Assembly (NCBI GenBank): GCA_003214175.1
Contig: QCLZ01000003.1
Location: 86,001 to 150,000, forward strand
Direction: 5' to 3'
Length of the DNA stretch: 64,000 nt
Source of the DNA: Prochlorococcus sp. AG-418-I20
GTDB taxonomy: Bacteria; Cyanobacteriota; Cyanobacteriia; PCC-6307; Cyanobiaceae
Made by a program: the position numbers and the translations under genes. Shown here piece after piece: positions 1-64,000 of this stretch. Under the pieces are notes generated by a model. It was not told the origin of the DNA and made no database searches. It saw only the letters and a program-made list of their open reading frames with translations. How positions within the stretch are numbered: the first letter of the stretch is position 1; every line of letters starts with the position of its first letter.

Positions 1-1332
1 TCTTATAAATTATTACTTATTTCACCTTTAGAAATCTCAGATATTTTTTCTTGGCTTTTGATCTTTTCAGAAGCACTTGTCAGTTCCTACATTTTGATCT
101 TAGTTTCAAAAAAAGAGAACCCTACAATTTCTTCAAGACAGGTCATATTGCTAATAACTCTTCTTTTGGTAGTACAGACTTTGAAATTTGCTTTTGCTTC
201 AACCATAAGTCCACTATCTATGATAATCCCCCCTGCTTTAATAATATCTCAAGGAATGGGAAGCATAACGGCTTTAGCTTGGGTATCAATAGCAAGCCTT
301 AGTTGGCTTGACTCGGCAATTGCTATTGATAACAATTTGTTTTTTGTGTTATTAGTTTTTGCTTCTTTAGTTTCTCTACTTGGAGGAAGAATAAGAAGTA
401 GAGCTCAATTACTTCAATTATCAATTTTTGTTCCTATTGGATCTTTCTTGAGTCAATTGATTTTGATAGGTCAAGATAAAACGTCACTTTTTGATAAAAA
501 AGAATTTGCTTTTTCTAATGGCGATATATTTTCAGATTCCTTGTTATTAGCAATAGTAATGCTGTTAACTATTTTATTTATTCCTCTTTTTGAATCGATA
601 TTTGGACTATTAACTAAAGCAAGATTACTTGAATTGGCTGATAAAGAAAAACCTCTTATTAGAAGATTATCTCTTGAAGCACCTGGTACTTTTGAACATA
701 CCTTACTTATATGTGGCTTAGCAGAGGAAGCAACAAGAATGATTGGAGGAGATATTGATTTAGTTAAAACTGGAGGCTTGTATCATGATATTGGTAAATT
801 ACATGCTCCTAGTTGGTTTATTGAAAATCAAGATGGTTCAACAAATCCCCATGATGAAATTGATGATCCTTTTAAAAGTGCAGAGGTGTTACAGGCACAT
901 GTTGATGAAGGATTAAAGTATGCAAGGAAGAATAGACTACCTCAACCAATAGCAAATTTCATCCCAGAACATCAAGGTACTCTAAAAATGGGATATTTTT
1001 TTCACAAGGCTAAAGAAAAAAATATCAAGATTAGTGAAAATGATTTTAGATATAATGGTCCAGTTCCACAGTCAAAAGAAACAGCTATTTTAATGCTTGC
1101 TGATGGATGTGAAGCAGCATTAAGAGCTATGAACATTAACGCATCTGATAACGAAGCGCTGGAAACAATATCTAATATTTTCTATACACGTCAAAAAGAT
1201 GGGCAACTAAAAGATAGTAACTTATCTAATGGAGAAATTTTTCTAATAAAAAGGGCATTCTTGAATGTATGGAAAAGAATTAGACATAGAAGAATTCAGT
1301 ATCCAACTAGCAAAAATAATACTTTTTCTTAA
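1..1332 (+). CDS. 7TM-HD family HD-domain phosphohydrolase (5' end outside window)
   Basis: The reading frame is open from base 1, so the true start lies outside the window; 443 codons plus the stop are visible. The first ~200 visible residues are a series of hydrophobic membrane segments. A cytosolic HD domain follows, with an FEHT motif (H at about 697-699), the YHDIGK metal-binding motif (HD at 784-789) and a conserved C-terminal Asp region (ADGCEAALRA). This matches the membrane-bound 7TM-HD (PgpH-like) family, whose characterised members hydrolyse cyclic di-AMP. The substrate is inferred from the family and not visible here. The gene converges on a small membrane-protein gene 6 bp away. 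Confidence 0.85.
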   Translation, partial: SYKLLLISPLEISDIFSWLLIFSEALVSSYILILVSKKENPTISSRQVILLITLLLVVQTLKFAFASTISPLSMIIPPALIISQGMGSITALAWVSIASLSWLDSAIAIDNNLFFVLLVFASLVSLLGGRIRSRAQLLQLSIFVPIGSFLSQLILIGQDKTSLFDKKEFAFSNGDIFSDSLLLAIVMLLTILFIPLFESIFGLLTKARLLELADKEKPLIRRLSLEAPGTFEHTLLICGLAEEATRMIGGDIDLVKTGGLYHDIGKLHAPSWFIENQDGSTNPHDEIDDPFKSAEVLQAHVDEGLKYARKNRLPQPIANFIPEHQGTLKMGYFFHKAKEKNIKISENDFRYNGPVPQSKETAILMLADGCEAALRAMNINASDNEALETISNIFYTRQKDGQLKDSNLSNGEIFLIKRAFLNVWKRIRHRRIQYPTSKNNTFS

Positions 1333-1338
1333 TTATAT

Positions 1339-1725
1339 TTAGAGTCTAATACTTCTTCTATGTTTTGGATTACACCAATATAGAAGAGCTAACGTACTTA
1401 GTAATGCTGTTAACAGAGTACACCCGCCAATTCCAAAAATGTCTTTAAGAGTTATCAGTCTTACCACTGAATAAGGACCCGTTCCAGAAATTACCATCGA
1501 TAGAGATACTAGAGTTAAAGTTACTCCCCATTTTCTCTCTGCTAAAAGAGCTGCTGAAGAAATTATTCCAACTATCGCAGCAGGCCAACCAAGACTAATG
1601 GCAAGAGTTATATTTGCAACTTTTAGTGGAGGCCCGAGACTTAATGCAATTATTGGAAGTGCAACTATATTGCTGATTAACCCAACCCATGAAAGTACCC
1701 AATATCCTAGTAACCTTTCTCTCAT
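1339..1725 (-). CDS. Small multi-spanning membrane protein, unknown function
   Basis: 128 aa with four probable membrane helices (about residues 8-30, 36-60, 66-86 and 95-115) and a basic C-terminus. I see no catalytic motif and do not recognise the family. It ends 6 bp from the convergent HD-domain gene and lies downstream of leuA on the same strand, about 80 bp from its stop. Composition is ordinary for the window, and the ATG start and hydrophobic pattern support a real gene. Confidence 0.65.
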   Translation of the reverse strand: MRERLLGYWVLSWVGLISNIVALPIIALSLGPPLKVANITLAISLGWPAAIVGIISSAALLAERKWGVTLTLVSLSMVISGTGPYSVVRLITLKDIFGIGGCTLLTALLSTLALLYWCNPKHRRSIRL

Positions 1726-1806
1726 TATTTACTGCTTTAACTATTTGATTAATCTACAATATTAAGAGACTATTTTTAATGCTACTTAATAAACCTGAGA
1801 AATAAT

Positions 1807-3447
1807 TTAATTAGCAGGGTTGGACAGTAAAGTTTTATCGGGATTTTCTAAATTATCAAGTTGTGGGTGAATTGAATTTTTTTTCTCAGAAAATACAAGC
1901 CTATTTAAAGCATTAACATAAGCATTAGCTGCAGCAACTACAACATCCGTATCAGCAGAATGACCTGAATATATTTTATTATCCCTTCTTATTCTTATTG
2001 TTACTTCTCCCAAAGCATCAATTCCTTCTGTAACCGATTTAACAGAAAATTCAATTAATTCATTAGGAACTTTAGCTAATTTATTTAAAGCTTCGCATAC
2101 AGCATCAACAGGTCCAGTTCCTATTGATACAGCAGTATCCTCAGTATTATCTTCTGTGTTTAGAAGTGAAATGGTGGCAGTAGGTTTAGATGCGTTACCG
2201 CAACTTACTTGTACAAGACGTAATTGAAATTTAGCTTCTGGGAGCTGTACTTGTTCACTAACAATTGCTTCTAAGTCTCTATCAGTAATTTCTCTTTTCC
2301 TGTCAGCCAAATCCTTAAAACGGGCAAAAGCATCATTTAAATCTTCCCGGCTTAAGTCATAACCCATCTCTTCTAATCTTGCTCTTACTGCACTTCTTCC
2401 ACTAAGTTTTCCCAAAGATATTTTGTTATCACTCAAACCAACAGTTCTTGCATCGATAATTTCGTAAGTTAATCTATTCTTTAAAACCCCATCCTGATGA
2501 ATGCCTGACTCATGTGCAAAAGCATTAGCTCCCACAATTGCTTTATTAGGTTGTACCGTCATTCCAGTTAGATTGGAAACAAGTCTAGAGGTTTTGGTTA
2601 TTTCCTCCGTTCTTATAGCTGTTAAAGGAGTTGGTGAATCTAGATTTCTTTTGAAAAAACTATTAAAAAAACTTTTCCTAACATGTAGTGCCATTACTAA
2701 TTCTTCTAAAGAGGCATTCCCGGCTCTTTCACCAATTCCATTAATAGTACATTCTAATTGTCTCGCACCATTTTTTACTGCCTCTAGAAAATTTGCTACT
2801 GCCAAACCCAAATCATTATGACCGTGAACCGAGATTACTGCCTCATCAATATTTGAAACATTTTTATTTATATCTGCAATTAACTTACCAAATTCACTAG
2901 GAGTCGTAAATCCCACAGTATCAGGGATATTTATTGTGGTCGCTCCTGCAGAAATTGCTAGTTGAATCACTTCGTATAAAAAATCAGGATCACTCCTTGA
3001 GGCATCTTCACAAGAAAACTCAATATCATCTACCAATGATTTTGCATAATTAACCATTTCTGGAACTATTTGAAGAACATCTTTTCTAGATTTTTTAAGT
3101 TTATGTTTAAGATGGATATCACTTGTGGCGATAAAAGTATGTATTCTTTTCTTGGGAGCTGGACTTACCGCCTCGTAACATGCTTTTATATCTCCTTTAG
3201 ACGCTCTAGCTAATCCACATATTATAGGGCCATTTTCTTTCCCAACGGCATTGGCAATTTTATTAACAGCTTTAAAATCTCCTGGGCTTGCGAAAGGGAA
3301 TCCAGCTTCAATAACATCTACTCCTAATCTTGCTAATTGATGTGCAATAGCAAGTTTTTCTTCAAGATTTAAACTGGCACCAGGAGATTGCTCTCCATCT
3401 CGAAGAGTTGTATCAAATATCAAAATTCTTCCAGGATCTTTTGACAT
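1807..3447 (-). CDS. leuA: 2-isopropylmalate synthase
   Basis: 546 aa, full length. It condenses acetyl-CoA with 2-oxoisovalerate in the first committed step of leucine biosynthesis (cytoplasm). The N-terminal HMGL-like TIM barrel begins with [13 protein letters not shown] (residues 11-23), which contains the metal-binding Asp. The HGHND motif (near residue 208) supplies the metal-binding His pair. The C-terminal ~150 residues form the LeuA allosteric dimer domain that normally binds leucine, so feedback inhibition is expected. The start is an ATG; a 228-bp gap separates it from the divergent GH57 gene and should hold both promoters. Confidence 0.96.
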
Positions 3448-3675
3448 TAGAAGAGATAAACTAAGCTTATATTAAGCTAATTAAAAAATTTTGACTAGAT
3501 TTTGTTCAATAAAAATTTGATACAAGTTTATAACTTAACAATATTGGTTAAAATTCTGAAAAAAAATATGAAATACTAAAATTATTAAAGTATTGTTTTA
3601 GGATTAAAGTTTCTTTTTATAAAAGTTTAATTTTAATTTTTTTATAGAAAATTACAGACATAGATTATAAAAAGT

Positions 3676-5259
3676 ATGAATGGGCAATACTCCCAAAAAA
3701 ATATTCTAGGTCAGTTAGCGATAGTTTTACATGCTCATCTCCCTTATGTTAGAAAAAATGAAAAAAACTCCTTGGAAGAGGATTGGTTATTTCAGGCAAT
3801 TTTGGAATGTTATATACCACTACTTCAATCAATAGAATCCTCCAAAAATGAAAATCCTGAAAATACAAAACTTACTATTAGTTTGTCTCCAACATTATTA
3901 TCACTATTAAATAATAAACAAATTCAAGAAACTTTCCCAATCTGGATTGAAACAAGGAATGATTTTTTAAAAGAACTGCCAATAGAAGAAAAAGATGCCT
4001 CTGAATTTTTAATGAAAAATCTTAATGATAAATATTTATATTGGCATAATTGTTCTGGAAATTTAATTGAGAAGTTTAGGGCTTTAAATAACTCTGGAAA
4101 TTTGGATATTCTTACTTGTGCTGCTACTCATGGTTATTTACCAATTCTAAGGGAGAATCCTGAAACTGTTAATGGACAAATTAAAACAGCAATTAGGAGC
4201 CATGAAAGTTTTTTAGGAACACAGCCTTTAGGTATTTGGTTACCTGAATGCGCATATTATGAAAATTTGGATCAAATACTACTTAATTCTGGAATTAGAT
4301 ATGCAATCTTAGACGGTCATGGGATTCTAAATGCTACTCCAAGGCCTAGATACGGGGTTTATGCACCTATCTGCTCAAAAAAAGGAGTAGCATTCTTTGG
4401 AAGAGACAGTGAGTCAACCTTACCCGTTTGGTCTGCAAGGGATGGATTTCCTGGTGATAAAGTTTATAGGGAATTCCATAAAGATTTGGGGTGGGAATTA
4501 CCTATCTCTTCACTCCAAAAGAAAGGTATTTCAACAAAAAGACCTTTGGGTTTAAAGTTTCATAAGATTACAGATGAAAACGTACCATTAGGGAAAAAGA
4601 AGTTTTACCAAGAGAATGAAGCCAAAAAGAAGGTAGCAGAACATGCAGATGTTTATCTTGTAGCGAGATCTAAACAATTTGAAAAGTTAACTTTATCCTC
4701 TTCCTTTAAGCCTTTATTGGTTGCTCCATTTGATGCAGAGTTGTTTGGTCATTGGTGGTATGAAGGCCCTTTATTTATTGAAAACATCTTAAAGAACTCT
4801 AGTAAATATTCAATTAAGCTTACAAATTTAAAAGAATTTTTAATGCAGAAGCCAAATCTCCAGATTTGTGATCCGTCCCCATCAAGTTGGGGACAAGGTG
4901 GTTACCATAATTACTGGATTAATGATGCAAATGCATGGATCGTTCCTGAAATTACAAAAGCAGGCTCAACTTTTGTTGATTTATGTTTAAAGAATTTTAA
5001 TAATGACTTAACTTCAAGACTCTTCAAGCAAGCGGCAAGAGAACTACTTCTATCTGAGTCCTCTGATTGGAGCTTTATACTAAGAGCTGGAACCACAACT
5101 GAGCTTGCAAAAGAGAGGATAGAAAGACACTTGTTCAGATTCTGGAAATTAGTTGAAATGATTAAAAATCATTCCAATATTAATTGGAAATTTCTTAAAG
5201 AGATTGAGGAAGAAGATAAAGTTTTCCCAGATATTAATATTGATGATTGGCGAAATTAA
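3676..5259 (+). CDS. Glycoside hydrolase family 57 protein, probable 1,4-alpha-glucan branching enzyme
   Basis: 527 aa. The N-terminal motif HAHLPY (residues 20-25) is the GH57 signature. WLPEC carries the expected nucleophile Glu at about residue 191, and PFDAELFGHWW carries the acid/base Asp at about residue 353. Length and motifs fit the GH57 branching enzymes that introduce alpha-1,6 branches into glycogen, or related DUF1957-containing amylase-like enzymes. The branching-enzyme call is inferred from the family. It probably acts on the storage glucan in the cytoplasm. The gene is transcribed alone and ends 6 bp from the convergent lycopene cyclase. Confidence 0.85.
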   Translation: MNGQYSQKNILGQLAIVLHAHLPYVRKNEKNSLEEDWLFQAILECYIPLLQSIESSKNENPENTKLTISLSPTLLSLLNNKQIQETFPIWIETRNDFLKELPIEEKDASEFLMKNLNDKYLYWHNCSGNLIEKFRALNNSGNLDILTCAATHGYLPILRENPETVNGQIKTAIRSHESFLGTQPLGIWLPECAYYENLDQILLNSGIRYAILDGHGILNATPRPRYGVYAPICSKKGVAFFGRDSESTLPVWSARDGFPGDKVYREFHKDLGWELPISSLQKKGISTKRPLGLKFHKITDENVPLGKKKFYQENEAKKKVAEHADVYLVARSKQFEKLTLSSSFKPLLVAPFDAELFGHWWYEGPLFIENILKNSSKYSIKLTNLKEFLMQKPNLQICDPSPSSWGQGGYHNYWINDANAWIVPEITKAGSTFVDLCLKNFNNDLTSRLFKQAARELLLSESSDWSFILRAGTTTELAKERIERHLFRFWKLVEMIKNHSNINWKFLKEIEEEDKVFPDINIDDWRN

Positions 5260-5264
5260 TAATT

Positions 5265-6476
5265 CTAATTTAACTTAAGCATTCCTAGTTTTACTTTTAG
5301 AGGTGAATTTATAAACATCTTACTCATAACGTAAATTAGTTTTGGAAGAGGAAGTGTATTAGTAAGAAAACCTACCCATTCATTGGTCGACAATCTAAAG
5401 AAATTTGAGAAAAAACTTCTTAATCTGCTTTCGTCAAAACTCATTAATCGTCTTAGACCATATTGGTAAAGTTTGTGCCTCTGTGTTAACTCGTAAGGCC
5501 ATAGGATATCCCAACCTTTTGTTGCTAGCTCAAGAGAACTTAGTTGAGGTTCTTTCAAAAAAATCGCTAATTTTTCTGCAAGGAGTGGAGCCCTTCTTAA
5601 TAAAGATCCGATCATGTATCCTGAGGCTGGATGCACCATACTTGCCGCCCCTCCAAAACCAAGTACAAATTGTTTTTTAAATGGAAGGGGTAAATTCATT
5701 GGGAATTGGCAATTTTCTTCATGAAAAATTTCACTTACCTTAATACCTTTATTATTCAGTCTTTTAAAAAGTCTTTTTTTAAGATTTTCTTGAGATAATG
5801 CAGGAAAACTAGCTAAAGAGGTTTCTTCAACAAAAAAAGTTTCATTTCCGAGGTCCATTGCGTAAAGAAAGGAAGGAGCTGATAACTTTTCTTCATTATT
5901 TAAGTGATTTGGACGGAAATCCATTAAAACAAACTGTTCCTTATTAACAGGTGGCGATGTAAATTTACCTACAATTCCGTAAGCAGCTTGTTGTGCGATT
6001 TCATTTTGAACCGGCCTTTTTATGAAATTACTTTTATGCCCACTCGCGTCAATAACTAACCTCGCTTTTATTCTTAGCCCTGAAAAACAGATTACCTCAG
6101 ATAGTTTATTTTTCTCTTTAATGTCTTTTGCGGTTTCATTTAACCATTCAATCCCTTTACATTTTTTTAAAAGTTCATTTTGAAAGGCTTCTTGATTTAT
6201 TAAACCATAATCGTAGTTATGTTTTGTAGGAGTATCCCCTTCTTTATTTTCCCCATTCCCGAAAAAGCTAACTGTTTTATGCCATCTGTGAGATAACAAA
6301 GACTCTAATCCTAATTCCTCTAACTCAGAGGCCCAAATACCATATGTATTTTCCCATTTTTCATTTGGAGATTTAGTTGATATTCCCTTAATGTTGAGAT
6401 CCTGCTTGGCTAGTTCTGAAGCTAAACATAATGCTGCTGGACCGGAACCTAAAATTAAAATATCAAGTATTTCCAT
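5265..6476 (-). CDS. crtL: Lycopene cyclase (probably beta-type)
   Basis: 403 aa flavoprotein-type cyclase. An N-terminal dinucleotide-binding motif LGSGPAAL (residues 8-15) is followed by the conserved FGGAASMVHPASGY region (near residue 275-290) typical of CrtL/LCY enzymes. It cyclises the ends of lycopene to make beta- and/or epsilon-ionone rings for carotene and zeaxanthin in thylakoid membranes. Prochlorococcus is known to have two paralogues (CrtL-b and CrtL-e); I favour CrtL-b from recollection of gene order, but the sequence alone does not settle it. It lies 24 bp downstream of gyrA on the same strand and may be co-transcribed with it. Confidence 0.88.
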   Translation of the reverse strand: MEILDILILGSGPAALCLASELAKQDLNIKGISTKSPNEKWENTYGIWASELEELGLESLLSHRWHKTVSFFGNGENKEGDTPTKHNYDYGLINQEAFQNELLKKCKGIEWLNETAKDIKEKNKLSEVICFSGLRIKARLVIDASGHKSNFIKRPVQNEIAQQAAYGIVGKFTSPPVNKEQFVLMDFRPNHLNNEEKLSAPSFLYAMDLGNETFFVEETSLASFPALSQENLKKRLFKRLNNKGIKVSEIFHEENCQFPMNLPLPFKKQFVLGFGGAASMVHPASGYMIGSLLRRAPLLAEKLAIFLKEPQLSSLELATKGWDILWPYELTQRHKLYQYGLRRLMSFDESRLRSFFSNFFRLSTNEWVGFLTNTLPLPKLIYVMSKMFINSPLKVKLGMLKLN

Positions 6477-6500
6477 ATTATTTAATTAACTATACGTCTT

Positions 6501-9098
6501 TTAATTTTCTTCACCTGTGATAAGTTTTTCTGTTTCATCAATTTGTTCACGAGGTACTAATACTACTTCTGACAAATGATCGCCTTGATCTAATCTTTGT
6601 AATTTTACTCCGGTAGCTGCTCTAGATTGCTGAGATATTTTATCTGCATTTGTTCTTACTATTACGCCTTTTTCACTCACTAGAAGTAATTCTTCCCCCT
6701 CGCCAAGAACCTTTAAACATACTAGTTCATCATCTTTAATTCTGAATTTTATAGCTCTCAAACCCATACCCGCTCTTTTTTGTAATCTGAATTGAGTTAC
6801 AGGTACCCTCTTTCCTAATCCAAATGCACTACCTATTAAGACCCAGGGACCATTTGAAGAGTTTTCTTCAAAATCATCCTCAATTTCTTCGTTGATCTCT
6901 TCAATTTCAGACAATTGATCAACCAAATTAGATGTTAAAACATCCATGGAAACTAAATTGTCTCCTTTTCTTAAGTTCATTGATTTAACTCCTCTAGCCG
7001 TTCTACCAAGTGGTCTCAATTCATTGATATCTAGTCTGAAATGAATCGCCATTCCTGTTTTCGATCCAATTAAAACACTATCACCTTCTTTTGATAACCT
7101 GACCCAAGTTAGGGCATCTCCATCCTCAAGATTAATTGCAATTAATCCATTTGAGCGAATTTTTGAGAAGGCAGAAAGTGAAGTCCTTTTTATGAATCCA
7201 GACTTGGTTAGCATTAATAAATAACTATCTTCAACAAAAGAATCCACAGCAACTAGTGAAGTTATTTTTTCTTCTCTTGGGATTGGGAGAAGTTGAACTG
7301 ATGGAGTCCCTTTTGCGGTTCTGCTACTCATAGGAACTTTATATGCTGGAAGAGCATAAGCTACTCCTCTATCACTGAAAAGCAAAAGAGTATCATGATC
7401 GTTACAGCTTATAAATAATTTCACGTCGTCATCTTCTTGGGTTTTTGTGCCAGCTTTACCCCTTGAACCACGACTCGTAGATTCAAAATCATTAACAGGC
7501 ATCCTCTTTAAATAACCTGCTTCGGTCAATAGAACTACTGATCTGTCATTAGCTATGAGATCAATGTCATCTAATCCGCCGCCTAAATCTAATATTTCTG
7601 TTTTTCTGGGAGAAGAGAATCTCTCATCGATTTTATTAATTTCTTCAAGAATAATTTCAAAAATTTCTTCTTTACTATTTAATATTTGCTGATATTGGTT
7701 GATTTTTAATGTTAATTCATCATGCTCTGCTTTGATTTTATCTGCCTCAAGAGCTGTTAATCTTCTTAATTGCATTTGTAAAATTGCGTCTGCCTGAGTG
7801 GAGGATAATTCATGATCAGTTTGTAATTTCTCTCGAGCTGAAATTGAATCTTTTGCTGATCTTATTAGATTGATAATTTCATCCATAGCATCTAAGGCTA
7901 ATAAAAGACCCTTTACAATATGATCTCTTTCCTCTGCCTTTTTTAATAAAAATTCAGTTCTTCGCCTTATTGTCTCTACCCTGAAATCTAAAAATACATC
8001 CAACATTTTCCTAAGTGAAAGAGTTGTTGGTTCTCCATTAACCAAGGCAAGAATATTCGCACTAAAATTATTTTGTAGGGGTGTTAACTTAAATAAATTA
8101 TTTAAAACTACTTGAGGATAGGCATCTCTTTTCAACTCAATAACTATTCTCATTCCATCTCGATCACTTTCATCTCTAATATCTGAAATGCCTTCTAATC
8201 TTTTTTCATTAACCATATCTGCAATTCTCTCGATCAACCCGGCTTTGTTAGTTTGAAATGGAAGTTCAGTAATTATCACTGCATCTTTATCGGCTCTACC
8301 AGCTGATTTTATTTGCTCAATATTTGCTACACCCCTCATGGTTATTGACCCTCGTCCTGATTTGAAAGTTTCTCTAATACCTTCTCTCCCTAGGATTTGC
8401 CCACCAGTGGGAAAATCAGGACCTTTAATTAGTTCAAAAAGTTCTCTATCTTCAAGCGCAGGGTTTTTGATTATTGCTTTGAGACCATTGATTAATTCTC
8501 CTAAGTTATGGGGTGGAATATTAGTTGCCATTCCAACAGCTATTCCAGAGGATCCATTTAAAAGTAGTTGAGGGATTCTTGCGGGTAAAACTGTTGGCTC
8601 TTGTTGAGAACCGTCAAAATTATCTGCGAAATCTACAGTTTCAGATTCAATATCTTCTAATAAGCTTTCATCTGTAAGGGACTTTAAACGAGATTCCGTA
8701 TATCTCATTGCTGCGGGGGGATCATTATCTACCGAACCAAAGTTCCCATGACCATCTATAAGTGGCATCCTCATAGAGAAATCCTGGGCCATTCTCACCA
8801 AAGCATCATAGACAGCAGTATCACCATGAGGGTGGTATTTGCCAAGTACTTCTCCAACAACTCTTGCACATTTTCTGTAAGGTCTACCACTAGTTAACCC
8901 AAGTTCATACATTGCATAAAGAATTCTTCTGTGAACAGGCTTTAATCCATCCCTCGCATCAGGAAGCGCACGACCAACTATCACGCTCATTGCATACTCG
9001 AGATAAGAACGAGACATCTCATTTCTTAAATCGGTCTGAATAATTCGATCGTTATCTTCGTTTAATCCAGAGTTTTCGGAATCAACAATATCAGACAT
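6501..9098 (-). CDS. gyrA: DNA gyrase / topoisomerase IV subunit A
   Basis: 865 aa, full length. It is the DNA-cleaving subunit of the type IIA topoisomerase, acting with GyrB to introduce negative supercoils. The catalytic Tyr133 sits in AAMRYTE, after the winged-helix segment with HPHGD (residues 89-93). The C-terminal half carries the repeated beta-pinwheel blades that wrap DNA. The canonical GyrA box (QRRGGKG) is replaced by an SRGSRGKAG-like sequence near residue 540. An acidic stretch (about residues 725-750) interrupts the pinwheel. It is divergent from guaB across a short intergenic region. Confidence 0.95.
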
Positions 9099-9276
9099 AC
9101 AAATAACCTTTCTTTAATAATAATGGCTGATTGTCATAATGAATAAAAAAAAAGATATATTTAATTCCCAAATACTCACATTTACACACAAATTAAAAAA
9201 AAACCTTTTGTTTTTGGATAAACCTTGGCTTATGCCCCCTTTAGTTGTTAATTTAATCAGAAAAGATGAAAAATTA

Positions 9277-10440
9277 ATGAATATTGAACTTGGTTTGAAC
9301 AGAAAAGTCAGAAGGGCCTATGGTATTGACGAGATAGCTTTAGTCCCTGGGAATAGAACACTTGATTACGATTTGACTGACCCCTCCTGGTCAATAGGTG
9401 ATTTTAAGAGAGAAGTCCCAATCGTAGCAAGTGCTATGGACAGCGTTGTTGATGTCAATACAGCTGTAGAACTTACCAAATTAGGTTCCTTAGGAGTTAT
9501 TAATATGGAGGGAATACAAACACGTTATGAAAACCCTGATGAAATATTAAATCAAATAGCATCAGTCGGGAAAAATGATTTTGTACCGCTAATGCAGAAC
9601 ATATATAGCGAACCAGTTAGGGAGGAATTGATTTTACAAAGAATAAATGAAGTTAAAGAAAAAGGTGGTATTGCAGCATTTAGTGGAACTCCACAAGCTG
9701 CTATTAAATATAAAGAAACACTTAATAATTCCAAAATAGATTTATTTTTCCTACAAGGAACAGTCGTTTCAACTGAGCATCTTGGCAAGGAAGGAAATGA
9801 AACCTTAAATATTAGCGATCTCTGTAAATCGATGAGAGTGCCAATCATCGCTGGAAATTGTGTTACTTACGATGTTGCAAAACTTCTTATGCAAGCTGGG
9901 GTTGCAGGATTGATGGTTGGTATAGGTCCTGGAGCAGCATGTACTTCAAGAGGTGTATTAGGAATTGGAATCCCTCAAGCAACTGCAATTGCTGATTGTA
10001 GTGCGGCAAGAGATGATTATTTTAAAGAAAGTGGTACTTATATCCCTATTATTGGGGACGGCGGAATTGTGACAGGCGGAGATATTTGTAAATGTTTAGC
10101 ATGCGGGGCAGATGCTGTAATGATTGGCTCCCCAATAGCTAAATCCTCAAAGGCCCCAGGTAAAGGTTTTCACTGGGGTATGGCCACTCCAAGTCCCATA
10201 TTGCCAAGGGGTACGAGAATTGAAGTTGGTTCTACAGGATCCTTAAAGCGAATCATTCAAGGTCCTGCTTTGCTTGATGATGGGACACATAATTTATTGG
10301 GGGCTATTAGAACATCAATGAGCACTCTTGGGGCTAAGAATATCAAAGAAATGCAAAAGGTTGAAATAGTTATTGCTCCATCTCTTTTGACAGAAGGTAA
10401 AGTTTATCAAAAAGCTCAACAGCTTGGAATGGGTAAATAG
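9277..10440 (+). CDS. guaB: GuaB-family IMP dehydrogenase, short form without CBS domains
   Basis: 387 aa from the ATG at 9277. The frame stays open upstream to an ATG at 9139, but those 46 codons are Lys/Phe-rich, unlike the family and close to the divergent gyrA promoter, so I chose the internal start. It oxidises IMP to XMP with NAD+ on the GTP branch of purine synthesis. The active-site loop GPGAACTSRG contains the catalytic Cys, followed by the IGDGGI phosphate-binding segment. No CBS pair is inserted, as in the actinobacterial/cyanobacterial GuaB3 type, so a related IMPDH/GMPR activity is possible. Yfr1 follows 84 bp after the stop. Confidence 0.9.
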   Translation: MNIELGLNRKVRRAYGIDEIALVPGNRTLDYDLTDPSWSIGDFKREVPIVASAMDSVVDVNTAVELTKLGSLGVINMEGIQTRYENPDEILNQIASVGKNDFVPLMQNIYSEPVREELILQRINEVKEKGGIAAFSGTPQAAIKYKETLNNSKIDLFFLQGTVVSTEHLGKEGNETLNISDLCKSMRVPIIAGNCVTYDVAKLLMQAGVAGLMVGIGPGAACTSRGVLGIGIPQATAIADCSAARDDYFKESGTYIPIIGDGGIVTGGDICKCLACGADAVMIGSPIAKSSKAPGKGFHWGMATPSPILPRGTRIEVGSTGSLKRIIQGPALLDDGTHNLLGAIRTSMSTLGAKNIKEMQKVEIVIAPSLLTEGKVYQKAQQLGMGK

Positions 10441-10524
10441 TTTATACAAGACAAAATCTTCAACCTTTGTGACTAAATCATCTAAATTGAAAAAATTTCT
10501 CATTAAGAGCTATTATTAAATCAT

Positions 10525-10580
10525 GGGGGTAACCCCATACTCCTCACACACTAAATCGCCCGATTTATCGGGCTTTTTTA
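10525..10580 (+). ncRNA. yfr1: Yfr1 small regulatory RNA
   Basis: A short 5' hairpin (GGGG-TAA-CCCC, 10526-10536) is followed by the single-stranded core ACTCCTCACACACT (10539-10552) and then a G+C-rich terminator hairpin (GCCCGATTTATCGGGC, 10558-10573) with a T run. This is the textbook Yfr1 architecture, and its place between guaB and trxA is the conserved Prochlorococcus location. Yfr1 is an abundant trans-acting RNA that base-pairs through the core with targets, including outer-membrane protein mRNAs and Yfr2-family RNAs. The terminator probably also ends guaB transcripts. The exact 5' end is inferred. Confidence 0.95.
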
Positions 10581-10670
10581 GATGTTTTGTTACGAATATA
10601 TATTTTTATCCGTAATGAAATCATTATTAAAAGAATAGCTTGCTAAATTTTCTAAAGGAATATTTAAATT

Positions 10671-10994
10671 ATGTCATCAGCTCAAGCCGCAACTGATTCA
10701 TCATTTGATAAGGATGTACTTCAAAGCGATCTCCCAGTTTTAGTTGATTTTTGGGCACCTTGGTGTGGTCCATGTAGAATGGTTGCTCCAGTGGTGGAAG
10801 AAATCTCAAAAGATTTTGAAGGGAAAATTAAGGTTTTCAAATTAAACACTGATGAGAATCCAAATGTTGCTAGTCAATACGGAATAAGAAGTATTCCAAC
10901 ATTAATGATTTTTAAAGGAGGTCAAAAGGTTGATACCGTAGTTGGAGCTGTTCCCAAAGCAACACTTTCAAGCACATTAACCAAGCATTTATAA
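10671..10994 (+). CDS. trxA: Thioredoxin
   Basis: 107 aa, the normal single-domain length. The redox motif WCGPC has Cys32 and Cys35, and the cis-Pro is in RSIPT. It reduces disulfides of light-regulated and metabolic enzymes in the cytoplasm, fed by ferredoxin- or NADPH-thioredoxin reductase. It starts with ATG 90 bp downstream of Yfr1 and is followed after 11 bp by hisH, so the two are likely co-transcribed. Confidence 0.97.
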
Positions 10995-11005
10995 AATAAA
11001 GACCT

Positions 11006-11623
11006 TTGCATAAAATAGGACTTATAGACTATGGGATGGGTAACATCCATTCCGTAACTAAATCTCTTAAAAGTCTTGGAGAAGAAATAATATTAATTAA
11101 AAATTTTAATGAGTCAAAGGATTGTAAGGCGATAATTCTCCCTGGAGTTGGTTCATTTGACCCTGCAATGATTAATCTTAAAAATACTGATTTAATAACT
11201 GATTTGAAAGATTGGATTAATAGTGGGAAGTCTTTTTTAGGGATTTGTTTAGGTCTTCAATTACTTTTTGAATCTAGTGATGAAGGAATAGTTCAAGGAA
11301 TAGGAATTTTAAAGGGGAAAATACAAAAAATACCTAATGTGATTAATCAAAGAATCCCCCATATGGGTTGGTGCCAACTCTTACCTACAAAACCAAATAC
11401 CTTATTAGAACTAGAAGAATTTAATAATTGGGTATATTTTGTACATTCCTATCATGCAGTCCCTGATGACGATAACATTGTTGCAGCCCAGGTTAATTAT
11501 GGTTCTAAAAAATTAACAGCGATGATTGAGAATGATAACTTATTAGCCTGTCAATTTCATCCAGAAAAATCTGGTAAAACTGGAGAAAAACTTTTGAGAA
11601 GATGGCTTAGTAATATTCAATAA
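11006..11623 (+). CDS. hisH: Imidazole glycerol phosphate synthase, glutamine amidotransferase subunit
   Basis: 205 aa class I glutamine amidotransferase. It releases ammonia from glutamine for HisF, which makes IGP and AICAR in histidine biosynthesis. The triad is visible: Cys81 in GICLGLQ, and His185 and Glu187 in QFHPEKS. The first motif DYGMGNIHS (residues 8-16) is typical of HisH. The start is TTG at 11006, the only in-frame initiation codon ahead of the conserved IGLIDYG segment. It lies 11 bp after trxA. Confidence 0.95.
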   Translation: MHKIGLIDYGMGNIHSVTKSLKSLGEEIILIKNFNESKDCKAIILPGVGSFDPAMINLKNTDLITDLKDWINSGKSFLGICLGLQLLFESSDEGIVQGIGILKGKIQKIPNVINQRIPHMGWCQLLPTKPNTLLELEEFNNWVYFVHSYHAVPDDDNIVAAQVNYGSKKLTAMIENDNLLACQFHPEKSGKTGEKLLRRWLSNIQ

Positions 11624-11636
11624 CTGATAATTACTT

Positions 11637-12236
11637 ATGAAGACAAACTTAAGATTAATAGGTGGGAAAAAACTCAAAAGTCCAAATAATTTTCATACCA
11701 GACCTACAACTTTGAGAGTGAGAGAGGCAATATTTAATATATTGAACAATAGAGTTGAAGACAGTAACTGGTTAGATTTATTTAGTGGAACAGGGGCGAT
11801 ATCTTGCGAAGCATATAATCACGGGGCAAGAAAAATAATTGCAATTGAAAAAAACAAAATCAATTCAAAAATTTGCCTAGAAAATCTACTTTCGTTGGAG
11901 GAAGTAGATAATAGAAAAAACGATATCGAAGTTATTTGTAAAGACGTTTTGAACTGGACAAAACCAAATTACGAGAGAAACTTATCATCTAAAATTATGG
12001 ATTTAAACAAATTAAAATTTGATTTTGTTTATCTAGACCCTCCATATAATGTTAATTTCCATGAATTAGTTTTAAAACAAATATTCAAGTGCAATTTTTT
12101 AAAAAAACATTCAACAGTTATTTGTGAACATTCTCCAGATGTATATATTAAAAAAAGTTCTATATGGGAAACTATAGATGTAAGAGACTATGGTCAGTCA
12201 AGATTAACTTTTTTAATCAATGTCCAACATCCCTGA
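11637..12236 (+). CDS. rsmD: 16S rRNA (guanine-N2)-methyltransferase, RsmD family
   Basis: 199 aa. It is a SAM-dependent enzyme expected to methylate G966 of 16S rRNA in the assembled 30S subunit. The N-terminal [15 protein letters not shown] (residues 22-36) is the RsmD signature, motif I is LDLFSGTG (47-54) and the catalytic motif is DPPY (134-137). It follows hisH by 13 bp. The last 24 bp overlap the end of the convergent petG gene. Confidence 0.92.
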
Positions 12237-12332
12237 ACCTCTTCTGTATTGATTCCAAGCACTTACAAATAATCCAAGAAGAGTTATTGGAACTAATCCC
12301 AAAACAATTCCACATAGAAGAGGCTCGATCAT
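12213..12332 (-). CDS. petG: Cytochrome b6f complex subunit PetG
   Basis: 39 aa, the usual PetG length, starting [20 protein letters not shown] with the family's conserved MxEPLLxGIVLGL opening. A single transmembrane helix spans about residues 5-25, followed by the YRRG basic stretch and an acidic end. PetG is one of the small subunits needed for assembly or stability of the cytochrome b6f complex in thylakoids. It is encoded opposite to its neighbours: its 3' end overlaps rsmD and its 5' end is 55 bp from the divergent cytochrome gene. Confidence 0.96.
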
Positions 12333-12387
12333 TTTTTTGCCTTTTTTAAATTTCTTATTCACAATTGTTACATAGAGACTTTTTTTT

Positions 12388-12777
12388 GTGTCAAAATCTT
12401 CATCATCTGCAGCAGAAAGAGACTTTAAAACAGAATTCTTGAAAATAATTTTTTTTATTATTTTTGTGGTTTTATTGATATGTTTTTCAATATTTTTTGT
12501 AAATCATCATGAAAATAATAAATTTATTTTTGAAACTCTTGAGCATAATGGCTCTGCTGAGAAAGGAGATGCTCTTTTTAAAATGAATTGTGTTGGATGT
12601 CATGGAATTACAGCAAGAGGATTAGTAGGCCCTGACTTACACTCAATAACTCAACGTTTGAATGATAAAGACATAATTAAACAAGTTACTGGAGGCCTCA
12701 CTCCTCCTATGCCAAGTTTTGAAATTGATCCTGTAAATATGTCCAATTTATTGAAATATCTTCATAGCCTTGAATGA
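12388..12777 (+). CDS. cytM: Membrane-anchored c-type cytochrome, probable cytochrome cM
   Basis: 129 aa from a GTG start. A basic N-terminus and one membrane helix (about residues 19-38) anchor a lumenal or periplasmic class I cytochrome domain. The haem site is CVGCH (Cys68, Cys71, His72) and the probable axial Met is Met108 in PPMPS. Size and anchoring fit cytochrome cM, a low-potential cytochrome implicated in respiratory or photosynthetic electron flow; the exact paralogue is inferred. It shares a divergent promoter region with petG, and its stop overlaps the next start (ATGA), implying translational coupling. Confidence 0.85.
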
Positions 12778-13523
12778 TTTTAGAGAAAAATTTTTCTAAT
12801 TTAAAAGTAATATTAGTTGAACCAAATGGTCCTTTAAATGTAGGGAGCGTTGCTAGATTATGTTCTAACTTTGAAGTTGATGAATTAAGAATTGTCTCTC
12901 CAAAATGCAATATATTCTGTTTAGAAGCAAAAAAGATGGCCCTTAAAGGTCAAAAATTTCTTGAACATTGTAAGATTTTTGATAATCTTGAAGAAGCAGT
13001 TTTTGATTGTGATTTAGTTTTAGCCTCTTGTGGAAGGATTGATGTAAGCAAAGATGCATTTTTTGAATCTTCTGAAGATATATTTAATTGGACTTTGTCT
13101 TTTAAAAAGATAAATAATTTAGCAATTATATTTGGAAGAGAAGATAGAGGTTTAACTAATAGTGAATTACTTCTGGCAAATAAGACCTTTAATATCCCAA
13201 CTTCTCAGAATAATCCTTCTTTAAATCTTTCTCACGCAGTTTCAATAGTTTTGTATGAACTAAGTAAATCTTCTAGAAGAAATTTTAATAAGGATTTGGA
13301 AGTATTTAATCTTGCATCATCAAAACAAATACATGATTCATTTTTGGAGATTGAGGAAATGCTTCTGAGTGTTGGATATCTTTTAAAACATACCTCGAGG
13401 GCAAAAATAAGTAAATTTAAAAAATATATTTCAAGGGCAAATACATCAATGCATGAAATGAATGTTTTAAGAGGAATTGTTCATCAAATAAACTGGTTTC
13501 TGAGAAATTCTAAAAGAAATTAG
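12774..13523 (+). CDS. SpoU/TrmH-family RNA 2'-O-methyltransferase, TrmJ-like
   Basis: 249 aa SPOUT methylase. Its motifs are VEPNGPLNVGSVAR (motif 1, residues 15-28), IFGREDRGLT (motif 2, near 122-131) and LNLSHAVSIVLYEL (motif 3, near 152-165), together forming the knotted SAM site. Length and the C-terminal helical extension fit TrmJ, which methylates ribose at position 32 of tRNAs. The exact target cannot be read from sequence. The start codon overlaps the cytM stop by 4 bp. Confidence 0.85.
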   Translation: MILEKNFSNLKVILVEPNGPLNVGSVARLCSNFEVDELRIVSPKCNIFCLEAKKMALKGQKFLEHCKIFDNLEEAVFDCDLVLASCGRIDVSKDAFFESSEDIFNWTLSFKKINNLAIIFGREDRGLTNSELLLANKTFNIPTSQNNPSLNLSHAVSIVLYELSKSSRRNFNKDLEVFNLASSKQIHDSFLEIEEMLLSVGYLLKHTSRAKISKFKKYISRANTSMHEMNVLRGIVHQINWFLRNSKRN

Positions 13524-13644
13524 GAACCCTTAAATTAAGTTAGATTTTATTTCTCTATAGTTTTAATTTGATAGAGATATTTACTAAAAACATTTTCTGA
13601 AGTAGCATCTATTGATTATTTGATTATTAAAGAAAACTAAAACT

Positions 13645-14733
13645 GTGAATACAACAAAGAAAAGAAGAGTTTTTCCTTTTACAGCTGTCATTGGTCAGGA
13701 AGAAATGAAATTAGCTCTCTTGTTAAATGTTATTGATCCAAGGATTGGTGGTGTGATGATAATGGGTGATAGAGGGACCGGAAAGTCTACTACAATTAGA
13801 GCCTTAGCTGATTTGTTGCCCGCAATAGAAGTAGTTAAAGACGATCCATATAATAGCTCTCTAATTGATCCTGATTTGCAAAGTAAAGAAGTTTTGGAGA
13901 AAGTTATTCAGGGAGAAGATCTAGAGAGTACTCAAAAACAAGTTCCTATGGTTGATTTACCTTTAGGTGCAACTGAAGACAGACTTTGTGGCACTATTGA
14001 TATCGAGAAGGCTTTAAGTGAAGGTGTAAAGGCATTCGAACCTGGCTTATTAGCAAAAGCTAATAGGGGGTTACTTTATGTAGATGAGGTAAATTTACTT
14101 GATGATCATTTAGTTGATGTCCTTTTAGACTCGGCTGCTTCAGGATGGAATACAGTTGAAAGAGAGGGAGTCTCTGTTAGACATCCTGCGAGGTTTGTTC
14201 TTATTGGTTCAGGTAATCCAGAAGAAGGTGAGTTAAGGCCGCAGCTATTGGATAGGTTTGGAATGAGTGTTGAAGTCAAGACTGTTAGAGATGCTGAATT
14301 AAGAGTTCAGGTAGTAGATCAAAGAACTTCATTTGACGATAATCCAGATGAGTTTTCGTTGAGTGTTGAGCAACAACAGGATGAACTTCAACAAAAGGTT
14401 ATTAAGGCTCAAGAAATTTTAAATTCTGTTCATATGGACGATGATCTTAGATTAAATATTTCAGCAATTTGCGGAGAACTTGATGTTGATGGTTTACGTG
14501 GAGATATTGTTACTAATCGATCAGCAAGGGCAATCGCAGCCTTTGAGGGTAGAACTGAAGTAAATGAAGATGATATTGCAAGGGTTATTTCTTGTTCTTT
14601 AAGGCATAGACTAAGAAAAGATCCTCTTGAACAAGTTGATTCAGGTGAAAGAGTTATTCAAGCTTTTTGTAAAGTTTTTGATTTAGATGAAAGAGAAAAT
14701 CTTTCAAAGTTTAAATTATCTGAAGAAGCTTAA
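13645..14733 (+). CDS. chlI: Magnesium chelatase ATPase subunit I
   Basis: 362 aa from a GTG start. AAA+ motor of the ChlI-ChlD-ChlH complex that inserts Mg2+ into protoporphyrin IX, the first committed step of (divinyl-)chlorophyll synthesis. Walker A is GDRGTGKST (residues 41-49) and Walker B is [10 protein letters not shown] (near 145-154); the [19 protein letters not shown] segment holds sensor and arginine-finger residues. Full family length. It is followed after 5 bp by ruvC. Confidence 0.97.
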
Positions 14734-14738
14734 TTACA

Positions 14739-15212
14739 GTGAGAATAATTGGGATTGACCCTGGATTAGCAAGAGTAGGTTATGGAATTATTGAAATAGA
14801 AAATGAAAAAAAAATATTATTAGATTGTGGAGTTATTGAGACAGGTAAAGAAAAAAAAGAAGAAGATAGACTTTATGAGATATTTAAGGATCTTAATGAA
14901 TTAATCAACCATTGGAATCCAAATGTAGCTGCTGTAGAAAAATTTTTCTTTTACAGATCAAGTACTACTATTAGTGTGGTACAGGCTAGAGGTGTCATCA
15001 TGATGGTCTTGGCCTCAAAGAAAATTCATGTCAGTGAATATTCCCCTGCTCAGATAAAATTAACCATTGCTGGATCTGGCAAGGCATCTAAGAAAGAAGT
15101 TCTCGAGGCTGTTATGTATATCTTAGAACTTAAAAAGCCCCCCAAACCTGATGATTCAGCAGATGCATTGGCCATAGCACTCACAAAACTAAATGAGGAT
15201 GGCTTTAACTGA
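14739..15212 (+). CDS. ruvC: Holliday junction resolvase
   Basis: 157 aa, normal for RuvC. It cleaves Holliday junctions after RuvAB branch migration. The acidic catalytic residues are in [12 protein letters not shown] (Asp7), VEKFFF (Glu near residue 68) and the C-terminal [11 protein letters not shown] segment. The start is GTG, 5 bp after chlI. Its end overlaps the next ORF if that gene uses its first ATG. Confidence 0.96.
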
Positions 15213-15780
15213 AAAATTTAATATGACTATTTTTGAAAAGAAGAAATTAGAGAGGGATATGTTTAGAAAAATTAGAGATAAGAGTTCTCTTATTCAAATG
15301 AAAAATGTAGAAAAGAATGTAAAAATATATGTTGATTCATTTGTGAAGGAAGTTAATAATATTGATTATATTGCAATATATTGGCCTCTAAAAAATGAAG
15401 TAGATATTAGAAGTCTCAAGGGAAAAATTCCTTTAGCTTTACCAAGATGTAATGATAAAAAAGAGTTATTATTTTCTCCATGGGATGAAAATCCTCTTAC
15501 TAAAGACTCTGAAGGTATACTAAGCCCCAGTAACTCTTTTGCATTAAGTCATAAGGAAATAAGTTTAATTCTTGTTCCTTGTCTTTCTGTGGATAAAAAT
15601 TTAATAAGATTAGGTTATGGAGGGGGATATTTTGATAAATTAAGGAGTGATAAAAATTGGAAAGATGTTCCATGCATTGGAGTATTAACATCTAACTGTG
15701 TGAGTACTAATCCGTTGACAAGAGCTGAATGGGATATCCCTTTGTCAGGCTTTGTCACAGAAAAAGAAATATTTGTATAA
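15193..15780 (+). CDS. 5-formyltetrahydrofolate cyclo-ligase
   Basis: 195 aa from the first ATG, which lies inside ruvC; ATGs at 15199 and 15223 are also in frame. It converts 5-formyl-THF to 5,10-methenyl-THF using ATP. The diagnostic C-terminal motif [11 protein letters not shown] (near residues 137-147) binds ATP and phosphate, and the basic N-terminus supplies the usual KKxLRxxxR-like element. The family normally has ~180-195 aa. It probably forms an operon with chlI, ruvC and sufE. Confidence 0.9.
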
Positions 15781-15817
15781 TGAGAGATCTAAAAGTGGTT
15801 TATTAATAGCTTTAAAA

Positions 15818-16237
15818 ATGGAAAATCAAGTAAAATACGATAATTTATCAAAATTAGTCGAAAAGTTAAAGAAATCAGAGGATCCGAAAAGAAAATATGA
15901 GTACATTTTGTGGTTGGGCAAAAAATTGAAGGAACCAGATAGTAATATCCTTGTTGAAGAGAATAAGGTTAAGGGTTGCGTTTCAGAAGTTTTTGTTAAG
16001 GCAACAATTAATGCTGGTAAATTATTTTGGGAAGGATATTCTGATGCTCTCATAACAAAGGGTTTGTTGGCATTTCTAATTAGTGGACTAAATGAATTAA
16101 CACCAAATGAAGTAGTTAAAATAGATAAGAAGTTTATAGAAGAGACTGGTTTGAAAGCAAGCTTAACTCCTTCAAGATCAAATGGTTTTTTAAATATATT
16201 ATTGAAAATGCAGTCTCAAGCAAATGAATTTTTGTAG
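15818..16237 (+). CDS. sufE: SufE-like Fe-S cluster assembly protein
   Basis: About 139 aa from the ATG at 15818; the frame is open upstream to 15752, but the family's conserved start (a helix with LVEKLKKSEDPKRKYEYIL) follows this ATG. SufE accepts sulfane sulfur from the cysteine desulfurase SufS and stimulates it. The sulfur-accepting Cys is in NKVKGCVSEV (Cys near residue 53), the classical SufE site. It follows the folate cyclo-ligase by about 40 bp on the same strand. Confidence 0.93.
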   Translation: MENQVKYDNLSKLVEKLKKSEDPKRKYEYILWLGKKLKEPDSNILVEENKVKGCVSEVFVKATINAGKLFWEGYSDALITKGLLAFLISGLNELTPNEVVKIDKKFIEETGLKASLTPSRSNGFLNILLKMQSQANEFL

Positions 16238-16281
16238 GTCTAATAATATAAAATTAAATTCAAAGTAAAAAGAAATAAAAA

Positions 16282-17583
16282 ATGAAAAAATGCAAAATCG
16301 GCATCATTGGGTTTGGAACTGTAGGTTCAGGGATTTATAAAATATTAAATTCTGAAGTTGATTCACATCCAATTCTAAAAGATATAGAAATTGCAAAAAT
16401 TGCAGTTAAAGATCTTAGTAAAAAAAGGGAAATTGATATAGATAATAATTTATTAACTGATGATCCATTTGAATTAATTAATGATCCCTTCATTGATGTA
16501 ATTGTTGAAGTAATGGGAGGGATTAATTTGGCGAAAGACATTATTCTGCGTTCATTAAAATCAGGTAAATCTGTTGTTACGGCAAATAAAGCAGTCATTG
16601 CAAGATATGGCGAAGAAATATACAAAACCGCTTCTAAAGAAGGAGTTTATATTTTGTCAGAGGCAGCAGTCTGCGGAGGGATTCCAATAATTGAACCATT
16701 AAAAAGATCATTAAAGAGTAACAGCATAAAAAAAATGGTTGGAATAATAAATGGTACAACAAATTTTATTCTTTCAAAGATGGCAAATGAAAAAGCTGAT
16801 TATAAGGAAACCTTAAAATTGGCTCAAAGCCTTGGGTATGCAGAATTAGATCCAACTGCAGATGTTGAGGGCCATGATGCTGCTGATAAAATTTCTATTC
16901 TTAGTGAACTCGCATTTGGAGGGAAAATCAAAAGAGACGAAATACATTCAGATGGCATAAGTAACATTAATTTAAAGGATATCGAATATGCGAATAAATT
17001 AGGGTTTGAAATAAAGCTCTTAGCTCTATCTGAGAGGCAACAAATTAACAGTAATGATTCACTTGCTTTGAATATTTGGGTAGGACCTTCATTGATTCCA
17101 AAATCTCATCCGTTAGCAACAGTTGTGGGAGTAAACAATGCATTATTGATAGAGGCTGATCCTCTTGGAGAAATAATGTTGTATGGTCCAGGCGCAGGGA
17201 GTGGTCCAACTGCCGCCTCAGTAGTATCAGATATATTAAATCTGCATGCCGCTTCAGAAAAAAATAATAATTCAATCGATCCATTATTATCTTTTGATTT
17301 CTGGAGAAATTGTCATATCATTGAATCTTATCAAATAACAAAAAAAAATTACCTTAGAATTATCTGCCTTGATAGTCCTGGCGTGATTGGAAAGATTGGA
17401 GATATTTTTGGAAATAATAATGTATCAATCGAATCAATAGTTCAACTAGATGCAACTAAAGATAACGCTGAAATTGTTGTTATAACCCATGAAGTTAATA
17501 ATGGAAGTTTTGAGAAATCAAAAAATGAAATAAATTCGCTTAATGAAGTCAAAACTATTGCAAGTCAATTAAGTTGTATTTAA
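16282..17583 (+). CDS. hom: Homoserine dehydrogenase
   Basis: 433 aa. It reduces aspartate-semialdehyde to homoserine with NAD(P)H, feeding threonine, isoleucine and methionine synthesis. The Rossmann motif is GIIGFGTVGSG (residues 7-17), the substrate domain contains GIINGTTNFIL (near 153-163), and a C-terminal ACT domain (from about residue 350, LRIICLDSPGVIG) implies allosteric control, usually by threonine. The ATG start has a purine-rich leader. It follows sufE by 44 bp. Confidence 0.96.
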   Translation: MKKCKIGIIGFGTVGSGIYKILNSEVDSHPILKDIEIAKIAVKDLSKKREIDIDNNLLTDDPFELINDPFIDVIVEVMGGINLAKDIILRSLKSGKSVVTANKAVIARYGEEIYKTASKEGVYILSEAAVCGGIPIIEPLKRSLKSNSIKKMVGIINGTTNFILSKMANEKADYKETLKLAQSLGYAELDPTADVEGHDAADKISILSELAFGGKIKRDEIHSDGISNINLKDIEYANKLGFEIKLLALSERQQINSNDSLALNIWVGPSLIPKSHPLATVVGVNNALLIEADPLGEIMLYGPGAGSGPTAASVVSDILNLHAASEKNNNSIDPLLSFDFWRNCHIIESYQITKKNYLRIICLDSPGVIGKIGDIFGNNNVSIESIVQLDATKDNAEIVVITHEVNNGSFEKSKNEINSLNEVKTIASQLSCI

Positions 17584-17627
17584 AAAAATAGTTGCAAATT
17601 TCTTCATAGCTTGTTAAACCGAAGTAA

Positions 17628-17900
17628 GTGTTTGGTTTTAGCTCCTTAATGATTCATTCGGAAATATTACATAATAAAAATAAAAAAAATAATTTAATTC
17701 GTTCCGGAAACCTTTATAAAGGAGCTTGTGTAAAAATTAAAAATAGTAATAATACTTTTCAAGTAATTGGTCTCAATTTAGATCAAAAGATTTGTTGGGT
17801 TAGAGAGTGGCCATTTGCATTAAATTCTAAAAAAACATTTGCTGTAGAAATAAGTCAAATTACCTTACAAATGTTTTGTTCCAATCTATCCTCAAAATAA
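17628..17900 (+). CDS. Conserved-looking small protein, unknown function
   Basis: 90 aa from GTG at 17628, or 83 aa from ATG at 17649. Soluble, Lys/Asn-rich N-terminal half followed by a compact beta-rich half (FQVIGLNLDQKICWVREWPF) that looks like a small SH3-like barrel. No motif I can name. It lies between hom and the ABC importer genes, 17 bp ahead of the latter, so it may share their transcript. Confidence 0.6.
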   Translation: MFGFSSLMIHSEILHNKNKKNNLIRSGNLYKGACVKIKNSNNTFQVIGLNLDQKICWVREWPFALNSKKTFAVEISQITLQMFCSNLSSK

Positions 17901-17917
17901 CTTTGGACTGAAAAAAT

Positions 17918-19489
17918 ATGAGAAAAAAGACTCTTATTTCTATATTAATTATTTCGAGTTCATTGTTAATGAATTCTTCTGTTTCAAAAAAAATATCTAA
18001 AAAAATTATAGTAGCAAGTTCTGGAAAGATAGAATCCTTAGACCCTGCTAGAGCTAATACTCTTAAGGCAATTCAACTAATAAGTTCTTTAGGTGACACA
18101 TTATATGAATTAAATTCTGATGGAGATTTGATTCCTGAATTGGCATCTGGAATGCCCTTTATTTCTAAAGATAGACTTCAAGTGACTATTAATTTAAGAA
18201 AAAATGTTTTATTTCACGATGGGACGCCATTTAACTCAGACTCAATTAAGTTTACTTTTGAAAGGTTTAAAAGAATTGGGACATTAAATTATATTTTAGG
18301 AGACAAGATAGAATCAATAGAAACACCAAGTGAATATAAAGTCATAATCAATTTAAAAAAACCATCGAGTTCTTTAAATGGTTTACTTACATCAGTAAAT
18401 TTAACACCTATCTCTCCTACTTTTTATAAAGAATATTCTGATAAGTTTTTAAATGATAAATTCGTTGGTACAGGTAAATATGTCCTGAATAGTTTTTCTA
18501 ATGAATTCCAATCAATTGATCCAAATTTGGATTATTGGGGCAAGAAACCACAAAATGAAGGAATAAATTTTGTTGGTTATTCTAATTCTTCTTCTCTTTT
18601 CGGGGCTTTAAAAAGTAATCAAATTGACGTACTTTTATCAAATTCAATTGATGATAGTCAAAGAAACAGCTTAAAAATTCTTAGTAATGCTAATAGTTTT
18701 AAAGAGGGAAATAGCCCTTTTACTGAATTAAGTTTTATAAGCCTTAGAACCAATGTTTATCCTTTGAATAATCCCAACTTAAGATTGGCATTGGCAAAAA
18801 GTCTAAATAGAAAATTAATTAGTGAAAAAGTAAGTTATGGTTTAAGAAAGCCTACAAGGTCAATAATTCCTCCAATATTAAAAAAAGATAATCAAAATCT
18901 CTGGCCTAAATATGATTATTTAGAAGCGAGAAAGTTACTTCAGAAAGAAAACTACTGTAATGGGAACATACTGAAAATCCCCCTTACTTATAGATCAAAT
19001 GTACCAGCTGATAAACTTATCGCCTTAACATGGCAAGAAGAAATAAAAAATGAACTAAATGATTGCATTGATATAGAACTCAATGGTGTTGAATCCACGA
19101 CGGTCTACAAAAATCTTAGTTTAGGAATTTATACAGCAGTTATTCTCGATTGGACTGGTGCTTATTCAGATCCAGAAGCTTATCTCACGCCACTTTTAAG
19201 TTGTAAGGAAATAGTAGATGGAACATGTAGGAAAGGTGAATCAGTTTATAGCGGTAGTTTTTGGGGCTCTATAAAAGTGGAAAGTTTGTTCCTTGAAAGC
19301 GAAAATATAAGTGGGAAAAAAAGGTTAGAGAAACTAGTTGAAATTGAAAAAATAGCAGCAAATTCAATTCCTTATATTCCTATTTGGATATCCTCCCAAA
19401 AAGCATGGTCTCAAAATAATATATCAAAACCTATTTTTAATGGTGCAGGGATAATTTCATTAAGTGAGCTTCATTTTATTTATGAGTAG
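17918..19489 (+). CDS. ABC transporter substrate-binding protein, peptide/nickel (SBP family 5) type
   Basis: 523 aa. An N-terminal secretion signal (hydrophobic about residues 5-20, no lipobox Cys) precedes a full SBP_bac_5 fold. Family landmarks include SLDPARANT (near residue 39), the FHDGTPFNSDSIKFTFER segment (near 100-117) and a C-terminal IPYIPIWIS stretch. Members bind di- or oligopeptides, nickel or similar small solutes in the periplasm; the ligand cannot be inferred. The stop overlaps the start of the permease gene (ATGAGTAG), so the two are translationally coupled. Confidence 0.88.
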   Translation: MRKKTLISILIISSSLLMNSSVSKKISKKIIVASSGKIESLDPARANTLKAIQLISSLGDTLYELNSDGDLIPELASGMPFISKDRLQVTINLRKNVLFHDGTPFNSDSIKFTFERFKRIGTLNYILGDKIESIETPSEYKVIINLKKPSSSLNGLLTSVNLTPISPTFYKEYSDKFLNDKFVGTGKYVLNSFSNEFQSIDPNLDYWGKKPQNEGINFVGYSNSSSLFGALKSNQIDVLLSNSIDDSQRNSLKILSNANSFKEGNSPFTELSFISLRTNVYPLNNPNLRLALAKSLNRKLISEKVSYGLRKPTRSIIPPILKKDNQNLWPKYDYLEARKLLQKENYCNGNILKIPLTYRSNVPADKLIALTWQEEIKNELNDCIDIELNGVESTTVYKNLSLGIYTAVILDWTGAYSDPEAYLTPLLSCKEIVDGTCRKGESVYSGSFWGSIKVESLFLESENISGKKRLEKLVEIEKIAANSIPYIPIWISSQKAWSQNNISKPIFNGAGIISLSELHFIYE

Positions 19490-20504
19490 AAATTTAAATA
19501 AACTTCTTAACTATTCAATATTAAAGATTTCATTAATGCCTTTAATGTTATGGATAATTTCATCATTAGTTTTTATTTTATTGAGAGTTGCTCCCGGAGA
19601 TCCTGTTGATGCAATTCTTGGATCTGGTGCCAATGAGGTTTCAAGGGAAATTTTAAGAAATAAATTGGGATTAAATGAAACCTTAAGCAATCAATATTTC
19701 TCATACATTAACGATATCTTGCACTTAAATTTTGGACTATCTCTGAGTAATCAAGAGCCAGTACTAAGTATTATTCTTAAGTCTTTACCAGCTACTCTTG
19801 AGCTTGGTTTCTTCTCAATATTAAGTGCGATGATAATTGGATTTTCCTTAGGGTTAATTGGGTTAAGGAATAGAGGTAAAAAAATAGATTATATTGTCAG
19901 AATTTTCGGTATTTCTTCATATGCTATTCCTCCTTTTTGGGGGGCAATGTTAGTTCAATTATTATTTTCTGTATATTTTAATCTTTCCCCAATTGGAGGT
20001 AGATTCCCAATCTTTCAGCAGCAACCTCAAATAACAGGGTTTTTAGTTTTAGATAGTATTCTTTCTAATAATGTTGTTGCTTTAAAAGATAGCCTCCATT
20101 ATCTCGCACTACCTTCAATTACGCTTGGATTTCTATTAAGTGGTATATTCAGCAGGTCATTAAGAGTTAATTTAGATAAGACATTAAAAAGTGATTATGT
20201 AAATGCAGCTAGATGTAGGGGAATATCTGAGAAAAAAGTCTTTCTAAACCATGCATTACCTAATGCCCTTTTGCCAATCGTTACTATTTCAGGTTTAACA
20301 ATGGCTTCATTAGCGGGGGGAGCCCTACTGTTTGAAGTTACTTTTTCATGGCCAGGAATTGCTTTAAGATTACACGAAGCAATATCTCAGAGAGACTATA
20401 CCTTAGTCCAAGGTATAGTGATTTTTACCTCTATGCTAATTGTCTCTTTAAATCTTCTTGTGGATATATTTATTGCCTTTTTAGATCCAAGAATAGATTA
20501 TTAA
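19482..20504 (+). CDS. ABC transporter permease, DppB/OppB type
   Basis: 340 aa from the ATG at 19482, which overlaps the stop of the binding-protein gene; an upstream GTG at 19464 is less likely. Six membrane helices, the N-terminal LLRVAPGDPVDA signature of DppB-type permeases, and a cytoplasmic EAA-like loop (NAARCRGISEKKVFLNHALPN) that docks the ATPase. It forms the importer with the adjacent binding protein, but no second permease or ATPase gene lies in this window. Its stop overlaps the convergent hydrolase gene by 3 bp. Confidence 0.9.
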   Translation: MSRNLNKLLNYSILKISLMPLMLWIISSLVFILLRVAPGDPVDAILGSGANEVSREILRNKLGLNETLSNQYFSYINDILHLNFGLSLSNQEPVLSIILKSLPATLELGFFSILSAMIIGFSLGLIGLRNRGKKIDYIVRIFGISSYAIPPFWGAMLVQLLFSVYFNLSPIGGRFPIFQQQPQITGFLVLDSILSNNVVALKDSLHYLALPSITLGFLLSGIFSRSLRVNLDKTLKSDYVNAARCRGISEKKVFLNHALPNALLPIVTISGLTMASLAGGALLFEVTFSWPGIALRLHEAISQRDYTLVQGIVIFTSMLIVSLNLLVDIFIAFLDPRIDY

Positions 20505-22051
20505 TTTTGTGAAAGTTCTTTTATAGTTTCAAGATCTAAAAAATGAAAATCAAGGCCCATCTCTTTTTGGTTTTTAATTACATTTGGAATCTCGTCGTTG
20601 TGAATATTATTTAAAAATTCAACAATAAATTCTAAAGATAAATCCTGTACTAATATAGGATTCGCACCAATAAATGATTCATTTATTTTAAAGATATCCT
20701 TATCTTTTAAAAAATTATCATTAACTCTAATTGGAGAGAAATGACTTGCTCCTTCAATGATTAGAAACCTATTTAATGGATTATTTAAAGCAGAAAAAAC
20801 TCTGAATTGTTCATTCACAAGAGGTGTAATAAGGTCATATGTTCCACCTATGAGGAGAGTCGGTATCTCAATATCAGAACTCTTTTCTCTTGGCCAAATT
20901 AAACTGCCAAATGAATTAAAACCAATTATGGCACTCGCCTTCTTAGAGTTGTTTCTCTCTAGATATGGAATTTCTGTTAATTGACATTGAAGTAATTTTG
21001 ATAAATTCGTTACTGCAAAGTCGCTTAATGCAGAATCACATCTAATATCAAGTTGATCCGTAGGTTTATTACCTTCATATAAAAGTGCGATCAAAGAACC
21101 TAGTGAATGCCCCATTAAGATATAAGAATCATTAGCTAAATCAAATTCTCCATTTATATGAGCTTTTAATACTGCATCTAAGTCTTTAATTCTATATAAG
21201 AAAAAATCAATACTACCTGGGATTGCTTCCTTTCCTTCAATAACTTCTGCAAAGGCTTTAAGATTACTTCCTCTATGATCTATAAAAACGATTGGCCACC
21301 CTCTTCTAGCTAATTCGTTCCCTATCCATTTGAAATTATCTATTTCTCCTGCAAGACCAGGCATAAAAATTATTAGTTCTTTTTCAGGGTTTATTTTATT
21401 GCTTTTCCATAATTCAACTTCTAAAGGTTCTTCTCTATGAGGAGCATAAATTTTTTTATTTATTTTAAAAATATTTGATGTAAATTTATTCTCATTGTTT
21501 TTCAATATTTCCTCATTAGTTTTCTCTAGATTATTTAATTTCAATATCAGATCTTGTTGCATTTCTAGTTCATTCATCCAAGATGAAATTATTAAAATTA
21601 GATTGTCGACATCTAAGGTAATTTCTTCAACTGGCAAAGCTTTAATTATTTCTAGAATTGAAACCTCTTTTTTCTCCTCTAATAAAATTTCGATTGTATT
21701 AAAGATGAGAACACCATTGTTGTCATTAGTAACAATAATAGTTTTACTTAATTCAGTAAGGATTTCTCGTCCTACCCAACTTTTTAAAACTTGCCTATTT
21801 AATCCTTCTTCTTTGAAAATTGGAAATTCTAAAAATTTTGATACTTCAAAAACTTTTTCCAACCCATTTATTTTTAACCAATCTATTAATTCTGTTGAAT
21901 CATCTTTATATTTTTCTAATTTTGATAATTGTTTTATAGTAAGGGGGATTTCCATCTCTTCAAACTTAATATTTATCCTTTCAGCAGCTTTTGAAACATT
22001 ATTAAAAAATAAACCCAAAAAACTTATAAAAATTATAAAAATGTATTTCAC
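20501..22051 (-). CDS. Secreted alpha/beta hydrolase with N-terminal DUF1400 domain
   Basis: 516 aa. A signal peptide (about residues 1-22) is followed by a DUF1400-like helical domain (about 25-185), typical of cyanobacterial lipase-like proteins, and an alpha/beta hydrolase domain. The nucleophile elbow is MGHSLGS (Ser near residue 317), with the oxyanion region FMPGLAGE and the late His in GASHFSP (near 435). It probably acts on an ester or lipid substrate at the cell envelope; the substrate is unknown. Its start is 2 bp from the start of the divergent MFS gene. Confidence 0.82.
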   Translation of the reverse strand: MKYIFIIFISFLGLFFNNVSKAAERINIKFEEMEIPLTIKQLSKLEKYKDDSTELIDWLKINGLEKVFEVSKFLEFPIFKEEGLNRQVLKSWVGREILTELSKTIIVTNDNNGVLIFNTIEILLEEKKEVSILEIIKALPVEEITLDVDNLILIISSWMNELEMQQDLILKLNNLEKTNEEILKNNENKFTSNIFKINKKIYAPHREEPLEVELWKSNKINPEKELIIFMPGLAGEIDNFKWIGNELARRGWPIVFIDHRGSNLKAFAEVIEGKEAIPGSIDFFLYRIKDLDAVLKAHINGEFDLANDSYILMGHSLGSLIALLYEGNKPTDQLDIRCDSALSDFAVTNLSKLLQCQLTEIPYLERNNSKKASAIIGFNSFGSLIWPREKSSDIEIPTLLIGGTYDLITPLVNEQFRVFSALNNPLNRFLIIEGASHFSPIRVNDNFLKDKDIFKINESFIGANPILVQDLSLEFIVEFLNNIHNDEIPNVIKNQKEMGLDFHFLDLETIKELSQN

Positions 22052-22053
22052 TT

Positions 22054-23283
22054 GTGATTAGTCCAAATAGTTTTCAAATTACTAAAAATTGGTGGAACCA
22101 ATTCCCAATTCCTTTAAGGTTAATAACCAAGATAAGATTTTACGCTGCATTTGGAGCAGGAGGTGTCATTTATTTAACATCACTCAGTTTTAATAATATT
22201 GGATTATCACCAACTGATATTGGTTTGGGTTTTACCATATCAGCGATAATAGGTACCTTAACTAGATTATTAACTGGCAATTATCTAAATAAAACAGGGA
22301 TGATACAAATACCATTAATTGCCTCATCAACACTGAGTATTGTTGCAAGCTTATTCCTCATTCTTTCAAGAGATACTTTCTTTTACATAATTGGACAATC
22401 ATTTATTGGAGCTGCTGCAGGAATATATTGGCCTGCTGCTGAGTTTGGCGTGCCTTATTTTTGCTATCCAATCGACACCCGAAAAGCTTATGCTCTTGTT
22501 AGAAGTTCGGAGGCTTTAGGAATATCTTTAGGCGTATTATTAGGAGGGATTATGAATAATTATTTGTACGCCAAATCAATTTTCGTAAATGATATATTTT
22601 GTATGTTATTAATTACTTATTCAATTGTGAGTAATAATTTTTCTATAGAAAGAAGCTTGAAGAAATCACAAGAAAGTTTAGTAGATTCAATTAAACAGGG
22701 ACAATTGGAATGGAATAGAAATTCGTCAATAATAATCTTATCAATTTTATTAATAACTACTTCGTTAGCTTTGATTCAAGTCATATTACCTTTGGACCTT
22801 GTTAAGGGTGGAGTACTTCGGAATGAATTAAATGAAGGAATTACTATTCTTTTTATTTCTATTAACTTAATTTTGCTTTTATTTTTACAATGGCCTGTGG
22901 GGTCTTGGATATCGAAGAAAGATAGATTATTTGGATTGAAATTTAGTTTAATAAATTTCTCTTTTGCTTCTCTTTTATTATTTATTTCTAGTTATTTAAA
23001 TGCCCCGGCCATGTTTTTGATTTTTCTTTCAATGATATTAGTTAGTTTAGGTTCTGCTTCATTTCTTCCAACGTCAACAGATGTTGTTTTTAGAATAGCT
23101 CCATCAAATAAAAAAGGGTTTGCACTAGCACTGTTATCACAATGCTTTGCTATGGGTTATTTTCTGTCATTTATTGCAGGGCGCTTATTGGATGTTTCTG
23201 GTGAAGCTTCAATAATATGGTTATTAATTTCATGCGCTTGCTTTATAGTTTTTGCAATTCTATTTAAGAAAAAATTTAATTAA
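22054..23283 (+). CDS. Major facilitator superfamily transporter
   Basis: 409 aa with about 12 membrane helices in two groups of six, split by a charged cytoplasmic loop near residues 205-225. Small residues and Gly-rich turns in helices 1-5 fit the MFS fold. The start is TTG or a nearby codon only 2 bp from the divergent hydrolase. The substrate cannot be predicted from visible motifs. It ends 11 bp from a convergent small membrane-protein gene. Confidence 0.85.
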   Translation: MISPNSFQITKNWWNQFPIPLRLITKIRFYAAFGAGGVIYLTSLSFNNIGLSPTDIGLGFTISAIIGTLTRLLTGNYLNKTGMIQIPLIASSTLSIVASLFLILSRDTFFYIIGQSFIGAAAGIYWPAAEFGVPYFCYPIDTRKAYALVRSSEALGISLGVLLGGIMNNYLYAKSIFVNDIFCMLLITYSIVSNNFSIERSLKKSQESLVDSIKQGQLEWNRNSSIIILSILLITTSLALIQVILPLDLVKGGVLRNELNEGITILFISINLILLLFLQWPVGSWISKKDRLFGLKFSLINFSFASLLLFISSYLNAPAMFLIFLSMILVSLGSASFLPTSTDVVFRIAPSNKKGFALALLSQCFAMGYFLSFIAGRLLDVSGEASIIWLLISCACFIVFAILFKKKFN

Positions 23284-23294
23284 TCTTTAAATAT

Positions 23295-23663
23295 TTAGTC
23301 GTTCTCTAATTCAATAATTCTTCTCTCTCTTAAAAATAGGAAAAAAGGGGCAGAAAATGCAAATGCTATTAGGAAAGTTCCAAAATAAACAACCCACATG
23401 TTTTTCATATTTAATTTTTTTGATTCATTTACTATCCATATAAAAATAGCGCTAGCGCCAATTAATAAGTCTCTAGAAATTGACTGAGCCGCAGGGTTTG
23501 CATTCGCTAAGGCGATAAAGTTATTGATATCAAAACTATTCCCATACTCCCTGGCAAATTCGAAATTTGCCAACATTGGAAGTAAAGCACCTAAAATAGA
23601 AAGAAAAAGATAAAGATAGGATAGGATCTTTTTATTATCTTTTAAAATGTTAAATGAATCCAC
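23295..23663 (-). CDS. DUF2834-like small membrane protein
   Basis: 122 aa with three probable helices (residues 15-33, 62-78, 88-108). The segment around residues 40-55 (INNFIALANANPAAQSISRDL) resembles the loop typical of DUF2834 proteins, a family of unknown function. It is divergent from the sugar kinase gene and convergent with the MFS gene. Confidence 0.7.
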   Translation of the reverse strand: MDSFNILKDNKKILSYLYLFLSILGALLPMLANFEFAREYGNSFDINNFIALANANPAAQSISRDLLIGASAIFIWIVNESKKLNMKNMWVVYFGTFLIAFAFSAPFFLFLRERRIIELEND

Positions 23664-23704
23664 TTGTCAAAAATATTTCTCTTAATAATAGTATTTAAAA
23701 TCAT

Positions 23705-24574
23705 ATGGCTGTTGAAATGAATAATGAAATTGAGAACTATAAATTTAAAAAAGGTAATTTAAATTTTGCAGTAGTTGGTCATGTTGAGTGGATAAATTTT
23801 TTAAATGTTGATCAATTGCCTAAACCAGGAGTAATTTCACATTCTAAAAATTCCCTTGAATATCCTGCAGGTGGAGGTTCTATTATCGCTAAAACACTTT
23901 CTGATTTAACTTACAACCAAATTCATTTTTTTACTGCATTAGGAAAAGATTTTTATGGAGAAGAATGCTTCAAAATACTTTCAAATATGGGTATAAAGTT
24001 GCATGTGACATGGCGTGATAAACCAACTCGAAGAGGTTTTAGTTTGATTGACTCTCAAGGAGAAAGAGCAATTACAGTTATTGGAGAAAGGTTAGCCCCA
24101 AAATATAAAGACAACCTAGAATGGAATATCTTAAAAAATATGGATGGAGTTTTCATTACTGCATCTGATTCAGAGATTTTTAAAATGGCAAGATCAGCTT
24201 CTACACTTTGTACAACTCCTAGGGTGGGATTAAATACGATAAATAAATCAAATGTGATTTTGGATGGATTAATAGGCAGCAATCTTGATCCTGGTGAAAT
24301 TTTTTCTTTCTCTCAGTTATCCGTAAAGCCTAAATACACTTTTAAAACTGAGGGAGAGAAAGGGGGCATAATATACCCAGGCGGAAGGTACAAGGCTCTT
24401 AAAAATAAAAAACGTAAGATTGATTCTTATGGATGTGGCGACTCTTTTGCCGCGGGTATTCTTTATGGATTTGCTTCTAAATGGAATATAGATAAAAGCT
24501 TAAATCTTGCTAAAGTATTAGGTAGAGATTCTAGTGAATTCTTTGGACCGTATGCAAAAAATGATAAAGATTAA
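23705..24574 (+). CDS. PfkB-family carbohydrate/nucleoside kinase
   Basis: 289 aa ribokinase-fold enzyme. The substrate-side motif YPAGGGS (near residue 55) and the C-terminal PfkB signature YGCGDSFAAGILYG (near residues 241-254), with the catalytic Asp in GCGDSF and the following anion hole, are intact. It phosphorylates a sugar or nucleoside with ATP; specificity is not predictable. Three small genes of unknown function follow, the first after 7 bp on the same strand. Confidence 0.88.
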   Translation: MAVEMNNEIENYKFKKGNLNFAVVGHVEWINFLNVDQLPKPGVISHSKNSLEYPAGGGSIIAKTLSDLTYNQIHFFTALGKDFYGEECFKILSNMGIKLHVTWRDKPTRRGFSLIDSQGERAITVIGERLAPKYKDNLEWNILKNMDGVFITASDSEIFKMARSASTLCTTPRVGLNTINKSNVILDGLIGSNLDPGEIFSFSQLSVKPKYTFKTEGEKGGIIYPGGRYKALKNKKRKIDSYGCGDSFAAGILYGFASKWNIDKSLNLAKVLGRDSSEFFGPYAKNDKD

Positions 24575-24581
24575 ATGATTT

Positions 24582-24782
24582 ATGATTTTTATGGGTAATT
24601 TAGAAAATAAAAACAAAAATATTCTTGTAGATAACCTTATAGTTCTCTTTTTATTTACTACATTTTTGGTTTTTAAATCCTTAAAAACATTATCTAGAGT
24701 TTTTACTTATGGATTTTTTAAGAAGGAAGTATTAACTACTAAAAGTAACTTAGGCGTAGATATCTCAATAAAAATCAAGTAG
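24582..24782 (+). CDS. Small membrane protein, unknown function
   Basis: 66 aa (63 aa from the ATG at 24591). One hydrophobic helix (about residues 19-36) sits between Asn/Lys-rich ends. It lies 7 bp after the PfkB kinase and 3 bp before the next gene, so it is probably part of the same transcript. Family not recognised. Confidence 0.55.
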   Translation: MIFMGNLENKNKNILVDNLIVLFLFTTFLVFKSLKTLSRVFTYGFFKKEVLTTKSNLGVDISIKIK

Positions 24783-24785
24783 GTA

Positions 24786-25139
24786 ATGAACTTATTTTTA
24801 ACTTTTTTTATTTTAGGAATAATCCTTTTGTTTTATAAAATTATTAATCCTAATAAATCGAAAAACAAAAATTTAAATAAATTTAAAAATAAGCTACAGA
24901 GTACTCAATCAAAGATAGAAAGAATTTTTTTAAGAGAGGAAGAAAAAACTTATTCAAATCCCCAAATTGATATAAATATTGGAATTGACGAGAGCGAAAT
25001 TAATATAAGTAGAAAATCTAATATACACAGAGCAAGATTATCAAAATTTAAGAAATCTAAGTTAAATGGTGAAATGATATTTCAAGATGATGAACAAAGA
25101 ATTTATAAAATTAGTAACGGTAAAAAAGTTTACTTATGA
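24786..25139 (+). CDS. Signal-anchored basic protein, unknown function
   Basis: 117 aa. An N-terminal membrane anchor (residues 2-19) is followed by a Lys/Asn-rich linker (NPNKSKNKNLNK) and a soluble tail with many Arg, Lys and Glu residues. It is the last gene of the kinase-led cluster, 11 bp from the convergent pentapeptide-repeat gene. Family not recognised. Confidence 0.6.
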   Translation: MNLFLTFFILGIILLFYKIINPNKSKNKNLNKFKNKLQSTQSKIERIFLREEEKTYSNPQIDINIGIDESEINISRKSNIHRARLSKFKKSKLNGEMIFQDDEQRIYKISNGKKVYL

Positions 25140-25149
25140 TTTTAATTTT

Positions 25150-25668
25150 TTAGCTACACTCAAGGCTTTCTCTCGTTGAAACACCTGTTGTGGGATTAAT
25201 TCCATCAGCAATTTCACACAGATTTCTTTGGTCTTCACTGTCAAGTATGGCATAAGAAAAATCTGCTCCTTCTATTTGAGCTCCTGCAAAACTGCTGCCT
25301 GATGCGATCATATTTATTAAAACAGCATTTCTAAGATCTGTTTTTTGGAAATTAACTCGATCAGAAAGAGTATCGGTCAGATCGATTCCATTTAAATTAG
25401 AACCTTTTAAATCAGATAGGGTTAAAGTTGTCCCATGTAAATCAACATCACTAAAATCTGCGTCTCTAGCAACTGCTCCAGCTATAGAAGACAAATGAAG
25501 ATCTTCTCCATGGAAATCAAATCCTGTAATATTAGATCTTACATAACTTGGAATTTCATCTCCTTCTCCCTTAACAGCAACATTAGCACCAGCATAAACT
25601 GGAGAGGATAAAACCAAGAAAGAAAAAGTTATGCATAAAAAATATCTTAAAAAACTAGAAAATTTCAT
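25150..25668 (-). CDS. Exported pentapeptide-repeat protein
   Basis: 172 aa. A signal peptide ends near AGA (about residues 24-27). About ten A(D/N)LxX-type pentapeptide units follow ([25 protein letters not shown] and on to about residue 145), which predict a right-handed quadrilateral beta-helix. Two Cys residues lie near the C-terminus. The signal points to the thylakoid lumen or periplasm, as for related lumenal cyanobacterial pentapeptide proteins; the role is unknown. Confidence 0.85.
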
Positions 25669-25751
25669 ATTAAAAAATTTGAATAATTTTATTTTATAAC
25701 AATTAGATAATTTTTAAAATTGATGTATAAATTTGGAACTCCTTTTTAAAA

Positions 25752-26273
25752 TTATTTAACACTATAAATTTTAAATCTAGGCTCTAAATTAGTTATACAA
25801 TCTAGGAGTTTTTTGTTATCTTTGCTGTTCGTAACTTTGAATTCAGATTCAACTGTACCTTCTTTATCCCTAATGGCTTGATTTAATACTATGGAACCAT
25901 TTTCATCAGATACTGATCTATGAAAAGTTCCTCTAGGTATTCTTAAAATATATCCGCAAGATTCTAATCTAACTTTATAAAAAGGATAATCCCAGCCAAA
26001 ATTGACAAGAAAAAAAGTTCTTCCCCCAGAGATAGCCAGTAGATTATCTTCTTGATTGTGATGTATATAAAATTGCCAATTATTAAATTCTTCATCATTT
26101 GGTGGACTCACTGCAGGTCCACTGTGAATAACTAGATCCCTATAATTTGACTCATTAATACTAATATCAAAAAATCTAACATCTTTTGTATCGCGAAATT
26201 TTTCATAACTTATTAAATCAAACATTTTAGACTTGTTTGATTTGATAACTGGAATTTCTAAACTAGAGTTCAA
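25752..26273 (-). CDS. Cupin-like protein, unknown function
   Basis: 173 aa, soluble. The middle (YIHHNQEDNLLAISGGRTFFLVN, about residues 68-90) and the PRGTFHRSVSD segment (about 113-123) look like the two halves of a cupin barrel with His ligands, of the kind seen in sugar epimerase-like or signalling cupins. No family could be assigned with confidence. It stands alone, with a ~125-bp gap upstream. Confidence 0.6.
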   Translation of the reverse strand: MNSSLEIPVIKSNKSKMFDLISYEKFRDTKDVRFFDISINESNYRDLVIHSGPAVSPPNDEEFNNWQFYIHHNQEDNLLAISGGRTFFLVNFGWDYPFYKVRLESCGYILRIPRGTFHRSVSDENGSIVLNQAIRDKEGTVESEFKVTNSKDNKKLLDCITNLEPRFKIYSVK

Positions 26274-26398
26274 TTTTCTTTAAAGATTAAACAAATGAAA
26301 ACAGATATATATATCTTTGAACGTATCAATTAACACTAAAAAAGAAACATATTTTTATTTATTTATTTTTTTTTAAAAAAAGACTAAAAATTTAACTT

Positions 26399-27256
26399 TT
26401 ATTTAATTTCAAGAGGTTTGATTTCCCAGGATAAAGTATTTTCTAAATTATTTTTTCCTATAAAGTTTCCAGTAATTACAGAGGTTAAATTAGATTTGGA
26501 AGAAGATACTAATGTTAAATATCTTTCGTCTATTAATCCTTTTCCGCTTGGATCAAAACCTCTCCAACCAGCACCTGGAATATATAACTCAGCCCAAGCA
26601 TGTAAATCTAACTCAAAGGGTAATGGGTCTTCAAAATGATAACCACTAACAAATCTACTTGGGATACCAATAGACCTGCAAGCTTCAACCATTAGCATTG
26701 CTAAATCTCTACATGAACCTATACGCTCTCTAAGTGTTCTGCTAGCAGGCCATGCTGGCCCTGTATGTCTTTTGGTATATTTAACGCGATCTTGGATAAT
26801 TTCTATTAGTTGATAGGCAAATGATAATGCATTATTAATGCTTCCCGCTAAAGCTTCTTGGGCAAGTTCTACGGCAGAGGGATCATGTTGTCCATTCGGC
26901 ATCCACCCCTCTAATGCTCCCTGTAAATCTCTGTTAATAATGCTTTTACAAAATGGTAATGTTAAATCTCTATTTTTAACCCCATCAACAATGTTTGGAT
27001 GTTTAATAGTTTCAACTTCGCTAATTGATTCAATAATTAAATTATCTGTTAATCCATTGAATCTTATTCTGTTAATCTCTTCTCCGCTGGCAGCGAGTAA
27101 TGGATAAATAATTTCTGGTTCAGGTGTTATTTTTAATTCAAAATTCTTTAGCTTTTGGAATCCGTTAGACCTTGGCTTTATACATAATCTATGCTCGCCT
27201 AATTGAACAGGGTCTTCGTATTTGTATTCAATTTTGTGAATATATTTAATTTTCAT
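26399..27256 (-). CDS. Transglutaminase-like cysteine protease-fold protein
   Basis: 285 aa. The N-terminal beta-sandwich (Bact_transglu_N type, about residues 1-95) is followed by a transglutaminase core with Cys in GSCRDLA (near residue 182), His in DLHAWAELY (near 218) and Asp in GFDPSGK (near 237). These form the papain-like triad. It is the third gene of a conserved cassette with alpha-E and circularly permuted ATP-grasp proteins. Such cassettes are thought to build and cleave peptide-like modifications, but the substrate is unknown. Confidence 0.9.
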   Translation of the reverse strand: MKIKYIHKIEYKYEDPVQLGEHRLCIKPRSNGFQKLKNFELKITPEPEIIYPLLAASGEEINRIRFNGLTDNLIIESISEVETIKHPNIVDGVKNRDLTLPFCKSIINRDLQGALEGWMPNGQHDPSAVELAQEALAGSINNALSFAYQLIEIIQDRVKYTKRHTGPAWPASRTLRERIGSCRDLAMLMVEACRSIGIPSRFVSGYHFEDPLPFELDLHAWAELYIPGAGWRGFDPSGKGLIDERYLTLVSSSKSNLTSVITGNFIGKNNLENTLSWEIKPLEIK

Positions 27257-27267
27257 TAAAAACCTTT

Positions 27268-28209
27268 TTAATTAATAAAATATTTTTCTTGAATGAGATC
27301 ATTTAATTTATTCAGATCCATTTGCAATGAATCGATTGCTTCATGTAAACCATGATTTATTATATCTTCAATTCTGATATAACTCCACTTTGCTTGAAGC
27401 AAACCTCTCATGCATTCTAATTCTGAAGGATTTTCAAGAGATGGAGAGCTATCAATTGTTTTGAGTGTATTACTTATCCCATCAAGACAGAATCTTACTG
27501 ATCTCGGAAAAATTGGATCAAGTAAAAGAAATCTTGCAACTGAATTAGGCTTTATAGAATTTTGCACTGCTTTCCTAAACATTTGATAAGCTCCTGCTGA
27601 ACGTAGAAGTGCAATCCATTGCAGCTCATCAAGAACTCCTCCAAGTTCATCTAAGCTAGGTAAGAGTAAATAATATTTAACATCTAAAATTCTTGATGTT
27701 TTGTCAGCTCTTTCTATTAATCTCCCAAGAATGCTGAATCTCCAAGCAAGATCTTTGCTTAGAGTCGCATCTGTAATCCCATAAAAAAGCTGACATTCCC
27801 TCCTTATTTCGCTTAATTGTTCTTGTCTTGGTTTATTCCATATTGCCTCTCCTTCTTGCATATTCCAATATAAAATATTAATCTGTTCCCACATTTCTGT
27901 GGTCATGACATCTCTGATTTGTCGCGCATTTTCTCTCGCCATTTGAATGCAAGAAATTATACTGTTTGGGTTTAAACGATCTCTTATTAAAAAATTAATA
28001 ACGTCATCAGGTTTTTTCTCTGGGAATCTTTTATCAAAAGATTCTCTGTCACTTGAAGCATCAATTAACGGGAGCCAAGGTTCTGCACTTCCTGGCGGAC
28101 AATCTAACGACATTGCTTCACTTACTTCCACGAAACGAGATATGTTTTCCGCACGTTCTAAATAGCGATTAATCCAATAAAGAGATTCTGCTACACGACT
28201 TAAAAGCAT
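27268..28209 (-). CDS. Alpha-E domain protein (DUF403)
   Basis: 313 aa, almost wholly helical. The N-terminal signature LLSRVAESLYWINRYLERAEN (residues 2-22, written here in part) is diagnostic of the alpha-E family. Conserved Arg and Glu residues through the bundle are typical. It lies between the ATP-grasp gene, 1 bp upstream, and the transglutaminase gene, 11 bp downstream, as is usual for this cassette. Its biochemical activity is not established. Confidence 0.9.
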   Translation of the reverse strand: MLLSRVAESLYWINRYLERAENISRFVEVSEAMSLDCPPGSAEPWLPLIDASSDRESFDKRFPEKKPDDVINFLIRDRLNPNSIISCIQMARENARQIRDVMTTEMWEQINILYWNMQEGEAIWNKPRQEQLSEIRRECQLFYGITDATLSKDLAWRFSILGRLIERADKTSRILDVKYYLLLPSLDELGGVLDELQWIALLRSAGAYQMFRKAVQNSIKPNSVARFLLLDPIFPRSVRFCLDGISNTLKTIDSSPSLENPSELECMRGLLQAKWSYIRIEDIINHGLHEAIDSLQMDLNKLNDLIQEKYFIN

Positions 28210-28210
28210 A

Positions 28211-29644
28211 CTATTTACCTACAACCCATGTATCTTTGCATCCTCCACCTTGAGAAGAATTAACGACTAATGATCCTTTCTTTAATGCTACCCTCGTAAG
28301 CCCACCAGGGCTAACCCATGAATTTTTTCCTCTCAAGATATATGGTCTTAAATCTACATGACATGGATATAGTTCACCATCACATAACGATGGCACAGTA
28401 GATAATTCTAATGTTGGTTGTGCTATGAAATTTCTAGGATTTCTTTTAATTTTATAAGCAAATTCTTCTATTTCACTTGTTGTTGAGTGAGGTCCAATTA
28501 ACATTCCATAACCCCCAGCTTCTGATACAGACTTAACAACAAGTTTTGATAAATTCTCTAGAACATAATCTCGATCTTTTTGGTAATGACAAATATATGT
28601 TTCTACATTTTTAATAATAATTTCTTCATTAAGATAATATTTAATCATTTTTGGAACAAATGAATAAATCATTTTGTCATCTGCTATTCCAGTCCCAGGA
28701 GCATTCGCTAAAGCAACATGACCTGCCTTGAAAACATCTAATAATCCTCTAACACCAAGGCAGGAATCTTTTCTGAAATTAAGAGGATCTAAGAAATCAT
28801 CATCAATTCGTCTGTAAATTACATCTACTCTTTTTAATCCAGAGGTGGTTTTTAAATATACATAATTATCATTACAAACTAGGTCATGACCCTGAACTAG
28901 TTGGATTCCCATTTCTTGAGCTAAATAACTATGTTCAAAATAAGCACTATTAAAAATTCCTGGAGTTAGTAGAACTATCTTGGGAGTATCTGTCCAAACT
29001 GCAAGATCTTGAAGTGTTTTTAAAAGATATGATGGATATTCATCGATCGGTTTTACTATTCTGCCAGAGAAAAGATTAGGAAAAATATTCTTCATAACTA
29101 ATCTATTTTCTAAAAAATAAGCAACCCCAGAAGGGCATCTTAAATTATCTTCTAAAACATGCCAATCTCCATTTCTGTCTCTTATTAAATCAAGTCCTGA
29201 TATTTGACACCATTTATTTAATGGAGGTTTGAAACCTATCATCTGAGGTCTCCAACCTTCTGAGGTCTCTATTAATTCTCTCGGAATTATTCCATCATTA
29301 ATTATTTTTTGGGAATTATAAATATCATTAAGGAATAAATCTATTGCCTCAAGCCTTTGTTTCAGTCCTTTTTCTAGTGTTATCCAATCATCTTTACTAA
29401 TTATTCTTGGCAGTGGATCAAAGGGTAATATTCTCTCGGTCCCCTTTAAACCAGTATCGTTTAATCTAAAAGTTGCCCCATGTCTTAGTAATAATTTTTT
29501 TGCTGCAGAATGATTCCTGTTTAATTCTTCAAGCCCCATATTATCTAAAGATGAAAGTAGAGGAATCAAAATTTCTCTGGCAGAGTTCAAATTATCTTTA
29601 AAGTATTCATCAAAATTATTTTTAGGACGGTAACCTGAAAACAT
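28211..29644 (-). CDS. Circularly permuted ATP-grasp type 2 protein
   Basis: 477 aa. The N-terminal segment (DUF404-like, about residues 1-150) and the ATP-binding half (DUF407-like) form a permuted ATP-grasp ligase. Visible landmarks are LEDNLRCPSGVAY (near residue 164), VVKSVSEAGGYGM (near 368) and PCHVDLRPY (near 428). These proteins are predicted to form amide bonds on peptides or amines. It is the first gene of a three-gene operon with alpha-E and transglutaminase genes, with 1- and 11-bp spacings. Confidence 0.9.
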   Translation of the reverse strand: MFSGYRPKNNFDEYFKDNLNSAREILIPLLSSLDNMGLEELNRNHSAAKKLLLRHGATFRLNDTGLKGTERILPFDPLPRIISKDDWITLEKGLKQRLEAIDLFLNDIYNSQKIINDGIIPRELIETSEGWRPQMIGFKPPLNKWCQISGLDLIRDRNGDWHVLEDNLRCPSGVAYFLENRLVMKNIFPNLFSGRIVKPIDEYPSYLLKTLQDLAVWTDTPKIVLLTPGIFNSAYFEHSYLAQEMGIQLVQGHDLVCNDNYVYLKTTSGLKRVDVIYRRIDDDFLDPLNFRKDSCLGVRGLLDVFKAGHVALANAPGTGIADDKMIYSFVPKMIKYYLNEEIIIKNVETYICHYQKDRDYVLENLSKLVVKSVSEAGGYGMLIGPHSTTSEIEEFAYKIKRNPRNFIAQPTLELSTVPSLCDGELYPCHVDLRPYILRGKNSWVSPGGLTRVALKKGSLVVNSSQGGGCKDTWVVGK

Positions 29645-29781
29645 ATATTTTTTAGTTTAGTAATTTTTACTTGAGCTTCAGATCTTTATTAGTATTTATG
29701 GCTACCAAAAAGAATATCTCTTAACTAGATCTATTTCATTATTTTGATCATTGAAGTATATTTCTTAAAAATCTAAAAGGT

Positions 29782-30018
29782 ATGAATTCTAGTAATTGGC
29801 AATTTGTTTTTTTTAGATATTTTGCAAGCTTTCTCTTTATCCTCTCTCACAGTTTGTTGGTTCTTGATCATCTACCCGTAGGAGCGGCATTGCACGGACT
29901 TGGTGAGGTTTTTATCGCGCCTTGGGCTTTTAGGGAAAGAGCGTGGGATCTTGTAGTTATTGCTGTTTTATTTTTCTTCTTCGATATCTGGGGACTTATA
30001 AATACTCCATGGAATTAG
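29782..30018 (+). CDS. Small membrane protein, unknown function
   Basis: 78 aa with two likely helices (about residues 8-28 and 56-74) flanking a Gly/Ala-rich loop with LPVGAALHGLGE. Strong start (ATG) and distinctive aromatic composition. It is divergent from the ATP-grasp operon across 137 bp. Family not recognised. Confidence 0.6.
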   Translation: MNSSNWQFVFFRYFASFLFILSHSLLVLDHLPVGAALHGLGEVFIAPWAFRERAWDLVVIAVLFFFFDIWGLINTPWN

Positions 30019-30030
30019 ATAATAATATTT

Positions 30031-30279
30031 ATGAATTCTGAGAAAATGATATTAAAAATAAAGTCAAATTTTTATCAGATTTTTAAATTAATTTTTCTTT
30101 TAATCTTAATAAGAAACTGTAATTTATACGCACATAATTTATTTAATGGAGTTTATAAAGGACATATTAGGCAAGATGTTAAACCTGCTAATGATAAAAA
30201 AAATTTTAAAAATGTTAAGAATCAAATTAATGATGAGATCAAAAATTCATGTTTAAATAAATTCCTCTGCAGAGGTTGA
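30031..30279 (+). CDS. Small secreted or anchored protein, unknown function
   Basis: 82 aa. A basic N-terminus and one hydrophobic segment (residues 14-32) resemble a signal peptide or anchor. The remainder is Lys/Asn-rich with two Cys near the end. It begins 12 bp after the preceding small gene. Family not recognised. Confidence 0.45.
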   Translation: MNSEKMILKIKSNFYQIFKLIFLLILIRNCNLYAHNLFNGVYKGHIRQDVKPANDKKNFKNVKNQINDEIKNSCLNKFLCRG

Positions 30280-30304
30280 TCTTTTAAAATCTTTTAAAAA
30301 TATT

Positions 30305-30580
30305 TTATGAAATTCTATTTTTGATAATTATCAAAAAAGTACTTTTTGCTTGATAATTTTTATTGGGAGGATTTACTTGATTTTTAATTAAAAAAATAAA
30401 GGTATATATTAACGGTAGAAGTAATGATAAAGCAGCAACTAAAGCAATTATCTGGTTTAATCTAATAAATGGTTTTTTTACAAGATCCTCTCCGCACAAT
30501 CCACATATAAGAGTGCCTTTTGGCGATTGTTTTTGGAATTGATATTTTGGATTGCAATAGGGGCAATAATATTTAACCAT
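30305..30580 (-). CDS. Zinc-ribbon plus membrane-helix small protein
   Basis: 91 aa. An N-terminal zinc ribbon has paired CPYC (residues 6-9) and CGLC (27-30). A membrane helix follows at about 48-70, then a basic tail. The plan resembles the 54140-54361 protein further on. It may be a membrane-tethered regulator or scaffold; the function is unknown. Confidence 0.6.
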   Translation of the reverse strand: MVKYYCPYCNPKYQFQKQSPKGTLICGLCGEDLVKKPFIRLNQIIALVAALSLLLPLIYTFIFLIKNQVNPPNKNYQAKSTFLIIIKNRIS

Positions 30581-30643
30581 CTTTTTTATTGTTTTAATAA
30601 TTATCTACAAAGCTAGAAGAATGTCATCTTATTTTTTAATAAA

Positions 30644-30672
30644 AAAAGAGGACTTTCATTAAGCCCTCTTTT
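30644..30672 (-). terminator. Rho-independent terminator, best oriented on the minus strand
   Basis: An 8-bp A+T/G+C stem (AAAAGAGG / CCTCTTTT) continues after one mismatch into a 3-bp inner stem with a 5-nt loop. On the minus strand it is followed by a run of seven T. No annotated minus-strand gene ends just ahead of it, which implies an unrecognised transcript upstream (30.7-31.0 kb). Confidence 0.75.
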
Positions 30673-30898
30673 ATCACTTACTTATATTTTTTACTGAAGT
30701 TAATAACGCACCTAAATCATGGATCCTTGTTACTAACATCTGTTAAGCTAATGCTCACCAAAATTAACTAATTGTCTTTAACTGGGGCAAAAACTCTAGA
30801 ATTAAGCTTGTTTCTTAAAGGGCACCTAAACGATGCAGAAGAAGGAAGCTTAGACATTTATAAAAAATAATTGGAGCAGTTAATTAAATTAGTTCGGT

Positions 30899-30931
30899 TT
30901 ATTCCGAAATTTCAGGCAGGCTATCGATCAT
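30899..30931 (-). CDS. 10-codon ORF with a perfect ribosome binding site (possible leader peptide)
   Basis: Encodes MIDSLPEISE. An AGGAGG lies 9 bp ahead of the ATG, which is unusually strong for this window. The stop codon lies in a TTCGG/CCGAA hairpin. A TATATT -10-like box lies ~30 bp upstream. It may be a leader peptide, the start of a decayed gene, or part of a structured RNA. Translation is inferred only from the RBS. Confidence 0.3.
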   Translation of the reverse strand: MIDSLPEISE

Positions 30932-31141
30932 TTTGAAAGACCTCCTAGAACTCAACAATATAAAATTAGGAAAATATTTCTCTAATGACAATCCGTTTTT
31001 ATACGCATTGCTTTTTAATTAAAAATGTTCGAGAGTAGTAATCAATCGTGTTTTTTTTTAAATTATTTTTAGTAAATATTGCTTATTTCTTTTGATATTT
31101 AATTCGTCTATCTTAATTTTAAATAATTGAGGAAATCTTTT

Positions 31142-31297
31142 ATGAGACATTCAAAGGAAAATAATAAAACTAAAGAATCTAATCCGATAGATGAATATTT
31201 TCAATGCCTTTCATATTGTGATATTCACCCAAAAGGAATAGATAATGACTGTGAGGTCATTTGTATGGAAAGACATTTAAAAGCTAACTATTGGTAA
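31142..31297 (+). CDS. Small Cys-rich soluble protein, unknown function
   Basis: 51 aa: charged N-terminus, then four Cys (residues 22, 26, 37, 41) in CxxxC-n10-CxxxC spacing, ending in a basic tail. The paired Cys pattern could bind a metal or form disulfides. The ATG lies after GAGGAAATCTTTT, a good ribosome binding site. Convergent with the WD40 gene 17 bp away. Confidence 0.6.
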   Translation: MRHSKENNKTKESNPIDEYFQCLSYCDIHPKGIDNDCEVICMERHLKANYW

Positions 31298-31314
31298 TTA
31301 TGAATTTCTACTTT

Positions 31315-32388
31315 TTACTTAAATCCCTTTGAAAAAAGGTTAGTACGAACTTTAAATTTCCATACATTTACAACACCTTTTGCATTAACTGCTGCAAGTG
31401 CACAATCATCAGGTCTCCAGGATATTGCCCCTACTAAATCTCCAGCGAATGCAGCCCCAACTGGGTCTCCATTGCCGTCATTCTTTAGGAAACTTGCGAC
31501 AACAGAACCATCCCTAGATCCTGAGGCTACGAGCATACCTTTATTTGAAAAGGCTAGGCTCGAAATCGGCTCTGTATGGTGACATAGCTCTCCTGGCATA
31601 GTCCCTTCTGGACCATTTCCTATAAAGCTCCAAACTGTAATTCTTTCGCTGCCACTAGTTGCTAATAATTTTCCGCTGTCATCAAAAGAAAGATGACTTG
31701 GTTTACCAGGGTATCCTGTCATTTCAGCATCCATTCCGGTTGATCTTCTCCAAAAATGAACTGAATTGTCTTGACTCCCACAGGCAACTATATCTCCATC
31801 AGGACTTAATTCCATTGATACCAATGATCCTTGCCACTCGAGTTTTTGATTCGTTTTATTATTAACTATGTCAAAGAATGTCACTCTTCCGTAGCAAGCA
31901 GTAGCTAGTTCATTTTTATTTGACCATGTTATTGCACTTATAGTGCTTGGGTGGTCTTCTGAGACCCATTTCTCTTCACCAACTTCATTAAAAACATATA
32001 CCTTTTTTGAGGAAGCTATGGCTAGAAATAAACCGTCATTAGACCACTTGAGGTGTTCTACCCAACACTTACCAAGATCAAGAGTTTTAATGACTTTACC
32101 TTCGTGACAATTACAAATTTGAACATTTCCATCTTGACCTGATGTTGCAAAAATTTCACCCTCTGGATGAATGGCCATTGTTAGTAGACCACCAGAGTGT
32201 GTATTTTCTTTTTTCCAAATAATTTTTCCAGTATCTCCTTCGAATGCAAAAATACCTCCTGCCACGTCGCCAACAATAAATTGCTTTCCTTTAAGAGCCC
32301 AGCCACATGCTATGGCGTAATCGTTAACTTCAGCTGTCCATCCTTCATGGAACATGCCTCTTGGGCTAAATGGTTCTATATCAGGCAT
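31315..32388 (-). CDS. WD40-repeat beta-propeller protein of the zinc cluster
   Basis: 357 aa made of about seven WD40 blades, each ending in a short dipeptide such as VW or WS, with GH/SPDG and SGS(R/Q)DG turns (for example near residues 100 and 290). No signal peptide, so it is probably cytoplasmic. Its start lies inside the end of the COG0523 GTPase gene (13-bp overlap), so the two should be co-translated. It may be a scaffold or partner for the metal chaperone; that role is inference from linkage. Confidence 0.85.
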   Translation of the reverse strand: MPDIEPFSPRGMFHEGWTAEVNDYAIACGWALKGKQFIVGDVAGGIFAFEGDTGKIIWKKENTHSGGLLTMAIHPEGEIFATSGQDGNVQICNCHEGKVIKTLDLGKCWVEHLKWSNDGLFLAIASSKKVYVFNEVGEEKWVSEDHPSTISAITWSNKNELATACYGRVTFFDIVNNKTNQKLEWQGSLVSMELSPDGDIVACGSQDNSVHFWRRSTGMDAEMTGYPGKPSHLSFDDSGKLLATSGSERITVWSFIGNGPEGTMPGELCHHTEPISSLAFSNKGMLVASGSRDGSVVASFLKNDGNGDPVGAAFAGDLVGAISWRPDDCALAAVNAKGVVNVWKFKVRTNLFSKGFK

Positions 32389-33725
32389 TTATCAAATCCT
32401 TCTTGCATCTCTTTCTCATTTAGATTTCTACCGATAAAAACAAGTTGATTTCTACGAGGTTCGTTACCCCATTCTTTGTCAGGTTGTGCTGTAAATAACA
32501 TGTGTACTCCTTGGAAAACTATTCTTCTTGGGTTCCCTGAGTAACTTATGAAACCTTTAGTTCTGAATATATCCACCCCTTTTTCTGAGAGAAGTCTTCC
32601 CATCCAAGTATTTAGTTTTTCTGGGTCAACATCTCCAAAACGCTCTATAGCAATTGAGCCAACTTCATCATCATGTTCATGCTCTGCTTGCCAGAACCTT
32701 TCAGTATTAAATGGAATTTCTTTATTTTCGTCACATTTAATGACTTTCATATTGAATTCTTCAGCAGTGTGCTGTGTAAACAAACCTATTTTTGTTGGCT
32801 TTTCTATGTTCAGGATGAAGGATTTATTTCCTTTATCCTCCAATTTAAGATTTATATGTTCTCCATATGGAATAGTATTTCCAGGCTCTAAAGTATTAGT
32901 TTTTTCTGCATAAAGTCTTACGGAGGATTCTGCACCATCTTTAAGTTCTTCTTCACTCTCCCCTTGATTAGTGAGAGCTACTAAAGACATTTCTGGATCT
33001 GGTCCTTCTTCTAGCATTAATTGATATTTACCTGCATCAAGATTGTAAACACCTGTCCATTCAAAAGGATATTCTGGCTCAAGGAATGTTGGCCTGCGTT
33101 TAAGGATCTGATCAAGATCAAACGCACTTAGATTTAAGACTGTTTCAATTGGTACTTTAGCATTCTCGGCTCGAATAATACGAGTCATTCTGTTCATGTC
33201 TCTCAATCTCGATTCAAGAGTATCTAGTGCATCATCAGAGACTAAATCAGTTTTATTAAGGACAAGAACATCTGCAAATGCCACTTGTTCTGAACTTTCG
33301 TCACTCCTGCCTAGCTGTTGATCAATATGTGCAGCATCAACTAAAGTCACAATTCCATCAAGAGTAAATTCAGAACTAATCTCTTCATCCATGAAAAATG
33401 TCTGTGCAACTGGCCCAGGATCTGCTAATCCTGTCGTTTCTACTAAAACATAGTCAAACTTATCTCTTCTTTTCATAAGGTTGCCAAGGACTCTTATTAA
33501 ATCACCGCGAACAGTACAACAAATGCAACCGTTTGACATCTCAAATACTTCTTCATCGGCATTAATTACGAGCCCTTGATCTATACCTACTTCACCGTAT
33601 TCATTCTCAATTACGGCTATTCTTTTCCCGTGCTCTTCACTTAAAATCCTATTAAGCAGAGTTGTTTTCCCAGAGCCAAGGAATCCAGTAAGTATGGTGA
33701 CAGGTACCTTATCTTTGATACTCAT
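32376..33725 (-). CDS. COG0523 / CobW-family GTPase, probable zinc metallochaperone
   Basis: 449 aa G3E GTPase. Walker A is GFLGSGKTT (residues 14-22), the metal-binding motif is CICCTVRGDL (CxCC near residues 67-70), the G4 motif is NKTD (near 157), and a CobW_C domain follows. An unusual acidic/Glu insertion lies between the two domains. Its place beside znuA, znuC, zur and znuB indicates a zinc-responsive metallochaperone rather than a cobalamin protein. Transcribed toward the WD40 gene; a weak palindrome upstream could be a Zur site. Confidence 0.88.
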   Translation of the reverse strand: MSIKDKVPVTILTGFLGSGKTTLLNRILSEEHGKRIAVIENEYGEVGIDQGLVINADEEVFEMSNGCICCTVRGDLIRVLGNLMKRRDKFDYVLVETTGLADPGPVAQTFFMDEEISSEFTLDGIVTLVDAAHIDQQLGRSDESSEQVAFADVLVLNKTDLVSDDALDTLESRLRDMNRMTRIIRAENAKVPIETVLNLSAFDLDQILKRRPTFLEPEYPFEWTGVYNLDAGKYQLMLEEGPDPEMSLVALTNQGESEEELKDGAESSVRLYAEKTNTLEPGNTIPYGEHINLKLEDKGNKSFILNIEKPTKIGLFTQHTAEEFNMKVIKCDENKEIPFNTERFWQAEHEHDDEVGSIAIERFGDVDPEKLNTWMGRLLSEKGVDIFRTKGFISYSGNPRRIVFQGVHMLFTAQPDKEWGNEPRRNQLVFIGRNLNEKEMQEGFDKCLI

Positions 33726-33777
33726 TACTCGAAGTTTTTAAATTGTCTATCATCAATATAATAGTCAAATAATCAAA

Positions 33778-33794
33778 ATGAAAACCGTTTTTAT
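33778..33794. promoter_or_regulatory. Weak candidate Zur operator upstream of the COG0523 gene
   Basis: ATGAAAAC-C-GTTTTTAT is an 8-1-8 inverted repeat with one mismatch, about 53 bp ahead of the GTPase start. It resembles the spacing of the better site upstream of znuA/znuC. It could instead be fortuitous in this A+T-rich DNA. Confidence 0.25.
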
Positions 33795-33804
33795 TCGAAA
33801 TTTC

Positions 33805-34920
33805 TTATTTACTAAGTGATGCCCATTCACTTGCCAAATTAAGACCAGTTGTCTCATCACATGAGCCACCAAGTTCATTAACAATAGTGCATGTGTTATG
33901 TACTGCCACTGTGATAGTATTTCCATCTATCATTAGTCCATCGACAAAAATTTGATCAGAAGAAAGTGGTATTGAACTTTGCTTGCTTAAATTCTTGACT
34001 AGTTTTGAAGAAGGTTCTTGCTCTTTGAATATTACTTTGACATCTTCTTCTTTTAACTGCTCTAAAACTTTTGATATGTCCTTAGGCCTTAGGCTAGATG
34101 AATGACCCAAGAAATCTAATAAACTTATCGTTTCAAAACCAAATGCATCTCCATAGTATTCCATGGCTTTGTGTTTTGAGACGATTACACGATTTGAAGA
34201 AGGGATAGTAGATACTTGCTTGACAATCCATTTATCAAGATCTTCTAGAGTTTTGTCAAAAGTTTTGAATCTTTGGGAGATAGCCTTACGTAGTTTTCTC
34301 TCACTTACGTCGTTTTTAAGACTTTTAGATACGATTTCACCCATCTTGATGATGTTATGAGGATCATGCCAGACATGTGGATCTACTCCTCCGTGATCAT
34401 GGTGATCATGGTCATCATGGCCATCATGTTTAATTGCTGAGTGTCCATGATCATCATGGTCATCATGGTCATCATGGTCATCATGGTCATCATGTTCATC
34501 ATGTTTAGTTGCTGAGTGTCCATGGTCATCGTGATCGCTATGATCGTCAATATCAATGGCGCTTACGCCTAAAACAACAGTGTTGTTTTTCTTTACCCAA
34601 TTCCTCATTGCGGGGGTCATTTCTGTCCCTAAAGTAAAAACTTTATCTGCTAAATTTAATAATTTTGCCTGTTTAGGCGTAATTTTTAAATCATGTACGT
34701 CTTGTTTTCTGTCTACAAGGCAAGTAACTTCATCTGAGGGGAGTGCTATTGATTTAACGATATCGCAGGTAAGAGGCTCAACTGCTACATAGTTTTTACT
34801 TTCAGCAAAGGCAACGTTTGTAGTTATTGAGAATAATGCCGTACTAGCTATAAGTGAATTTCGTAGATGTAATTTTTTATTAGATATATAGCTTGAAAAA
34901 ATTCTCTTAAAAATAGACAT
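33805..34920 (-). CDS. znuA: Zinc ABC transporter substrate-binding protein
   Basis: 371 aa. A signal peptide (about residues 20-40, ending VAFA) precedes a cluster A-I binding protein. The His/Asp-rich loop (about residues 127-180) is long, with repeated HDDHDDH units and two GHSA(T/I)KHD blocks. The second-lobe metal ligands HVWHDPHN (near 184) and SKHKAMEYYGDAFG (near 248) are intact. It captures Zn2+ in the periplasm for ZnuBC. Divergent from znuC, with a candidate Zur box between them. Confidence 0.95.
   Translation of the reverse strand: MSIFKRIFSSYISNKKLHLRNSLIASTALFSITTNVAFAESKNYVAVEPLTCDIVKSIALPSDEVTCLVDRKQDVHDLKITPKQAKLLNLADKVFTLGTEMTPAMRNWVKKNNTVVLGVSAIDIDDHSDHDDHGHSATKHDEHDDHDDHDDHDDHDDHGHSAIKHDGHDDHDHHDHGGVDPHVWHDPHNIIKMGEIVSKSLKNDVSERKLRKAISQRFKTFDKTLEDLDKWIVKQVSTIPSSNRVIVSKHKAMEYYGDAFGFETISLLDFLGHSSSLRPKDISKVLEQLKEEDVKVIFKEQEPSSKLVKNLSKQSSIPLSSDQIFVDGLMIDGNTITVAVHNTCTIVNELGGSCDETTGLNLASEWASLSK
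34381..34545 (-). repeat. Tandem repeat coding the His/Asp loop of ZnuA
   Basis: Many 9-bp units of the type CATCATGGT encode HDD triplets. Two longer blocks with near-identical GCTGAGTGTCCATG segments show a larger duplication. Such arrays change length readily by slippage. The region is in frame and does not disrupt the gene. Confidence 0.85.
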
Positions 34921-34940
34921 AAAAAAATTATATATATCTT

Positions 34941-34957
34941 AAAATGATAATCATTTT
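34941..34957. promoter_or_regulatory. Candidate Zur operator between znuA and znuC
   Basis: AAAATGAT-A-ATCATTTT is a perfect 8-1-8 inverted repeat. Its core TGATAATCA resembles the TGATAATnATTATCA-type sites of Fur/Zur regulators. It lies 21 bp from the znuA start and ~90 bp from the znuC start, where it could repress both when zinc is replete. Operator function is inferred. Confidence 0.75.
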
Positions 34958-35047
34958 CATTCTTGTGTGCAAGTTTAGGTATAAAATGTTTTAAAAGTAA
35001 ATTATTTATCATAATTACTATATTATTTGCCTTAAGTCCGCGTATTA

Positions 35048-35818
35048 ATGTCACTACTAGTAGCAGAAAATTTAACTTATTCATATGCAAAAAATGTAAG
35101 TCCTGCTATTACTAAAGTTTCCTTAAAAATTGAACCAGGTACATTAACTGCTCTAGTAGGACCAAATGGTGCTGGTAAATCTACTCTTTTAAAAATATTG
35201 CAGGGACAATGTATTCCTGATAATGGTCAGATAAAAATCGATGGGGAGAAGTTAATTAGACAAAGATCTCAGGTAGCACTTATGCCACAAAGAAGCTCTA
35301 TGAATTGGAAATTCCCAATAACTGTTGAAAAACTAGTTTCTTTAGGACAAATAAAATATTCAAAATCAAAAAGTAATAGTCCTTTTCAAATAAAAGCACT
35401 TCTTGCCAACCCTAATGCATGGATTAATAAATGCTGTGAATTGGAAGCCACAATGCAAAGAGTCGGCATTGCAAATATTGCTAACAGAAGGCTTGATTCT
35501 TTATCTGGTGGCCAACAACAAAGGGCTTTATTAGCCAAAACTTTAATGTCCCCAGCAAAAATTTATCTTCTTGATGAACCTTGTGCAGCTTTAGATCCAC
35601 CTGCAAAGGATGATTTTCTAAAAATTGTTCGCCAGCTTGCTGATGCTGGTCTTTCTTTAATGGTAAGTAGTCACGATTGGGGTACATCGTTAAATAGTTA
35701 TGATCAAGTCATTGTTTTGGATAAAGCTGTATTGGCCTCTGGAAGCCCTGATTCTATAAAAGATAAATTAGAGGATATAAATATCAGTTCAATTGAGGAT
35801 AATGATTGTTGTGATTAA
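35048..35818 (+). CDS. znuC: Zinc ABC transporter ATP-binding protein
   Basis: 256 aa. Walker A is GPNGAGKST (residues 38-46), the signature motif is LSGGQQQR (near 153-160) and Walker B is IYLLDEP (near 173-179), with the switch His in SSHDWG. It energises Zn2+ import through ZnuB. Start is ATG at 35048. Its end faces the zur gene, with 14 bp between the two stops. Confidence 0.95.
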   Translation: MSLLVAENLTYSYAKNVSPAITKVSLKIEPGTLTALVGPNGAGKSTLLKILQGQCIPDNGQIKIDGEKLIRQRSQVALMPQRSSMNWKFPITVEKLVSLGQIKYSKSKSNSPFQIKALLANPNAWINKCCELEATMQRVGIANIANRRLDSLSGGQQQRALLAKTLMSPAKIYLLDEPCAALDPPAKDDFLKIVRQLADAGLSLMVSSHDWGTSLNSYDQVIVLDKAVLASGSPDSIKDKLEDINISSIEDNDCCD

Positions 35819-35832
35819 AAAATTATTTAGTT

Positions 35833-36267
35833 TTAACTTTGCTCTTGATAACAGTTTTGGCAAAGCCCGAAATATTCGAGGGTATGAAACAACAACTGGA
35901 ATTTCTTTGGATTTGTTTTGGGTGTATGAATATCTTTTACAGGGCACCCTTCCATTTTTGATGTCTCACCACATTGAACACAGGTTAAATGATGAATATC
36001 TCTATCTACAGGAGTGTAAAGAACTTCCCCCGTTGGGAGATGCCTAGAACGTATTAAACCATGCTTTATCAGAACTTGAAGATTCCTATAAACAGTAGTA
36101 AGTCCCATTGTTTTTCCGCTTTCTATCAATTGTCTATGCAATTCTTGACCGCTCAATTCATCCTCGCATTTATTAAGTTCTTCAAGAAGTTGTTCTTGTC
36201 TTTTGGTAATGTCAGACTTAGTTACCATTGTTTCCGAAATCTTTTTTTGTCCCGTATTTTTGATCAT
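35833..36267 (-). CDS. zur: Fur-family transcriptional regulator, probable zinc uptake regulator
   Basis: 144 aa. An N-terminal winged helix (about residues 15-80, with TVYRNLQVL recognition-helix sequence) precedes the dimer domain. The structural-zinc Cys pairs are CVQC (near residue 96) and CQNC (near 138), and the sensor His residues are in IHHLTC. Its place inside the znu cluster supports Zur rather than Fur or PerR. It is divergent from znuB by 17 bp, so autoregulation and control of znuB from the same gap are likely. Confidence 0.92.
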   Translation of the reverse strand: MIKNTGQKKISETMVTKSDITKRQEQLLEELNKCEDELSGQELHRQLIESGKTMGLTTVYRNLQVLIKHGLIRSRHLPTGEVLYTPVDRDIHHLTCVQCGETSKMEGCPVKDIHTPKTNPKKFQLLFHTLEYFGLCQNCYQEQS

Positions 36268-36284
36268 ACCGAATCATTCCAATA

Positions 36285-37070
36285 ATGTCTTTTATTAATA
36301 ACAACTGGTGGATTCTTCCTTTGATAGTAACTATTTTCTCAGGGATCTTATGTCCAGCAATGGGAACTGTATTAATAACACATAAACGATTATTGCAAGT
36401 TAATTTAATTTCTCATTGTGTGCTTCCAGGTCTTGCATTAGCCTATGCATTTGAGATTAATCCATCAATTGGAGGTGTTGTTAGTGGCCTTTTAGGTTCA
36501 GTAGTTGCAGAGAGCTTAACAAATAGAAAAAGTGAAAATTATGAAGCAGTTATGAATACTATTCTTGCGGGTATGTTGGGATTTGGAGTTATTCTTATTC
36601 CTTTGCTCGGAATAAGGATCGATTTAGAAACAGTGCTTTTTGGAGATTTGTTTGTCGCAAATTTTGTGGATTTACTTGAAACAATAATTGCATTTTCTGT
36701 ATTTATGCTTTTAATGGCTTTTGGATATGAAAAGGTTGTTTATGTTGGTTTGGATCCAGAAGGTGCATCTGCGAGTGGTATAAATGTTTCTTTTTTGAAT
36801 CTTGCCCTTAGTTTTACAACGGCATTAGTAATTGTAAGTTCAATGCAAGCAGTAGGAGTAATTCTTGTAATTGCTCTACTTTCAACCCCAACTTTGTTAG
36901 GCCTAAATAAGGCTCATAGTTTAAGAATTGCCATGATAAGGTCTTCATTTTTTGGATTATGTATCTCACTTCTAGGCTTTATTCTCTCTATAGTTTTTAA
37001 TCTGTCGCCTGGACCTGCAATTAGTGTTATTTGTGTTGCATCTCTTTTGATTCCTAAACTTCGGAAATAA
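36285..37070 (+). CDS. znuB: Zinc ABC transporter permease
   Basis: 261 aa with about eight helices of the ABC-3 family. The MGTVLITHKRLLQVNLISHCVLPG region (near residues 22-45) and the cytoplasmic GLDPEGASASGIN segment (near 157-169) contact ZnuC. It carries Zn2+ across the cytoplasmic membrane. It is divergent from zur by 17 bp and separated from znuC by the zur gene. Confidence 0.93.
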   Translation: MSFINNNWWILPLIVTIFSGILCPAMGTVLITHKRLLQVNLISHCVLPGLALAYAFEINPSIGGVVSGLLGSVVAESLTNRKSENYEAVMNTILAGMLGFGVILIPLLGIRIDLETVLFGDLFVANFVDLLETIIAFSVFMLLMAFGYEKVVYVGLDPEGASASGINVSFLNLALSFTTALVIVSSMQAVGVILVIALLSTPTLLGLNKAHSLRIAMIRSSFFGLCISLLGFILSIVFNLSPGPAISVICVASLLIPKLRK

Positions 37071-37217
37071 TTAAATCTTAAATGTCCAATCAGAGTTTAA
37101 TGCTTCTGCTTCTGGATTGTTTTTTAAAGCTACTTGCATAGCCTCTTTTTTATTATTGGCTATAACAACCTCATCAAATTCCTTTCCGTTTTTTTTGAGA
37201 CTTACCTTGAAACGCAT
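37071..37217 (-). CDS. Small soluble protein, unknown function
   Basis: 48 aa. Basic N-terminus (MRFKVSLKKNGKEF), then a helix with ANNKKEAMQVALKNNPEAEAL and a closing beta-like WTFKI. The beta-helix-beta pattern is that of small phycobilisome-linker-like or ribosome-associated proteins, but I cannot assign it. It starts 84 bp from the preceding small gene's stop and shares its stop region with the end of znuB. Confidence 0.65.
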   Translation of the reverse strand: MRFKVSLKKNGKEFDEVVIANNKKEAMQVALKNNPEAEALNSDWTFKI

Positions 37218-37295
37218 ATAATTTTTTTGATTAATCAAACCTTAACCCTTGGGCAATTAAATTTAAATACTTTTAAAACTTTATTGATGAAATAG

Positions 37296-37318
37296 AAACT
37301 TCAGTTATTTTGAAGTTT
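37296..37318 (-). terminator. Terminator overlapping the 3' end of the 82-aa gene
   Basis: AAACTTCA and TGAAGTTT form an 8-bp stem with a 7-nt loop. The gene's stop codon lies within the hairpin. T-rich flanks are present on both strands, so it may act in either direction. Confidence 0.5.
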
Positions 37319-37549
37319 TTCTACTACAGATTCTTTCTCAATCTTAGCTATATCCTGTAATCCATTAGCATCAAACCAAGGAGCATTTTCCCAATTAAAT
37401 CCTTCCCCAAACGTATTATCGGGAGCAGCTACGTACCAGTGACATGATGAATCGGGAACATCTACAGCGCATTTTGACCAGTCAGCCTCCCATTGAGGAA
37501 CTTGTACCCACATGACAGAAGCTAATAAAAAAGAAAAGATAAAGTTCAT
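37301..37549 (-). CDS. Small exported protein, unknown function
   Basis: 82 aa. A short signal peptide (about residues 1-14) is followed by a Trp-rich acidic domain (WEADWSKCAV, CHWYVAAPD) with two Cys likely to form a disulfide. A clear GGGAG ribosome binding site precedes the ATG. Likely in the periplasm or lumen. Family not recognised. Confidence 0.7.
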   Translation of the reverse strand: MNFIFSFLLASVMWVQVPQWEADWSKCAVDVPDSSCHWYVAAPDNTFGEGFNWENAPWFDANGLQDIAKIEKESVVEKLQNN

Positions 37550-37558
37550 AATTCTCCC

Positions 37559-37702
37559 TTAACAAAATTTCGAAAGATTTTTTTCACACTCTTTCTTTCT
37601 TTTCTTCCAGTAGGTCTCAAGTATTTGATATTTATGCTTACTTTTAATTTGATTTAAATGAATATTATTCTGCCTAAGATCTGAATTATTTTTAATTTTC
37701 AT
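37559..37702 (-). CDS. Small basic protein, unknown function
   Basis: 47 aa, Lys/Asn-rich, with a C-terminal YWKKRKKECEKN segment. It starts with ATG and ends 9 bp ahead of the 82-aa gene on the same strand, so they may share a transcript. No motif recognised; translation is plausible but unproven. Confidence 0.4.
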   Translation of the reverse strand: MKIKNNSDLRQNNIHLNQIKSKHKYQILETYWKKRKKECEKNLSKFC

Positions 37703-37795
37703 GACTCAACTTGTCTATGTAAAACATATTTAAGACACTTTGTGGATTTTTTGAAGTGAATTTATACTTAATTTTTGTCTTGCTTTTATGTAGGT

Positions 37796-37915
37796 AAGTA
37801 TTTTTTGTGATTATTTTCAATATAAGTAAGCGAATCTTTGACAACACTTACTATTACTGAATAAAAAGTAATTGCTAAAATAATAAAAGTGATTTTTTTT
37901 AAATGCTGTTCATGA
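37796..37915 (-). pseudogene. Possible decayed small membrane protein
   Basis: A 40-codon open frame (THEQHLKKITFIILAITFYS and on) has a signal-anchor pattern and a clean stop but no in-frame start codon. An ATG nearby (ATGAACAG) is out of frame by one base, which suggests a single-base frameshift. It may also be a chance ORF. Confidence 0.3.
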
Positions 37916-37997
37916 GTTTTTTATGGTTATGATTAACTTTCTCAGCAACCACCCATTTTTGGAAAGATTTAAATAATTAGTAATTTATACTGTAGCC

Positions 37998-38100
37998 TTT
38001 TAAATTACCTACAGAGTAGATTAAATACATCAGAAACTCCTCACACACTTTTTTCTGATAACTTTAAAAGTACTCGATCGCAATGTTTGGGTACTTTTTG
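37998..38100 (+). ncRNA. Candidate sRNA carrying the Yfr1 core motif in a hairpin loop
   Basis: ACTCCTCACACACT (38036-38049) is identical over 14 nt to the Yfr1 core. It lies in a hairpin whose 8-bp stem is ATCAGAAA / TTTCTGAT. A terminator follows: a 10-bp stem AAAAGTACTC / GGGTACTTTT-type with a T run (38066-38099). A TATACT -10 box at 37986-37991 predicts a 5' end near 37998 and a ~100-nt RNA. Unlike Yfr1, the core here is in a loop rather than between two hairpins. Confidence 0.65.
38066..38099 (+). terminator. Terminator of the Yfr1-core sRNA candidate
   Basis: AAAAGTAC (38066-38073) pairs with GTACTTTT (38091-38098), extended by a T-G and a C-G pair, with a 15-nt loop and a following T run. 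No protein gene upstream needs it, which supports an RNA gene. Confidence 0.75.
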
Positions 38101-38164
38101 TATTTTTTGTGATGTGACAGTTAAGATAGAGGTCTATTAGGTATTACATATTTTGAATTTAAGT

Positions 38165-38273
38165 GTGATATTAATGTTGTGTGTAGGAGGAATTGATTTA
38201 TTTCAGTGGAAACAAGGAAACACTCGAATTAAATTAATTTTAAAAGATCTCTCTCAGAGGGATCTTTTTTTTT
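38165..38273 (+). ncRNA. Yfr2-family small RNA
   Basis: Two GGAAACA boxes separated by one base (38208-38214 and 38216-38222) are the Yfr2-Yfr5 hallmark. Upstream, GTGTGTAGGAGG (38179-38190) is complementary to the Yfr1 core apart from one bulge, as expected for a Yfr1-binding RNA. A 12-bp terminator (38242-38273) with nine T ends it. The 5' end is uncertain: a TATTAAT box at 38169 would place it near 38180, and other -10-like boxes lie further up. Which of the numbered Yfr2-type RNAs this is cannot be told. Confidence 0.85.
38242..38273 (+). terminator. Terminator of the Yfr2-family RNA
   Basis: AAAAGATC (38242-38249) pairs with GATCTTTT (38261-38268) and continues through T-G, C-G, T-A and C-G pairs to a TCA loop. 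Nine T follow directly. Confidence 0.85.
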
Positions 38274-38401
38274 GGTTGATTAGAAATACATATTTAATAC
38301 TGAATATAAAATACATATGCTTTCTACAAAATTAATGAGATAAGTTATTACAAATTAGTAATTTGATTCGTTAGATTATGAGCTGCTAAATTCCTTTGTT
38401 A

Positions 38402-38785
38402 ATGAAAATACTTTTTTTATCGATTTTAATTTGTTCAAGCTTTTTATTCCCTTCTTCATCATTTGCCTCTCATATAGAGCTAAAACCTTGTGTAGAGATT
38501 ACTCATTGTGTAAGAGAAGAATGGGAGGTTAAGAATATTGAGAAACCTTTTGAAGAGATTAAAAAATTTATAGAAAACACTCCAAGAACTGAGATTGTAG
38601 AAATTGATGGCGATTATCTTCATGCTGAGTCAACCAGTAAATGGATGAAGTATGTAGACGACTTAGAAGTATCCTTTCTACCTGAATCTAACATTTTATC
38701 AATAAGATCAGAATCAAGAGTTGGAGAAAGTGATTTGGGAGTGAATCAAAAAAGAGTTGATTTACTAAAATCGAAAATGTTCTAG
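38402..38785 (+). CDS. Exported DUF1499 protein
   Basis: About 127 aa from ATG 38402 (a TTG at 38396 is an alternative). Signal peptide about residues 1-22, then the DUF1499 pattern: EEIKKFIENTPRTEIVEIDGDYLHAES (near 50-75) and IRSESRVGESDLGVNQKRVD at the end. The family is common in cyanobacteria and chloroplasts and its role is unknown. Predicted to lie in the lumen or periplasm. Confidence 0.82.
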   Translation: MKILFLSILICSSFLFPSSSFASHIELKPCVEITHCVREEWEVKNIEKPFEEIKKFIENTPRTEIVEIDGDYLHAESTSKWMKYVDDLEVSFLPESNILSIRSESRVGESDLGVNQKRVDLLKSKMF

Positions 38786-38923
38786 GATCAAAAGTTGAAT
38801 CATCTATTTTAAATTATTGTTTTTTGTGTAACTTTTCCATTTTCAAAAAAATTTCTCAGATAAAAAAGTGATAATAATCATCATGCATTGATAATGGTAA
38901 ATTTATTAGATTTTCTCTAAAAG

Positions 38924-39208
38924 ATGATCATTAATCTTATATATCTTTTTTTATGTAGCTTCGTTTTTATCTGGTTTTACATAAACATTAAAAAATATGG
39001 TCTTAAATGGATAATTAAAGGTCTTTTGCAAATCGTAATATTGATATTATTCATTGGAGGGTTTTTCAAAATATTTTTAACCTTACCCCCTAATTTATTT
39101 AAAAAAATAATTTTTCTAATTACTTATATATGGTGCACTGTTGGAATAAATGTAAATTTCATGATCCCTTTGATTGATTTAATTGATCAAAAAATAGTGA
39201 AAAAATAA
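38924..39208 (+). CDS. Small three-helix membrane protein, unknown function
   Basis: 94 aa, largely hydrophobic, with helices at about residues 3-21, 34-53 and 62-82 separated by short basic loops. The ATG start follows a purine-rich stretch. Family not recognised. Confidence 0.55.
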   Translation: MIINLIYLFLCSFVFIWFYINIKKYGLKWIIKGLLQIVILILFIGGFFKIFLTLPPNLFKKIIFLITYIWCTVGINVNFMIPLIDLIDQKIVKK

Positions 39209-39253
39209 ACTAAAATTTACCTTAATTCTTAGTAAAAAAATAAATCTATTTCC

Positions 39254-39394
39254 TTAATATTCAATAATAAAATTAAAAAGATTTACCTTTTTTACTTTAG
39301 AAAGTCTTTTTCTTGTATACCTAGTTTTTAATGCCAAATCAGACATTATATATATTCCAAATATAAGAATGATTATTCCAATAAAGTATTTCAT
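39254..39394 (-). CDS. Small single-helix membrane protein
   Basis: 46 aa. N-terminal hydrophobic helix (MKYFIGIIILIFGIYIM, residues 1-17) followed by a basic tail (KTRYTRKRLSKVKK). Positively charged tail suggests the C-terminus is cytoplasmic. The gene lies 29 bp upstream of the OsmC-family gene's stop side, on the same strand. Family not recognised. Confidence 0.45.
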   Translation of the reverse strand: MKYFIGIIILIFGIYIMSDLALKTRYTRKRLSKVKKVNLFNFIIEY

Positions 39395-39423
39395 TATTTT
39401 TATGTAATTACTATGTTTGAGAT

Positions 39424-39831
39424 TTATTCATGATGCCAATTTATTTTAATATCTATTTCTTGAGATAAATTTCTTGTAACTGGACAATCTTCGGAAGCCT
39501 TTTTTAAAAAATCAATAATTTTTTTAGAAATGCGCTCTGGCATAAAAATATCTATTTTTAGTTCTTTTATCTTCCTCTCGCTATTTTGTGTCATTGCTTT
39601 TTCTATATTTAAATATATCCCTTCCAAATCAAATCCTTGCGAGTTAGCTTTGATTGCCATAATGGTTAGCAGGCAAGTACCAAGAGATGTTGCTAATAAA
39701 TCAGTTGGGGAAAAACTTTCACCTTTACCGCAGTGATCTAAAGGTGCATCAGTTATAATAAGGCTTCCAGATTGTAAATGAATAGCCTCACAGTTTAAAT
39801 TTCCTAAATAAGAACATTTAACTTTAGTCAT
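39424..39831 (-). CDS. OsmC/Ohr-family protein
   Basis: 135 aa. The core contains SPTDLLATSLGTCLLT (near residues 41-56), including the first Cys, and DCPVTRNLSQ (near 115) with the second. These two Cys act in thiol-dependent peroxide reduction in the OsmC/Ohr family. It probably protects against organic hydroperoxides in the cytoplasm. Confidence 0.85.
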   Translation of the reverse strand: MTKVKCSYLGNLNCEAIHLQSGSLIITDAPLDHCGKGESFSPTDLLATSLGTCLLTIMAIKANSQGFDLEGIYLNIEKAMTQNSERKIKELKIDIFMPERISKKIIDFLKKASEDCPVTRNLSQEIDIKINWHHE

Positions 39832-39958
39832 TTTAAAAAATTAAATTAGGAAAATATTATTAATAAAAAAATATGGAACATATAATGATTGTTGATGAGA
39901 AATTTTTTATTTGCATATTAGTAGAGTATTAAGGAAATTCATAATCCAAGTTTTGAAA

Positions 39959-40201
39959 TCAGTTTTTATATCCATATTCCTCTAAGCAATATTCAATTAA
40001 TTCAATAGATTTATTAAGAGTTCTTTCGTTTTTGTTTTCTAGATCGAAGCAATCATTTAAAAGACGTATAGATTCATTTAAGAATGATTCTTCTTTATTT
40101 TTTAAATCTTTAACTTGATTTATATAAATTAATTGTTTAATCCCAATAAAGAAAAATATGATTATTGATATTGTAAAAATTGCTATTTTAACTTTATTCA
40201 T
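39959..40201 (-). CDS. Membrane-anchored small protein, unknown function
   Basis: 80 aa. N-terminal anchor (about residues 5-26), then a predicted coiled-coil helix rich in Glu, Asn and Leu with one Cys in each of two similar segments (ESIRLLNDCFDLEN and KSIELIEYCLEEYG), an internal repeat. Family not recognised. Confidence 0.5.
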   Translation of the reverse strand: MNKVKIAIFTISIIIFFFIGIKQLIYINQVKDLKNKEESFLNESIRLLNDCFDLENKNERTLNKSIELIEYCLEEYGYKN

Positions 40202-40265
40202 ATAATTAGTTATTACAAATATCTTAATTTATTTAATATCTAAAAACTTTAGATTGCAAATAGAA

Positions 40266-40367
40266 CTAAGTAATTACATATGTCGCTGCTGTTATTGCAA
40301 TTGCAGTAATTGAAATGAAGATGTAAGGAACAACCTTTAAAGGTATATATAGATTATTTTTTGACAT
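40266..40367 (-). CDS. 33-aa membrane peptide
   Basis: 33 aa: a polar N-terminus (MSKNNLYIPLK) and one Ala/Ile-rich membrane helix (about residues 13-32). The length and architecture are those of small thylakoid-complex subunits, but no such family was recognised. An sRNA called Yfr6 is known to contain a 33-codon ORF in Prochlorococcus; identity with this ORF is only a guess. Confidence 0.5.
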   Translation of the reverse strand: MSKNNLYIPLKVVPYIFISITAIAITAATYVIT

Positions 40368-40483
40368 AACTAGAGCCTTTAAACAAATTCTTACATTCCC
40401 TTTAAACTTTGAAAGTCTTCAATTATACAAACTAATTTTCTTTGCAAAAATTAAATCCTTTTAAAAGATTAACAAATTTATAT

Positions 40484-40690
40484 TCATTGAATTTTCATTA
40501 AATAGAGTATTTCTAAATCCTGTCTTGAGTCCGATATTTTTCTTTTTAAGAAGATTAATTCTTCTTGGCTCATTTTTGATTCTTTTATCATCAATTCCGC
40601 TTGTTCAATAGCATGTTCTATATTTCTAATTTTAATTTCTCTTATTGAGGGATCATATTTACATGCTTTTTTAGTATTCGCATCTAACAT
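40484..40690 (-). CDS. Small helical protein, unknown function
   Basis: 68 aa, soluble, with a long amphipathic heptad-like helix (about residues 20-65, EIKIRNIEHAIEQAELMIK) and one Cys near the N-terminus. Likely coiled coil. Family not recognised. Confidence 0.5.
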   Translation of the reverse strand: MLDANTKKACKYDPSIREIKIRNIEHAIEQAELMIKESKMSQEELIFLKRKISDSRQDLEILYLMKIQ

Positions 40691-40772
40691 GTGTACGAAA
40701 AATAACCTTGAATATAATCTAAATCAAAACTTCATTATGCTACAACCGCAAATTTAATTAAAATAAATTACT

Positions 40773-40834
40773 ATGATAACAAGAACTTTAACCTTAGCTA
40801 ACCCTCTCTTCAATTGATCGAGTGGGTTTTTTTT
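40773..40834 (+). promoter_or_regulatory. 14-codon ORF running into a terminator hairpin
   Basis: ATG at 40773 opens a 14-codon ORF whose last codons form the 5' arm of a terminator (AACCC-T-CTC / GAG-T-GGGTT, 40800-40828) followed by eight T; the stop codon lies in the loop. This arrangement is typical of attenuators or short sRNAs. A TATACT box at 40844-40849 then appears to start the downstream gene independently. Confidence 0.4.
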
Positions 40835-40868
40835 ATGGTGTAATATACTCCTAGCATTTATTATTAAT

Positions 40869-41243
40869 TTGGAAGATTCAAAACTTAATCCTGAGGAAAA
40901 TAATTCAATCGAATCGTCCCCCAATTTGAATGAAGACAATAAAGATCTTAATGAGGGGAATAAAAAAGAAGAAAATGTTAAGGCATTTACAGAATTTCTA
41001 GAGAAAGCAAGTAATCAAGATTCTTCAGAAGAAAAAGTAAAACTTGATTCTGAGCAACAAAAACTAAAAATTGACAAATCACTTTTTAAAAGATTTCTTA
41101 ATAATGGATTTGATGGCATTTCAACTAATCCAAACTATAAAATGTTGGCATTATTAATAGTCCTTTTAATTAATCTGTCTCTATTTTTTGTAATTGGCAA
41201 TATAGGTAAAGCGTTTTTAAGAAATGCAGGAATTATGGGTTAA
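40869..41243 (+). CDS. Tail-anchored acidic protein, unknown function
   Basis: 124 aa from TTG. The first ~75 residues are low-complexity and rich in Glu, Asp, Asn and Ser; a C-terminal membrane helix (about 93-113) ends the protein. The predicted 5' leader is very short because a TATACT box lies only ~20 bp ahead of the start. Family not recognised. Confidence 0.55.
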   Translation: MEDSKLNPEENNSIESSPNLNEDNKDLNEGNKKEENVKAFTEFLEKASNQDSSEEKVKLDSEQQKLKIDKSLFKRFLNNGFDGISTNPNYKMLALLIVLLINLSLFFVIGNIGKAFLRNAGIMG

Positions 41244-41338
41244 AAATTATTTATTTCTTTTTGGATATTCATCTTTACAATTTTGATTCTTCAAATGAAA
41301 CTGTGATATTTTCTTGTCAAATTAATATTTAAAAAAAT

Positions 41339-41500
41339 TTGGATAATAAAGAGCCAGAAAATCCAGTAGTTTATCTTTCTAATTTAGTCAAGAAATTAGA
41401 TGTAAAAAACAGAAATGGTTTAGTAGCCTTAGCAATAGTAAACCTTTTAGTGATTCTTTTATTTAAATTTTATTTGAAAGGATCTGGATTATTATCTTGA
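41339..41500 (+). CDS. Small tail-anchored protein
   Basis: 53 aa from TTG. A soluble N-terminus (VVYLSNLVKKLDVKNRNGLV) leads into one membrane helix at about residues 29-46. Its plan matches that of the preceding gene: soluble head, C-terminal helix. Family not recognised. Confidence 0.5.
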   Translation: MDNKEPENPVVYLSNLVKKLDVKNRNGLVALAIVNLLVILLFKFYLKGSGLLS

Positions 41501-41534
41501 ATTTAACTGCTGGTAGTATTATTAAGTGTTTTAA

Positions 41535-42305
41535 TTAATCATTAGAGATTGAATTTGAATTCAACAAGGAAATTGAAGGCCTAATATAAATAAAAATAGA
41601 CCCATACATATCCTGCATAATTCTCATTTCATCGTCTAAAAATATAATTGAAACCTGGCAATTTGGCGATTCTTTATTCCAAGGTAACTTATTCCATACC
41701 TCTTTAACTGGATACCATCTATCCATAAGTAATTTACTAAATAATGGAATCTTATTAAGTCCATCAACTTTGGAAACTTTTGTCTTTTGTAAGTTCATAT
41801 CAAGTAAATTATTTCTTAAAACTAAATCACTTGCTAGGGTTATTACTCTTCCACCAAAAGTAGGCAATAGTTTGAACCAACCTAAGATAGGAATAGTTGT
41901 AAGCCCAAATATTGTAGTGTCAAAAGTAGATATAAATTCTTTTTTTTCAAAATCAATCTTTTGAGCAATTCTCCCAATAGTTGATATGCCAAAGGATCCT
42001 ACTTGCAATTGATGTAACTTAAAAAAAAGATTACTTTTAAATTCATCATTTAATGCCTTTTCAATAGCAAGGAAGAAAGGAGAACTTCGAAATAATTCAA
42101 CATTAGAGAAAATCAATTCCCACTCTCCAGACAATAGTTTTTCTGATATTTCAAAACTACAGTCTTTAAGAGCATCAATCAATTCATCCATTTCATTAGC
42201 TTTTTCCTCATACATAGGAGAAATTAATTTATTTAATCTTTGCCCTCTATCTGTAACAGCAGCTATTTTATATATATTTGACTTTATCTCTCCAATTTCT
42301 TTCAT
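41535..42305 (-). CDS. PAP/fibrillin-family protein
   Basis: 256 aa. The N-terminal AAVTDRGQRLNKLISPMYEEKANEMDEL segment and the SGEWELIFSNVELFRSSPFF motif (near residues 60-78) are typical of plastid-lipid-associated (fibrillin) proteins. The domain is lipocalin-like and associates with thylakoid lipids or plastoglobule-like material. A decayed relative lies at about 44.76-45.11 kb. Confidence 0.82.
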   Translation of the reverse strand: MKEIGEIKSNIYKIAAVTDRGQRLNKLISPMYEEKANEMDELIDALKDCSFEISEKLLSGEWELIFSNVELFRSSPFFLAIEKALNDEFKSNLFFKLHQLQVGSFGISTIGRIAQKIDFEKKEFISTFDTTIFGLTTIPILGWFKLLPTFGGRVITLASDLVLRNNLLDMNLQKTKVSKVDGLNKIPLFSKLLMDRWYPVKEVWNKLPWNKESPNCQVSIIFLDDEMRIMQDMYGSIFIYIRPSISLLNSNSISND

Positions 42306-42390
42306 AACTCCAACACGAGAAATACTAATTAATCTTAGGAATTTAATTTGATGTTGATGGCAATTTTAATAATGTTGGTAATAAAATCAA

Positions 42391-42573
42391 TTAATATTCT
42401 CCCCACCTTTTACCAATATCAAACCCCCATTCAGTGGTTAATTTAATTACTTCATCATGATTCTTGCATTTTGAAAGGGATAACTTTTTACTAGGATTAT
42501 TTTTTATAAGCTCAGCAATTTGATTAAGTTGCTCTATTTTTTTTAGAAAATTACTTAGATCTTTATCTGACAT
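42391..42573 (-). CDS. Nif11-domain small protein
   Basis: 60 aa. The sequence DLSNFLKKIEQLNQIAEL followed by the LSKCKNHDEVIKLTTEWGFDI segment matches the Nif11 leader-like fold. It lacks a double-Gly cleavage site and a core peptide, so it is not an obvious prochlorosin precursor. No lanthipeptide synthetase gene is nearby. Confidence 0.75.
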   Translation of the reverse strand: MSDKDLSNFLKKIEQLNQIAELIKNNPSKKLSLSKCKNHDEVIKLTTEWGFDIGKRWGEY

Positions 42574-42577
42574 TTAT

Positions 42578-42685
42578 CTAGGAAGTAAATTTTTGATCAT
42601 AAGTAAATATGTAATAAAGAACCCAGGCAACACCAATAATAAGAATTGTAATCATTATATTTACTGACCAAACTACTTCTATCAT
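42578..42685 (-). CDS. 35-aa single-helix membrane peptide
   Basis: 35 aa with one helix (about residues 7-27, including MITILIIGVAWVLYYIF) and a short polar C-terminus. It starts 5 bp before the Nif11 gene's start region on the same strand. Family not recognised. Confidence 0.5.
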   Translation of the reverse strand: MIEVVWSVNIMITILIIGVAWVLYYIFTYDQKFTS

Positions 42686-42809
42686 GTAATTTTTTTATAT
42701 ATTTTTAATATATCCAAAATTTAAATTAAATTAACCGTTAATAATTTAAATCTAGAACAATACACTACTACAACTAGATATATAGAATAGACATAAATAG
42801 TTAAAAATT

Positions 42810-42989
42810 ATGGGAGAAGCTAAGAGAAGGGAAGAGTTAGGCTTACCACCTAGAGAAAAGAAAAAGGAAAAACAAACATCGAAAAATCAACTAAACAAAA
42901 TTTTAAATAAATATCCTTATTTACCTTTCATTTTAGGTTTTTCATTACTAGCAATATTAATTATCGATTTAGTTAATTACTACAAATAG
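42810..42989 (+). CDS. DUF2839-like small membrane protein
   Basis: 59 aa. The opening MGEAKRREELGLPPREKKKE is characteristic of the cyanobacterial DUF2839 family. It is followed by a C-terminal membrane helix (about residues 39-56). The role is unknown. Confidence 0.7.
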   Translation: MGEAKRREELGLPPREKKKEKQTSKNQLNKILNKYPYLPFILGFSLLAILIIDLVNYYK

Positions 42990-43031
42990 ATATATAAAAA
43001 GAGGATACTTTTAGCAGAAAAGAAGATTATC

Positions 43032-43045
43032 TTCGCAATTGCGAA
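43032..43045. promoter_or_regulatory. Perfect 14-bp palindrome
   Basis: TTCGCAATTGCGAA is a perfect palindrome of a G+C content unusual for this gap, 29 bp ahead of the ATG of the next gene. Its position in the promoter or leader suggests an operator or dimeric-protein binding site. Function is inferred only from symmetry. Confidence 0.35.
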
Positions 43046-43074
43046 ATTATTTTTCCATAATAAAAATAAAACTC

Positions 43075-43260
43075 ATGAAACCGATTAACACCTCATACGC
43101 CTTAATTTTAGGGGTACTAACATTGTTTCCAATACCTAATGCAAATGCAGGTGGCTGCAGTTCTCATACTGAGAACAAGGCAGAAATTGAATGCTTGTCT
43201 GATGATAAAAAATGTATAGAAGAGAAAGAAAAAGAATCACTATACAAAGTTGAGGCCTAA
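43075..43260 (+). CDS. Small exported protein, unknown function
   Basis: 61 aa from ATG 43075. A signal peptide (about residues 4-22, ending near NANAGG) precedes a short acidic/basic tail with Cys near residues 27, 40 and 46. An upstream in-frame start (43039) would add an unlikely N-terminus. The stop codon abuts the next start at 43261, so the two are coupled. Confidence 0.6.
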   Translation: MKPINTSYALILGVLTLFPIPNANAGGCSSHTENKAEIECLSDDKKCIEEKEKESLYKVEA

Positions 43261-43563
43261 ATGTTTGATAATCTAGGAACTGCTCTAGTACAGGCATTAG
43301 GCTTCTTTGCTGTTTTTGGTTTTTTTGTATATCAAACTTTATTCGCAGATAGCAAACCCAAAAATTTAAAATCAAATCCTAAAAAAACAAAGGTTTCCGA
43401 CAAAAAGGAATCAATTAAAAAAGAACCTAAAAAAGGCTTATTTAACAGAAAATCTAAACCTGTTGAAGAGAATTTAATAGTCCAAAAAAAGGGATTATTT
43501 GGGAGAAAAAAAGAAGTTATTAAAGAAGAGATTAAACCAAAGAAAAAAGGTTGGTTTAAATAG
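43261..43563 (+). CDS. Membrane-anchored Lys-rich protein with repeated KGLFxRK motifs
   Basis: 100 aa. An N-terminal membrane helix (about residues 8-28) precedes a very basic tail with three related units: KKGLFNRKS, KKGLFGRKKE and KKKGWFK. The tail should be cytoplasmic and could bind nucleic acid or acidic membrane lipid heads. The gene starts immediately after the preceding stop. Family not recognised. Confidence 0.6.
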   Translation: MFDNLGTALVQALGFFAVFGFFVYQTLFADSKPKNLKSNPKKTKVSDKKESIKKEPKKGLFNRKSKPVEENLIVQKKGLFGRKKEVIKEEIKPKKKGWFK

Positions 43564-43649
43564 ATAAAGGTACTTAAACACTTTTTTGATATCTTTTATA
43601 CAAAAAATTTTTTTATTAACTTTATAATTTACAGAAGATAACTTTCAAA

Positions 43650-43784
43650 ATGAATCATAGAGAAATCACAAAAAAATATAGCGAGTTACTTAACAAGGCT
43701 GAGTTTGCTAATGGCCGTAAGGAAGTTGTAGGTCTTTTAAAAAAAGCTGCAAAATTGAAATCTCAGATTGAAATCAATTATTAG
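43650..43784 (+). CDS. Small soluble protein, unknown function
   Basis: 44 aa, helical and basic (EITKKYSELLNKAEFANGRKE). It starts with ATG and ends ~86 bp before the next small gene. Similar in length and charge to cyanobacterial small regulators. Family not recognised. Confidence 0.5.
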   Translation: MNHREITKKYSELLNKAEFANGRKEVVGLLKKAAKLKSQIEINY

Positions 43785-43869
43785 ATCTTAAAATTAGTTT
43801 AATTCTAAATGTAAAAAATATTTTTAAATAAGTTTTTACATGAGATAATCTGCATAGATTATTTTTCTT

Positions 43870-44049
43870 ATGAATAAAAAAGGTTATACAACCGAAAGCG
43901 GTGGTAGACAGAATGGTTTTGCAATTGAACCAGAAATTAACCCCATATCAGAAGGTGAATCAAAGAAATCCATATTTTTATTTATTGGAATATTATTACC
44001 TTTTCTAATAGGCGGTTTTTATTATTTAAGGACTCTGAATATATTCTGA
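43870..44049 (+). CDS. Small membrane protein with HLIP-like N-terminal motif
   Basis: 59 aa. The segment GGRQNGFAIEPEI (residues 11-23) resembles the stretch preceding the helix in high-light-inducible (HLIP/SCP) proteins, and a membrane helix follows at about 33-52. However, the chlorophyll-binding ExxN...R motif of the helix is missing, so it is not a true HLIP. Function unknown. Confidence 0.55.
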   Translation: MNKKGYTTESGGRQNGFAIEPEINPISEGESKKSIFLFIGILLPFLIGGFYYLRTLNIF

Positions 44050-44053
44050 TATT

Positions 44054-44233
44054 TTATAAGCCATTTTTAGCAATATATTCTTCTGAACTAACTATATCTT
44101 GCATTAAGCCCTCTGATGATGGATTAAATCCATTTTGTTCTAAAAATGACTTAACCTTTTCAAACTTTTGCTGAATTTTTTTTGTATAGGGAGTAGTCAT
44201 CAAATAATCATCTTTTTCTGTTGAATAGTTCAT
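44054..44233 (-). CDS. Small soluble protein, unknown function
   Basis: 59 aa, helical, charged and without membrane segments (KKIQQKFEKVKSFLEQNGFN). Its stop is 4 bp from that of the convergent preceding gene. Family not recognised. Confidence 0.5.
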   Translation of the reverse strand: MNYSTEKDDYLMTTPYTKKIQQKFEKVKSFLEQNGFNPSSEGLMQDIVSSEEYIAKNGL

Positions 44234-44369
44234 CTGATTATCAAATTGGTTTTATAGTCAAATTTTGCAAAATGTCCAATTAGTGGTGAAGTTATAAATA
44301 ATACATAAATAGTTTAATAGTAATAAATACTTATAATAAGCTTTTCGGCGAACATTATTGTTTTAATTT

Positions 44370-44657
44370 TTAAAGAGTACTTATAGTAACAAGTTCCATT
44401 AGATCTCTGGACTGCAGATATTTTTGAAATACTTCAGAATAGAATGCTTTTTTTGCAGCAAATTTTGATTCGAATTCTATTACTAATCCAAGATGGCCTC
44501 CATCCCATTCGTTTGAATTTGATTCTTGTATTAAATCTCTCTTTACTATTACTCCTCCAACCGATTTAATCCAAGGCAAAACTGTTCTTATATATTCCAG
44601 AAATAAATCAACATTTGGAATTGAAATTTTCTTTAGCCAATAGCTCTTTGTCATCAA
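44370..44657 (-). CDS. DUF1330-like dimeric alpha+beta barrel protein
   Basis: 95 aa (94 from the second Met). The ferredoxin-like pattern SYWLKKISIPNVDLFLEYIR, VGGVIVKRDLI and FESKFAAKKAFYSEVFQKYL resembles DUF1330. Members of this superfamily are often small monooxygenase-like or unknown. Stand-alone gene. Confidence 0.65.
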   Translation of the reverse strand: MMTKSYWLKKISIPNVDLFLEYIRTVLPWIKSVGGVIVKRDLIQESNSNEWDGGHLGLVIEFESKFAAKKAFYSEVFQKYLQSRDLMELVTISTL

Positions 44658-44756
44658 ATCAACATATTCTGGATAGAATATAGCATATGAAGTTGGGTAT
44701 CTATCCTTAGCTTTATCCTCAGGGTTTATTAAATTGAATTAGGAGATCAATGATTA

Positions 44757-45112
44757 AGTTTGCTTATTGAATCTCCAAACTCAGATAATATTCGATGTGT
44801 TGCCGAAAAACTTGAATATTTTAATAACTTTGCCTTTAGCAAATATAGAAATTATTTACAGGGTGTCTGGGAGCTTAGGTGGACAGTTCTAATAGTTTTT
44901 TTTTAAATATTATCCTTTGATTGATAGCCTTCAATTTCTTGCTCCCTTTAATTTTAATGGTCTCAAGTTGCTCAAACAAAGATGTAAAGAGTCAATTATT
45001 GGTACTATTATTTTAATTAGACTTAATCACATAAATGAGATAAAAATTAGTTTCTAATTTAAATATGCTGAAGTTATTGGTCCTGAAATTGGAAGAAAAA
45101 AAATAAATTAAT
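44757..45112 (+). pseudogene. Decayed PAP/fibrillin-family gene
   Basis: Three successive frames encode pieces of one protein. The first (about 44757-44903) has NSDNIRCVAEKLEYFN and LQGVWELRW, the diagnostic PAP/fibrillin signature; a later frame has DSLQFLAPFNFNGLKLLKQR. A final piece has FKYAEVIGPEIGRKK. Frameshifts and two or more stops separate them, and an ATG upstream is out of frame by one base. The intact relative lies at 41535-42305. Confidence 0.75.
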
Positions 45113-45401
45113 TTTTTATCCAAATAAACTTTAAAAAGAAATAAATTGGAAAATATTTAAAAGATTCCATAGGTATTTCATAGGTTATAAATTCGATGTA
45201 ATACTTTACCCAATATCCAATATCAATTCCAAATAGAATTCTTTCTAAAACAAACCAAAATTCTTTATCAAAGATTTTTTGAATGTTTGAGAAAATATAT
45301 TCATAATGGAAGATATTCCAATATCCAGTTAAGGATGAAGTTAAAATAAGCCAAAATGATATGAATAGAAAACTTTTAAGAAATTTATAAAATTTTTTCA
45401 T
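45108..45401 (-). CDS. Small membrane protein, unknown function
   Basis: 97 aa, hydrophobic and aromatic, with about two helices (residues 10-28 and 76-93) and a long Phe/Ile/Tyr-rich middle. It converges with the end of the PAP remnant. Family not recognised. Confidence 0.5.
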   Translation of the reverse strand: MKKFYKFLKSFLFISFWLILTSSLTGYWNIFHYEYIFSNIQKIFDKEFWFVLERILFGIDIGYWVKYYIEFITYEIPMESFKYFPIYFFLKFIWIKN

Positions 45402-45522
45402 ATATCTCCAGCTGTTTTATAAAATTTCAAATATCTCTTATTATTATTAGAATCAAAATTAATTTCTATGAAATGTATCCAAAAAGATATAAAAATATTG
45501 AGAAAAATAGTAAATTATTGTG

Positions 45523-45657
45523 ATTAATAACTTATTCTTCTTTTTTTAGATTCTGTGCCTTTAGATTTTTATTTTTAAGCAAAAATCCTAAAAACAGAAA
45601 AGCCAAATATATTAGTAAACTTATTCCAAATATTAAAACTATCTTTGAAATATCCAT
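45523..45657 (-). CDS. Small single-helix membrane protein
   Basis: 44 aa. One helix at about residues 5-27 (IVLIFGISLLIYLAFLFLGF), then a basic tail. Reading continues past a run of eight A that could hide a frameshift near the C-terminus. Family not recognised. Confidence 0.4.
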
Positions 45658-45776
45658 AAATGATTTTTTTATATAACTTACAACATTTTTTCGGGAATTT
45701 TTATCTATGGTAATTATTTTTTATTTATCACAATATTAATTAGCAATTATTAAGCTGAATACATTACTTTAATCAT

Positions 45777-46181
45777 ATGCAAGTAGTTTTTGCCTGGAGC
45801 CTTTGTCTTTCAGTAGGGGTTGTTTTAATTTCAATTATTCCATTAACTATTGGTAGGATTAAAGCAGGTTATTCTGTTGAAAACATGGCAGCACCTAGGG
45901 CTTTGTTTGACGAATTACCTTTATTTGGTAAAAGAGCAGTTTGGTGTCATCAAAATTGTTGGGAAAGTATTTCCTTACATGCTCCTGCATGTATTCTTTG
46001 CTTGATTACTTTAACTGATTCAAACATTGCAATTATTGCAGCGTGGATACATCCTCTTTTACGTTTCTTATATATTGGAGCCTATATATTTAATATTCCA
46101 ACCGCTAGGGGTTTAATATGGGCCTCAGGTCTTTTTACGACATTATTGTTGTACAAAGAGGGCTTAACTCAATTGATATAA
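45777..46181 (+). CDS. MAPEG-family membrane protein
   Basis: 134 aa with four helices. The segment NMAAPRALFDELPLFGKRAVWCHQN (near residues 36-60) is typical of MAPEG proteins, which include membrane glutathione S-transferases and peroxidases. The catalytic specificity is unknown. Located in the cytoplasmic or thylakoid membrane. Confidence 0.75.
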   Translation: MQVVFAWSLCLSVGVVLISIIPLTIGRIKAGYSVENMAAPRALFDELPLFGKRAVWCHQNCWESISLHAPACILCLITLTDSNIAIIAAWIHPLLRFLYIGAYIFNIPTARGLIWASGLFTTLLLYKEGLTQLI

Positions 46182-46182
46182 A

Positions 46183-47052
46183 CTATTTATACAATAAATT
46201 TTCTAAGTCATTTAACTGATATTCATTAATTAATTTAACTTTGTTTGAATTAGCTAGTTGCTGGGCTGACTTTGTAAAGCCAGATTTGGAAACTAATATT
46301 GCATGAGTACCTTTCCAAAATAATTTACCAGCTGAAATTTCCTGCACAGCTTTATTTCCAATAGCTTTTTCATGGTCTTTGCATTGAATACATATTCTCA
46401 AATCATTTATTGATGCAATTAGGTCAACCCCTTGATCTCCAGTATTTGGCGTTTCTTTTACTTCCCAGCCATGTTGTTTGAGAATTTCCATACAATGATT
46501 TTCAAATTTAATACCTTTTTTATAGCTTTCGTTAATGTTTTTTGAGTAGTTATTTTCTATTAAGTTTAAGCATGATTTCTCTATTTGACTTGCTATGAAT
46601 ACAAACCAATCCTCATTTTCGAGATTTCTAATAGATCCAATTATCTCATCATCAATAGTAGGATTCTCATCACAATAAGATTTCCACTTTTCGAAAAATA
46701 ATTCCAAACTTCCAAATTTTTTTAAAATAACTTTTTCCCAAAAGTATGGTATGCCCTCTTTGAATCGCTTCGAACCTTTATTTATATTATTCTCTATAGC
46801 TTTTTCACTAAGAGGTGGATTACCAATCCATTTTTTAAAGTCCTCGTTACCATAAGCATCTATTTCCCTTAATCTAATCCTTTCCTCTAATAAATTGTAT
46901 TTGTTTTCTTCTATTAAATTATTAATTGTTTTAATAAAAAAATTTGAATTTAAGGCATTATTTAATTTAAACCTTTTCTTTTTAATTTGATAATTCCTTG
47001 CAACTATAAAAATTAAAAAAATGATAAAAATTAAAATAAAAAAAAATTTCAT
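46183..47052 (-). CDS. Membrane-anchored Mrr-type restriction endonuclease-like protein
   Basis: 289 aa. An N-terminal membrane anchor (about residues 2-18) precedes a linker and a PD-(D/E)xK domain: GIKFENHCMEILKQHGWEV (Glu), TGDQGVDLIAS (Asp) and CIQCKDH (QxK). This is the Mrr_cat fold. No methyltransferase partner is nearby, so a defence role, or a nuclease involved in DNA repair or turnover, is uncertain. It ends 1 bp from the convergent MAPEG gene. Confidence 0.8.
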   Translation of the reverse strand: MKFFFILIFIIFLIFIVARNYQIKKKRFKLNNALNSNFFIKTINNLIEENKYNLLEERIRLREIDAYGNEDFKKWIGNPPLSEKAIENNINKGSKRFKEGIPYFWEKVILKKFGSLELFFEKWKSYCDENPTIDDEIIGSIRNLENEDWFVFIASQIEKSCLNLIENNYSKNINESYKKGIKFENHCMEILKQHGWEVKETPNTGDQGVDLIASINDLRICIQCKDHEKAIGNKAVQEISAGKLFWKGTHAILVSKSGFTKSAQQLANSNKVKLINEYQLNDLENLLYK

Positions 47053-47073
47053 TAATGATTTTTATTTTTGGAT

Positions 47074-47325
47074 CTAAAAAGTTTTTGTTTTTCTTATAAC
47101 AAAATTATTTTTTGTTATTACTGAAGATTCATTTACTTCAAACCCATTTATCGCTGATATTTCTCCTTTTATTCCCTCTAATGTTAATTGCTCGATAATT
47201 CCTTTTATCACTTCATCTTCGACCAATTTTCTATCAATCCTTTCAGGTGTGATGTCTGTAAGCCATTTTGAGGTCTTTTTTTTTATAACCTCTGTAGGGT
47301 TCGTTATTTTTAGGTAGATAGCCAT
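47074..47325 (-). CDS. Small soluble protein, unknown function
   Basis: 83 aa, charged, with a helix-strand pattern (ERIDRKLVEDEVIKGIIEQL) and a beta-like end. It starts just upstream of the Mrr-like gene on the same strand (21 bp), which makes a functional link possible. Family not recognised. Confidence 0.5.
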   Translation of the reverse strand: MAIYLKITNPTEVIKKKTSKWLTDITPERIDRKLVEDEVIKGIIEQLTLEGIKGEISAINGFEVNESSVITKNNFVIRKTKTF

Positions 47326-47365
47326 TTTTTTAGTCTTTCTACTGAATTATAAGCATTAAATATTC

Positions 47366-47563
47366 CTAACTTTTATTATTGTCATTACTTTCCCACTCAA
47401 GAAATTGAAAAACAAGAATTGTAAAGATTGAGAAAAATACTATAAACAACCCTAACCAACCTATGAATTTGTGTTCAGTAAAAAGATTTGTAAGCATTGA
47501 TTTTTCTTGATACCTTGATTCCATTTCATATTGGTAATAATCAATAACTTGAAATATATTCAT
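47366..47563 (-). CDS. Small single-helix membrane protein
   Basis: 65 aa: soluble N-terminus, then one helix at about residues 34-53 (GWLGLFIVFFSIFTILVFQF) and an acidic tail. Family not recognised. Confidence 0.5.
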   Translation of the reverse strand: MNIFQVIDYYQYEMESRYQEKSMLTNLFTEHKFIGWLGLFIVFFSIFTILVFQFLEWESNDNNKS

Positions 47564-47605
47564 AATTAATAATTTAATAAATCGTTCAATTAGGGGATAA
47601 TAATT

Positions 47606-48025
47606 TCAACCGTTTAATTTAATAAAAGCTTCCGATAGGAAATCTGGCCTTTTTCTTATTATAGAAAAATTTAGTTTATTTATTAAGACTAAATTGACTT
47701 CAGCGATTGTTAAGATCTCATTTTTCTTGTTAAGAAATTTTGAATAAACATTAATCCTAGGACTTTTTTCAATATTGAATTTGCTCTCGATTGTTATTTT
47801 TTCACCAAGAAATAAAGGAGATTTATATTTTATTGAAGTGTTGATTAAGGGCAAATCTAAGCCTTTTTTAGTTAGTTCGAAATAACTTATACCTACTTCT
47901 AAAAGTGCATTTATTCGGCTTTCTTCAAGCCAATTAAAATATGTACCATGCCACATAACTCCTGCATGGTCTGCATGTTGAGGTAAAACAACTTTTTCTA
48001 TTTTCCATACTGGTTTTGAGTTCAT
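47606..48025 (-). CDS. Hotdog-fold thioesterase (4HBT type)
   Basis: 139 aa. HADHAGVMWHGTYFNWLEESR (near residues 17-37) contains the catalytic Asp and the helix of 4-hydroxybenzoyl-CoA thioesterase-like enzymes. In cyanobacteria such proteins often hydrolyse DHNA-CoA for phylloquinone synthesis, which is a plausible but unproven role. Confidence 0.82.
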   Translation of the reverse strand: MNSKPVWKIEKVVLPQHADHAGVMWHGTYFNWLEESRINALLEVGISYFELTKKGLDLPLINTSIKYKSPLFLGEKITIESKFNIEKSPRINVYSKFLNKKNEILTIAEVNLVLINKLNFSIIRKRPDFLSEAFIKLNG

Positions 48026-48131
48026 TTTTTATTTTTAAAATATTTTTGATCAATGCAAAAAGCTAATTTTGATATTGTATATTATTATTCTTTATTAATA
48101 AAATAATCAGCAAAACTATAATTATAAATTT

Positions 48132-48368
48132 ATGTTTAATCGTAATAATAGGGGCAGAAAAATGAAGAAGATTTTTCAATGGGAAGAATATTTAAATTGG
48201 AAAAAAATGACAAAAAAACAGAAATTAAATTTTAAGAGGGCCTGTTTATTCCCATTACTTGTGTATGTAGTTTATGTTTTTCTTAATCAGTACTCCTTTG
48301 CAATTTTTTTATTACTAGTTCTTTATTTTTTAATTAGATTCAAAAATAGAAATAAATTAGACAGATGA
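48132..48368 (+). CDS. Small membrane protein, unknown function
   Basis: 78 aa (68 aa from the ATG at 48162). A basic N-terminus and two helices at about residues 37-57 and 56-70. Family not recognised. Confidence 0.5.
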   Translation: MFNRNNRGRKMKKIFQWEEYLNWKKMTKKQKLNFKRACLFPLLVYVVYVFLNQYSFAIFLLLVLYFLIRFKNRNKLDR

Positions 48369-48467
48369 ATATTTTTTATTTGATTTATTTAGATTTGTTC
48401 TAAAATAATTAATATCCGACGAATAACTTTATTGGTATAAGAGGATAGTATTAGATACATCGTTTTT

Positions 48468-48707
48468 ATGAAAAGAATTATTTTATTTTTATGTATATTC
48501 GTTTTTTTAATATTTTCTAATACGAATAATTTATTTGCAAAAGAAATTGGAAATAACATTAAAGAAGATATTTCTAATAAAATTCAAGAAATTAAGCCTG
48601 ATATTAATAAAAAAACAAATATTTCTAATTCTTTAGCAGAAGATATATTTGGTGATGAACAAACATTTCCATTTGTTGCAGGTTTAGGAAAAAATGCAGC
48701 CCATTAA
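48468..48707 (+). CDS. Small exported protein, unknown function
   Basis: 79 aa. A signal peptide (about residues 1-24, ending near LFA) is followed by a Lys/Asn/Ile-rich linker and a short conserved-looking end (EDIFGDEQTFPFVAGLGKNA). Family not recognised. Confidence 0.55.
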   Translation: MKRIILFLCIFVFLIFSNTNNLFAKEIGNNIKEDISNKIQEIKPDINKKTNISNSLAEDIFGDEQTFPFVAGLGKNAAH

Positions 48708-48752
48708 TTTCAAAGTTATTGATAATGTAGAAAAAACAATTTTTACATAACT

Positions 48753-48917
48753 ATGAAAGGTCTTAGGGTCCTAGAGCTTTCTGAAGCACTTAATGTTGAC
48801 ACCTCTGACTTGTTAGCTGTTTGTGCAATTCTAAAAATAAAAGCCACATCTAGATTAAGCATGCTTTTATTTGAAGATTGTAAAAAAATAACTGATTACT
48901 ATGAAAATAAAAATTAG
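48753..48917 (+). CDS. Stand-alone IF2 N-terminal-like domain protein
   Basis: 54 aa. GLRVLELSEALNVDTSDLLAV and the following LKIKATSRLSML fit the IF2_N pattern (rVxeLAkelgvxxkeLl...lgi.vks...), a small helical domain normally repeated at the N-terminus of initiation factor 2. Here it is the whole protein. It may bind RNA or ribosomes, or be a regulator; the function is unknown. Confidence 0.6.
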   Translation: MKGLRVLELSEALNVDTSDLLAVCAILKIKATSRLSMLLFEDCKKITDYYENKN

Positions 48918-48943
48918 TTTTTTCTTAATATAAAATATTTTTT

Positions 48944-49198
48944 TTATTTAATCTCCTTAATCATAGATACTAAAGTAGAATGAATTTCTTCTTCAGATAT
49001 TTCATTTTTAAAATTGATAATTGCTGACTTGCCATCGTAATTGATTTTTATATAACTGTTATTAATTTCTTCCATATAAGCATTCTCAAAGCTTGATTTC
49101 TTCCCATAATGAATAAGATATTTGTGAACTGAATCAATATGATCATTGTTCATATGATCACAAACTCTTTTACTTGTTTCCTTACTGATTATTTTCAT
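48944..49198 (-). CDS. DUF2470-like protein
   Basis: 84 aa. The CDHMNNDHIDSVHKYL segment (residues 13-28) is the HMNxDH motif of DUF2470, a domain also found at the end of haem-related HugZ-like proteins. May bind haem or act in tetrapyrrole metabolism. It lies 16 bp downstream of the tRNA-dihydrouridine synthase gene. Confidence 0.75.
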   Translation of the reverse strand: MKIISKETSKRVCDHMNNDHIDSVHKYLIHYGKKSSFENAYMEEINNSYIKINYDGKSAIINFKNEISEEEIHSTLVSMIKEIK

Positions 49199-49214
49199 TA
49201 TGAAGAATAAATTT

Positions 49215-50222
49215 TTAACCTAATGTATTTTTTTCATTATTCAATGTTTTAATCATCTTATTTATTAAATTTTTAACTTCATTTTTATCAATAGCTCTAA
49301 CCAAGTTATTTCGTAAATTTGATGCACCTTTAAAATCTTTGCATGTCCATGAAATGTGCTTCCTAGCAATTAGCAAGCCGTGATCACCTTTTTCTTTTAT
49401 TAATTCATCTAGATGCTCAATAATTAAATTTAGTTTTTCTTCTACGTTTGGTTTTTTAAATTTTTTATTTTTGCTAATTGCATAATCTATTTCTCCTATT
49501 TTCCATGGGGATCCTAAAATTCCTCTCCCAATCATTACACCATCAGCATTTGTCTTTTTTAAACAATTAAGAGCGTCATCTGGATTCTTGATATCTCCAT
49601 TAGCAATTACTGGTATTTCCAATAACTTTTTAAGTCTCCCGATCATTTCCCAATCTGACTTACCTGAAAAACCCTGTTTTCTAGTTCTTCCATGAAGTGT
49701 AATCATTGCTGCTCCCGCATCTTGAAGCTTAAATAAGAAATCCTCTATATTTTCTTCTTTACTATCCCATCCGAGTCTTGTTTTTACTGTAACTGGGACT
49801 TTAACTGCTTTTACAACATTTTTTACTAATTGTATAGCAAGTTTTCGGTCTTTAATTAAAGCACTGCCTCCACCTTTTTTTGCAATTTTTTTTACTGGAC
49901 ATCCCATATTTATATCAATTAAGAAAGCACCAGAATCCTCAGCTTTTTTTGCTGCTTCTGAAACAGCATGTGGCCTATTATCAAATATTTGTACTCCAAC
50001 TGGACCTTCTTCTGTATCTAATTGATGGATTTTTTGTTTTCCAAATCCTTTTTTAAGACTTGTAGCATTTATCATTTCCGTAAAAAGTAAAGAGTTAGGC
50101 GCCCATTTACGAACAATTCGTCTAAATATATTATCTGTAACTCCTGCTAAGGGCGATAGCATCACCTTACTCTTAAGTATCCTGTTAACTCCCGTTCCTT
50201 TTAGTTTTATATCTGAAGACAT
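49215..50222 (-). CDS. dus: tRNA-dihydrouridine synthase
   Basis: 335 aa FMN enzyme that reduces specific uridines in tRNA. The TIM barrel has SPLAGVTDNIFR (near residues 23-34), NMGCPVKKIAKKGGGSALI (near 105-123, with the catalytic Cys) and TLHGRTRKQGFSG (near 176-188). This is most like the DusB subgroup. The full-length gene is on the minus strand; DUF2470 follows. Confidence 0.92.
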   Translation of the reverse strand: MSSDIKLKGTGVNRILKSKVMLSPLAGVTDNIFRRIVRKWAPNSLLFTEMINATSLKKGFGKQKIHQLDTEEGPVGVQIFDNRPHAVSEAAKKAEDSGAFLIDINMGCPVKKIAKKGGGSALIKDRKLAIQLVKNVVKAVKVPVTVKTRLGWDSKEENIEDFLFKLQDAGAAMITLHGRTRKQGFSGKSDWEMIGRLKKLLEIPVIANGDIKNPDDALNCLKKTNADGVMIGRGILGSPWKIGEIDYAISKNKKFKKPNVEEKLNLIIEHLDELIKEKGDHGLLIARKHISWTCKDFKGASNLRNNLVRAIDKNEVKNLINKMIKTLNNEKNTLG

Positions 50223-50394
50223 ATATTTTTAAATTTGTTTAATATCTCTTTATTATAAATTCTGATACGAAGTTGTTTTTATGTTTTCTATTTATTTTTA
50301 AATTTATAATAAGTGCTTTTATTTAAATAGGCCTAATTAGTTTCTTTTTTTGCTAGTTTATATTGAGTTTAATTTTTAAAAAGGAAATTTTTTC

Positions 50395-50787
50395 TTGTTT
50401 TTATTTATATCTTTTTTACTCCCAATAATTATTTTTATTGCCCCAATAAATGCAAAAGCTATTCAAGGTAATTTAGATTTATCGAATGCTCAAACTTCAG
50501 TAGGGAAAAGATTTGCTAAAGTTTTTTGTGATGCTAAGAGGGAAGGATTAGATTCTGATTTTGCTAGTGAATATGCCTTGAATAATACATATTTGAAATT
50601 TGTAGCATTTCCAGACGATGACGAATATTTGGATAATTTGTGGAATTTTACCCACAATAATATATTAGATAATTGTGGTGAATTTGTAGATATAAATGAT
50701 TTAAAAGATCTTGAAATATTTTTTAAAGAAGAGGGTTTAATTGCATCAAATAGAGAACTTTACTTACCAACTTTTGAAAATAATTAG
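50395..50787 (+). CDS. Exported protein, unknown function
   Basis: 130 aa from TTG at 50395. Signal peptide about residues 1-21 (ending NAKA), then a helical domain with two Cys (near 45 and 93) and acidic residues. Probably lumenal or periplasmic. Family not recognised. Confidence 0.65.
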   Translation: MFLFISFLLPIIIFIAPINAKAIQGNLDLSNAQTSVGKRFAKVFCDAKREGLDSDFASEYALNNTYLKFVAFPDDDEYLDNLWNFTHNNILDNCGEFVDINDLKDLEIFFKEEGLIASNRELYLPTFENN

Positions 50788-50834
50788 ATTAAATTATTAA
50801 CATGTACTAAAATATAAATAGAATATGAAATTTC

Positions 50835-51299
50835 ATGAAACTATTAGGTTTAAATTCACCTGAGATATTCATAATTTTAGTCATAGTACTTTCAATTTTA
50901 GGTACAAAAAGAATTGAAAAAGGTTTCTTATTATTAAAAAAACTATTAAAATTTCTTTTAAATACAGAAGAGAATCAAACTTTAGATAATTTAAAAATAA
51001 AATCAGAGGAACCCCAAGAAAGTATAGTTAAGGAAGAAATAATAGAGGCAGAAGTAAAATCAGAAGAACCCCAAGAAAGTATAGTTAAGGAAGAAATAAT
51101 AGAGGCAGAAGTCAAATCAGAAGAACCTCAAGAAAGTATAGTTAAGGAAGAAATAATAGAGTCAGAAGTAAAACAAGAGGAACCCCAAGAAAGTATAGTT
51201 AAGGAAGAAATAATAGAGGCAAAAGTAAAATCAATTAAATCTAAAAAAAGAGGGGTTAAAGATAAAATGATGGACGAAAAAGTGAATTCTGATGATTAA
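50835..51299 (+). CDS. TatA-like N-terminus followed by acidic tandem repeats
   Basis: 154 aa. Residues 6-40 (LNSPEIFIILVIVLSILGTK and an amphipathic Lys/Leu helix) resemble the TatA/B/E membrane helix and hinge, but the conserved FG(P) and LPELG features are replaced. Residues 56-131 are four tandem 19-residue repeats (EEPQESIVKEEIIEAEV type) predicted to be acidic helices. The tail is basic. It may be an accessory twin-arginine translocase component or an unrelated anchor. Confidence 0.65.
   Translation: MKLLGLNSPEIFIILVIVLSILGTKRIEKGFLLLKKLLKFLLNTEENQTLDNLKIKSEEPQESIVKEEIIEAEVKSEEPQESIVKEEIIEAEVKSEEPQESIVKEEIIESEVKQEEPQESIVKEEIIEAKVKSIKSKKRGVKDKMMDEKVNSDD
51000..51227 (+). repeat. Four tandem 57-bp repeats
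   Basis: Four in-frame copies of a 57-bp unit encode 19-residue repeats. Differences are mostly at third positions and a few residues (QE or KV variants). Copy number may vary between strains by slippage. Confidence 0.9.
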
Positions 51300-51435
51300 T
51301 AATTTAAAATAAATTAAAGGAAATCATACATGCTTGAATATCAAAAGTTTTATATTTTTTGAAAATAATTGGATTATTTTTAATTTAATATAAAGGGTCT
51401 TTTTTTATATTTCAACTTCTATGATAAGAAAATTG

Positions 51436-51915
51436 TTATGAATCTAGAGCAACTTCAATAGCTGCGACAAGGTTTTCGTCAAGGGGTTTAACACTTGGTT
51501 TGAATCTTGCAATAACCTTACTATCTTTCCCTATTAGAAATTTCTCAAAATTCCATTCAACATCACCTTTAGGTTCAACTTTGTTGAGAGTTGTGTATGG
51601 TTCTGTGGTATTGCCTTTGGCATGAACTTTTTCATAGATTTCAAACTTAACGCCATATTTTGTGGAGCAAAAATCTTTTATTTCTGAAAGAGAATCGGGT
51701 TCTTGTTTCCCAAAATCATTACATGGGAATGCAAGTATTCTTAGACCTTTGCTTGAATATAATTCATGTAGCTTTTGAAGATCCTCATACTGAGCAGTAT
51801 TTCCGCAATAACTAGCTACGTTAACTACTAAAATTACTTCACCTGTGAATTCACCAAGTTTTATTGATGATCCGTCTGATGAAAGAACAGTAGTATTTTG
51901 TACGTCAACTTGCAT
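51436..51915 (-). CDS. Glutathione peroxidase family protein
   Basis: 159 aa. The active-site segment NVASYCGNTAQYEDL (near residues 32-46) carries the peroxidatic Cys, followed by FPCNDFGKQEP (near 59-69) with the Gln, and WNFEKFLIGKD (near 122-132) with the catalytic Trp. It reduces H2O2 or lipid hydroperoxides, often with thioredoxin in cyanobacteria. Stand-alone gene. Confidence 0.92.
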   Translation of the reverse strand: MQVDVQNTTVLSSDGSSIKLGEFTGEVILVVNVASYCGNTAQYEDLQKLHELYSSKGLRILAFPCNDFGKQEPDSLSEIKDFCSTKYGVKFEIYEKVHAKGNTTEPYTTLNKVEPKGDVEWNFEKFLIGKDSKVIARFKPSVKPLDENLVAAIEVALDS

Positions 51916-52063
51916 ATCTTAAAAAAAATCACCCCTTGAAGATAACATTGTATAGTCGTTTTTGTGTTGTAATTAGCTGATGTTTTTGGTTATTTCTTTT
52001 ATAAGTTTTTATTTTTCTCTTCTTTAACACCTATATAATTAATATTATTATCCTTTTTTAAAT

Positions 52064-52312
52064 TTGGACCCTTTAGATCCACTTACTGAAATTATTAATT
52101 CCGGTCAAGGTTTTTCACCTGCAATTGCTTTAGAAAGAATCATTTGGGTAATGATTGGAGTCTTTTTTTTAGGAGCAATTTCAAGATCAATAACTAATAG
52201 TATGCGAAGTCAAAATTGGTTTGGTAAGAAATCTTTATTTAGTTATTCTAAAGAGGAAAAAATTACAGATAAATCATCTGCACCATTTTCTGGTGATGAC
52301 GAAAAAGTTTAA
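52064..52312 (+). CDS. Small membrane protein, unknown function
   Basis: 82 aa from TTG. One membrane helix (about residues 27-44) and polar ends (DPLDPLTEIINSGQ; KEEKITDKSSAPFSGDD). The gene is 5 bp ahead of purT and may be co-transcribed with it. Family not recognised. Confidence 0.55.
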   Translation: MDPLDPLTEIINSGQGFSPAIALERIIWVMIGVFFLGAISRSITNSMRSQNWFGKKSLFSYSKEEKITDKSSAPFSGDDEKV

Positions 52313-52317
52313 TAAAT

Positions 52318-53493
52318 ATGAAAGATTCAATTTTTTCTAAAAAAAGAATTTTATTACTTGGTAGTGGCGAGCTTGGAAGAGAATTAGTAATAGAATCTAA
52401 AAGATTAGGATTAGAAGTTATTGCAATTGATCGATATGAAAAAGCACCTGCAATGCAAGTCGCTGATTATTCGCGAGTAATTGATATGGGAGATAAAAAT
52501 ATCTTAAAAAATGTTATAAAAGAATATGAGCCTGACTATGTTGTTCCAGAAATAGAGGCACTTTCAATTGAGGCCCTAAAAGAACTGGAGGATGAAGGAT
52601 TCAATATTGTCCCAAACGCAAGAACTGTAGAAATAACTATGAATAGAGATAAAATTAGAGACTTAGCTTCTAGAGATTTAAAAATAAAAACTGCAAAGTT
52701 TGATTATATTTTTGAATTTGATGATTTGGAAAAAAAAGCAGATGAAATTGGATTTCCACTTTTAATTAAGCCTCTAATGAGCTCTTCAGGAAAGGGACAG
52801 AGTTTTGTTGAAACAAAAAATGATTTAAAAAATGCCTGGACACAGGCACAAGCAAATTCCAGAGGAAAGGTTAAAGGTGTAATTATTGAAGAATTTATTA
52901 ATTTTGATTTTGAGTTTACTCTTTTAACAGTAAGAAAAGAAAGTGGTGAAAATATATTTTGTTTACCAATTGGTCATTTTCAATCTAAGGGAGACTATCA
53001 ATGTAGTTGGCAACCCATAGAGATCAATGAATCTTTAATTATTGAAGCTAAGAAAATGACAACAAGAATATTAAACAACCTTAATGGAGCTGGTTTATAT
53101 GGAGTAGAGTTTTTTATAAAAGGATGTGAGGTTATATTTTCAGAATTATCTCCAAGACCACATGACACGGGTATGGTTACATTAGTCAGTCAAAATATTA
53201 ATGAATTTGAATTACATTTACGTGCTTTTCTAAATTTACCAATACCGTCTATAGATCTAATAGAACCCTCTGCAACCAGAGTTATACTCTCCAACCAAGA
53301 GTGTCTAAATCCTATTTATGAGGGTCTTAATGAAGCATTAGAGTTTGAAAAGACTAAAGTCCTCATATTTGGCAAGCCAGTCTGCAGAAAAGGCAGAAGA
53401 ATGGGTGTTGTTCTCTCATCAAATTCTGATATTAATTTAGCTAGAAAAAATGCAGATGAAGCTGCTCTTAAAATAAAAGTAAGCTCTAAATAA
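52318..53493 (+). CDS. purT: Formate-dependent GAR transformylase
   Basis: 391 aa ATP-grasp enzyme. It forms FGAR from GAR, ATP and formate in purine synthesis, without folate. The N-terminal LLGSGELGRELVIE (residues 11-24), the ATP-grasp segment LIKPLMSSSGKGQS (near 149-162) and SELSPRPHDTGMVTL (near 276-290) are all present. Full length. Confidence 0.95.
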   Translation: MKDSIFSKKRILLLGSGELGRELVIESKRLGLEVIAIDRYEKAPAMQVADYSRVIDMGDKNILKNVIKEYEPDYVVPEIEALSIEALKELEDEGFNIVPNARTVEITMNRDKIRDLASRDLKIKTAKFDYIFEFDDLEKKADEIGFPLLIKPLMSSSGKGQSFVETKNDLKNAWTQAQANSRGKVKGVIIEEFINFDFEFTLLTVRKESGENIFCLPIGHFQSKGDYQCSWQPIEINESLIIEAKKMTTRILNNLNGAGLYGVEFFIKGCEVIFSELSPRPHDTGMVTLVSQNINEFELHLRAFLNLPIPSIDLIEPSATRVILSNQECLNPIYEGLNEALEFEKTKVLIFGKPVCRKGRRMGVVLSSNSDINLARKNADEAALKIKVSSK

Positions 53494-53591
53494 AGTAAAT
53501 ATTAAATAAAAATAACGAAAAAAATACTTATTTCCTTTGTTTTTGTTCTCTGTTTCTCCGAGTATTATTTGGTTATGTTCTCTATTTCCAA

Positions 53592-53786
53592 ATGATAGAA
53601 AATTATAAGGGGTGGGATATAACTTTGAATTGGGATAATAAAAACTATCTCCATAGGGATACCAGTAAAAATAATTTTTTCAATCAAAAGGAAAAATGGA
53701 TTGGTGTTCACTTAAATGGTGAAAAAATCTATGGTGCTTCTCTTAAAGAAATTAGGCATATAATTGATTATCCAAGTTTGCATTAA
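53592..53786 (+). CDS. Small soluble protein, unknown function
   Basis: 64 aa, Trp/Tyr-rich, with KGWDITLNWDNKNYL and GVHLNGEKIYGASL segments that suggest a small beta fold. No homologue recognised. Confidence 0.5.
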   Translation: MIENYKGWDITLNWDNKNYLHRDTSKNNFFNQKEKWIGVHLNGEKIYGASLKEIRHIIDYPSLH

Positions 53787-53806
53787 AAGCAGGTTAAAAG
53801 ATTTTT

Positions 53807-53977
53807 TTAATTATCCTTATTATTTTCATTATCTTCATTATCTTCAATTAGTTCATTAGCAATTTTTCTTAAGTCGCCCTTAATTGAGACCCAAGTAAAA
53901 GCAATTATAAAAATCGAAGCTGATATCGCAACAGTAATTTTTTCAATAGGCGACATTCCAAGTGCAATAGCAAACAT
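53807..53977 (-). CDS. Small single-helix membrane protein with acidic tail
   Basis: 56 aa: helix at about residues 14-31 (TVAISASIFIIAFTWV), then ELIEDNEDNENNKDN, a strongly acidic tail that repeats Glu/Asp/Asn. Convergent with the preceding 64-aa gene. Family not recognised. Confidence 0.5.
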   Translation of the reverse strand: MFAIALGMSPIEKITVAISASIFIIAFTWVSIKGDLRKIANELIEDNEDNENNKDN

Positions 53978-54139
53978 TTAAAAACAAAAAATAATGTTTT
54001 ATTATATTGAATTTTTTAGAATTGTTTAAATCAAATTTTTTTTTGCAATGATATTTAATTTTTTAATATAATGAAAAAATTTAAATTACTTATTATATTT
54101 TTTGTTTCTGATTTCAATTTTATTCAGTAGGATTAAATA

Positions 54140-54361
54140 ATGGAAAAAAAAAAGTGTCCCCAATGTAAAAATTTAATTTTAATAACTTCTCCAACATGTT
54201 TATATTGTGGCAGACCTAATAAATTTATAACTAAGGAATACGTCAATAAAAAATGGCATAAAGATAATAAAAAAAGAGTTTTTGATTATATATTTATTAA
54301 TAAGTATCTCGTATTTATTTTATTACTTGTAATTACAATTTTTATTATTTTTTTTAATTAA
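54140..54361 (+). CDS. Zinc-ribbon plus membrane-helix small protein
   Basis: 73 aa. CPQC (residues 6-9) and CLYC (19-22) form a short zinc ribbon; a basic linker leads into a C-terminal membrane helix at about 52-72. The plan resembles the 30305-30580 protein, though the two are not close in sequence. Function unknown. Confidence 0.6.
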   Translation: MEKKKCPQCKNLILITSPTCLYCGRPNKFITKEYVNKKWHKDNKKRVFDYIFINKYLVFILLLVITIFIIFFN

Positions 54362-54375
54362 ATATCATCAATAAA

Positions 54376-56982
54376 TCAGTCAATTATTGCATCTAATATT
54401 TCTTTAGTATTTGTAGATAGTTTATTTTTTTTAATCTGTTTAATGGTTTCAATCATATTACTTTTATAAGGTTCTGAATAATAATTGTATCTACTAAATA
54501 CTTTCACGAAACGGGAAATAACGATTGGGTTTAATTTATCGAAGTCAATTATCTTTTTTGCAATATATCTATACCCAGATCCATCCATTGCATGAAAAAT
54601 ACTATTTCTTGTTGCGAAAGTATTTAGTATCGCTCTTAATGTATTTGGTGATTTTGAATCAAAAAACTTATTCTCAAATAAATTTTCTATACTCTTTGTT
54701 TTTTTATCAGTTTCTATAGATGCCTTGAATGAGAACCAACTATCCAATACCACACTATTATTTTTCCATTTATTGAAGAAAATATTTGAAATAGTCTGTC
54801 TTTCAGGACAATCAATCCTACTAATAGAATTCAATGCTGCTTTTGCTAGCGTCATCGAATTACCCTCTACATAAACAATTATTTTCCTTCTAATTTCTTC
54901 ATCATTACCATGTAAAAGTAGTTTCCACACAGTTTCAATTAGTTTTCTTTCATGTTTCCCTTCTGGCCATAATTTATGAAGGTTTTTCTCTATTTCTTGG
55001 AGCTTAAAATATAATTCTTTTTTTAATTTGGCACCGAATAAATTATTTAATTCGTCTATTGTTTTATATATTTTAAAAGGATCTATATTTTTCATTTGCG
55101 ATTCAATTTCAGCAAAATCAGGCATACTTAGTAATTCTGATAAAAGAGATAAATTTATATCTTTATTTTTTAAAAATGATTTTAAGGTTCTTATTAATTT
55201 ATTTTCAATTTTATAATTTGGTTTTTCATCTAATCTGCAAGCAATGATATTTTTATAGAATACCCTAACGGTATTGGATATAGTAAAAAAATCTTTTTCA
55301 TATTTTAAGATTAAAAATTTTTCATCCAAGGTGGTATCAGATTCCCAATCAACGGGTGAAGAAAATTCCCGAAAATAGGAAACTAAGGGAATTGGTAAGT
55401 GAGATCCTACATTTCTAAAAATAAATTTTTGCATTTTTGTTTTTAGAACGACTGTTTTTTCTATTGTTTTATTCTCACCGCAAAATATAGCTAAATTTAT
55501 AGGAATTATTAAAGGTAAATCGTTATATCGGTTCTTCTTTATGGGATTACTTTGAGAGGCTTGAATTATAAGTTTTTGTTCTTTTTCATCCCAGATTCTC
55601 TTGAATTTAACTTTTGGTGTGCCATTTTGCTTGTACCAGAGTTTAAATTTTTTAGAATCGATTACATTGTTGTGCTCTAATATTTTATCGACAAATTGGT
55701 CTATTGTTGCTGCCTTACCATCATAAGTTGAGATGTAATTTCTAAATCCTTTATAGAAATTTTTTTCTTTTACAAGATTATTAAGCATCCTAATAATCTC
55801 AGAACCTTTTTCATATATTGTGGTCGTATAGAAATTATCTATTTCTTGATACTTTTCTGGCATAACAGGATGTGATGTAGGACCAGAATCTTCCCTAAAT
55901 TGATTTCTTCTAAGAAATTTTGCATCCTCAAGTCTCTTTATTTCATAATTATGAAGGTCTGCAGTGAATTGTTGATCTCTAAATACTGTTAAACCCTCTT
56001 TTAGAGATAATTGAAACCAATCCCTACAAGTAACTCTATTACCCGTCCAATTATGGAAGTATTCATGAGCTATCACCCCTTCTATTCTCTCTAATTCCTG
56101 ATCAGTTGTTGTTTCAGAATCGGCGAGTATTAGTTTTGAGTTGAAAATATTGAGACTTTTATTTTCCATCGCACCCATATTAAAGTGCCTTACTGCAACT
56201 ATATTGAATAATGATAAATCATATTCAAGGTTATATTTTTCCTCATCCCATCTCATTGCTTTCTTTAGGGATTTTATTGCATGTTGAACATATTTTTCAT
56301 TACCATCCTCAACATAAATATTTATTTTTACTTTTTTATTCGATTTTGTTATGAAACAGTCTTTTACACAATTAAGTTTCCCTGCTACCAATGCAAAAAG
56401 ATATGAGGGTTTCGGATATGGGTCTTCCCAAATTATTTCATGTCGATTATGTCTAAGATTATTTTCTTTTATGACATTACCATTTGAAAGTAAGATAGGA
56501 TAATCATTCTTGTCTGCCTCAATCCTTACGGTGTATTTACTTAGAATATCAGGCCTATCAGAGTGGTAACTTATCCTTCTAAATCCTTCTGCCTCGCATT
56601 GCGTGGTGATAATTCCATTGCTTTCATACATTCCTAAAAGGGATGAATTTTCCTTCGGTTTAATTATTCCTTCTATTTTTAATGAAAAATTATCTTTATT
56701 TATATTTTTAATTTTTAAGTTATTTGTTTGCTGTGTGTAATATTCCTCCTCTAAAAGTGAGTCATCTATGAATATTTTTTTAATTAATATATCTTTACCA
56801 TCAAGAATGAGATTTTTAGTATTCTTATTTTTTTTAATCAGTTTAAGTTGCGTTATAACATTAACAATATTTTTCTTAATTACGAAGTCCAAATAAATTT
56901 CTGGTATTTCAAAATCAAAGACTTTGTAGTCTTCAAGTTTTATATATTTTGAAATACTCGTTTGTTTTTTTGAATTATTCAT
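54376..56982 (-). CDS. pepN: Aminopeptidase N
   Basis: 868 aa M1 metallopeptidase. GAMENKSLNIF (the exopeptidase GxMEN motif), HEYFHNWTGNRVT (HExxH with the first ligands) and the downstream Glu in LKEGLTVFRD place the zinc site near residues 260-320. It trims N-terminal residues from peptides in the cytoplasm. Full-length family size. Confidence 0.95.
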   Translation of the reverse strand: MNNSKKQTSISKYIKLEDYKVFDFEIPEIYLDFVIKKNIVNVITQLKLIKKNKNTKNLILDGKDILIKKIFIDDSLLEEEYYTQQTNNLKIKNINKDNFSLKIEGIIKPKENSSLLGMYESNGIITTQCEAEGFRRISYHSDRPDILSKYTVRIEADKNDYPILLSNGNVIKENNLRHNRHEIIWEDPYPKPSYLFALVAGKLNCVKDCFITKSNKKVKINIYVEDGNEKYVQHAIKSLKKAMRWDEEKYNLEYDLSLFNIVAVRHFNMGAMENKSLNIFNSKLILADSETTTDQELERIEGVIAHEYFHNWTGNRVTCRDWFQLSLKEGLTVFRDQQFTADLHNYEIKRLEDAKFLRRNQFREDSGPTSHPVMPEKYQEIDNFYTTTIYEKGSEIIRMLNNLVKEKNFYKGFRNYISTYDGKAATIDQFVDKILEHNNVIDSKKFKLWYKQNGTPKVKFKRIWDEKEQKLIIQASQSNPIKKNRYNDLPLIIPINLAIFCGENKTIEKTVVLKTKMQKFIFRNVGSHLPIPLVSYFREFSSPVDWESDTTLDEKFLILKYEKDFFTISNTVRVFYKNIIACRLDEKPNYKIENKLIRTLKSFLKNKDINLSLLSELLSMPDFAEIESQMKNIDPFKIYKTIDELNNLFGAKLKKELYFKLQEIEKNLHKLWPEGKHERKLIETVWKLLLHGNDEEIRRKIIVYVEGNSMTLAKAALNSISRIDCPERQTISNIFFNKWKNNSVVLDSWFSFKASIETDKKTKSIENLFENKFFDSKSPNTLRAILNTFATRNSIFHAMDGSGYRYIAKKIIDFDKLNPIVISRFVKVFSRYNYYSEPYKSNMIETIKQIKKNKLSTNTKEILDAIID

Positions 56983-57032
56983 CTTTTATAAAGCTTTTAG
57001 ATATTTAATGCACTAGGTTAATTGTCTTGTAA

Positions 57033-57398
57033 TTATGAGTTCGACCTATTATCTTCTGTTTCACAAAGATGTGTTTTAATTTCTCCAGAAGGAAGTAGTT
57101 CGTATAGTGATGGATTAGTAATATTAGGCGATCCGTCCTCATTGAATTGGTATCTCCAGTCCCATTTTTTATCTGTAAATGAAATGTAATCTTTCCTTAG
57201 AGAGTATGGAAGCATAAGCTTTTTTTTATTCCAATTAATATTTATAAATGCTCCAGGCTTTAACTCGGATATCTTTTCTACTATGGAAAAGTCACCATTA
57301 AAATTATTTCTCATCACAAGATCAAGCTTTGTATCTTCACATATATAGCTACTATTCAAAGCTAATAAAAGTATTGAGTTAATAAAAAATGAATAAAT
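57033..57398 (-). CDS. Exported protein with a possible ATT start codon
   Basis: 121 aa if it starts at ATT (57398), or 108 aa from TTG (57359). An AGGAG lies 8 bp ahead of the ATT, and starting there gives a short hydrophobic signal-like segment (YSFFINSILLLAL) before the soluble part with two Cys. No ATG, GTG or TTG lies upstream in frame near the RBS. The mature part contains GAFININWNKKKLMLPYSLR and WDWRYQFNEDGSP; family not recognised. Confidence 0.6.
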   Translation of the reverse strand: MYSFFINSILLLALNSSYICEDTKLDLVMRNNFNGDFSIVEKISELKPGAFININWNKKKLMLPYSLRKDYISFTDKKWDWRYQFNEDGSPNITNPSLYELLPSGEIKTHLCETEDNRSNS

Positions 57399-57469
57399 TT
57401 TTTGAGCTCCTTTTAAATTAGAGTTACTTTTAAGCTAGATGAGTTAATTAAAGCTCTTTTGGGATTGAT

Positions 57470-58186
57470 TTAAATCATAATAGATTGCATACTCTTTAGA
57501 TCTACAAGATTACAATTTAATTCATCTTGATAATCCTGAACTGAAATAAAATTATTTAAAAAACCTGAATATTTTGCATCTCCGCCTATGGTGCTTGAAA
57601 GTATATATTTTGGATTGAATTTTTCAATTAATTTAGGGATTACATCAGCACCTTTTACAAAAGAACCTACTAGGGGTAATTCTAAATTTTTTGTAGGAGT
57701 AATGACTGCATCAAGACTTTGCTTATTTAAATTGTCATCAAGATATCCATGGGGTTCTATATAAAACCCATTATCTTGTTCGTCTTTAACTATGTATCCG
57801 TTTTCTATTTGTGGTACTGGAGCCCCAGCAGTGGCTTCAAAACTTAAATCAAAATGATTTATCTTTTCAGTTGGCCTAAGTACTTTAATTGAACTAAAAC
57901 CAATTTTTTTTAATATTTCAAAAGCACTTTTAGGGCAAATTATAGGAATATCCTTTCTGAACATTTCTAAAGTTGGAACATGACAGTGGTCAGATAATCC
58001 TTGGGTTAACAAAATAACATCTATTTTTTTATCTATTGAAATTTCTTCTTCTAATGATCCTTTAAAAAACCATTCACCTGGGGGAAATATTAAATCTCCT
58101 TTGAGCCAAGGATCAATAATTAAATTAGTTTTTTTAAATTTTATAAGCCAACCATTTGAACCAAGGTAGGTAGCTTCAAAAGACAT
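57470..58186 (-). CDS. MBL-fold metallo-hydrolase
   Basis: 238 aa. The core has GWLIKFKKTNLIIDPWL (residues 12-28), LLTQGLSDHCHVPTLEMF (near 58-75, with SDHCH in place of the usual HxHxDH), and C-terminal Gly/Ser segments. It resembles cyanobacterial UlaG-like hydrolases; the variant metal motif makes the catalytic status uncertain. Confidence 0.78.
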   Translation of the reverse strand: MSFEATYLGSNGWLIKFKKTNLIIDPWLKGDLIFPPGEWFFKGSLEEEISIDKKIDVILLTQGLSDHCHVPTLEMFRKDIPIICPKSAFEILKKIGFSSIKVLRPTEKINHFDLSFEATAGAPVPQIENGYIVKDEQDNGFYIEPHGYLDDNLNKQSLDAVITPTKNLELPLVGSFVKGADVIPKLIEKFNPKYILSSTIGGDAKYSGFLNNFISVQDYQDELNCNLVDLKSMQSIMI

Positions 58187-58255
58187 TATCGATAAAATGT
58201 TTTACTAGATAATAAAGTAATTTTTGCTTTATTGAGAGGTTTCTAATTTAGTTTA

Positions 58256-58558
58256 TTAGTTTGCCTCATTTAAAATTTGAAATGACTTTCTTTTTAAAGA
58301 AAATATTAAAACTTGGTTATCTTCATAACTAATTTTAAAATCTTCTTTTTCTAAAATTTCTATAGGAATTAAAGCTAATCCACCTGTACCAGAAAATATG
58401 ATTGGCATAGTGCTATTTTTCGTGCCATTCATTTTTTGTATGTCAATAGCTTGAGAAACTATTTTTCTGGCTTTCTCAAATCCGTAATCTTCTATTAATT
58501 CAGACCATAAAAAGTTAACTGATTCATATTTCGAAAACTCAATTTTTAATGTTTTCAT
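58256..58558 (-). CDS. Small soluble protein, unknown function
   Basis: 100 aa with mixed helices and strands (NFLWSELIEDYGFEKARK; STMPIIFSGTGGLALIPIEIL). The Gly-rich turn FSGTGG recalls a phosphate loop but is too short to call. Family not recognised. Confidence 0.5.
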   Translation of the reverse strand: MKTLKIEFSKYESVNFLWSELIEDYGFEKARKIVSQAIDIQKMNGTKNSTMPIIFSGTGGLALIPIEILEKEDFKISYEDNQVLIFSLKRKSFQILNEAN

Positions 58559-58606
58559 TAATAAATATTAGATATATAGCTATTTATAGAAAAGAAAAAT
58601 ATAAAC

Positions 58607-58792
58607 TTAATTACTATTTTTAAACCTATCCATGACTAGTTGTAACATATCTACTACATCTCCATCTGTTAAATTTAAATCCTTCTTTAAATCATTGCAA
58701 GTTAAATTCATTTCAAGTGCTGCTTCAGCCATATGATTAACTTTTTGGTTATCACCGCCCAATGAAATAAAGGGATTGAAGTTCTCTATCAT
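58607..58792 (-). CDS. Small soluble helical protein
   Basis: 61 aa: HMAEAALEMNLTCNDLKKDLN, a helix-rich acidic domain without signal or membrane segment. It starts 48 bp from the preceding gene's stop on the same strand. Family not recognised. Confidence 0.5.
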   Translation of the reverse strand: MIENFNPFISLGGDNQKVNHMAEAALEMNLTCNDLKKDLNLTDGDVVDMLQLVMDRFKNSN

Positions 58793-58899
58793 TTAATACT
58801 TGTTGTTACCACCTAGTTCTAGCTAAGAAATAATTAATTATCATTTATTGATACAGAAGCTTATAAATATGTTATTTAATATTTAGAAAGTTTTTATTT

Positions 58900-59280
58900 T
58901 TAAACTAAGGATATTGATATACCTTTTGATATCAATGCGAATCTTCTGGCTCTGACTAGTAAAGGAAATATCAAATTTGTTCGTTTATTTGATTTAAACA
59001 CTTTAGAAAGTAACAAAAGTAAACTACTTGAGGGATTATTTATCTGTTTGCAAATAGTATTAATAGCATCAGCCCCATGAAAGATATCTTTATCTTTCAG
59101 GAGAATTGCTCCTTTATCCAGGTCATAACCTTTCTCTAGGAGAGATTGAATTAGAGTTAAATTTTTACGACCATCAAGAATTTTAATATTATTTATCTTG
59201 CTTTTGATCTCAAGTAGCTCAGCAAAATGATTGCAGAATGGGCATTCTCCATCATAAATAAAGGTATAATTGGAAGTCAT
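58900..59280 (-). CDS. DCC-family (DUF393) thiol-oxidoreductase-like protein
   Basis: 126 aa. The signature DGECPFCNHFAEL (near residues 10-22, CxxC) and the DKDIFHGADAINTI segment (near 64-77) are the DUF393/DCC hallmarks. Probably a thioredoxin-like redox protein. It is divergent from the region leading to the 59482 gene. Confidence 0.82.
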   Translation of the reverse strand: MTSNYTFIYDGECPFCNHFAELLEIKSKINNIKILDGRKNLTLIQSLLEKGYDLDKGAILLKDKDIFHGADAINTICKQINNPSSSLLLLLSKVFKSNKRTNLIFPLLVRARRFALISKGISISLV

Positions 59281-59481
59281 TAGTAAGAAACAGTTTTGAT
59301 GGTCTTAAAGTGCGCCAACAAAACAGTAATACCTCGATAATAAAACAATTAATAAAAATTTTGTGGATTTTTTAAACGGATAGTTAAACGATTCTCATAA
59401 TTACGAAGAAATGTCTCAATATAGGTATATTTTTCATAATAATCTGTATGCTAACACGAAGATATTTACGTTTTTAAAATC

Positions 59482-59619
59482 ATGAATTTATTAGCTTCTT
59501 TTGCAATAGGTGGTTTTGTTCCTTCTGCAGCCTACGTAGGAATTGGTTCTATGGTTCTTTTTGCCCTACTTTGGATTATTGTTGGACCAAACTATAGCAA
59601 ATTAGACCCTGATCAATAA
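59482..59619 (+). CDS. Small thylakoid-like membrane peptide
   Basis: 45 aa. One helix (about residues 20-35, IGSMVLFALLWIIVG) after a hydrophobic lead-in, ending in a polar YSKLDPDQ tail. A TATGCT -10-like box lies upstream and a strong terminator lies 24 bp after the stop. The plan is that of a small photosystem- or NDH-type subunit, but I do not recognise it. Confidence 0.65.
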   Translation: MNLLASFAIGGFVPSAAYVGIGSMVLFALLWIIVGPNYSKLDPDQ

Positions 59620-59643
59620 ATCATCATCTTTAAGATAGATTTT

Positions 59644-59669
59644 AAAAGACTCATTTGAGTCTTTTTTTT
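59644..59669 (+). terminator. Strong rho-independent terminator after the 45-aa gene
   Basis: AAAAGACTC (59644-59652) and GAGTCTTTT (59657-59665) form a perfect 9-bp stem with a 4-nt loop, followed by a T run. It shows that the 45-aa gene is transcribed as its own unit. Confidence 0.9.
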
Positions 59670-59724
59670 TGCGTTTTTTAAAATTTATTTTTAGAATCAG
59701 ACAATATTATATTCCGCTAAAGAA

Positions 59725-59994
59725 ATGTTGTTAAACCCTTTTTATCCACTTACTTTTTTGAAAATCTCCTCTCTAAAAGCCACTATTCTTTTTTTATCAA
59801 TTCTTTTAATCAAATCAAATTTGCTTAGATTAAAAGGGGGACTAATAGGAGGTCTTTTTGCTTTGATACTAATATCAGGAATATTAGCCTCTAGTACCAT
59901 AGCTTTAGGATCTTTAGTTTATGTCTACAGATTAAAGAAAAAATCTAATCCTGAAGATAATCTAATCCAGGATTTAGAAACAGTTAATGTTTAA
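59725..59994 (+). CDS. Small two-helix membrane protein, unknown function
   Basis: 89 aa. Two helices (about residues 15-33 and 39-63) precede a short acidic tail (KKKSNPEDNLIQDLETVNV). Its ATG follows the preceding terminator by about 55 bp. Family not recognised. Confidence 0.55.
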   Translation: MLLNPFYPLTFLKISSLKATILFLSILLIKSNLLRLKGGLIGGLFALILISGILASSTIALGSLVYVYRLKKKSNPEDNLIQDLETVNV

Positions 59995-60028
59995 GACAAT
60001 TTAGATATCTTTAATCTAATTCGGCTTA

Positions 60029-60145
60029 TTAGAATGGGGTTCCTGGGACAAAGTGTAATACTAAAAATCCAATGCCTGCAGCAAAAACTATGGATACCGC
60101 AATTATAAGAAGACCAGATGCCATTCCTCCTTCGTTAAATGCCAT
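60029..60145 (-). CDS. 38-aa membrane peptide
   Basis: 38 aa with one helix (about residues 10-31, GLLIIAVSIVFAAGIGFLVL), a GGMASG start and a VPGTPF end. It has the appearance of a small photosynthetic-complex or NDH subunit, but I could not match it to a named one. Confidence 0.55.
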   Translation of the reverse strand: MAFNEGGMASGLLIIAVSIVFAAGIGFLVLHFVPGTPF

Positions 60146-60212
60146 TAAATTAGTGATTTTAAAGTAATCATAAATTATATTTTCTTTTAAGTAATAGTAC
60201 TAATTACCTAAA

Positions 60213-60392
60213 TCATCCAAATTTACTATTTATAGTGAATAAAAGTAATAAAATAGAAGAAAATGAGATGATAAAACCAAATATTATCATTGGTTTAGAT
60301 TTAACATTTTCATTTTTATTTAAAGTTTTCTTTGAAGAATTTAAATTTCTATCTTTTTTTTTATAAAGAAGATTGGGAAATGGTTTAATCAC
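60213..60392 (-). CDS. Small tail-anchored protein
   Basis: 59 aa from GTG. A Lys/Asn-rich soluble N-terminus (KKKDRNLNSSKKTLNKNENV) precedes one C-terminal helix (about residues 36-54). Family not recognised. Confidence 0.45.
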   Translation of the reverse strand: MIKPFPNLLYKKKDRNLNSSKKTLNKNENVKSKPMIIFGFIISFSSILLLLFTINSKFG

Positions 60393-60413
60393 GCTAATGT
60401 TTCACCCTTAAGC

Positions 60414-60734
60414 TTAATTTCCTAAATTTTTAAATAAATCTTTATGGTAATCAACAACATTTTGACAACTAATTACGGGTGTAAATTCCATATGAATACC
60501 AAATTTAGCCCTCCATGGGGCAAAATGCTCAAATATTTCTTTGTCACTATATGCCTTACATAAACATACTACTCTTCCTTCTCCAGGAGCATGAACTCTA
60601 AATAACATCTCAAATTTGTCTGATTTATCTGACTTTGACATTTCACCGTTTTCCCAAGCTTCGACAAACAGTTGATAAGCTTTTATTTGATTGTCAATGT
60701 CTGGAAATTGGCAGTCCGCAAGAAATAATTGCAT
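60414..60734 (-). CDS. DUF3303-like dimeric alpha+beta barrel protein
   Basis: 106 aa. The GEGRVVCLCKAYSDKEIFEHFAPWRAKFGIHMEFTPVI segment (residues 51-88, in part) matches the DUF3303 pattern of a ferredoxin-like barrel ending with the xPW...F...PV motif. The N-terminal ADCQFPDIDNQIKAYQLF is typical. Function unknown. Confidence 0.7.
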   Translation of the reverse strand: MQLFLADCQFPDIDNQIKAYQLFVEAWENGEMSKSDKSDKFEMLFRVHAPGEGRVVCLCKAYSDKEIFEHFAPWRAKFGIHMEFTPVISCQNVVDYHKDLFKNLGN

Positions 60735-60824
60735 TAGAGTTTTCTTTGAGTTATTTAATTATCCTTTAAAAACTTCTTTATTTATCGTAGTGTTTGAATT
60801 TGCAGATCAGATAAATAATATTTT

Positions 60825-60977
60825 TTAAATAAAGTGAGAAGAGAGAGTGTCTAGAAATTTCCCAATATCCCTTTTATATAGACTATCAGTGTTTTTTAAC
60901 GAGAAAAATTCATTATTGTTTATTTCTTTTTTTTTATTATCAGAATTAAAATTTTCATTTAGAAAAATATTTCTCAT
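60825..60977 (-). CDS. Small polar protein, unknown function
   Basis: 50 aa, very Asn/Lys-rich (FNSDNKKKEINNNEFFS), ending in a helix with FLDTLSSHF. ATG start, no recognisable motif. It may be a chance ORF in A+T-rich DNA. Confidence 0.35.
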   Translation of the reverse strand: MRNIFLNENFNSDNKKKEINNNEFFSLKNTDSLYKRDIGKFLDTLSSHFI

Positions 60978-61094
60978 AAACTTTTAATGCCTTATTAAAA
61001 ATTTAAACAAATTTAAGCGAAAGGCAAATTTCTTTACGTTCTGTATTTATTAGTGATATGTCAAACCAGATTTGAAAATAATTAATTTTTTAAT

Positions 61095-61418
61095 TTATGT
61101 ATTTATAAACTTTCCTAAAATATATAAAAATGCATTTGTTAAAGAAAGAATTACTGTTGAGATAGATGCAATAATGGGTAATAAATTAAACCATAACTGT
61201 GAGGTTGACATTGATGAGTCTATATTAAGAATATGATTTTTTCTCTTAATTCTTATTTGCAGCCAGAATATAGATAGTGGATAAACAATTCTTGAAAAAG
61301 TAATTAAAAAAGGATATAAAACACCATTATTTGAATAAAGTATAAATCCTGAATAAAAATATAAAACCCATATTATTATTCTTTGAATTATTTTTGATCT
61401 TGTTCGTTTCCTGAACAT
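61095..61418 (-). CDS. Small membrane protein, unknown function
   Basis: 107 aa with about three helices (residues 12-27, 31-50 and 77-100). Basic loops (RKRTRSKIIQR; RIKRKNH) suggest the N-terminus is cytoplasmic. Its start codon abuts the stop of the GNAT gene (1-bp overlap), so the two are translationally coupled. Confidence 0.55.
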   Translation of the reverse strand: MFRKRTRSKIIQRIIIWVLYFYSGFILYSNNGVLYPFLITFSRIVYPLSIFWLQIRIKRKNHILNIDSSMSTSQLWFNLLPIIASISTVILSLTNAFLYILGKFINT

Positions 61419-61903
61419 TACTTTAGTTGTTTATTATTTATTATTTTAAACATTCTATATCTTTCAAAAAAATAATTATTTATATTTACCGTTTCTTTAC
61501 GAATTATTTTCCATTTATGTTTAATAAATAATTTATAACTTATCAAACTCGCCTCAGTTGATAGATAAGATAAACCTTCTTTCTTAGCCTGTTCTTCTAT
61601 TTTATGGAGTAATTTGGTTCCACACCCTTTTCTCTGGAATTTAGTTTTACAGTAGAATAAAGAAATTCTATTTTTGGGATATCTTGTGGCAAAAGCAATA
61701 ATTATTCCTTTTTCAATTAGAACCCATCCTTTCCCTTCAGTTATTGACTTATCAAAATTTGGATTATTCCAAGCCTGACTTGACCAAGCCCTTTTTTGTC
61801 CATGACTATATGTTTTTTCATCTAATGATTGAATTGAATCAAAATAAACCTTCTTTAATTCGAGTTGATCTTTTGTTGTTATTTGTCTTAAATTCATAAA
61901 CAA
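61418..61903 (-). CDS. GNAT-family N-acetyltransferase
   Basis: 161 aa. The acetyl-CoA-binding motif QRKGCGTKLLHKIEEQAKKEG (in part; residues ~91-111) and the YLSTEASLISYKLFIKHKWK end are typical GNAT. It acetylates an unidentified small molecule or protein. Confidence 0.82.
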   Translation of the reverse strand: MFMNLRQITTKDQLELKKVYFDSIQSLDEKTYSHGQKRAWSSQAWNNPNFDKSITEGKGWVLIEKGIIIAFATRYPKNRISLFYCKTKFQRKGCGTKLLHKIEEQAKKEGLSYLSTEASLISYKLFIKHKWKIIRKETVNINNYFFERYRMFKIINNKQLK

Positions 61904-61917
61904 ATCACTTCTTTTCT

Positions 61918-62604
61918 ATGAATAATAAAAATATAGTGGCAATTGGCGGAGGAGGTTTTGGACGTTCTCTCGGATCTCTTGAAATTGAAAAATATATAAT
62001 TTCTTTAGTTAATAAAAAGAGACCAAGAATTTGCTTCATTCCTACAGCATCTGGCGATAATAGCCTTTATAAACTAAATTTTTATAGAGCATTTTCTAAG
62101 TTGGATTGTATAACAAGTCATATTGATTTTTTTTCAAGAACAGAAAACCTAGATGAAAAAGTTCTAACTCAAGATATTATTTATGTTGGCGGAGGTAATA
62201 CAAAAAGTATGTTAGGAGTTTGGAAAGAATGGAATTTAGAAAATATTTTACTAAATGCTTATGAAAAAGGAATTGTAATGAGTGGAGTAAGTGCTGGAGC
62301 TATTTGTTGGTTTGATAAGGGTATAACTGATTCCTTTGCCAAAGAATTGTCTATTATTGATTGCTTAGGAATAATTAAGGATATTGCTTGCCCGCATTTC
62401 GATGAAGAGAAAGAGAGAGAACCTTATGTAAATGATCTTATAAATAAGGAAATTATTAAGGAGTGTATTTGTATTGAAGGAGGTTGTGCTTTGCACATCA
62501 AAAATGATTTTGAATATTATTCAGTGGATTTTGAAAATGGTAAAAGGTGTTTTAGAGTTTTTAAAGAAAATAATAAATTAAAAAAAGAAATATTACTAAA
62601 TTGA
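61918..62604 (+). CDS. Peptidase E family (S51) protein
   Basis: 228 aa. The nucleophile is in GVSAGAICW (Ser near residue 124), with GGGFGRSLG at the N-terminus and CPHFDEE (near 160) supplying conserved His/Asp residues. It is probably a dipeptidase or a cyanophycinase-like enzyme; the glutamine amidotransferase-like fold fits both. Divergent from the GNAT gene. Confidence 0.82.
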   Translation: MNNKNIVAIGGGGFGRSLGSLEIEKYIISLVNKKRPRICFIPTASGDNSLYKLNFYRAFSKLDCITSHIDFFSRTENLDEKVLTQDIIYVGGGNTKSMLGVWKEWNLENILLNAYEKGIVMSGVSAGAICWFDKGITDSFAKELSIIDCLGIIKDIACPHFDEEKEREPYVNDLINKEIIKECICIEGGCALHIKNDFEYYSVDFENGKRCFRVFKENNKLKKEILLN

Positions 62605-62623
62605 AAATATATCTAAAGATATT

Positions 62624-63028
62624 TTAGATTTCTTCATTTTTTGAAATAGAAGTAAATTCAACACCCTTGTACTTTACAAATGAAGCAGTCCACACTTCTT
62701 TGGAAAGATTACCTAGGTATTTTAGGAATTGTTGTGTATCTCCGTCTCTTATCCATTCAGATTTAATAAAGGGAAGTTCTTTCTGCATCCTTTTAGGATG
62801 CATGTGAACCAAGAGTAACCCTTTATCTTCTGAAGCTCTTTTTAATGCACCTTCATCACTCCTTTGAAAAACTCTTAGTAGAAGATTTAAAATAACCTCT
62901 TCTCCAAGTTTATTAAAAATTTCTTTATCATCTAAACTATCTTTAATTTCTTTGCCTCCTAGAGGCATCGCTCTTACTAAGTTTTGCTCTATTAAAGCTA
63001 TTGCAATTAGGTAATCTTGGCTAGCCAT
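62624..63028 (-). CDS. Conserved-looking soluble protein, unknown function
   Basis: 134 aa, helical, mixed charge (GGKEIKDSLDDKEIFNKLGEEVI; HMHPKRMQKELPFIKSEW). No family motif recognised. Convergent with the peptidase E gene. Confidence 0.6.
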   Translation of the reverse strand: MASQDYLIAIALIEQNLVRAMPLGGKEIKDSLDDKEIFNKLGEEVILNLLLRVFQRSDEGALKRASEDKGLLLVHMHPKRMQKELPFIKSEWIRDGDTQQFLKYLGNLSKEVWTASFVKYKGVEFTSISKNEEI

Positions 63029-63188
63029 CTTCTTAATTAATACTTTTCGATATTCTAACCTCTAGAGTTCATGAAAAACATTTATATATTCATGATCTTC
63101 TAAATGTCTAAGCAATTAATTAAGGATATTCTTTTTAACTTGAAGCTTTAATTTATGTTTATATTATTAATCTTATTAGATTTTTAAT

Positions 63189-63422
63189 ATGAGATCATTT
63201 TTGTTTCTGTTTTTTGGCTTTTTTGCAGGTCTTTATTTATCATGGCCAGGATTAGTAATCTCAAAGAATTGGCAATGTTTCAACGATATTATTACAAAAT
63301 CAGCGGAAGATAAAATTTCTTTAAAAGCAGTGATGGAGGTTTCGCCAAATTATCTACTCAAGAGAAAGAATAAAAATATTATCTCAAAAATAAGAATCGT
63401 AGCTGATGCGTGTTTTCGCTAA
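63189..63422 (+). CDS. Small signal-anchored protein, unknown function
   Basis: 77 aa. An N-terminal hydrophobic segment (about residues 3-22) may be a signal or anchor; the rest is soluble with two Cys (residues 29 and 75). Family not recognised. It precedes the partial MTHFR-like gene by 31 bp. Confidence 0.55.
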   Translation: MRSFLFLFFGFFAGLYLSWPGLVISKNWQCFNDIITKSAEDKISLKAVMEVSPNYLLKRKNKNIISKIRIVADACFR

Positions 63423-63453
63423 AATACTAGTTATAAATTACTTGTCCTAAATT

Positions 63454-64000
63454 ATGATTAATAATTTAAGATTTGAATTGTCTTTTAAAAATATTTCTCA
63501 ATTAGAAAATAAACTGAATTTCTGCAAATTTAATGGAATAAAAAATATCAATATTCCATGCAAAGGTTTTATTAAGAAAGATTTATTTAAAGCAACAATT
63601 AACTACATATCAAATAATTTTCAGGAATTTAATGTAACTTATCATTATAGTCTTTATCATCAATATTCCAAAAATAGAATAAATTCATATCAGGATTTCT
63701 TAGAGTTTATTAAAAATTCAAATTGTAATAGAAGTTATGAAGTGCTTCTTATTTCGGGATCAAACAAGAAAAAGAATTTTGATGTAATAAATGTTTTGAA
63801 TCACATAAAAAATCAAAAAAATTTGAATATCAAATTAGGTATTGCTCATAATCCATACTTGGAAAAATACTATAAAATAACTTCGGAAAGAGAAAGGTTA
63901 GAAAAAAAAATTGCTTCAGGATTAATTGATTCTATTTGGTTTCAATATGGAACAGATATTAAAGTTCTAAATGATGAAGTGACTTATCTGAAGAAAATTG
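63454..64000 (+). CDS. Possible methylenetetrahydrofolate reductase-like protein (3' end outside window)
   Basis: 182 codons from ATG 63454 with no stop before the right edge. The segments LLISGSNKKKNFDVINVLNHI, KLGIAHNPYLEKY and RLEKKIASGLIDSIWFQYG resemble the strand-helix sequence of the MTHFR/F420-type TIM barrel. It probably reduces or senses a folate, but this is a weak family match and the C-terminus is not visible. Confidence 0.5.
   Translation, partial: MINNLRFELSFKNISQLENKLNFCKFNGIKNINIPCKGFIKKDLFKATINYISNNFQEFNVTYHYSLYHQYSKNRINSYQDFLEFIKNSNCNRSYEVLLISGSNKKKNFDVINVLNHIKNQKNLNIKLGIAHNPYLEKYYKITSERERLEKKIASGLIDSIWFQYGTDIKVLNDEVTYLKKI

Follow-up and report, generated by a model that had tools for sequence, protein, structure and literature searches.

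Prochlorococcus sp. AG-418-I20 carries two copies of the core of the small RNA Yfr1 within the 64,000-nt stretch of DNA analysed here (the window), which raises the question of what kind of RNA the second copy belongs to. The first copy is part of canonical Yfr1 (RF01116, 10523-10576, 58.3 bits for a cut-off of 38), the single Yfr1 found in the genome by the RF01116 search, and all features of the window given here and below are on the plus strand. A sequence-only reading of this DNA had reported that the 14-nt core is repeated at 38036-38049, and the exact string ACTCCTCACACACT was indeed found at this place and at 10539-10552, exactly two copies in the window and both on the plus strand. When up to one mismatch was allowed, the 11-nt core gave 2 matches in the window for 0.21 expected. 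In its exact form it occurs in the 1.5-Mb genome at these two places only, and the reversed 11-nt core used as a control gave 0 matches across the whole genome.

The second copy is presented differently from the first one. The 14-nt core is common to both, whereas Yfr1 keeps it single-stranded between two hairpins and differs in place and flanking sequence; at 38029-38110 the core (ACUCCUCACACACU) is found in a hairpin loop. The two arms of this hairpin, ATCAGAAA (38029-38036) and TTTCTGAT (38052-38059), form the 8-bp stem that had been described and enclose a loop of 15 nt, the last stem pair being formed by the first A of the core. A terminator-type hairpin follows at 38066-38098; it had been recognised as a 10-bp terminator, but its arms (about 38066-38077 and 38087-38098) form 12 predicted pairs, two of which are G-U. 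A simple terminator scan of the region did not call this hairpin and called another one at 38242-38268. The fold of 38029-38110 was predicted at -17.2 kcal/mol (z = -3.37); among 200 shuffled sequences, one folded equally well.

In DNA this rich in A+T, stems of at least 8 bp surround an arbitrary 14-nt stretch at 633 of 63920 positions of the window (about 1%) and the stem by itself is therefore weak evidence. This commonness of 8-bp stems would favour a 14-nt match that arose by chance and has no function. However, such a reading is already contradicted by the conservation of the locus in relatives, together with the synteny, the Rfam match and the published expression of the orthologous RNA in the strain MED4 that are described below, and its probability is negligible. 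Taken jointly, core, stem, terminator and conservation are strong evidence.

The Rfam covariance model of Yfr10 (RF02362) matches 38029-38110 over its full length (model positions 1-78) with 61.3 bits, above the gathering cut-off of 43 bits. As in other members of the Yfr10 family, the ACUCCUCACAC core is located in the loop of the stem and, as is characteristic of the family in high-light Prochlorococcus, the gene lies directly upstream of a Yfr2-type gene, a match to Cyano-1 following on the same strand after 66 nt. Three such RNAs, Yfr10, Yfr12 and Yfr18, were reported in Prochlorococcus MED4 by Steglich et al. 2008 (PMC2518516), who found the ACUCCUCACAC motif to be common to them and to Yfr1 and to be exposed as a single strand. 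Their genes adjoin those of Yfr2, Yfr4 and Yfr5, RNAs that are able to pair with the motif through their 5' ends (PMC2518516). Later, Lambrecht et al. 2019 placed the motif between two stem-loops in Yfr1 and in a loop atop a stem in Yfr10 (PMC6778093), which is the same contrast as that drawn by the sequence-only reading. The position of Yfr10 obtained here in MED4, 346661-346738, agrees with the published one.

Neighbouring genes indicate which member of the family is present. The gene order around 38029-38110 (Fur-like protein, ABC permease, 55-aa ORF, 82-aa ORF, yfr18, yfr5, 129-aa ORF, 94-aa ORF) is identical to that at MED4 972241-972321, and the flanking genes are those of MED4 yfr18 rather than of MED4 yfr10 or yfr12. 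In the same way, the spacing of 66 nt to the Yfr2-type gene falls within the range of the yfr18 class (61-68 nt) and below that of the yfr10/yfr12 class (81-90 nt). Since both the neighbour genes and the spacing fit yfr18, the element at 38029-38110 is the ortholog of MED4 Yfr18, as judged from sequence, and the adjacent gene is that of the Yfr5 ortholog. MED4 Yfr18 (complement 972284..972388) was detected by Northern blot and 5'RACE, and Yfr18 was also listed for MIT9301, MIT9515, MIT9312, AS9601 and MIT9215 (Steglich et al., PMC2518516). The window copy and MED4 Yfr18 are alike in core, stem sequence, terminator, neighbouring genes and downstream Yfr5, but they differ in the loop (ACACACTTTT in the window copy, ACACACATTT in MED4) and diverge in the sequences of leader and terminator. 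Yfr10 and Yfr12 (RF02362) also share with it the 8-bp stem, the core in the loop, a terminator and a downstream Yfr2-type gene, whereas they occupy other genomic places, have the longer spacing to the Yfr2-type gene and a terminator of other sequence.

The sequence and structure of the feature are thus already known, as are its neighbourhood and its probable mode of action. The claim of an independent RNA gene with a Yfr1 core and its own terminator is borne out by the RF02362 match and by conservation in close relatives, its expression here being presumed. The implied novelty of the arrangement is not, as a core in a loop is the published structure of Yfr10 and Yfr18 (RF02362; PMC2518516, PMC6778093). 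Overall, the core, the hairpin, the terminator and the independent RNA stand, and the adjacent Yfr2-type RNA (38177-38268) had been left out.

A search of relatives for the combination of core, hairpin and terminator, which had been proposed as a check, found all three kept in 17 orthologs. Very little variation was seen in the core hairpin, in which none of 136 pair cells is disrupted, and the terminator hairpin keeps 198 of 202 pair cells, its pairs being mostly unchanged or altered on one side. Covariance of the stems had also been suggested as a check; the pairs are kept in the 17 orthologs, but the stem of the core hairpin hardly varies and hence what is observed is conservation rather than covariation. 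In a comparison of 51 paralogous copies, two double changes (T-A and G-C) were seen at stem pair 3/29, but mismatches also occur in degenerate copies. Beyond the orthologs, a pattern scan of named genomes recovered the core hairpin in at least 116 stretches, and it is present at over 100 Prochlorococcus loci; the 80 hairpin matches listed are all from Prochlorococcus except one named Synechococcaceae. The exact 14-nt string also has 101 matches in viral contigs, in none of which an enclosing 8-bp stem (6 bp at the longest) or a nearby Yfr2-type anti-motif was found. Phage-borne copies were consequently rejected, the viral matches being consistent with chance.

The downstream neighbour is a Yfr2-type RNA (Cyano-1, RF01701) at 38177-38244, matched with 74.3 bits for a cut-off of 41, which spans 38177-38268 with its terminator (38242-38268, called by the terminator scan). 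Cyano-1 was equated with the Yfr2 family because its matches coincide with the positions published for Yfr2-Yfr5, next to Yfr10, Yfr12 and Yfr18, in MED4, in which the order of Yfr18 and Yfr5 is the same as here. Near its 5' end, GUGUGUAGGAG (38179-38189) is complementary to the Yfr1/Yfr18 core and the predicted duplex with the Yfr18 loop reaches -16.9 kcal/mol, 14 of 5000 shuffled loops being equally good. Of 52 Yfr10-family copies, 51 are followed by a Yfr2-type gene at a distance of 61-90 nt and, according to a regular expression, such a gene is in range at 111 of the 116 hairpin stretches. When cognate partners were compared with shuffled ones, mean duplex energies were -16.67 versus -16.61 kcal/mol and 3597 of 10000 permutations were equally good. 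Given this absence of cognate preference, the idea that each loop core co-evolves with the 5' end of its neighbouring Yfr2-type RNA was rejected; the pairing of core and anti-core is generic and is not matched within each tandem pair.

Several observations were made on these tandems. Degenerate Yfr10-like copies with altered cores, ACTCTTCACACG for example, were encountered at seven loci (L013, L014, L016, L031, L146, L147, L152) and mostly adjoin Yfr2-type genes whose anti-core is altered as well (GTGTGAAGGAG); for some of them, pairing with the cognate partner is better than with the canonical partner, with no overall effect. At two other loci (L195, L221), the Yfr10-type hairpin is intact and the Yfr2-type gene that would follow it is absent or has degenerated. 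Genome G031 holds six Yfr10-family copies, and two of its Yfr10/Yfr2 tandems are convergent within about 1.7 kb (L140). Between yfr18 and yfr5 in the window, TGTGACAGTTAAGATA (38113-38128) is strongly conserved in the 17 orthologs. For yfr2 promoters, a motif named CGRE1 to which the GntR protein PMM1637 binds has been reported, and 38113-38128 may be an upstream regulatory site of the Yfr2-type gene.

Concerning its function, the RNA at 38029-38110 very probably acts in trans, its core pairing with target mRNAs and being antagonised by the downstream Yfr2-type RNA. The core 5'-ACUCCUCACAC-3', extended by AC(U), would be displayed in the 15-nt loop of the 8-bp stem ahead of an intrinsic terminator, and the exposed core would most likely pair in antisense with target mRNAs, as has been demonstrated with MED4 Yfr10. 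The 5' end of the Yfr2-type RNA, GUGUGUAGGAG, would in turn pair with the core and compete with these targets. By analogy, we infer that the window copy of Yfr18 is expressed and functional. The published mRNA targets were determined for Yfr10 and not for Yfr18: in MED4, a Yfr10 pull-down gave enriched peaks in 253 mRNAs, footprinting was obtained on ppa with binding lost upon UCCU mutation of the core, and Yfr2 was shown to compete for Yfr10 (PMC6778093).

It had also been considered that the hairpin sequesters the core; unfolding or processing would then be needed to make the core active. The stem does include the core's first base, and species of 29 nt and 76 nt reported for MED4 Yfr18 (PMC2518516) suggest processing, but apart from this first A the core is predicted to be unpaired with a probability of 0.98-1.0 and in vitro binding to the target ppa was observed for Yfr10, which has the same hairpin, so that sequestration is highly improbable. 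Alternatively, the element could act mainly in cis on the adjacent Yfr2-type RNA, as sponge or anti-sponge within one precursor or a local duplex, rather than on mRNAs. The near-universal tandem and the complementarity of the loop to the Yfr2-type 5' end are consistent with such a role, as are the 270-nt Yfr10-Yfr2 precursor of MED4 (PMC2518516) and the ability of Yfr10 to shield Yfr2 from RNase E in vitro (PMC6778093). Nevertheless, the pull-down of mRNAs with Yfr10 and the lack of preference for the cognate partner argue against it, and a mainly cis-acting element is unlikely.

The Yfr18 RNA probably has a short leader. A candidate -10 element, TATACT (37986-37991), would place its start at about 37998-38000, probably near 37998. 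TATAC(T/C)GT is kept in most of the 17 orthologs, two of which carry AATACCGT. In MED4 Yfr18, the published 5' end (972388) precedes the hairpin by 67 nt (PMC2518516), and the conserved TATACT element does not account for it.

The genome studied here appears to hold a smaller set of these RNAs than MED4, in which four Yfr2-type and three Yfr10-family genes were counted. One Yfr1, one Yfr10-family and one Yfr2-type gene were found in the assembly, which is 95.6% complete. No Yfr10/Yfr12-type copy was found elsewhere in it, and an assembly of this completeness may miss one. A second Yfr10-like place (C8:51543, 28.2 bits, E 0.026) was rejected, as it lacks the core and a Yfr2-type neighbour; it also appears to sit at the end of a coding region. 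It is conceivable, if doubtful, that the circuit is reduced here to a single RNA of each of three kinds (Yfr1, Yfr18 and Yfr2-type), in which Yfr18 fills the light- and nitrogen-dependent role left by the missing Yfr10. If true, the Yfr1/Yfr10/Yfr2 network would exist here in a minimal natural form.

With the second Yfr1 core, a published sRNA family is confirmed in one more Prochlorococcus genome, together with its tandem arrangement. What is added to the existing literature is only the survey, according to which the loop hairpin is nearly invariant and the Yfr10/Yfr2-type tandem almost universal in relatives, with core and anti-core that are not matched pair by pair.

Follow-up and report, generated by a model that had tools for sequence, protein, structure and literature searches.

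Yfr1 and Yfr2 count among the small RNAs with the widest distribution in cyanobacteria, connecting light, nitrogen and carbon metabolism in a dominant phototroph of the ocean. The window analysed here, a stretch of 64,000 nucleotides from Prochlorococcus sp. AG-418-I20, carries two short elements in tandem, the first with a Yfr1-type core and the second with a tail able to pair with that core. This raises the question of what the two RNAs are and whether their adjacency matters, i.e., whether they form a regulator-partner pair of their own, as an earlier note on this DNA had suggested. With a probability of roughly 0.9, the window holds the Yfr18-Yfr5 locus of another high-light-type Prochlorococcus, comprising a core-bearing small RNA and a Yfr2 RNA that would titrate it through an anti-core tail.

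Identity of the two RNAs

The presence of two RNA elements side by side on the forward strand was confirmed, as the earlier note had claimed. The first is a Yfr10-family sRNA (RF02362) at 38029-38110 (+), matched over the full length of the Rfam model (positions 1-78 of 78) with 61.3 bits against a gathering threshold of 43 (E = 5.6e-7). The second is a Yfr2-family sRNA (Cyano-1, RF01701) at 38177-38244 (+), also matched over its full length (positions 1-69 of 69), with 74.3 bits against a threshold of 41 (E = 2.8e-11). The 10-mer core, allowing at most one mismatch, was found twice in the window, whereas 0.9 matches are expected by chance; motifs by themselves would be weak evidence, and the identification is secured by the family-level scores.

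When folded alone, the Yfr10 element is predicted to form two hairpins (z = -3.4). The first has an 8-bp stem closing a 15-nt loop, in which the Yfr1-type core ACTCCTCACACACT (38036-38049, +, from a motif search) is located and in which the core ACUCCUCACAC is predicted to be single-stranded; the second is a terminator-like hairpin with a U-rich tail (38066-38098, +), which was missed by a simple terminator scan of the window. In the predicted fold of the Yfr2 element (z = -2.9), the 5' anti-core tail UGUGUGUAGGAG (38178-38189, +), within which a motif search located GTGTGTAGGAG (38179-38189, +), is single-stranded. The double GGAAACA boxes reported earlier are indeed present in the loop of the Yfr2 stem-loop, at 38208-38214 and 38216-38222 (+), as seen in both the sequence and the Rfam alignment. 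The Rho-independent terminator of Yfr2 was found by the scan at 38242-38273 (+), with 12 pairs and a T tail, none being expected by chance. Regarding the interval of 38036-38273 previously given for the pair, its end agrees with that of the Yfr2 terminator (about 38273), whereas 38036 is the start of the core and the RNA as defined by Rfam begins at 38029.

The first element had been described as a Yfr1-core RNA. The core is there, but the element belongs to the Rfam family Yfr10 and is not a stray Yfr1 core. A duplicate of Yfr1 at 38029-38110 was rejected, because Rfam places Yfr1 proper (RF01116, 58.3 bits), the third RNA of the network, only at 10523-10576 (+) in the window and because the core at 38036-38049 sits in a hairpin loop. 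The 11-nt core and the pairing with Yfr2 are common to Yfr1 and the Yfr10 element, whereas the core of Yfr1 lies between two stem-loops and Yfr1 has its own guaB/trxA locus. In the window it is flanked by the open reading frames 9139-10440 (guaB-like) and 10671-10994 (thioredoxin-like), named by eye and from PMC6778093.

Synteny of the locus

Synteny identifies the window pair as the ortholog of MED4 Yfr18-Yfr5, with the first RNA corresponding to Yfr18, which Rfam files under Yfr10, and the second to Yfr5. A genome of the window's genus (G033) has a Yfr10 match at 346661-346738, the coordinates given for MED4 in Table 1 of PMC2518516. The three MED4 units are Yfr10-Yfr2 (346661), Yfr12-Yfr4 (383217) and Yfr18-Yfr5 (972241, the third unit in G033). 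Only the last of these is located some 28 kb downstream of Yfr1 and has a short gap, hence the assignment. The distance from Yfr1 to the pair, all on one strand, is 27.5 kb in the window and 28.5 kb in MED4, and the gap between the two RNAs is 66 nt and 62 nt, respectively (type A spacing, see below). Order, strand, spacing, Yfr1 synteny, core and tail are thus shared, whereas the core is followed by A in MED4 and by T in the window, the Yfr2 stem sequences are unlike each other and the window unit stems from another genome. The other two MED4 units, from which the published 270-nt precursor and pairing were derived (PMC2518516, PMC6778093), have the same architecture as the window pair but are paralogous type B units with a gap of 80-91 nt, located in islands or elsewhere and non-syntenic with the window. 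Yfr18 was already recorded for strains MIT9301, MIT9515, MIT9312, AS9601 and MIT9215 (PMC2518516). Among the 41 genomes described below, units with a gap of 61-69 nt occur in 40; in 39 of these, a Yfr1 core precedes the unit on the same strand at a distance of 24-34 kb, and the unit of the 40th genome lies on a contig of 4.8 kb. Upstream of the pair, at 35833-37070, the window encodes a Fur-family regulator (PF01475) and, opposite to it, an ABC-3 metal-transport permease (PF00950).

Conservation of the tandem arrangement

Adjacency was determined in one set of 41 genomes only, i.e., the window's own and 40 with a completeness of at least 99%. These yielded 65 Yfr10 matches, three of them below the family cut-off (in G016, G142 and G174), and 73 Cyano-1 matches. 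Every Yfr10 match (65/65) lies 61-91 nt upstream of a Cyano-1 match on the same strand, 65 of the 73 Cyano-1 matches have a Yfr10 upstream, and all 41 genomes contain at least one such pair. Because of these counts, independent occurrence of the two elements in most relatives does not apply, and the pair is conserved as a unit; what had been a remark on a few strains becomes a firm pattern for the genus. The gaps fall into two classes, type A (61-69 nt, 40 units) and type B (80-91 nt, 25 units). Upstream of two of the eight 'solo' Yfr2 copies, a degenerate core was recognized by eye. In the genus as a whole (266 genomes, many of them incomplete) Cyano-1 was found in 230 and Yfr10 in 219 genomes; among the good genomes of the genus, each family was found in 84 of 87.

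Within the 40 orthologous type A units, the base of the window is present in 98.3% of the cells of the Yfr10 loop (38037-38051), in 99% for one side of the first Yfr10 stem and 100% for the other, in 99% for the Yfr2 tail and in 96% for the element GTGACAGTTAAG upstream of Yfr2, as compared with 79-83% in the spacers and 75% farther upstream.

Several genomes carry multiple units: among the matches listed, there are six Yfr10 and six Cyano-1 in G052 (with locus L253 on contig C5), six and four in G066 (with L254 on contig C1), and five and five in G024 (with L134 on contig C1), where two units are about 850 bp apart. Viral contigs yielded no match to the exact Yfr2 box or to the tandem pattern, searches that diverged copies would escape.

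Predicted pairing of core and tail, and the role of the neighbour

According to the energy model, core and tail of the window pair form a duplex of 11 bp with one bulge and -16.9 kcal/mol, in which U38178-G38183 pair with 38047-38042 and A38185-G38189 with 38041-38037. The 11-bp pairing with one bulge proposed before was thus reproduced, except that the bulged base is U38184 of the Yfr2 tail and not a C of the core; owing to a CA repeat, there is little difference between the two registers.

The strict adjacency of all 65 Yfr10 matches could be taken to indicate a private partnership in cis, with each Yfr10-type RNA tuned to its own adjoining Yfr2. Loops and tails of 100 distinct combinations (29 of type A, 71 of type B) were examined in a swap test, in which partners were permuted 5000 times within each type. 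The underlying set comprised 141 units, with L048 and L050 entered twice (the type B fold counts given below include both repeats); left out of it were four Yfr2 copies with chance-like upstream matches (L125, L127, L128 and L132) and three without any. For type B, the mean energy with the own partner was -15.45 kcal/mol, as compared with -15.50 kcal/mol for permuted partners, and 61% of the permutations were as low or lower. For type A, the respective values were -17.47 and -17.30 kcal/mol, with 6.7% of the permutations as low or lower. Furthermore, the 24 distinct type B units with a changed core pair with their own tails at a mean of only -13.44 kcal/mol, whereas type B tails reach -16.75 kcal/mol with the canonical core. 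It follows that the Yfr2 tail is maintained for the canonical core, also where the neighbour decays; that core is presumably the one of Yfr1.

Two observations fit a private partnership better. In one unit (L122, G003:C3:93926-94158), the core CUCUUCACAC stands beside the tail GUGUGAAGAG, its perfect 10-nt complement, and the own tail ranks first of 71; judged by the sequences, this looks like a compensated pair and is a candidate compensatory change. In g29, a second Prochlorococcus-like genus, the loop of the neighbour pairs more strongly with the tail than g29 Yfr1 does (-18.5 against -16.1 kcal/mol, nine distinct pairs). The g29 fit was nevertheless discounted as co-adaptation, because the GUUGAG extension of the tail is also carried by Yfr2 copies that lack this neighbour sequence, e.g., in g12 and g20. 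In the window's genus, the partner swaps argue against neighbour-specific co-evolution, the unit in G003 being the exception, and a private partnership is considered very unlikely overall. Of the regulator-partner pair suggested earlier, real, adjacent RNA elements, conserved as a unit and capable of pairing, remain, but a private local partnership is unsupported in the genus.

Conversely, the adjacency might be nothing but the remainder of a duplicated two-gene cassette, with proximity being without function. The lack of neighbour preference fits this explanation, as do the type B units in which the core decays next to a retained tail and the occurrence of units in one to six copies (this analysis) and in islands (PMC2518516). 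On the other hand, a mere relic is hard to reconcile with type A units, whose core, stem and tail show the highest conservation (98-100%, against 79-83% in the spacers), nor was any of the 65 Yfr10 matches found apart from a Yfr2. We therefore regard a relic as rather unlikely, though less so than a private partnership.

Predicted fold of a joint transcript

For the MED4 Yfr10-Yfr2 locus, a precursor of 270 nt has been described (PMC2518516). When the corresponding RNA of the window (38000-38273) was folded, the prediction had the core base-paired with the Yfr2 tail (z = -4.9), in a register identical to that of the two-RNA duplex. Cis pairing was scored as at least eight core-tail pairs in the minimum free energy structure, for units with at most one mismatch in the core. 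It was found in 46 of 47 type A units but in only 4 of 141 controls in which the tail was replaced by spacer 11-mers, and in 65 of 71 type B units as compared with 1 of 213 such controls; regarding all type B units, the count was 82 of 94. Spacer 11-mers took the place of reversed tails, which are a poor control because they still pair (29/47 in type A, 28/71 in type B). The core-tail helix is also part of the consensus structure predicted for 40 type A units.

These results are compatible with a self-locked precursor, in which a read-through RNA would pair its core with the Yfr2 tail in cis and keep both silent. As long as neither processing nor termination has released the two RNAs, Yfr2 would be out of reach of RNase E, and the amount of free Yfr10-type RNA relative to the locked pair would be determined by the terminator. 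Besides the fold of the window RNA, the cis pairing in both types and the consensus helix, the known MED4 precursor speaks for such a molecule. Covariation does not support the helix at the window locus, since both of its sides are nearly invariant among the 40 type A units; the Yfr10 hairpin, expected to arise before it in the course of transcription, competes with the helix; and the frequent pairing of reversed tails weighs against it as well. The self-locked precursor is thus a tentative and rather doubtful prediction. Slightly more doubtful is its extension to a two-state switch, in which termination would yield a free core RNA and read-through a self-locked core and anti-core, so that termination efficiency would set the ratio of Yfr10 to Yfr2 and account for the adjacency. 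If true, the predicted cis duplex would provide one concrete reason for the strict co-occurrence. In the available portions of PMC2518516 and PMC6778093, a discussion of a cis-folded precursor was not met.

Published work and proposed function

The tandem arrangement in the window is a confirmed example of one already known, since tandem order, a shared MED4 Yfr10-Yfr2 precursor and pairing with one bulge were published in 2008 (PMC2518516), and mutual binding of Yfr2 with Yfr10 and Yfr1 as well as a role of Yfr2 as antagonist were shown in 2019 (PMC6778093), together with the suggestion that proximity helps the interaction. Binding was published for MED4 Yfr1 and Yfr10 with Yfr2 and its homologs, with enrichment in both directions in CRAFD-Seq pull-downs; Yfr2 relieved Yfr1 repression in E. 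coli (de-repression of GFP), and protection from RNase E and competition with ppa were also shown (PMC6778093). These experiments used Yfr1, Yfr2 and Yfr10, with Yfr5 appearing only as an enriched homolog (PMC6778093), and the available portions of PMC2518516 and PMC6778093 contain no experiments on Yfr18 beyond its detection. Those of PMC7368042 and PMC5069720 hold nothing further on the pair. Identity, conserved adjacency and pairing potential of the window pair were established in the present analysis, whereas MED4 binding, antagonism, protection from RNase E and the precursor are inferred to hold at this locus too. New are the strict adjacency counts, the spread of the arrangement to g29, the lack of neighbour preference and, as a prediction from folding, the self-locked precursor.

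In the mechanism proposed for the locus, the Yfr10-type RNA would display its core in a hairpin loop and pair with mRNAs to regulate them, and the Yfr2-type RNA, with the anti-core in its single-stranded 5' tail, would titrate both the Yfr10-type RNA and Yfr1; pairing would in turn shield Yfr2 from RNase E. Both RNAs would be small, separate transcripts, and read-through at the Yfr10 terminator could yield a joint precursor. The earlier note had considered local co-regulation or a sponge effect. MED4 Yfr10 is up in darkness and down in high light and long nitrogen starvation, whereas MED4 Yfr2 is up in high light and long nitrogen starvation (PMC6778093); the opposite trends speak against simple co-regulation of the neighbours. 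Other workers have demonstrated that Yfr2 acts on Yfr1 as a sponge or antagonist, both in vitro and in E. coli, albeit in trans (PMC6778093).

Possible promoter region of Yfr2

The element GTGACAGTTAAG (38114-38125, +), located between the two RNAs, has 11 exact matches in eight genomes, ten of which lie directly upstream of Cyano-1; the eleventh belongs to the genome of the window itself and precedes an apparent Yfr2 remnant. The 24 one-mismatch matches in the same genomes are mostly located elsewhere. A GntR protein, PMM1637, binds the motif CGRE1 in yfr2 promoters (PMC6778093), and it is our guess that GTGACAGTTAAG is a candidate CGRE1. A possible -10 region of the Yfr2 promoter, GATATTAATG (38165-38176, +), was assigned by eye; the sigma-70 promoter scan of the window pair gave no site. 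The published 5' end of MED4 Yfr18 could not be matched clearly to any promoter in the window, and for this reason the first RNA is not assigned a start site. At the second GTGACAGTTAAG of the window's genome (L252, G000:C8, about 594-720), TTTGTGTGAGTGAGTTG follows at about the spacing of Yfr2; the Yfr2 stem-loop is absent after it, and an open reading frame starts near 697. By its sequence, this looks like a Yfr2 remnant, with promoter and 5' end now leading an open reading frame.

Occurrence outside the genus

All 26 other genomes of the family that were searched with RF01701 gave matches, and 30 loci were fetched from them, 13 from g29 and 17 from other genera. Of the 13 g29 loci, 11 have a core with at most one mismatch in the 300 nt preceding the Yfr2 box, as do 2 of the 17 others (G276 and G270), the G270 match, with one mismatch and farther off, not being taken as a tandem; in G279, a second Yfr2 also has an upstream core. 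Tandems of a hairpin and Yfr2 related to Yfr10-Yfr2 occur in g29 and, with a single genome in either case, in g12 and g15. As in the window pair, a hairpin loop presents the core and a Yfr2 follows on the same strand, the distance from core to Yfr2 box being 122-182 nt; unlike it, they have other stem sequences and a Yfr2 tail without bulge, GUGAGGAG; the g29 hairpins score at most 38 bits with the Rfam Yfr10 model, below the cut-off. Because the tandems of other genera have this tail, the bulge is, among the genomes examined, confined to the window's genus. A pattern search for the bulge-less form in the named genome collection returned 20 stretches, all from entries labelled Prochlorococcus. 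One g29 region of 14 kb (L225, G293:C1:1375500-1389500) carries clustered Yfr2 copies and Yfr10-like hairpins, some of the latter also located downstream of a Yfr2.
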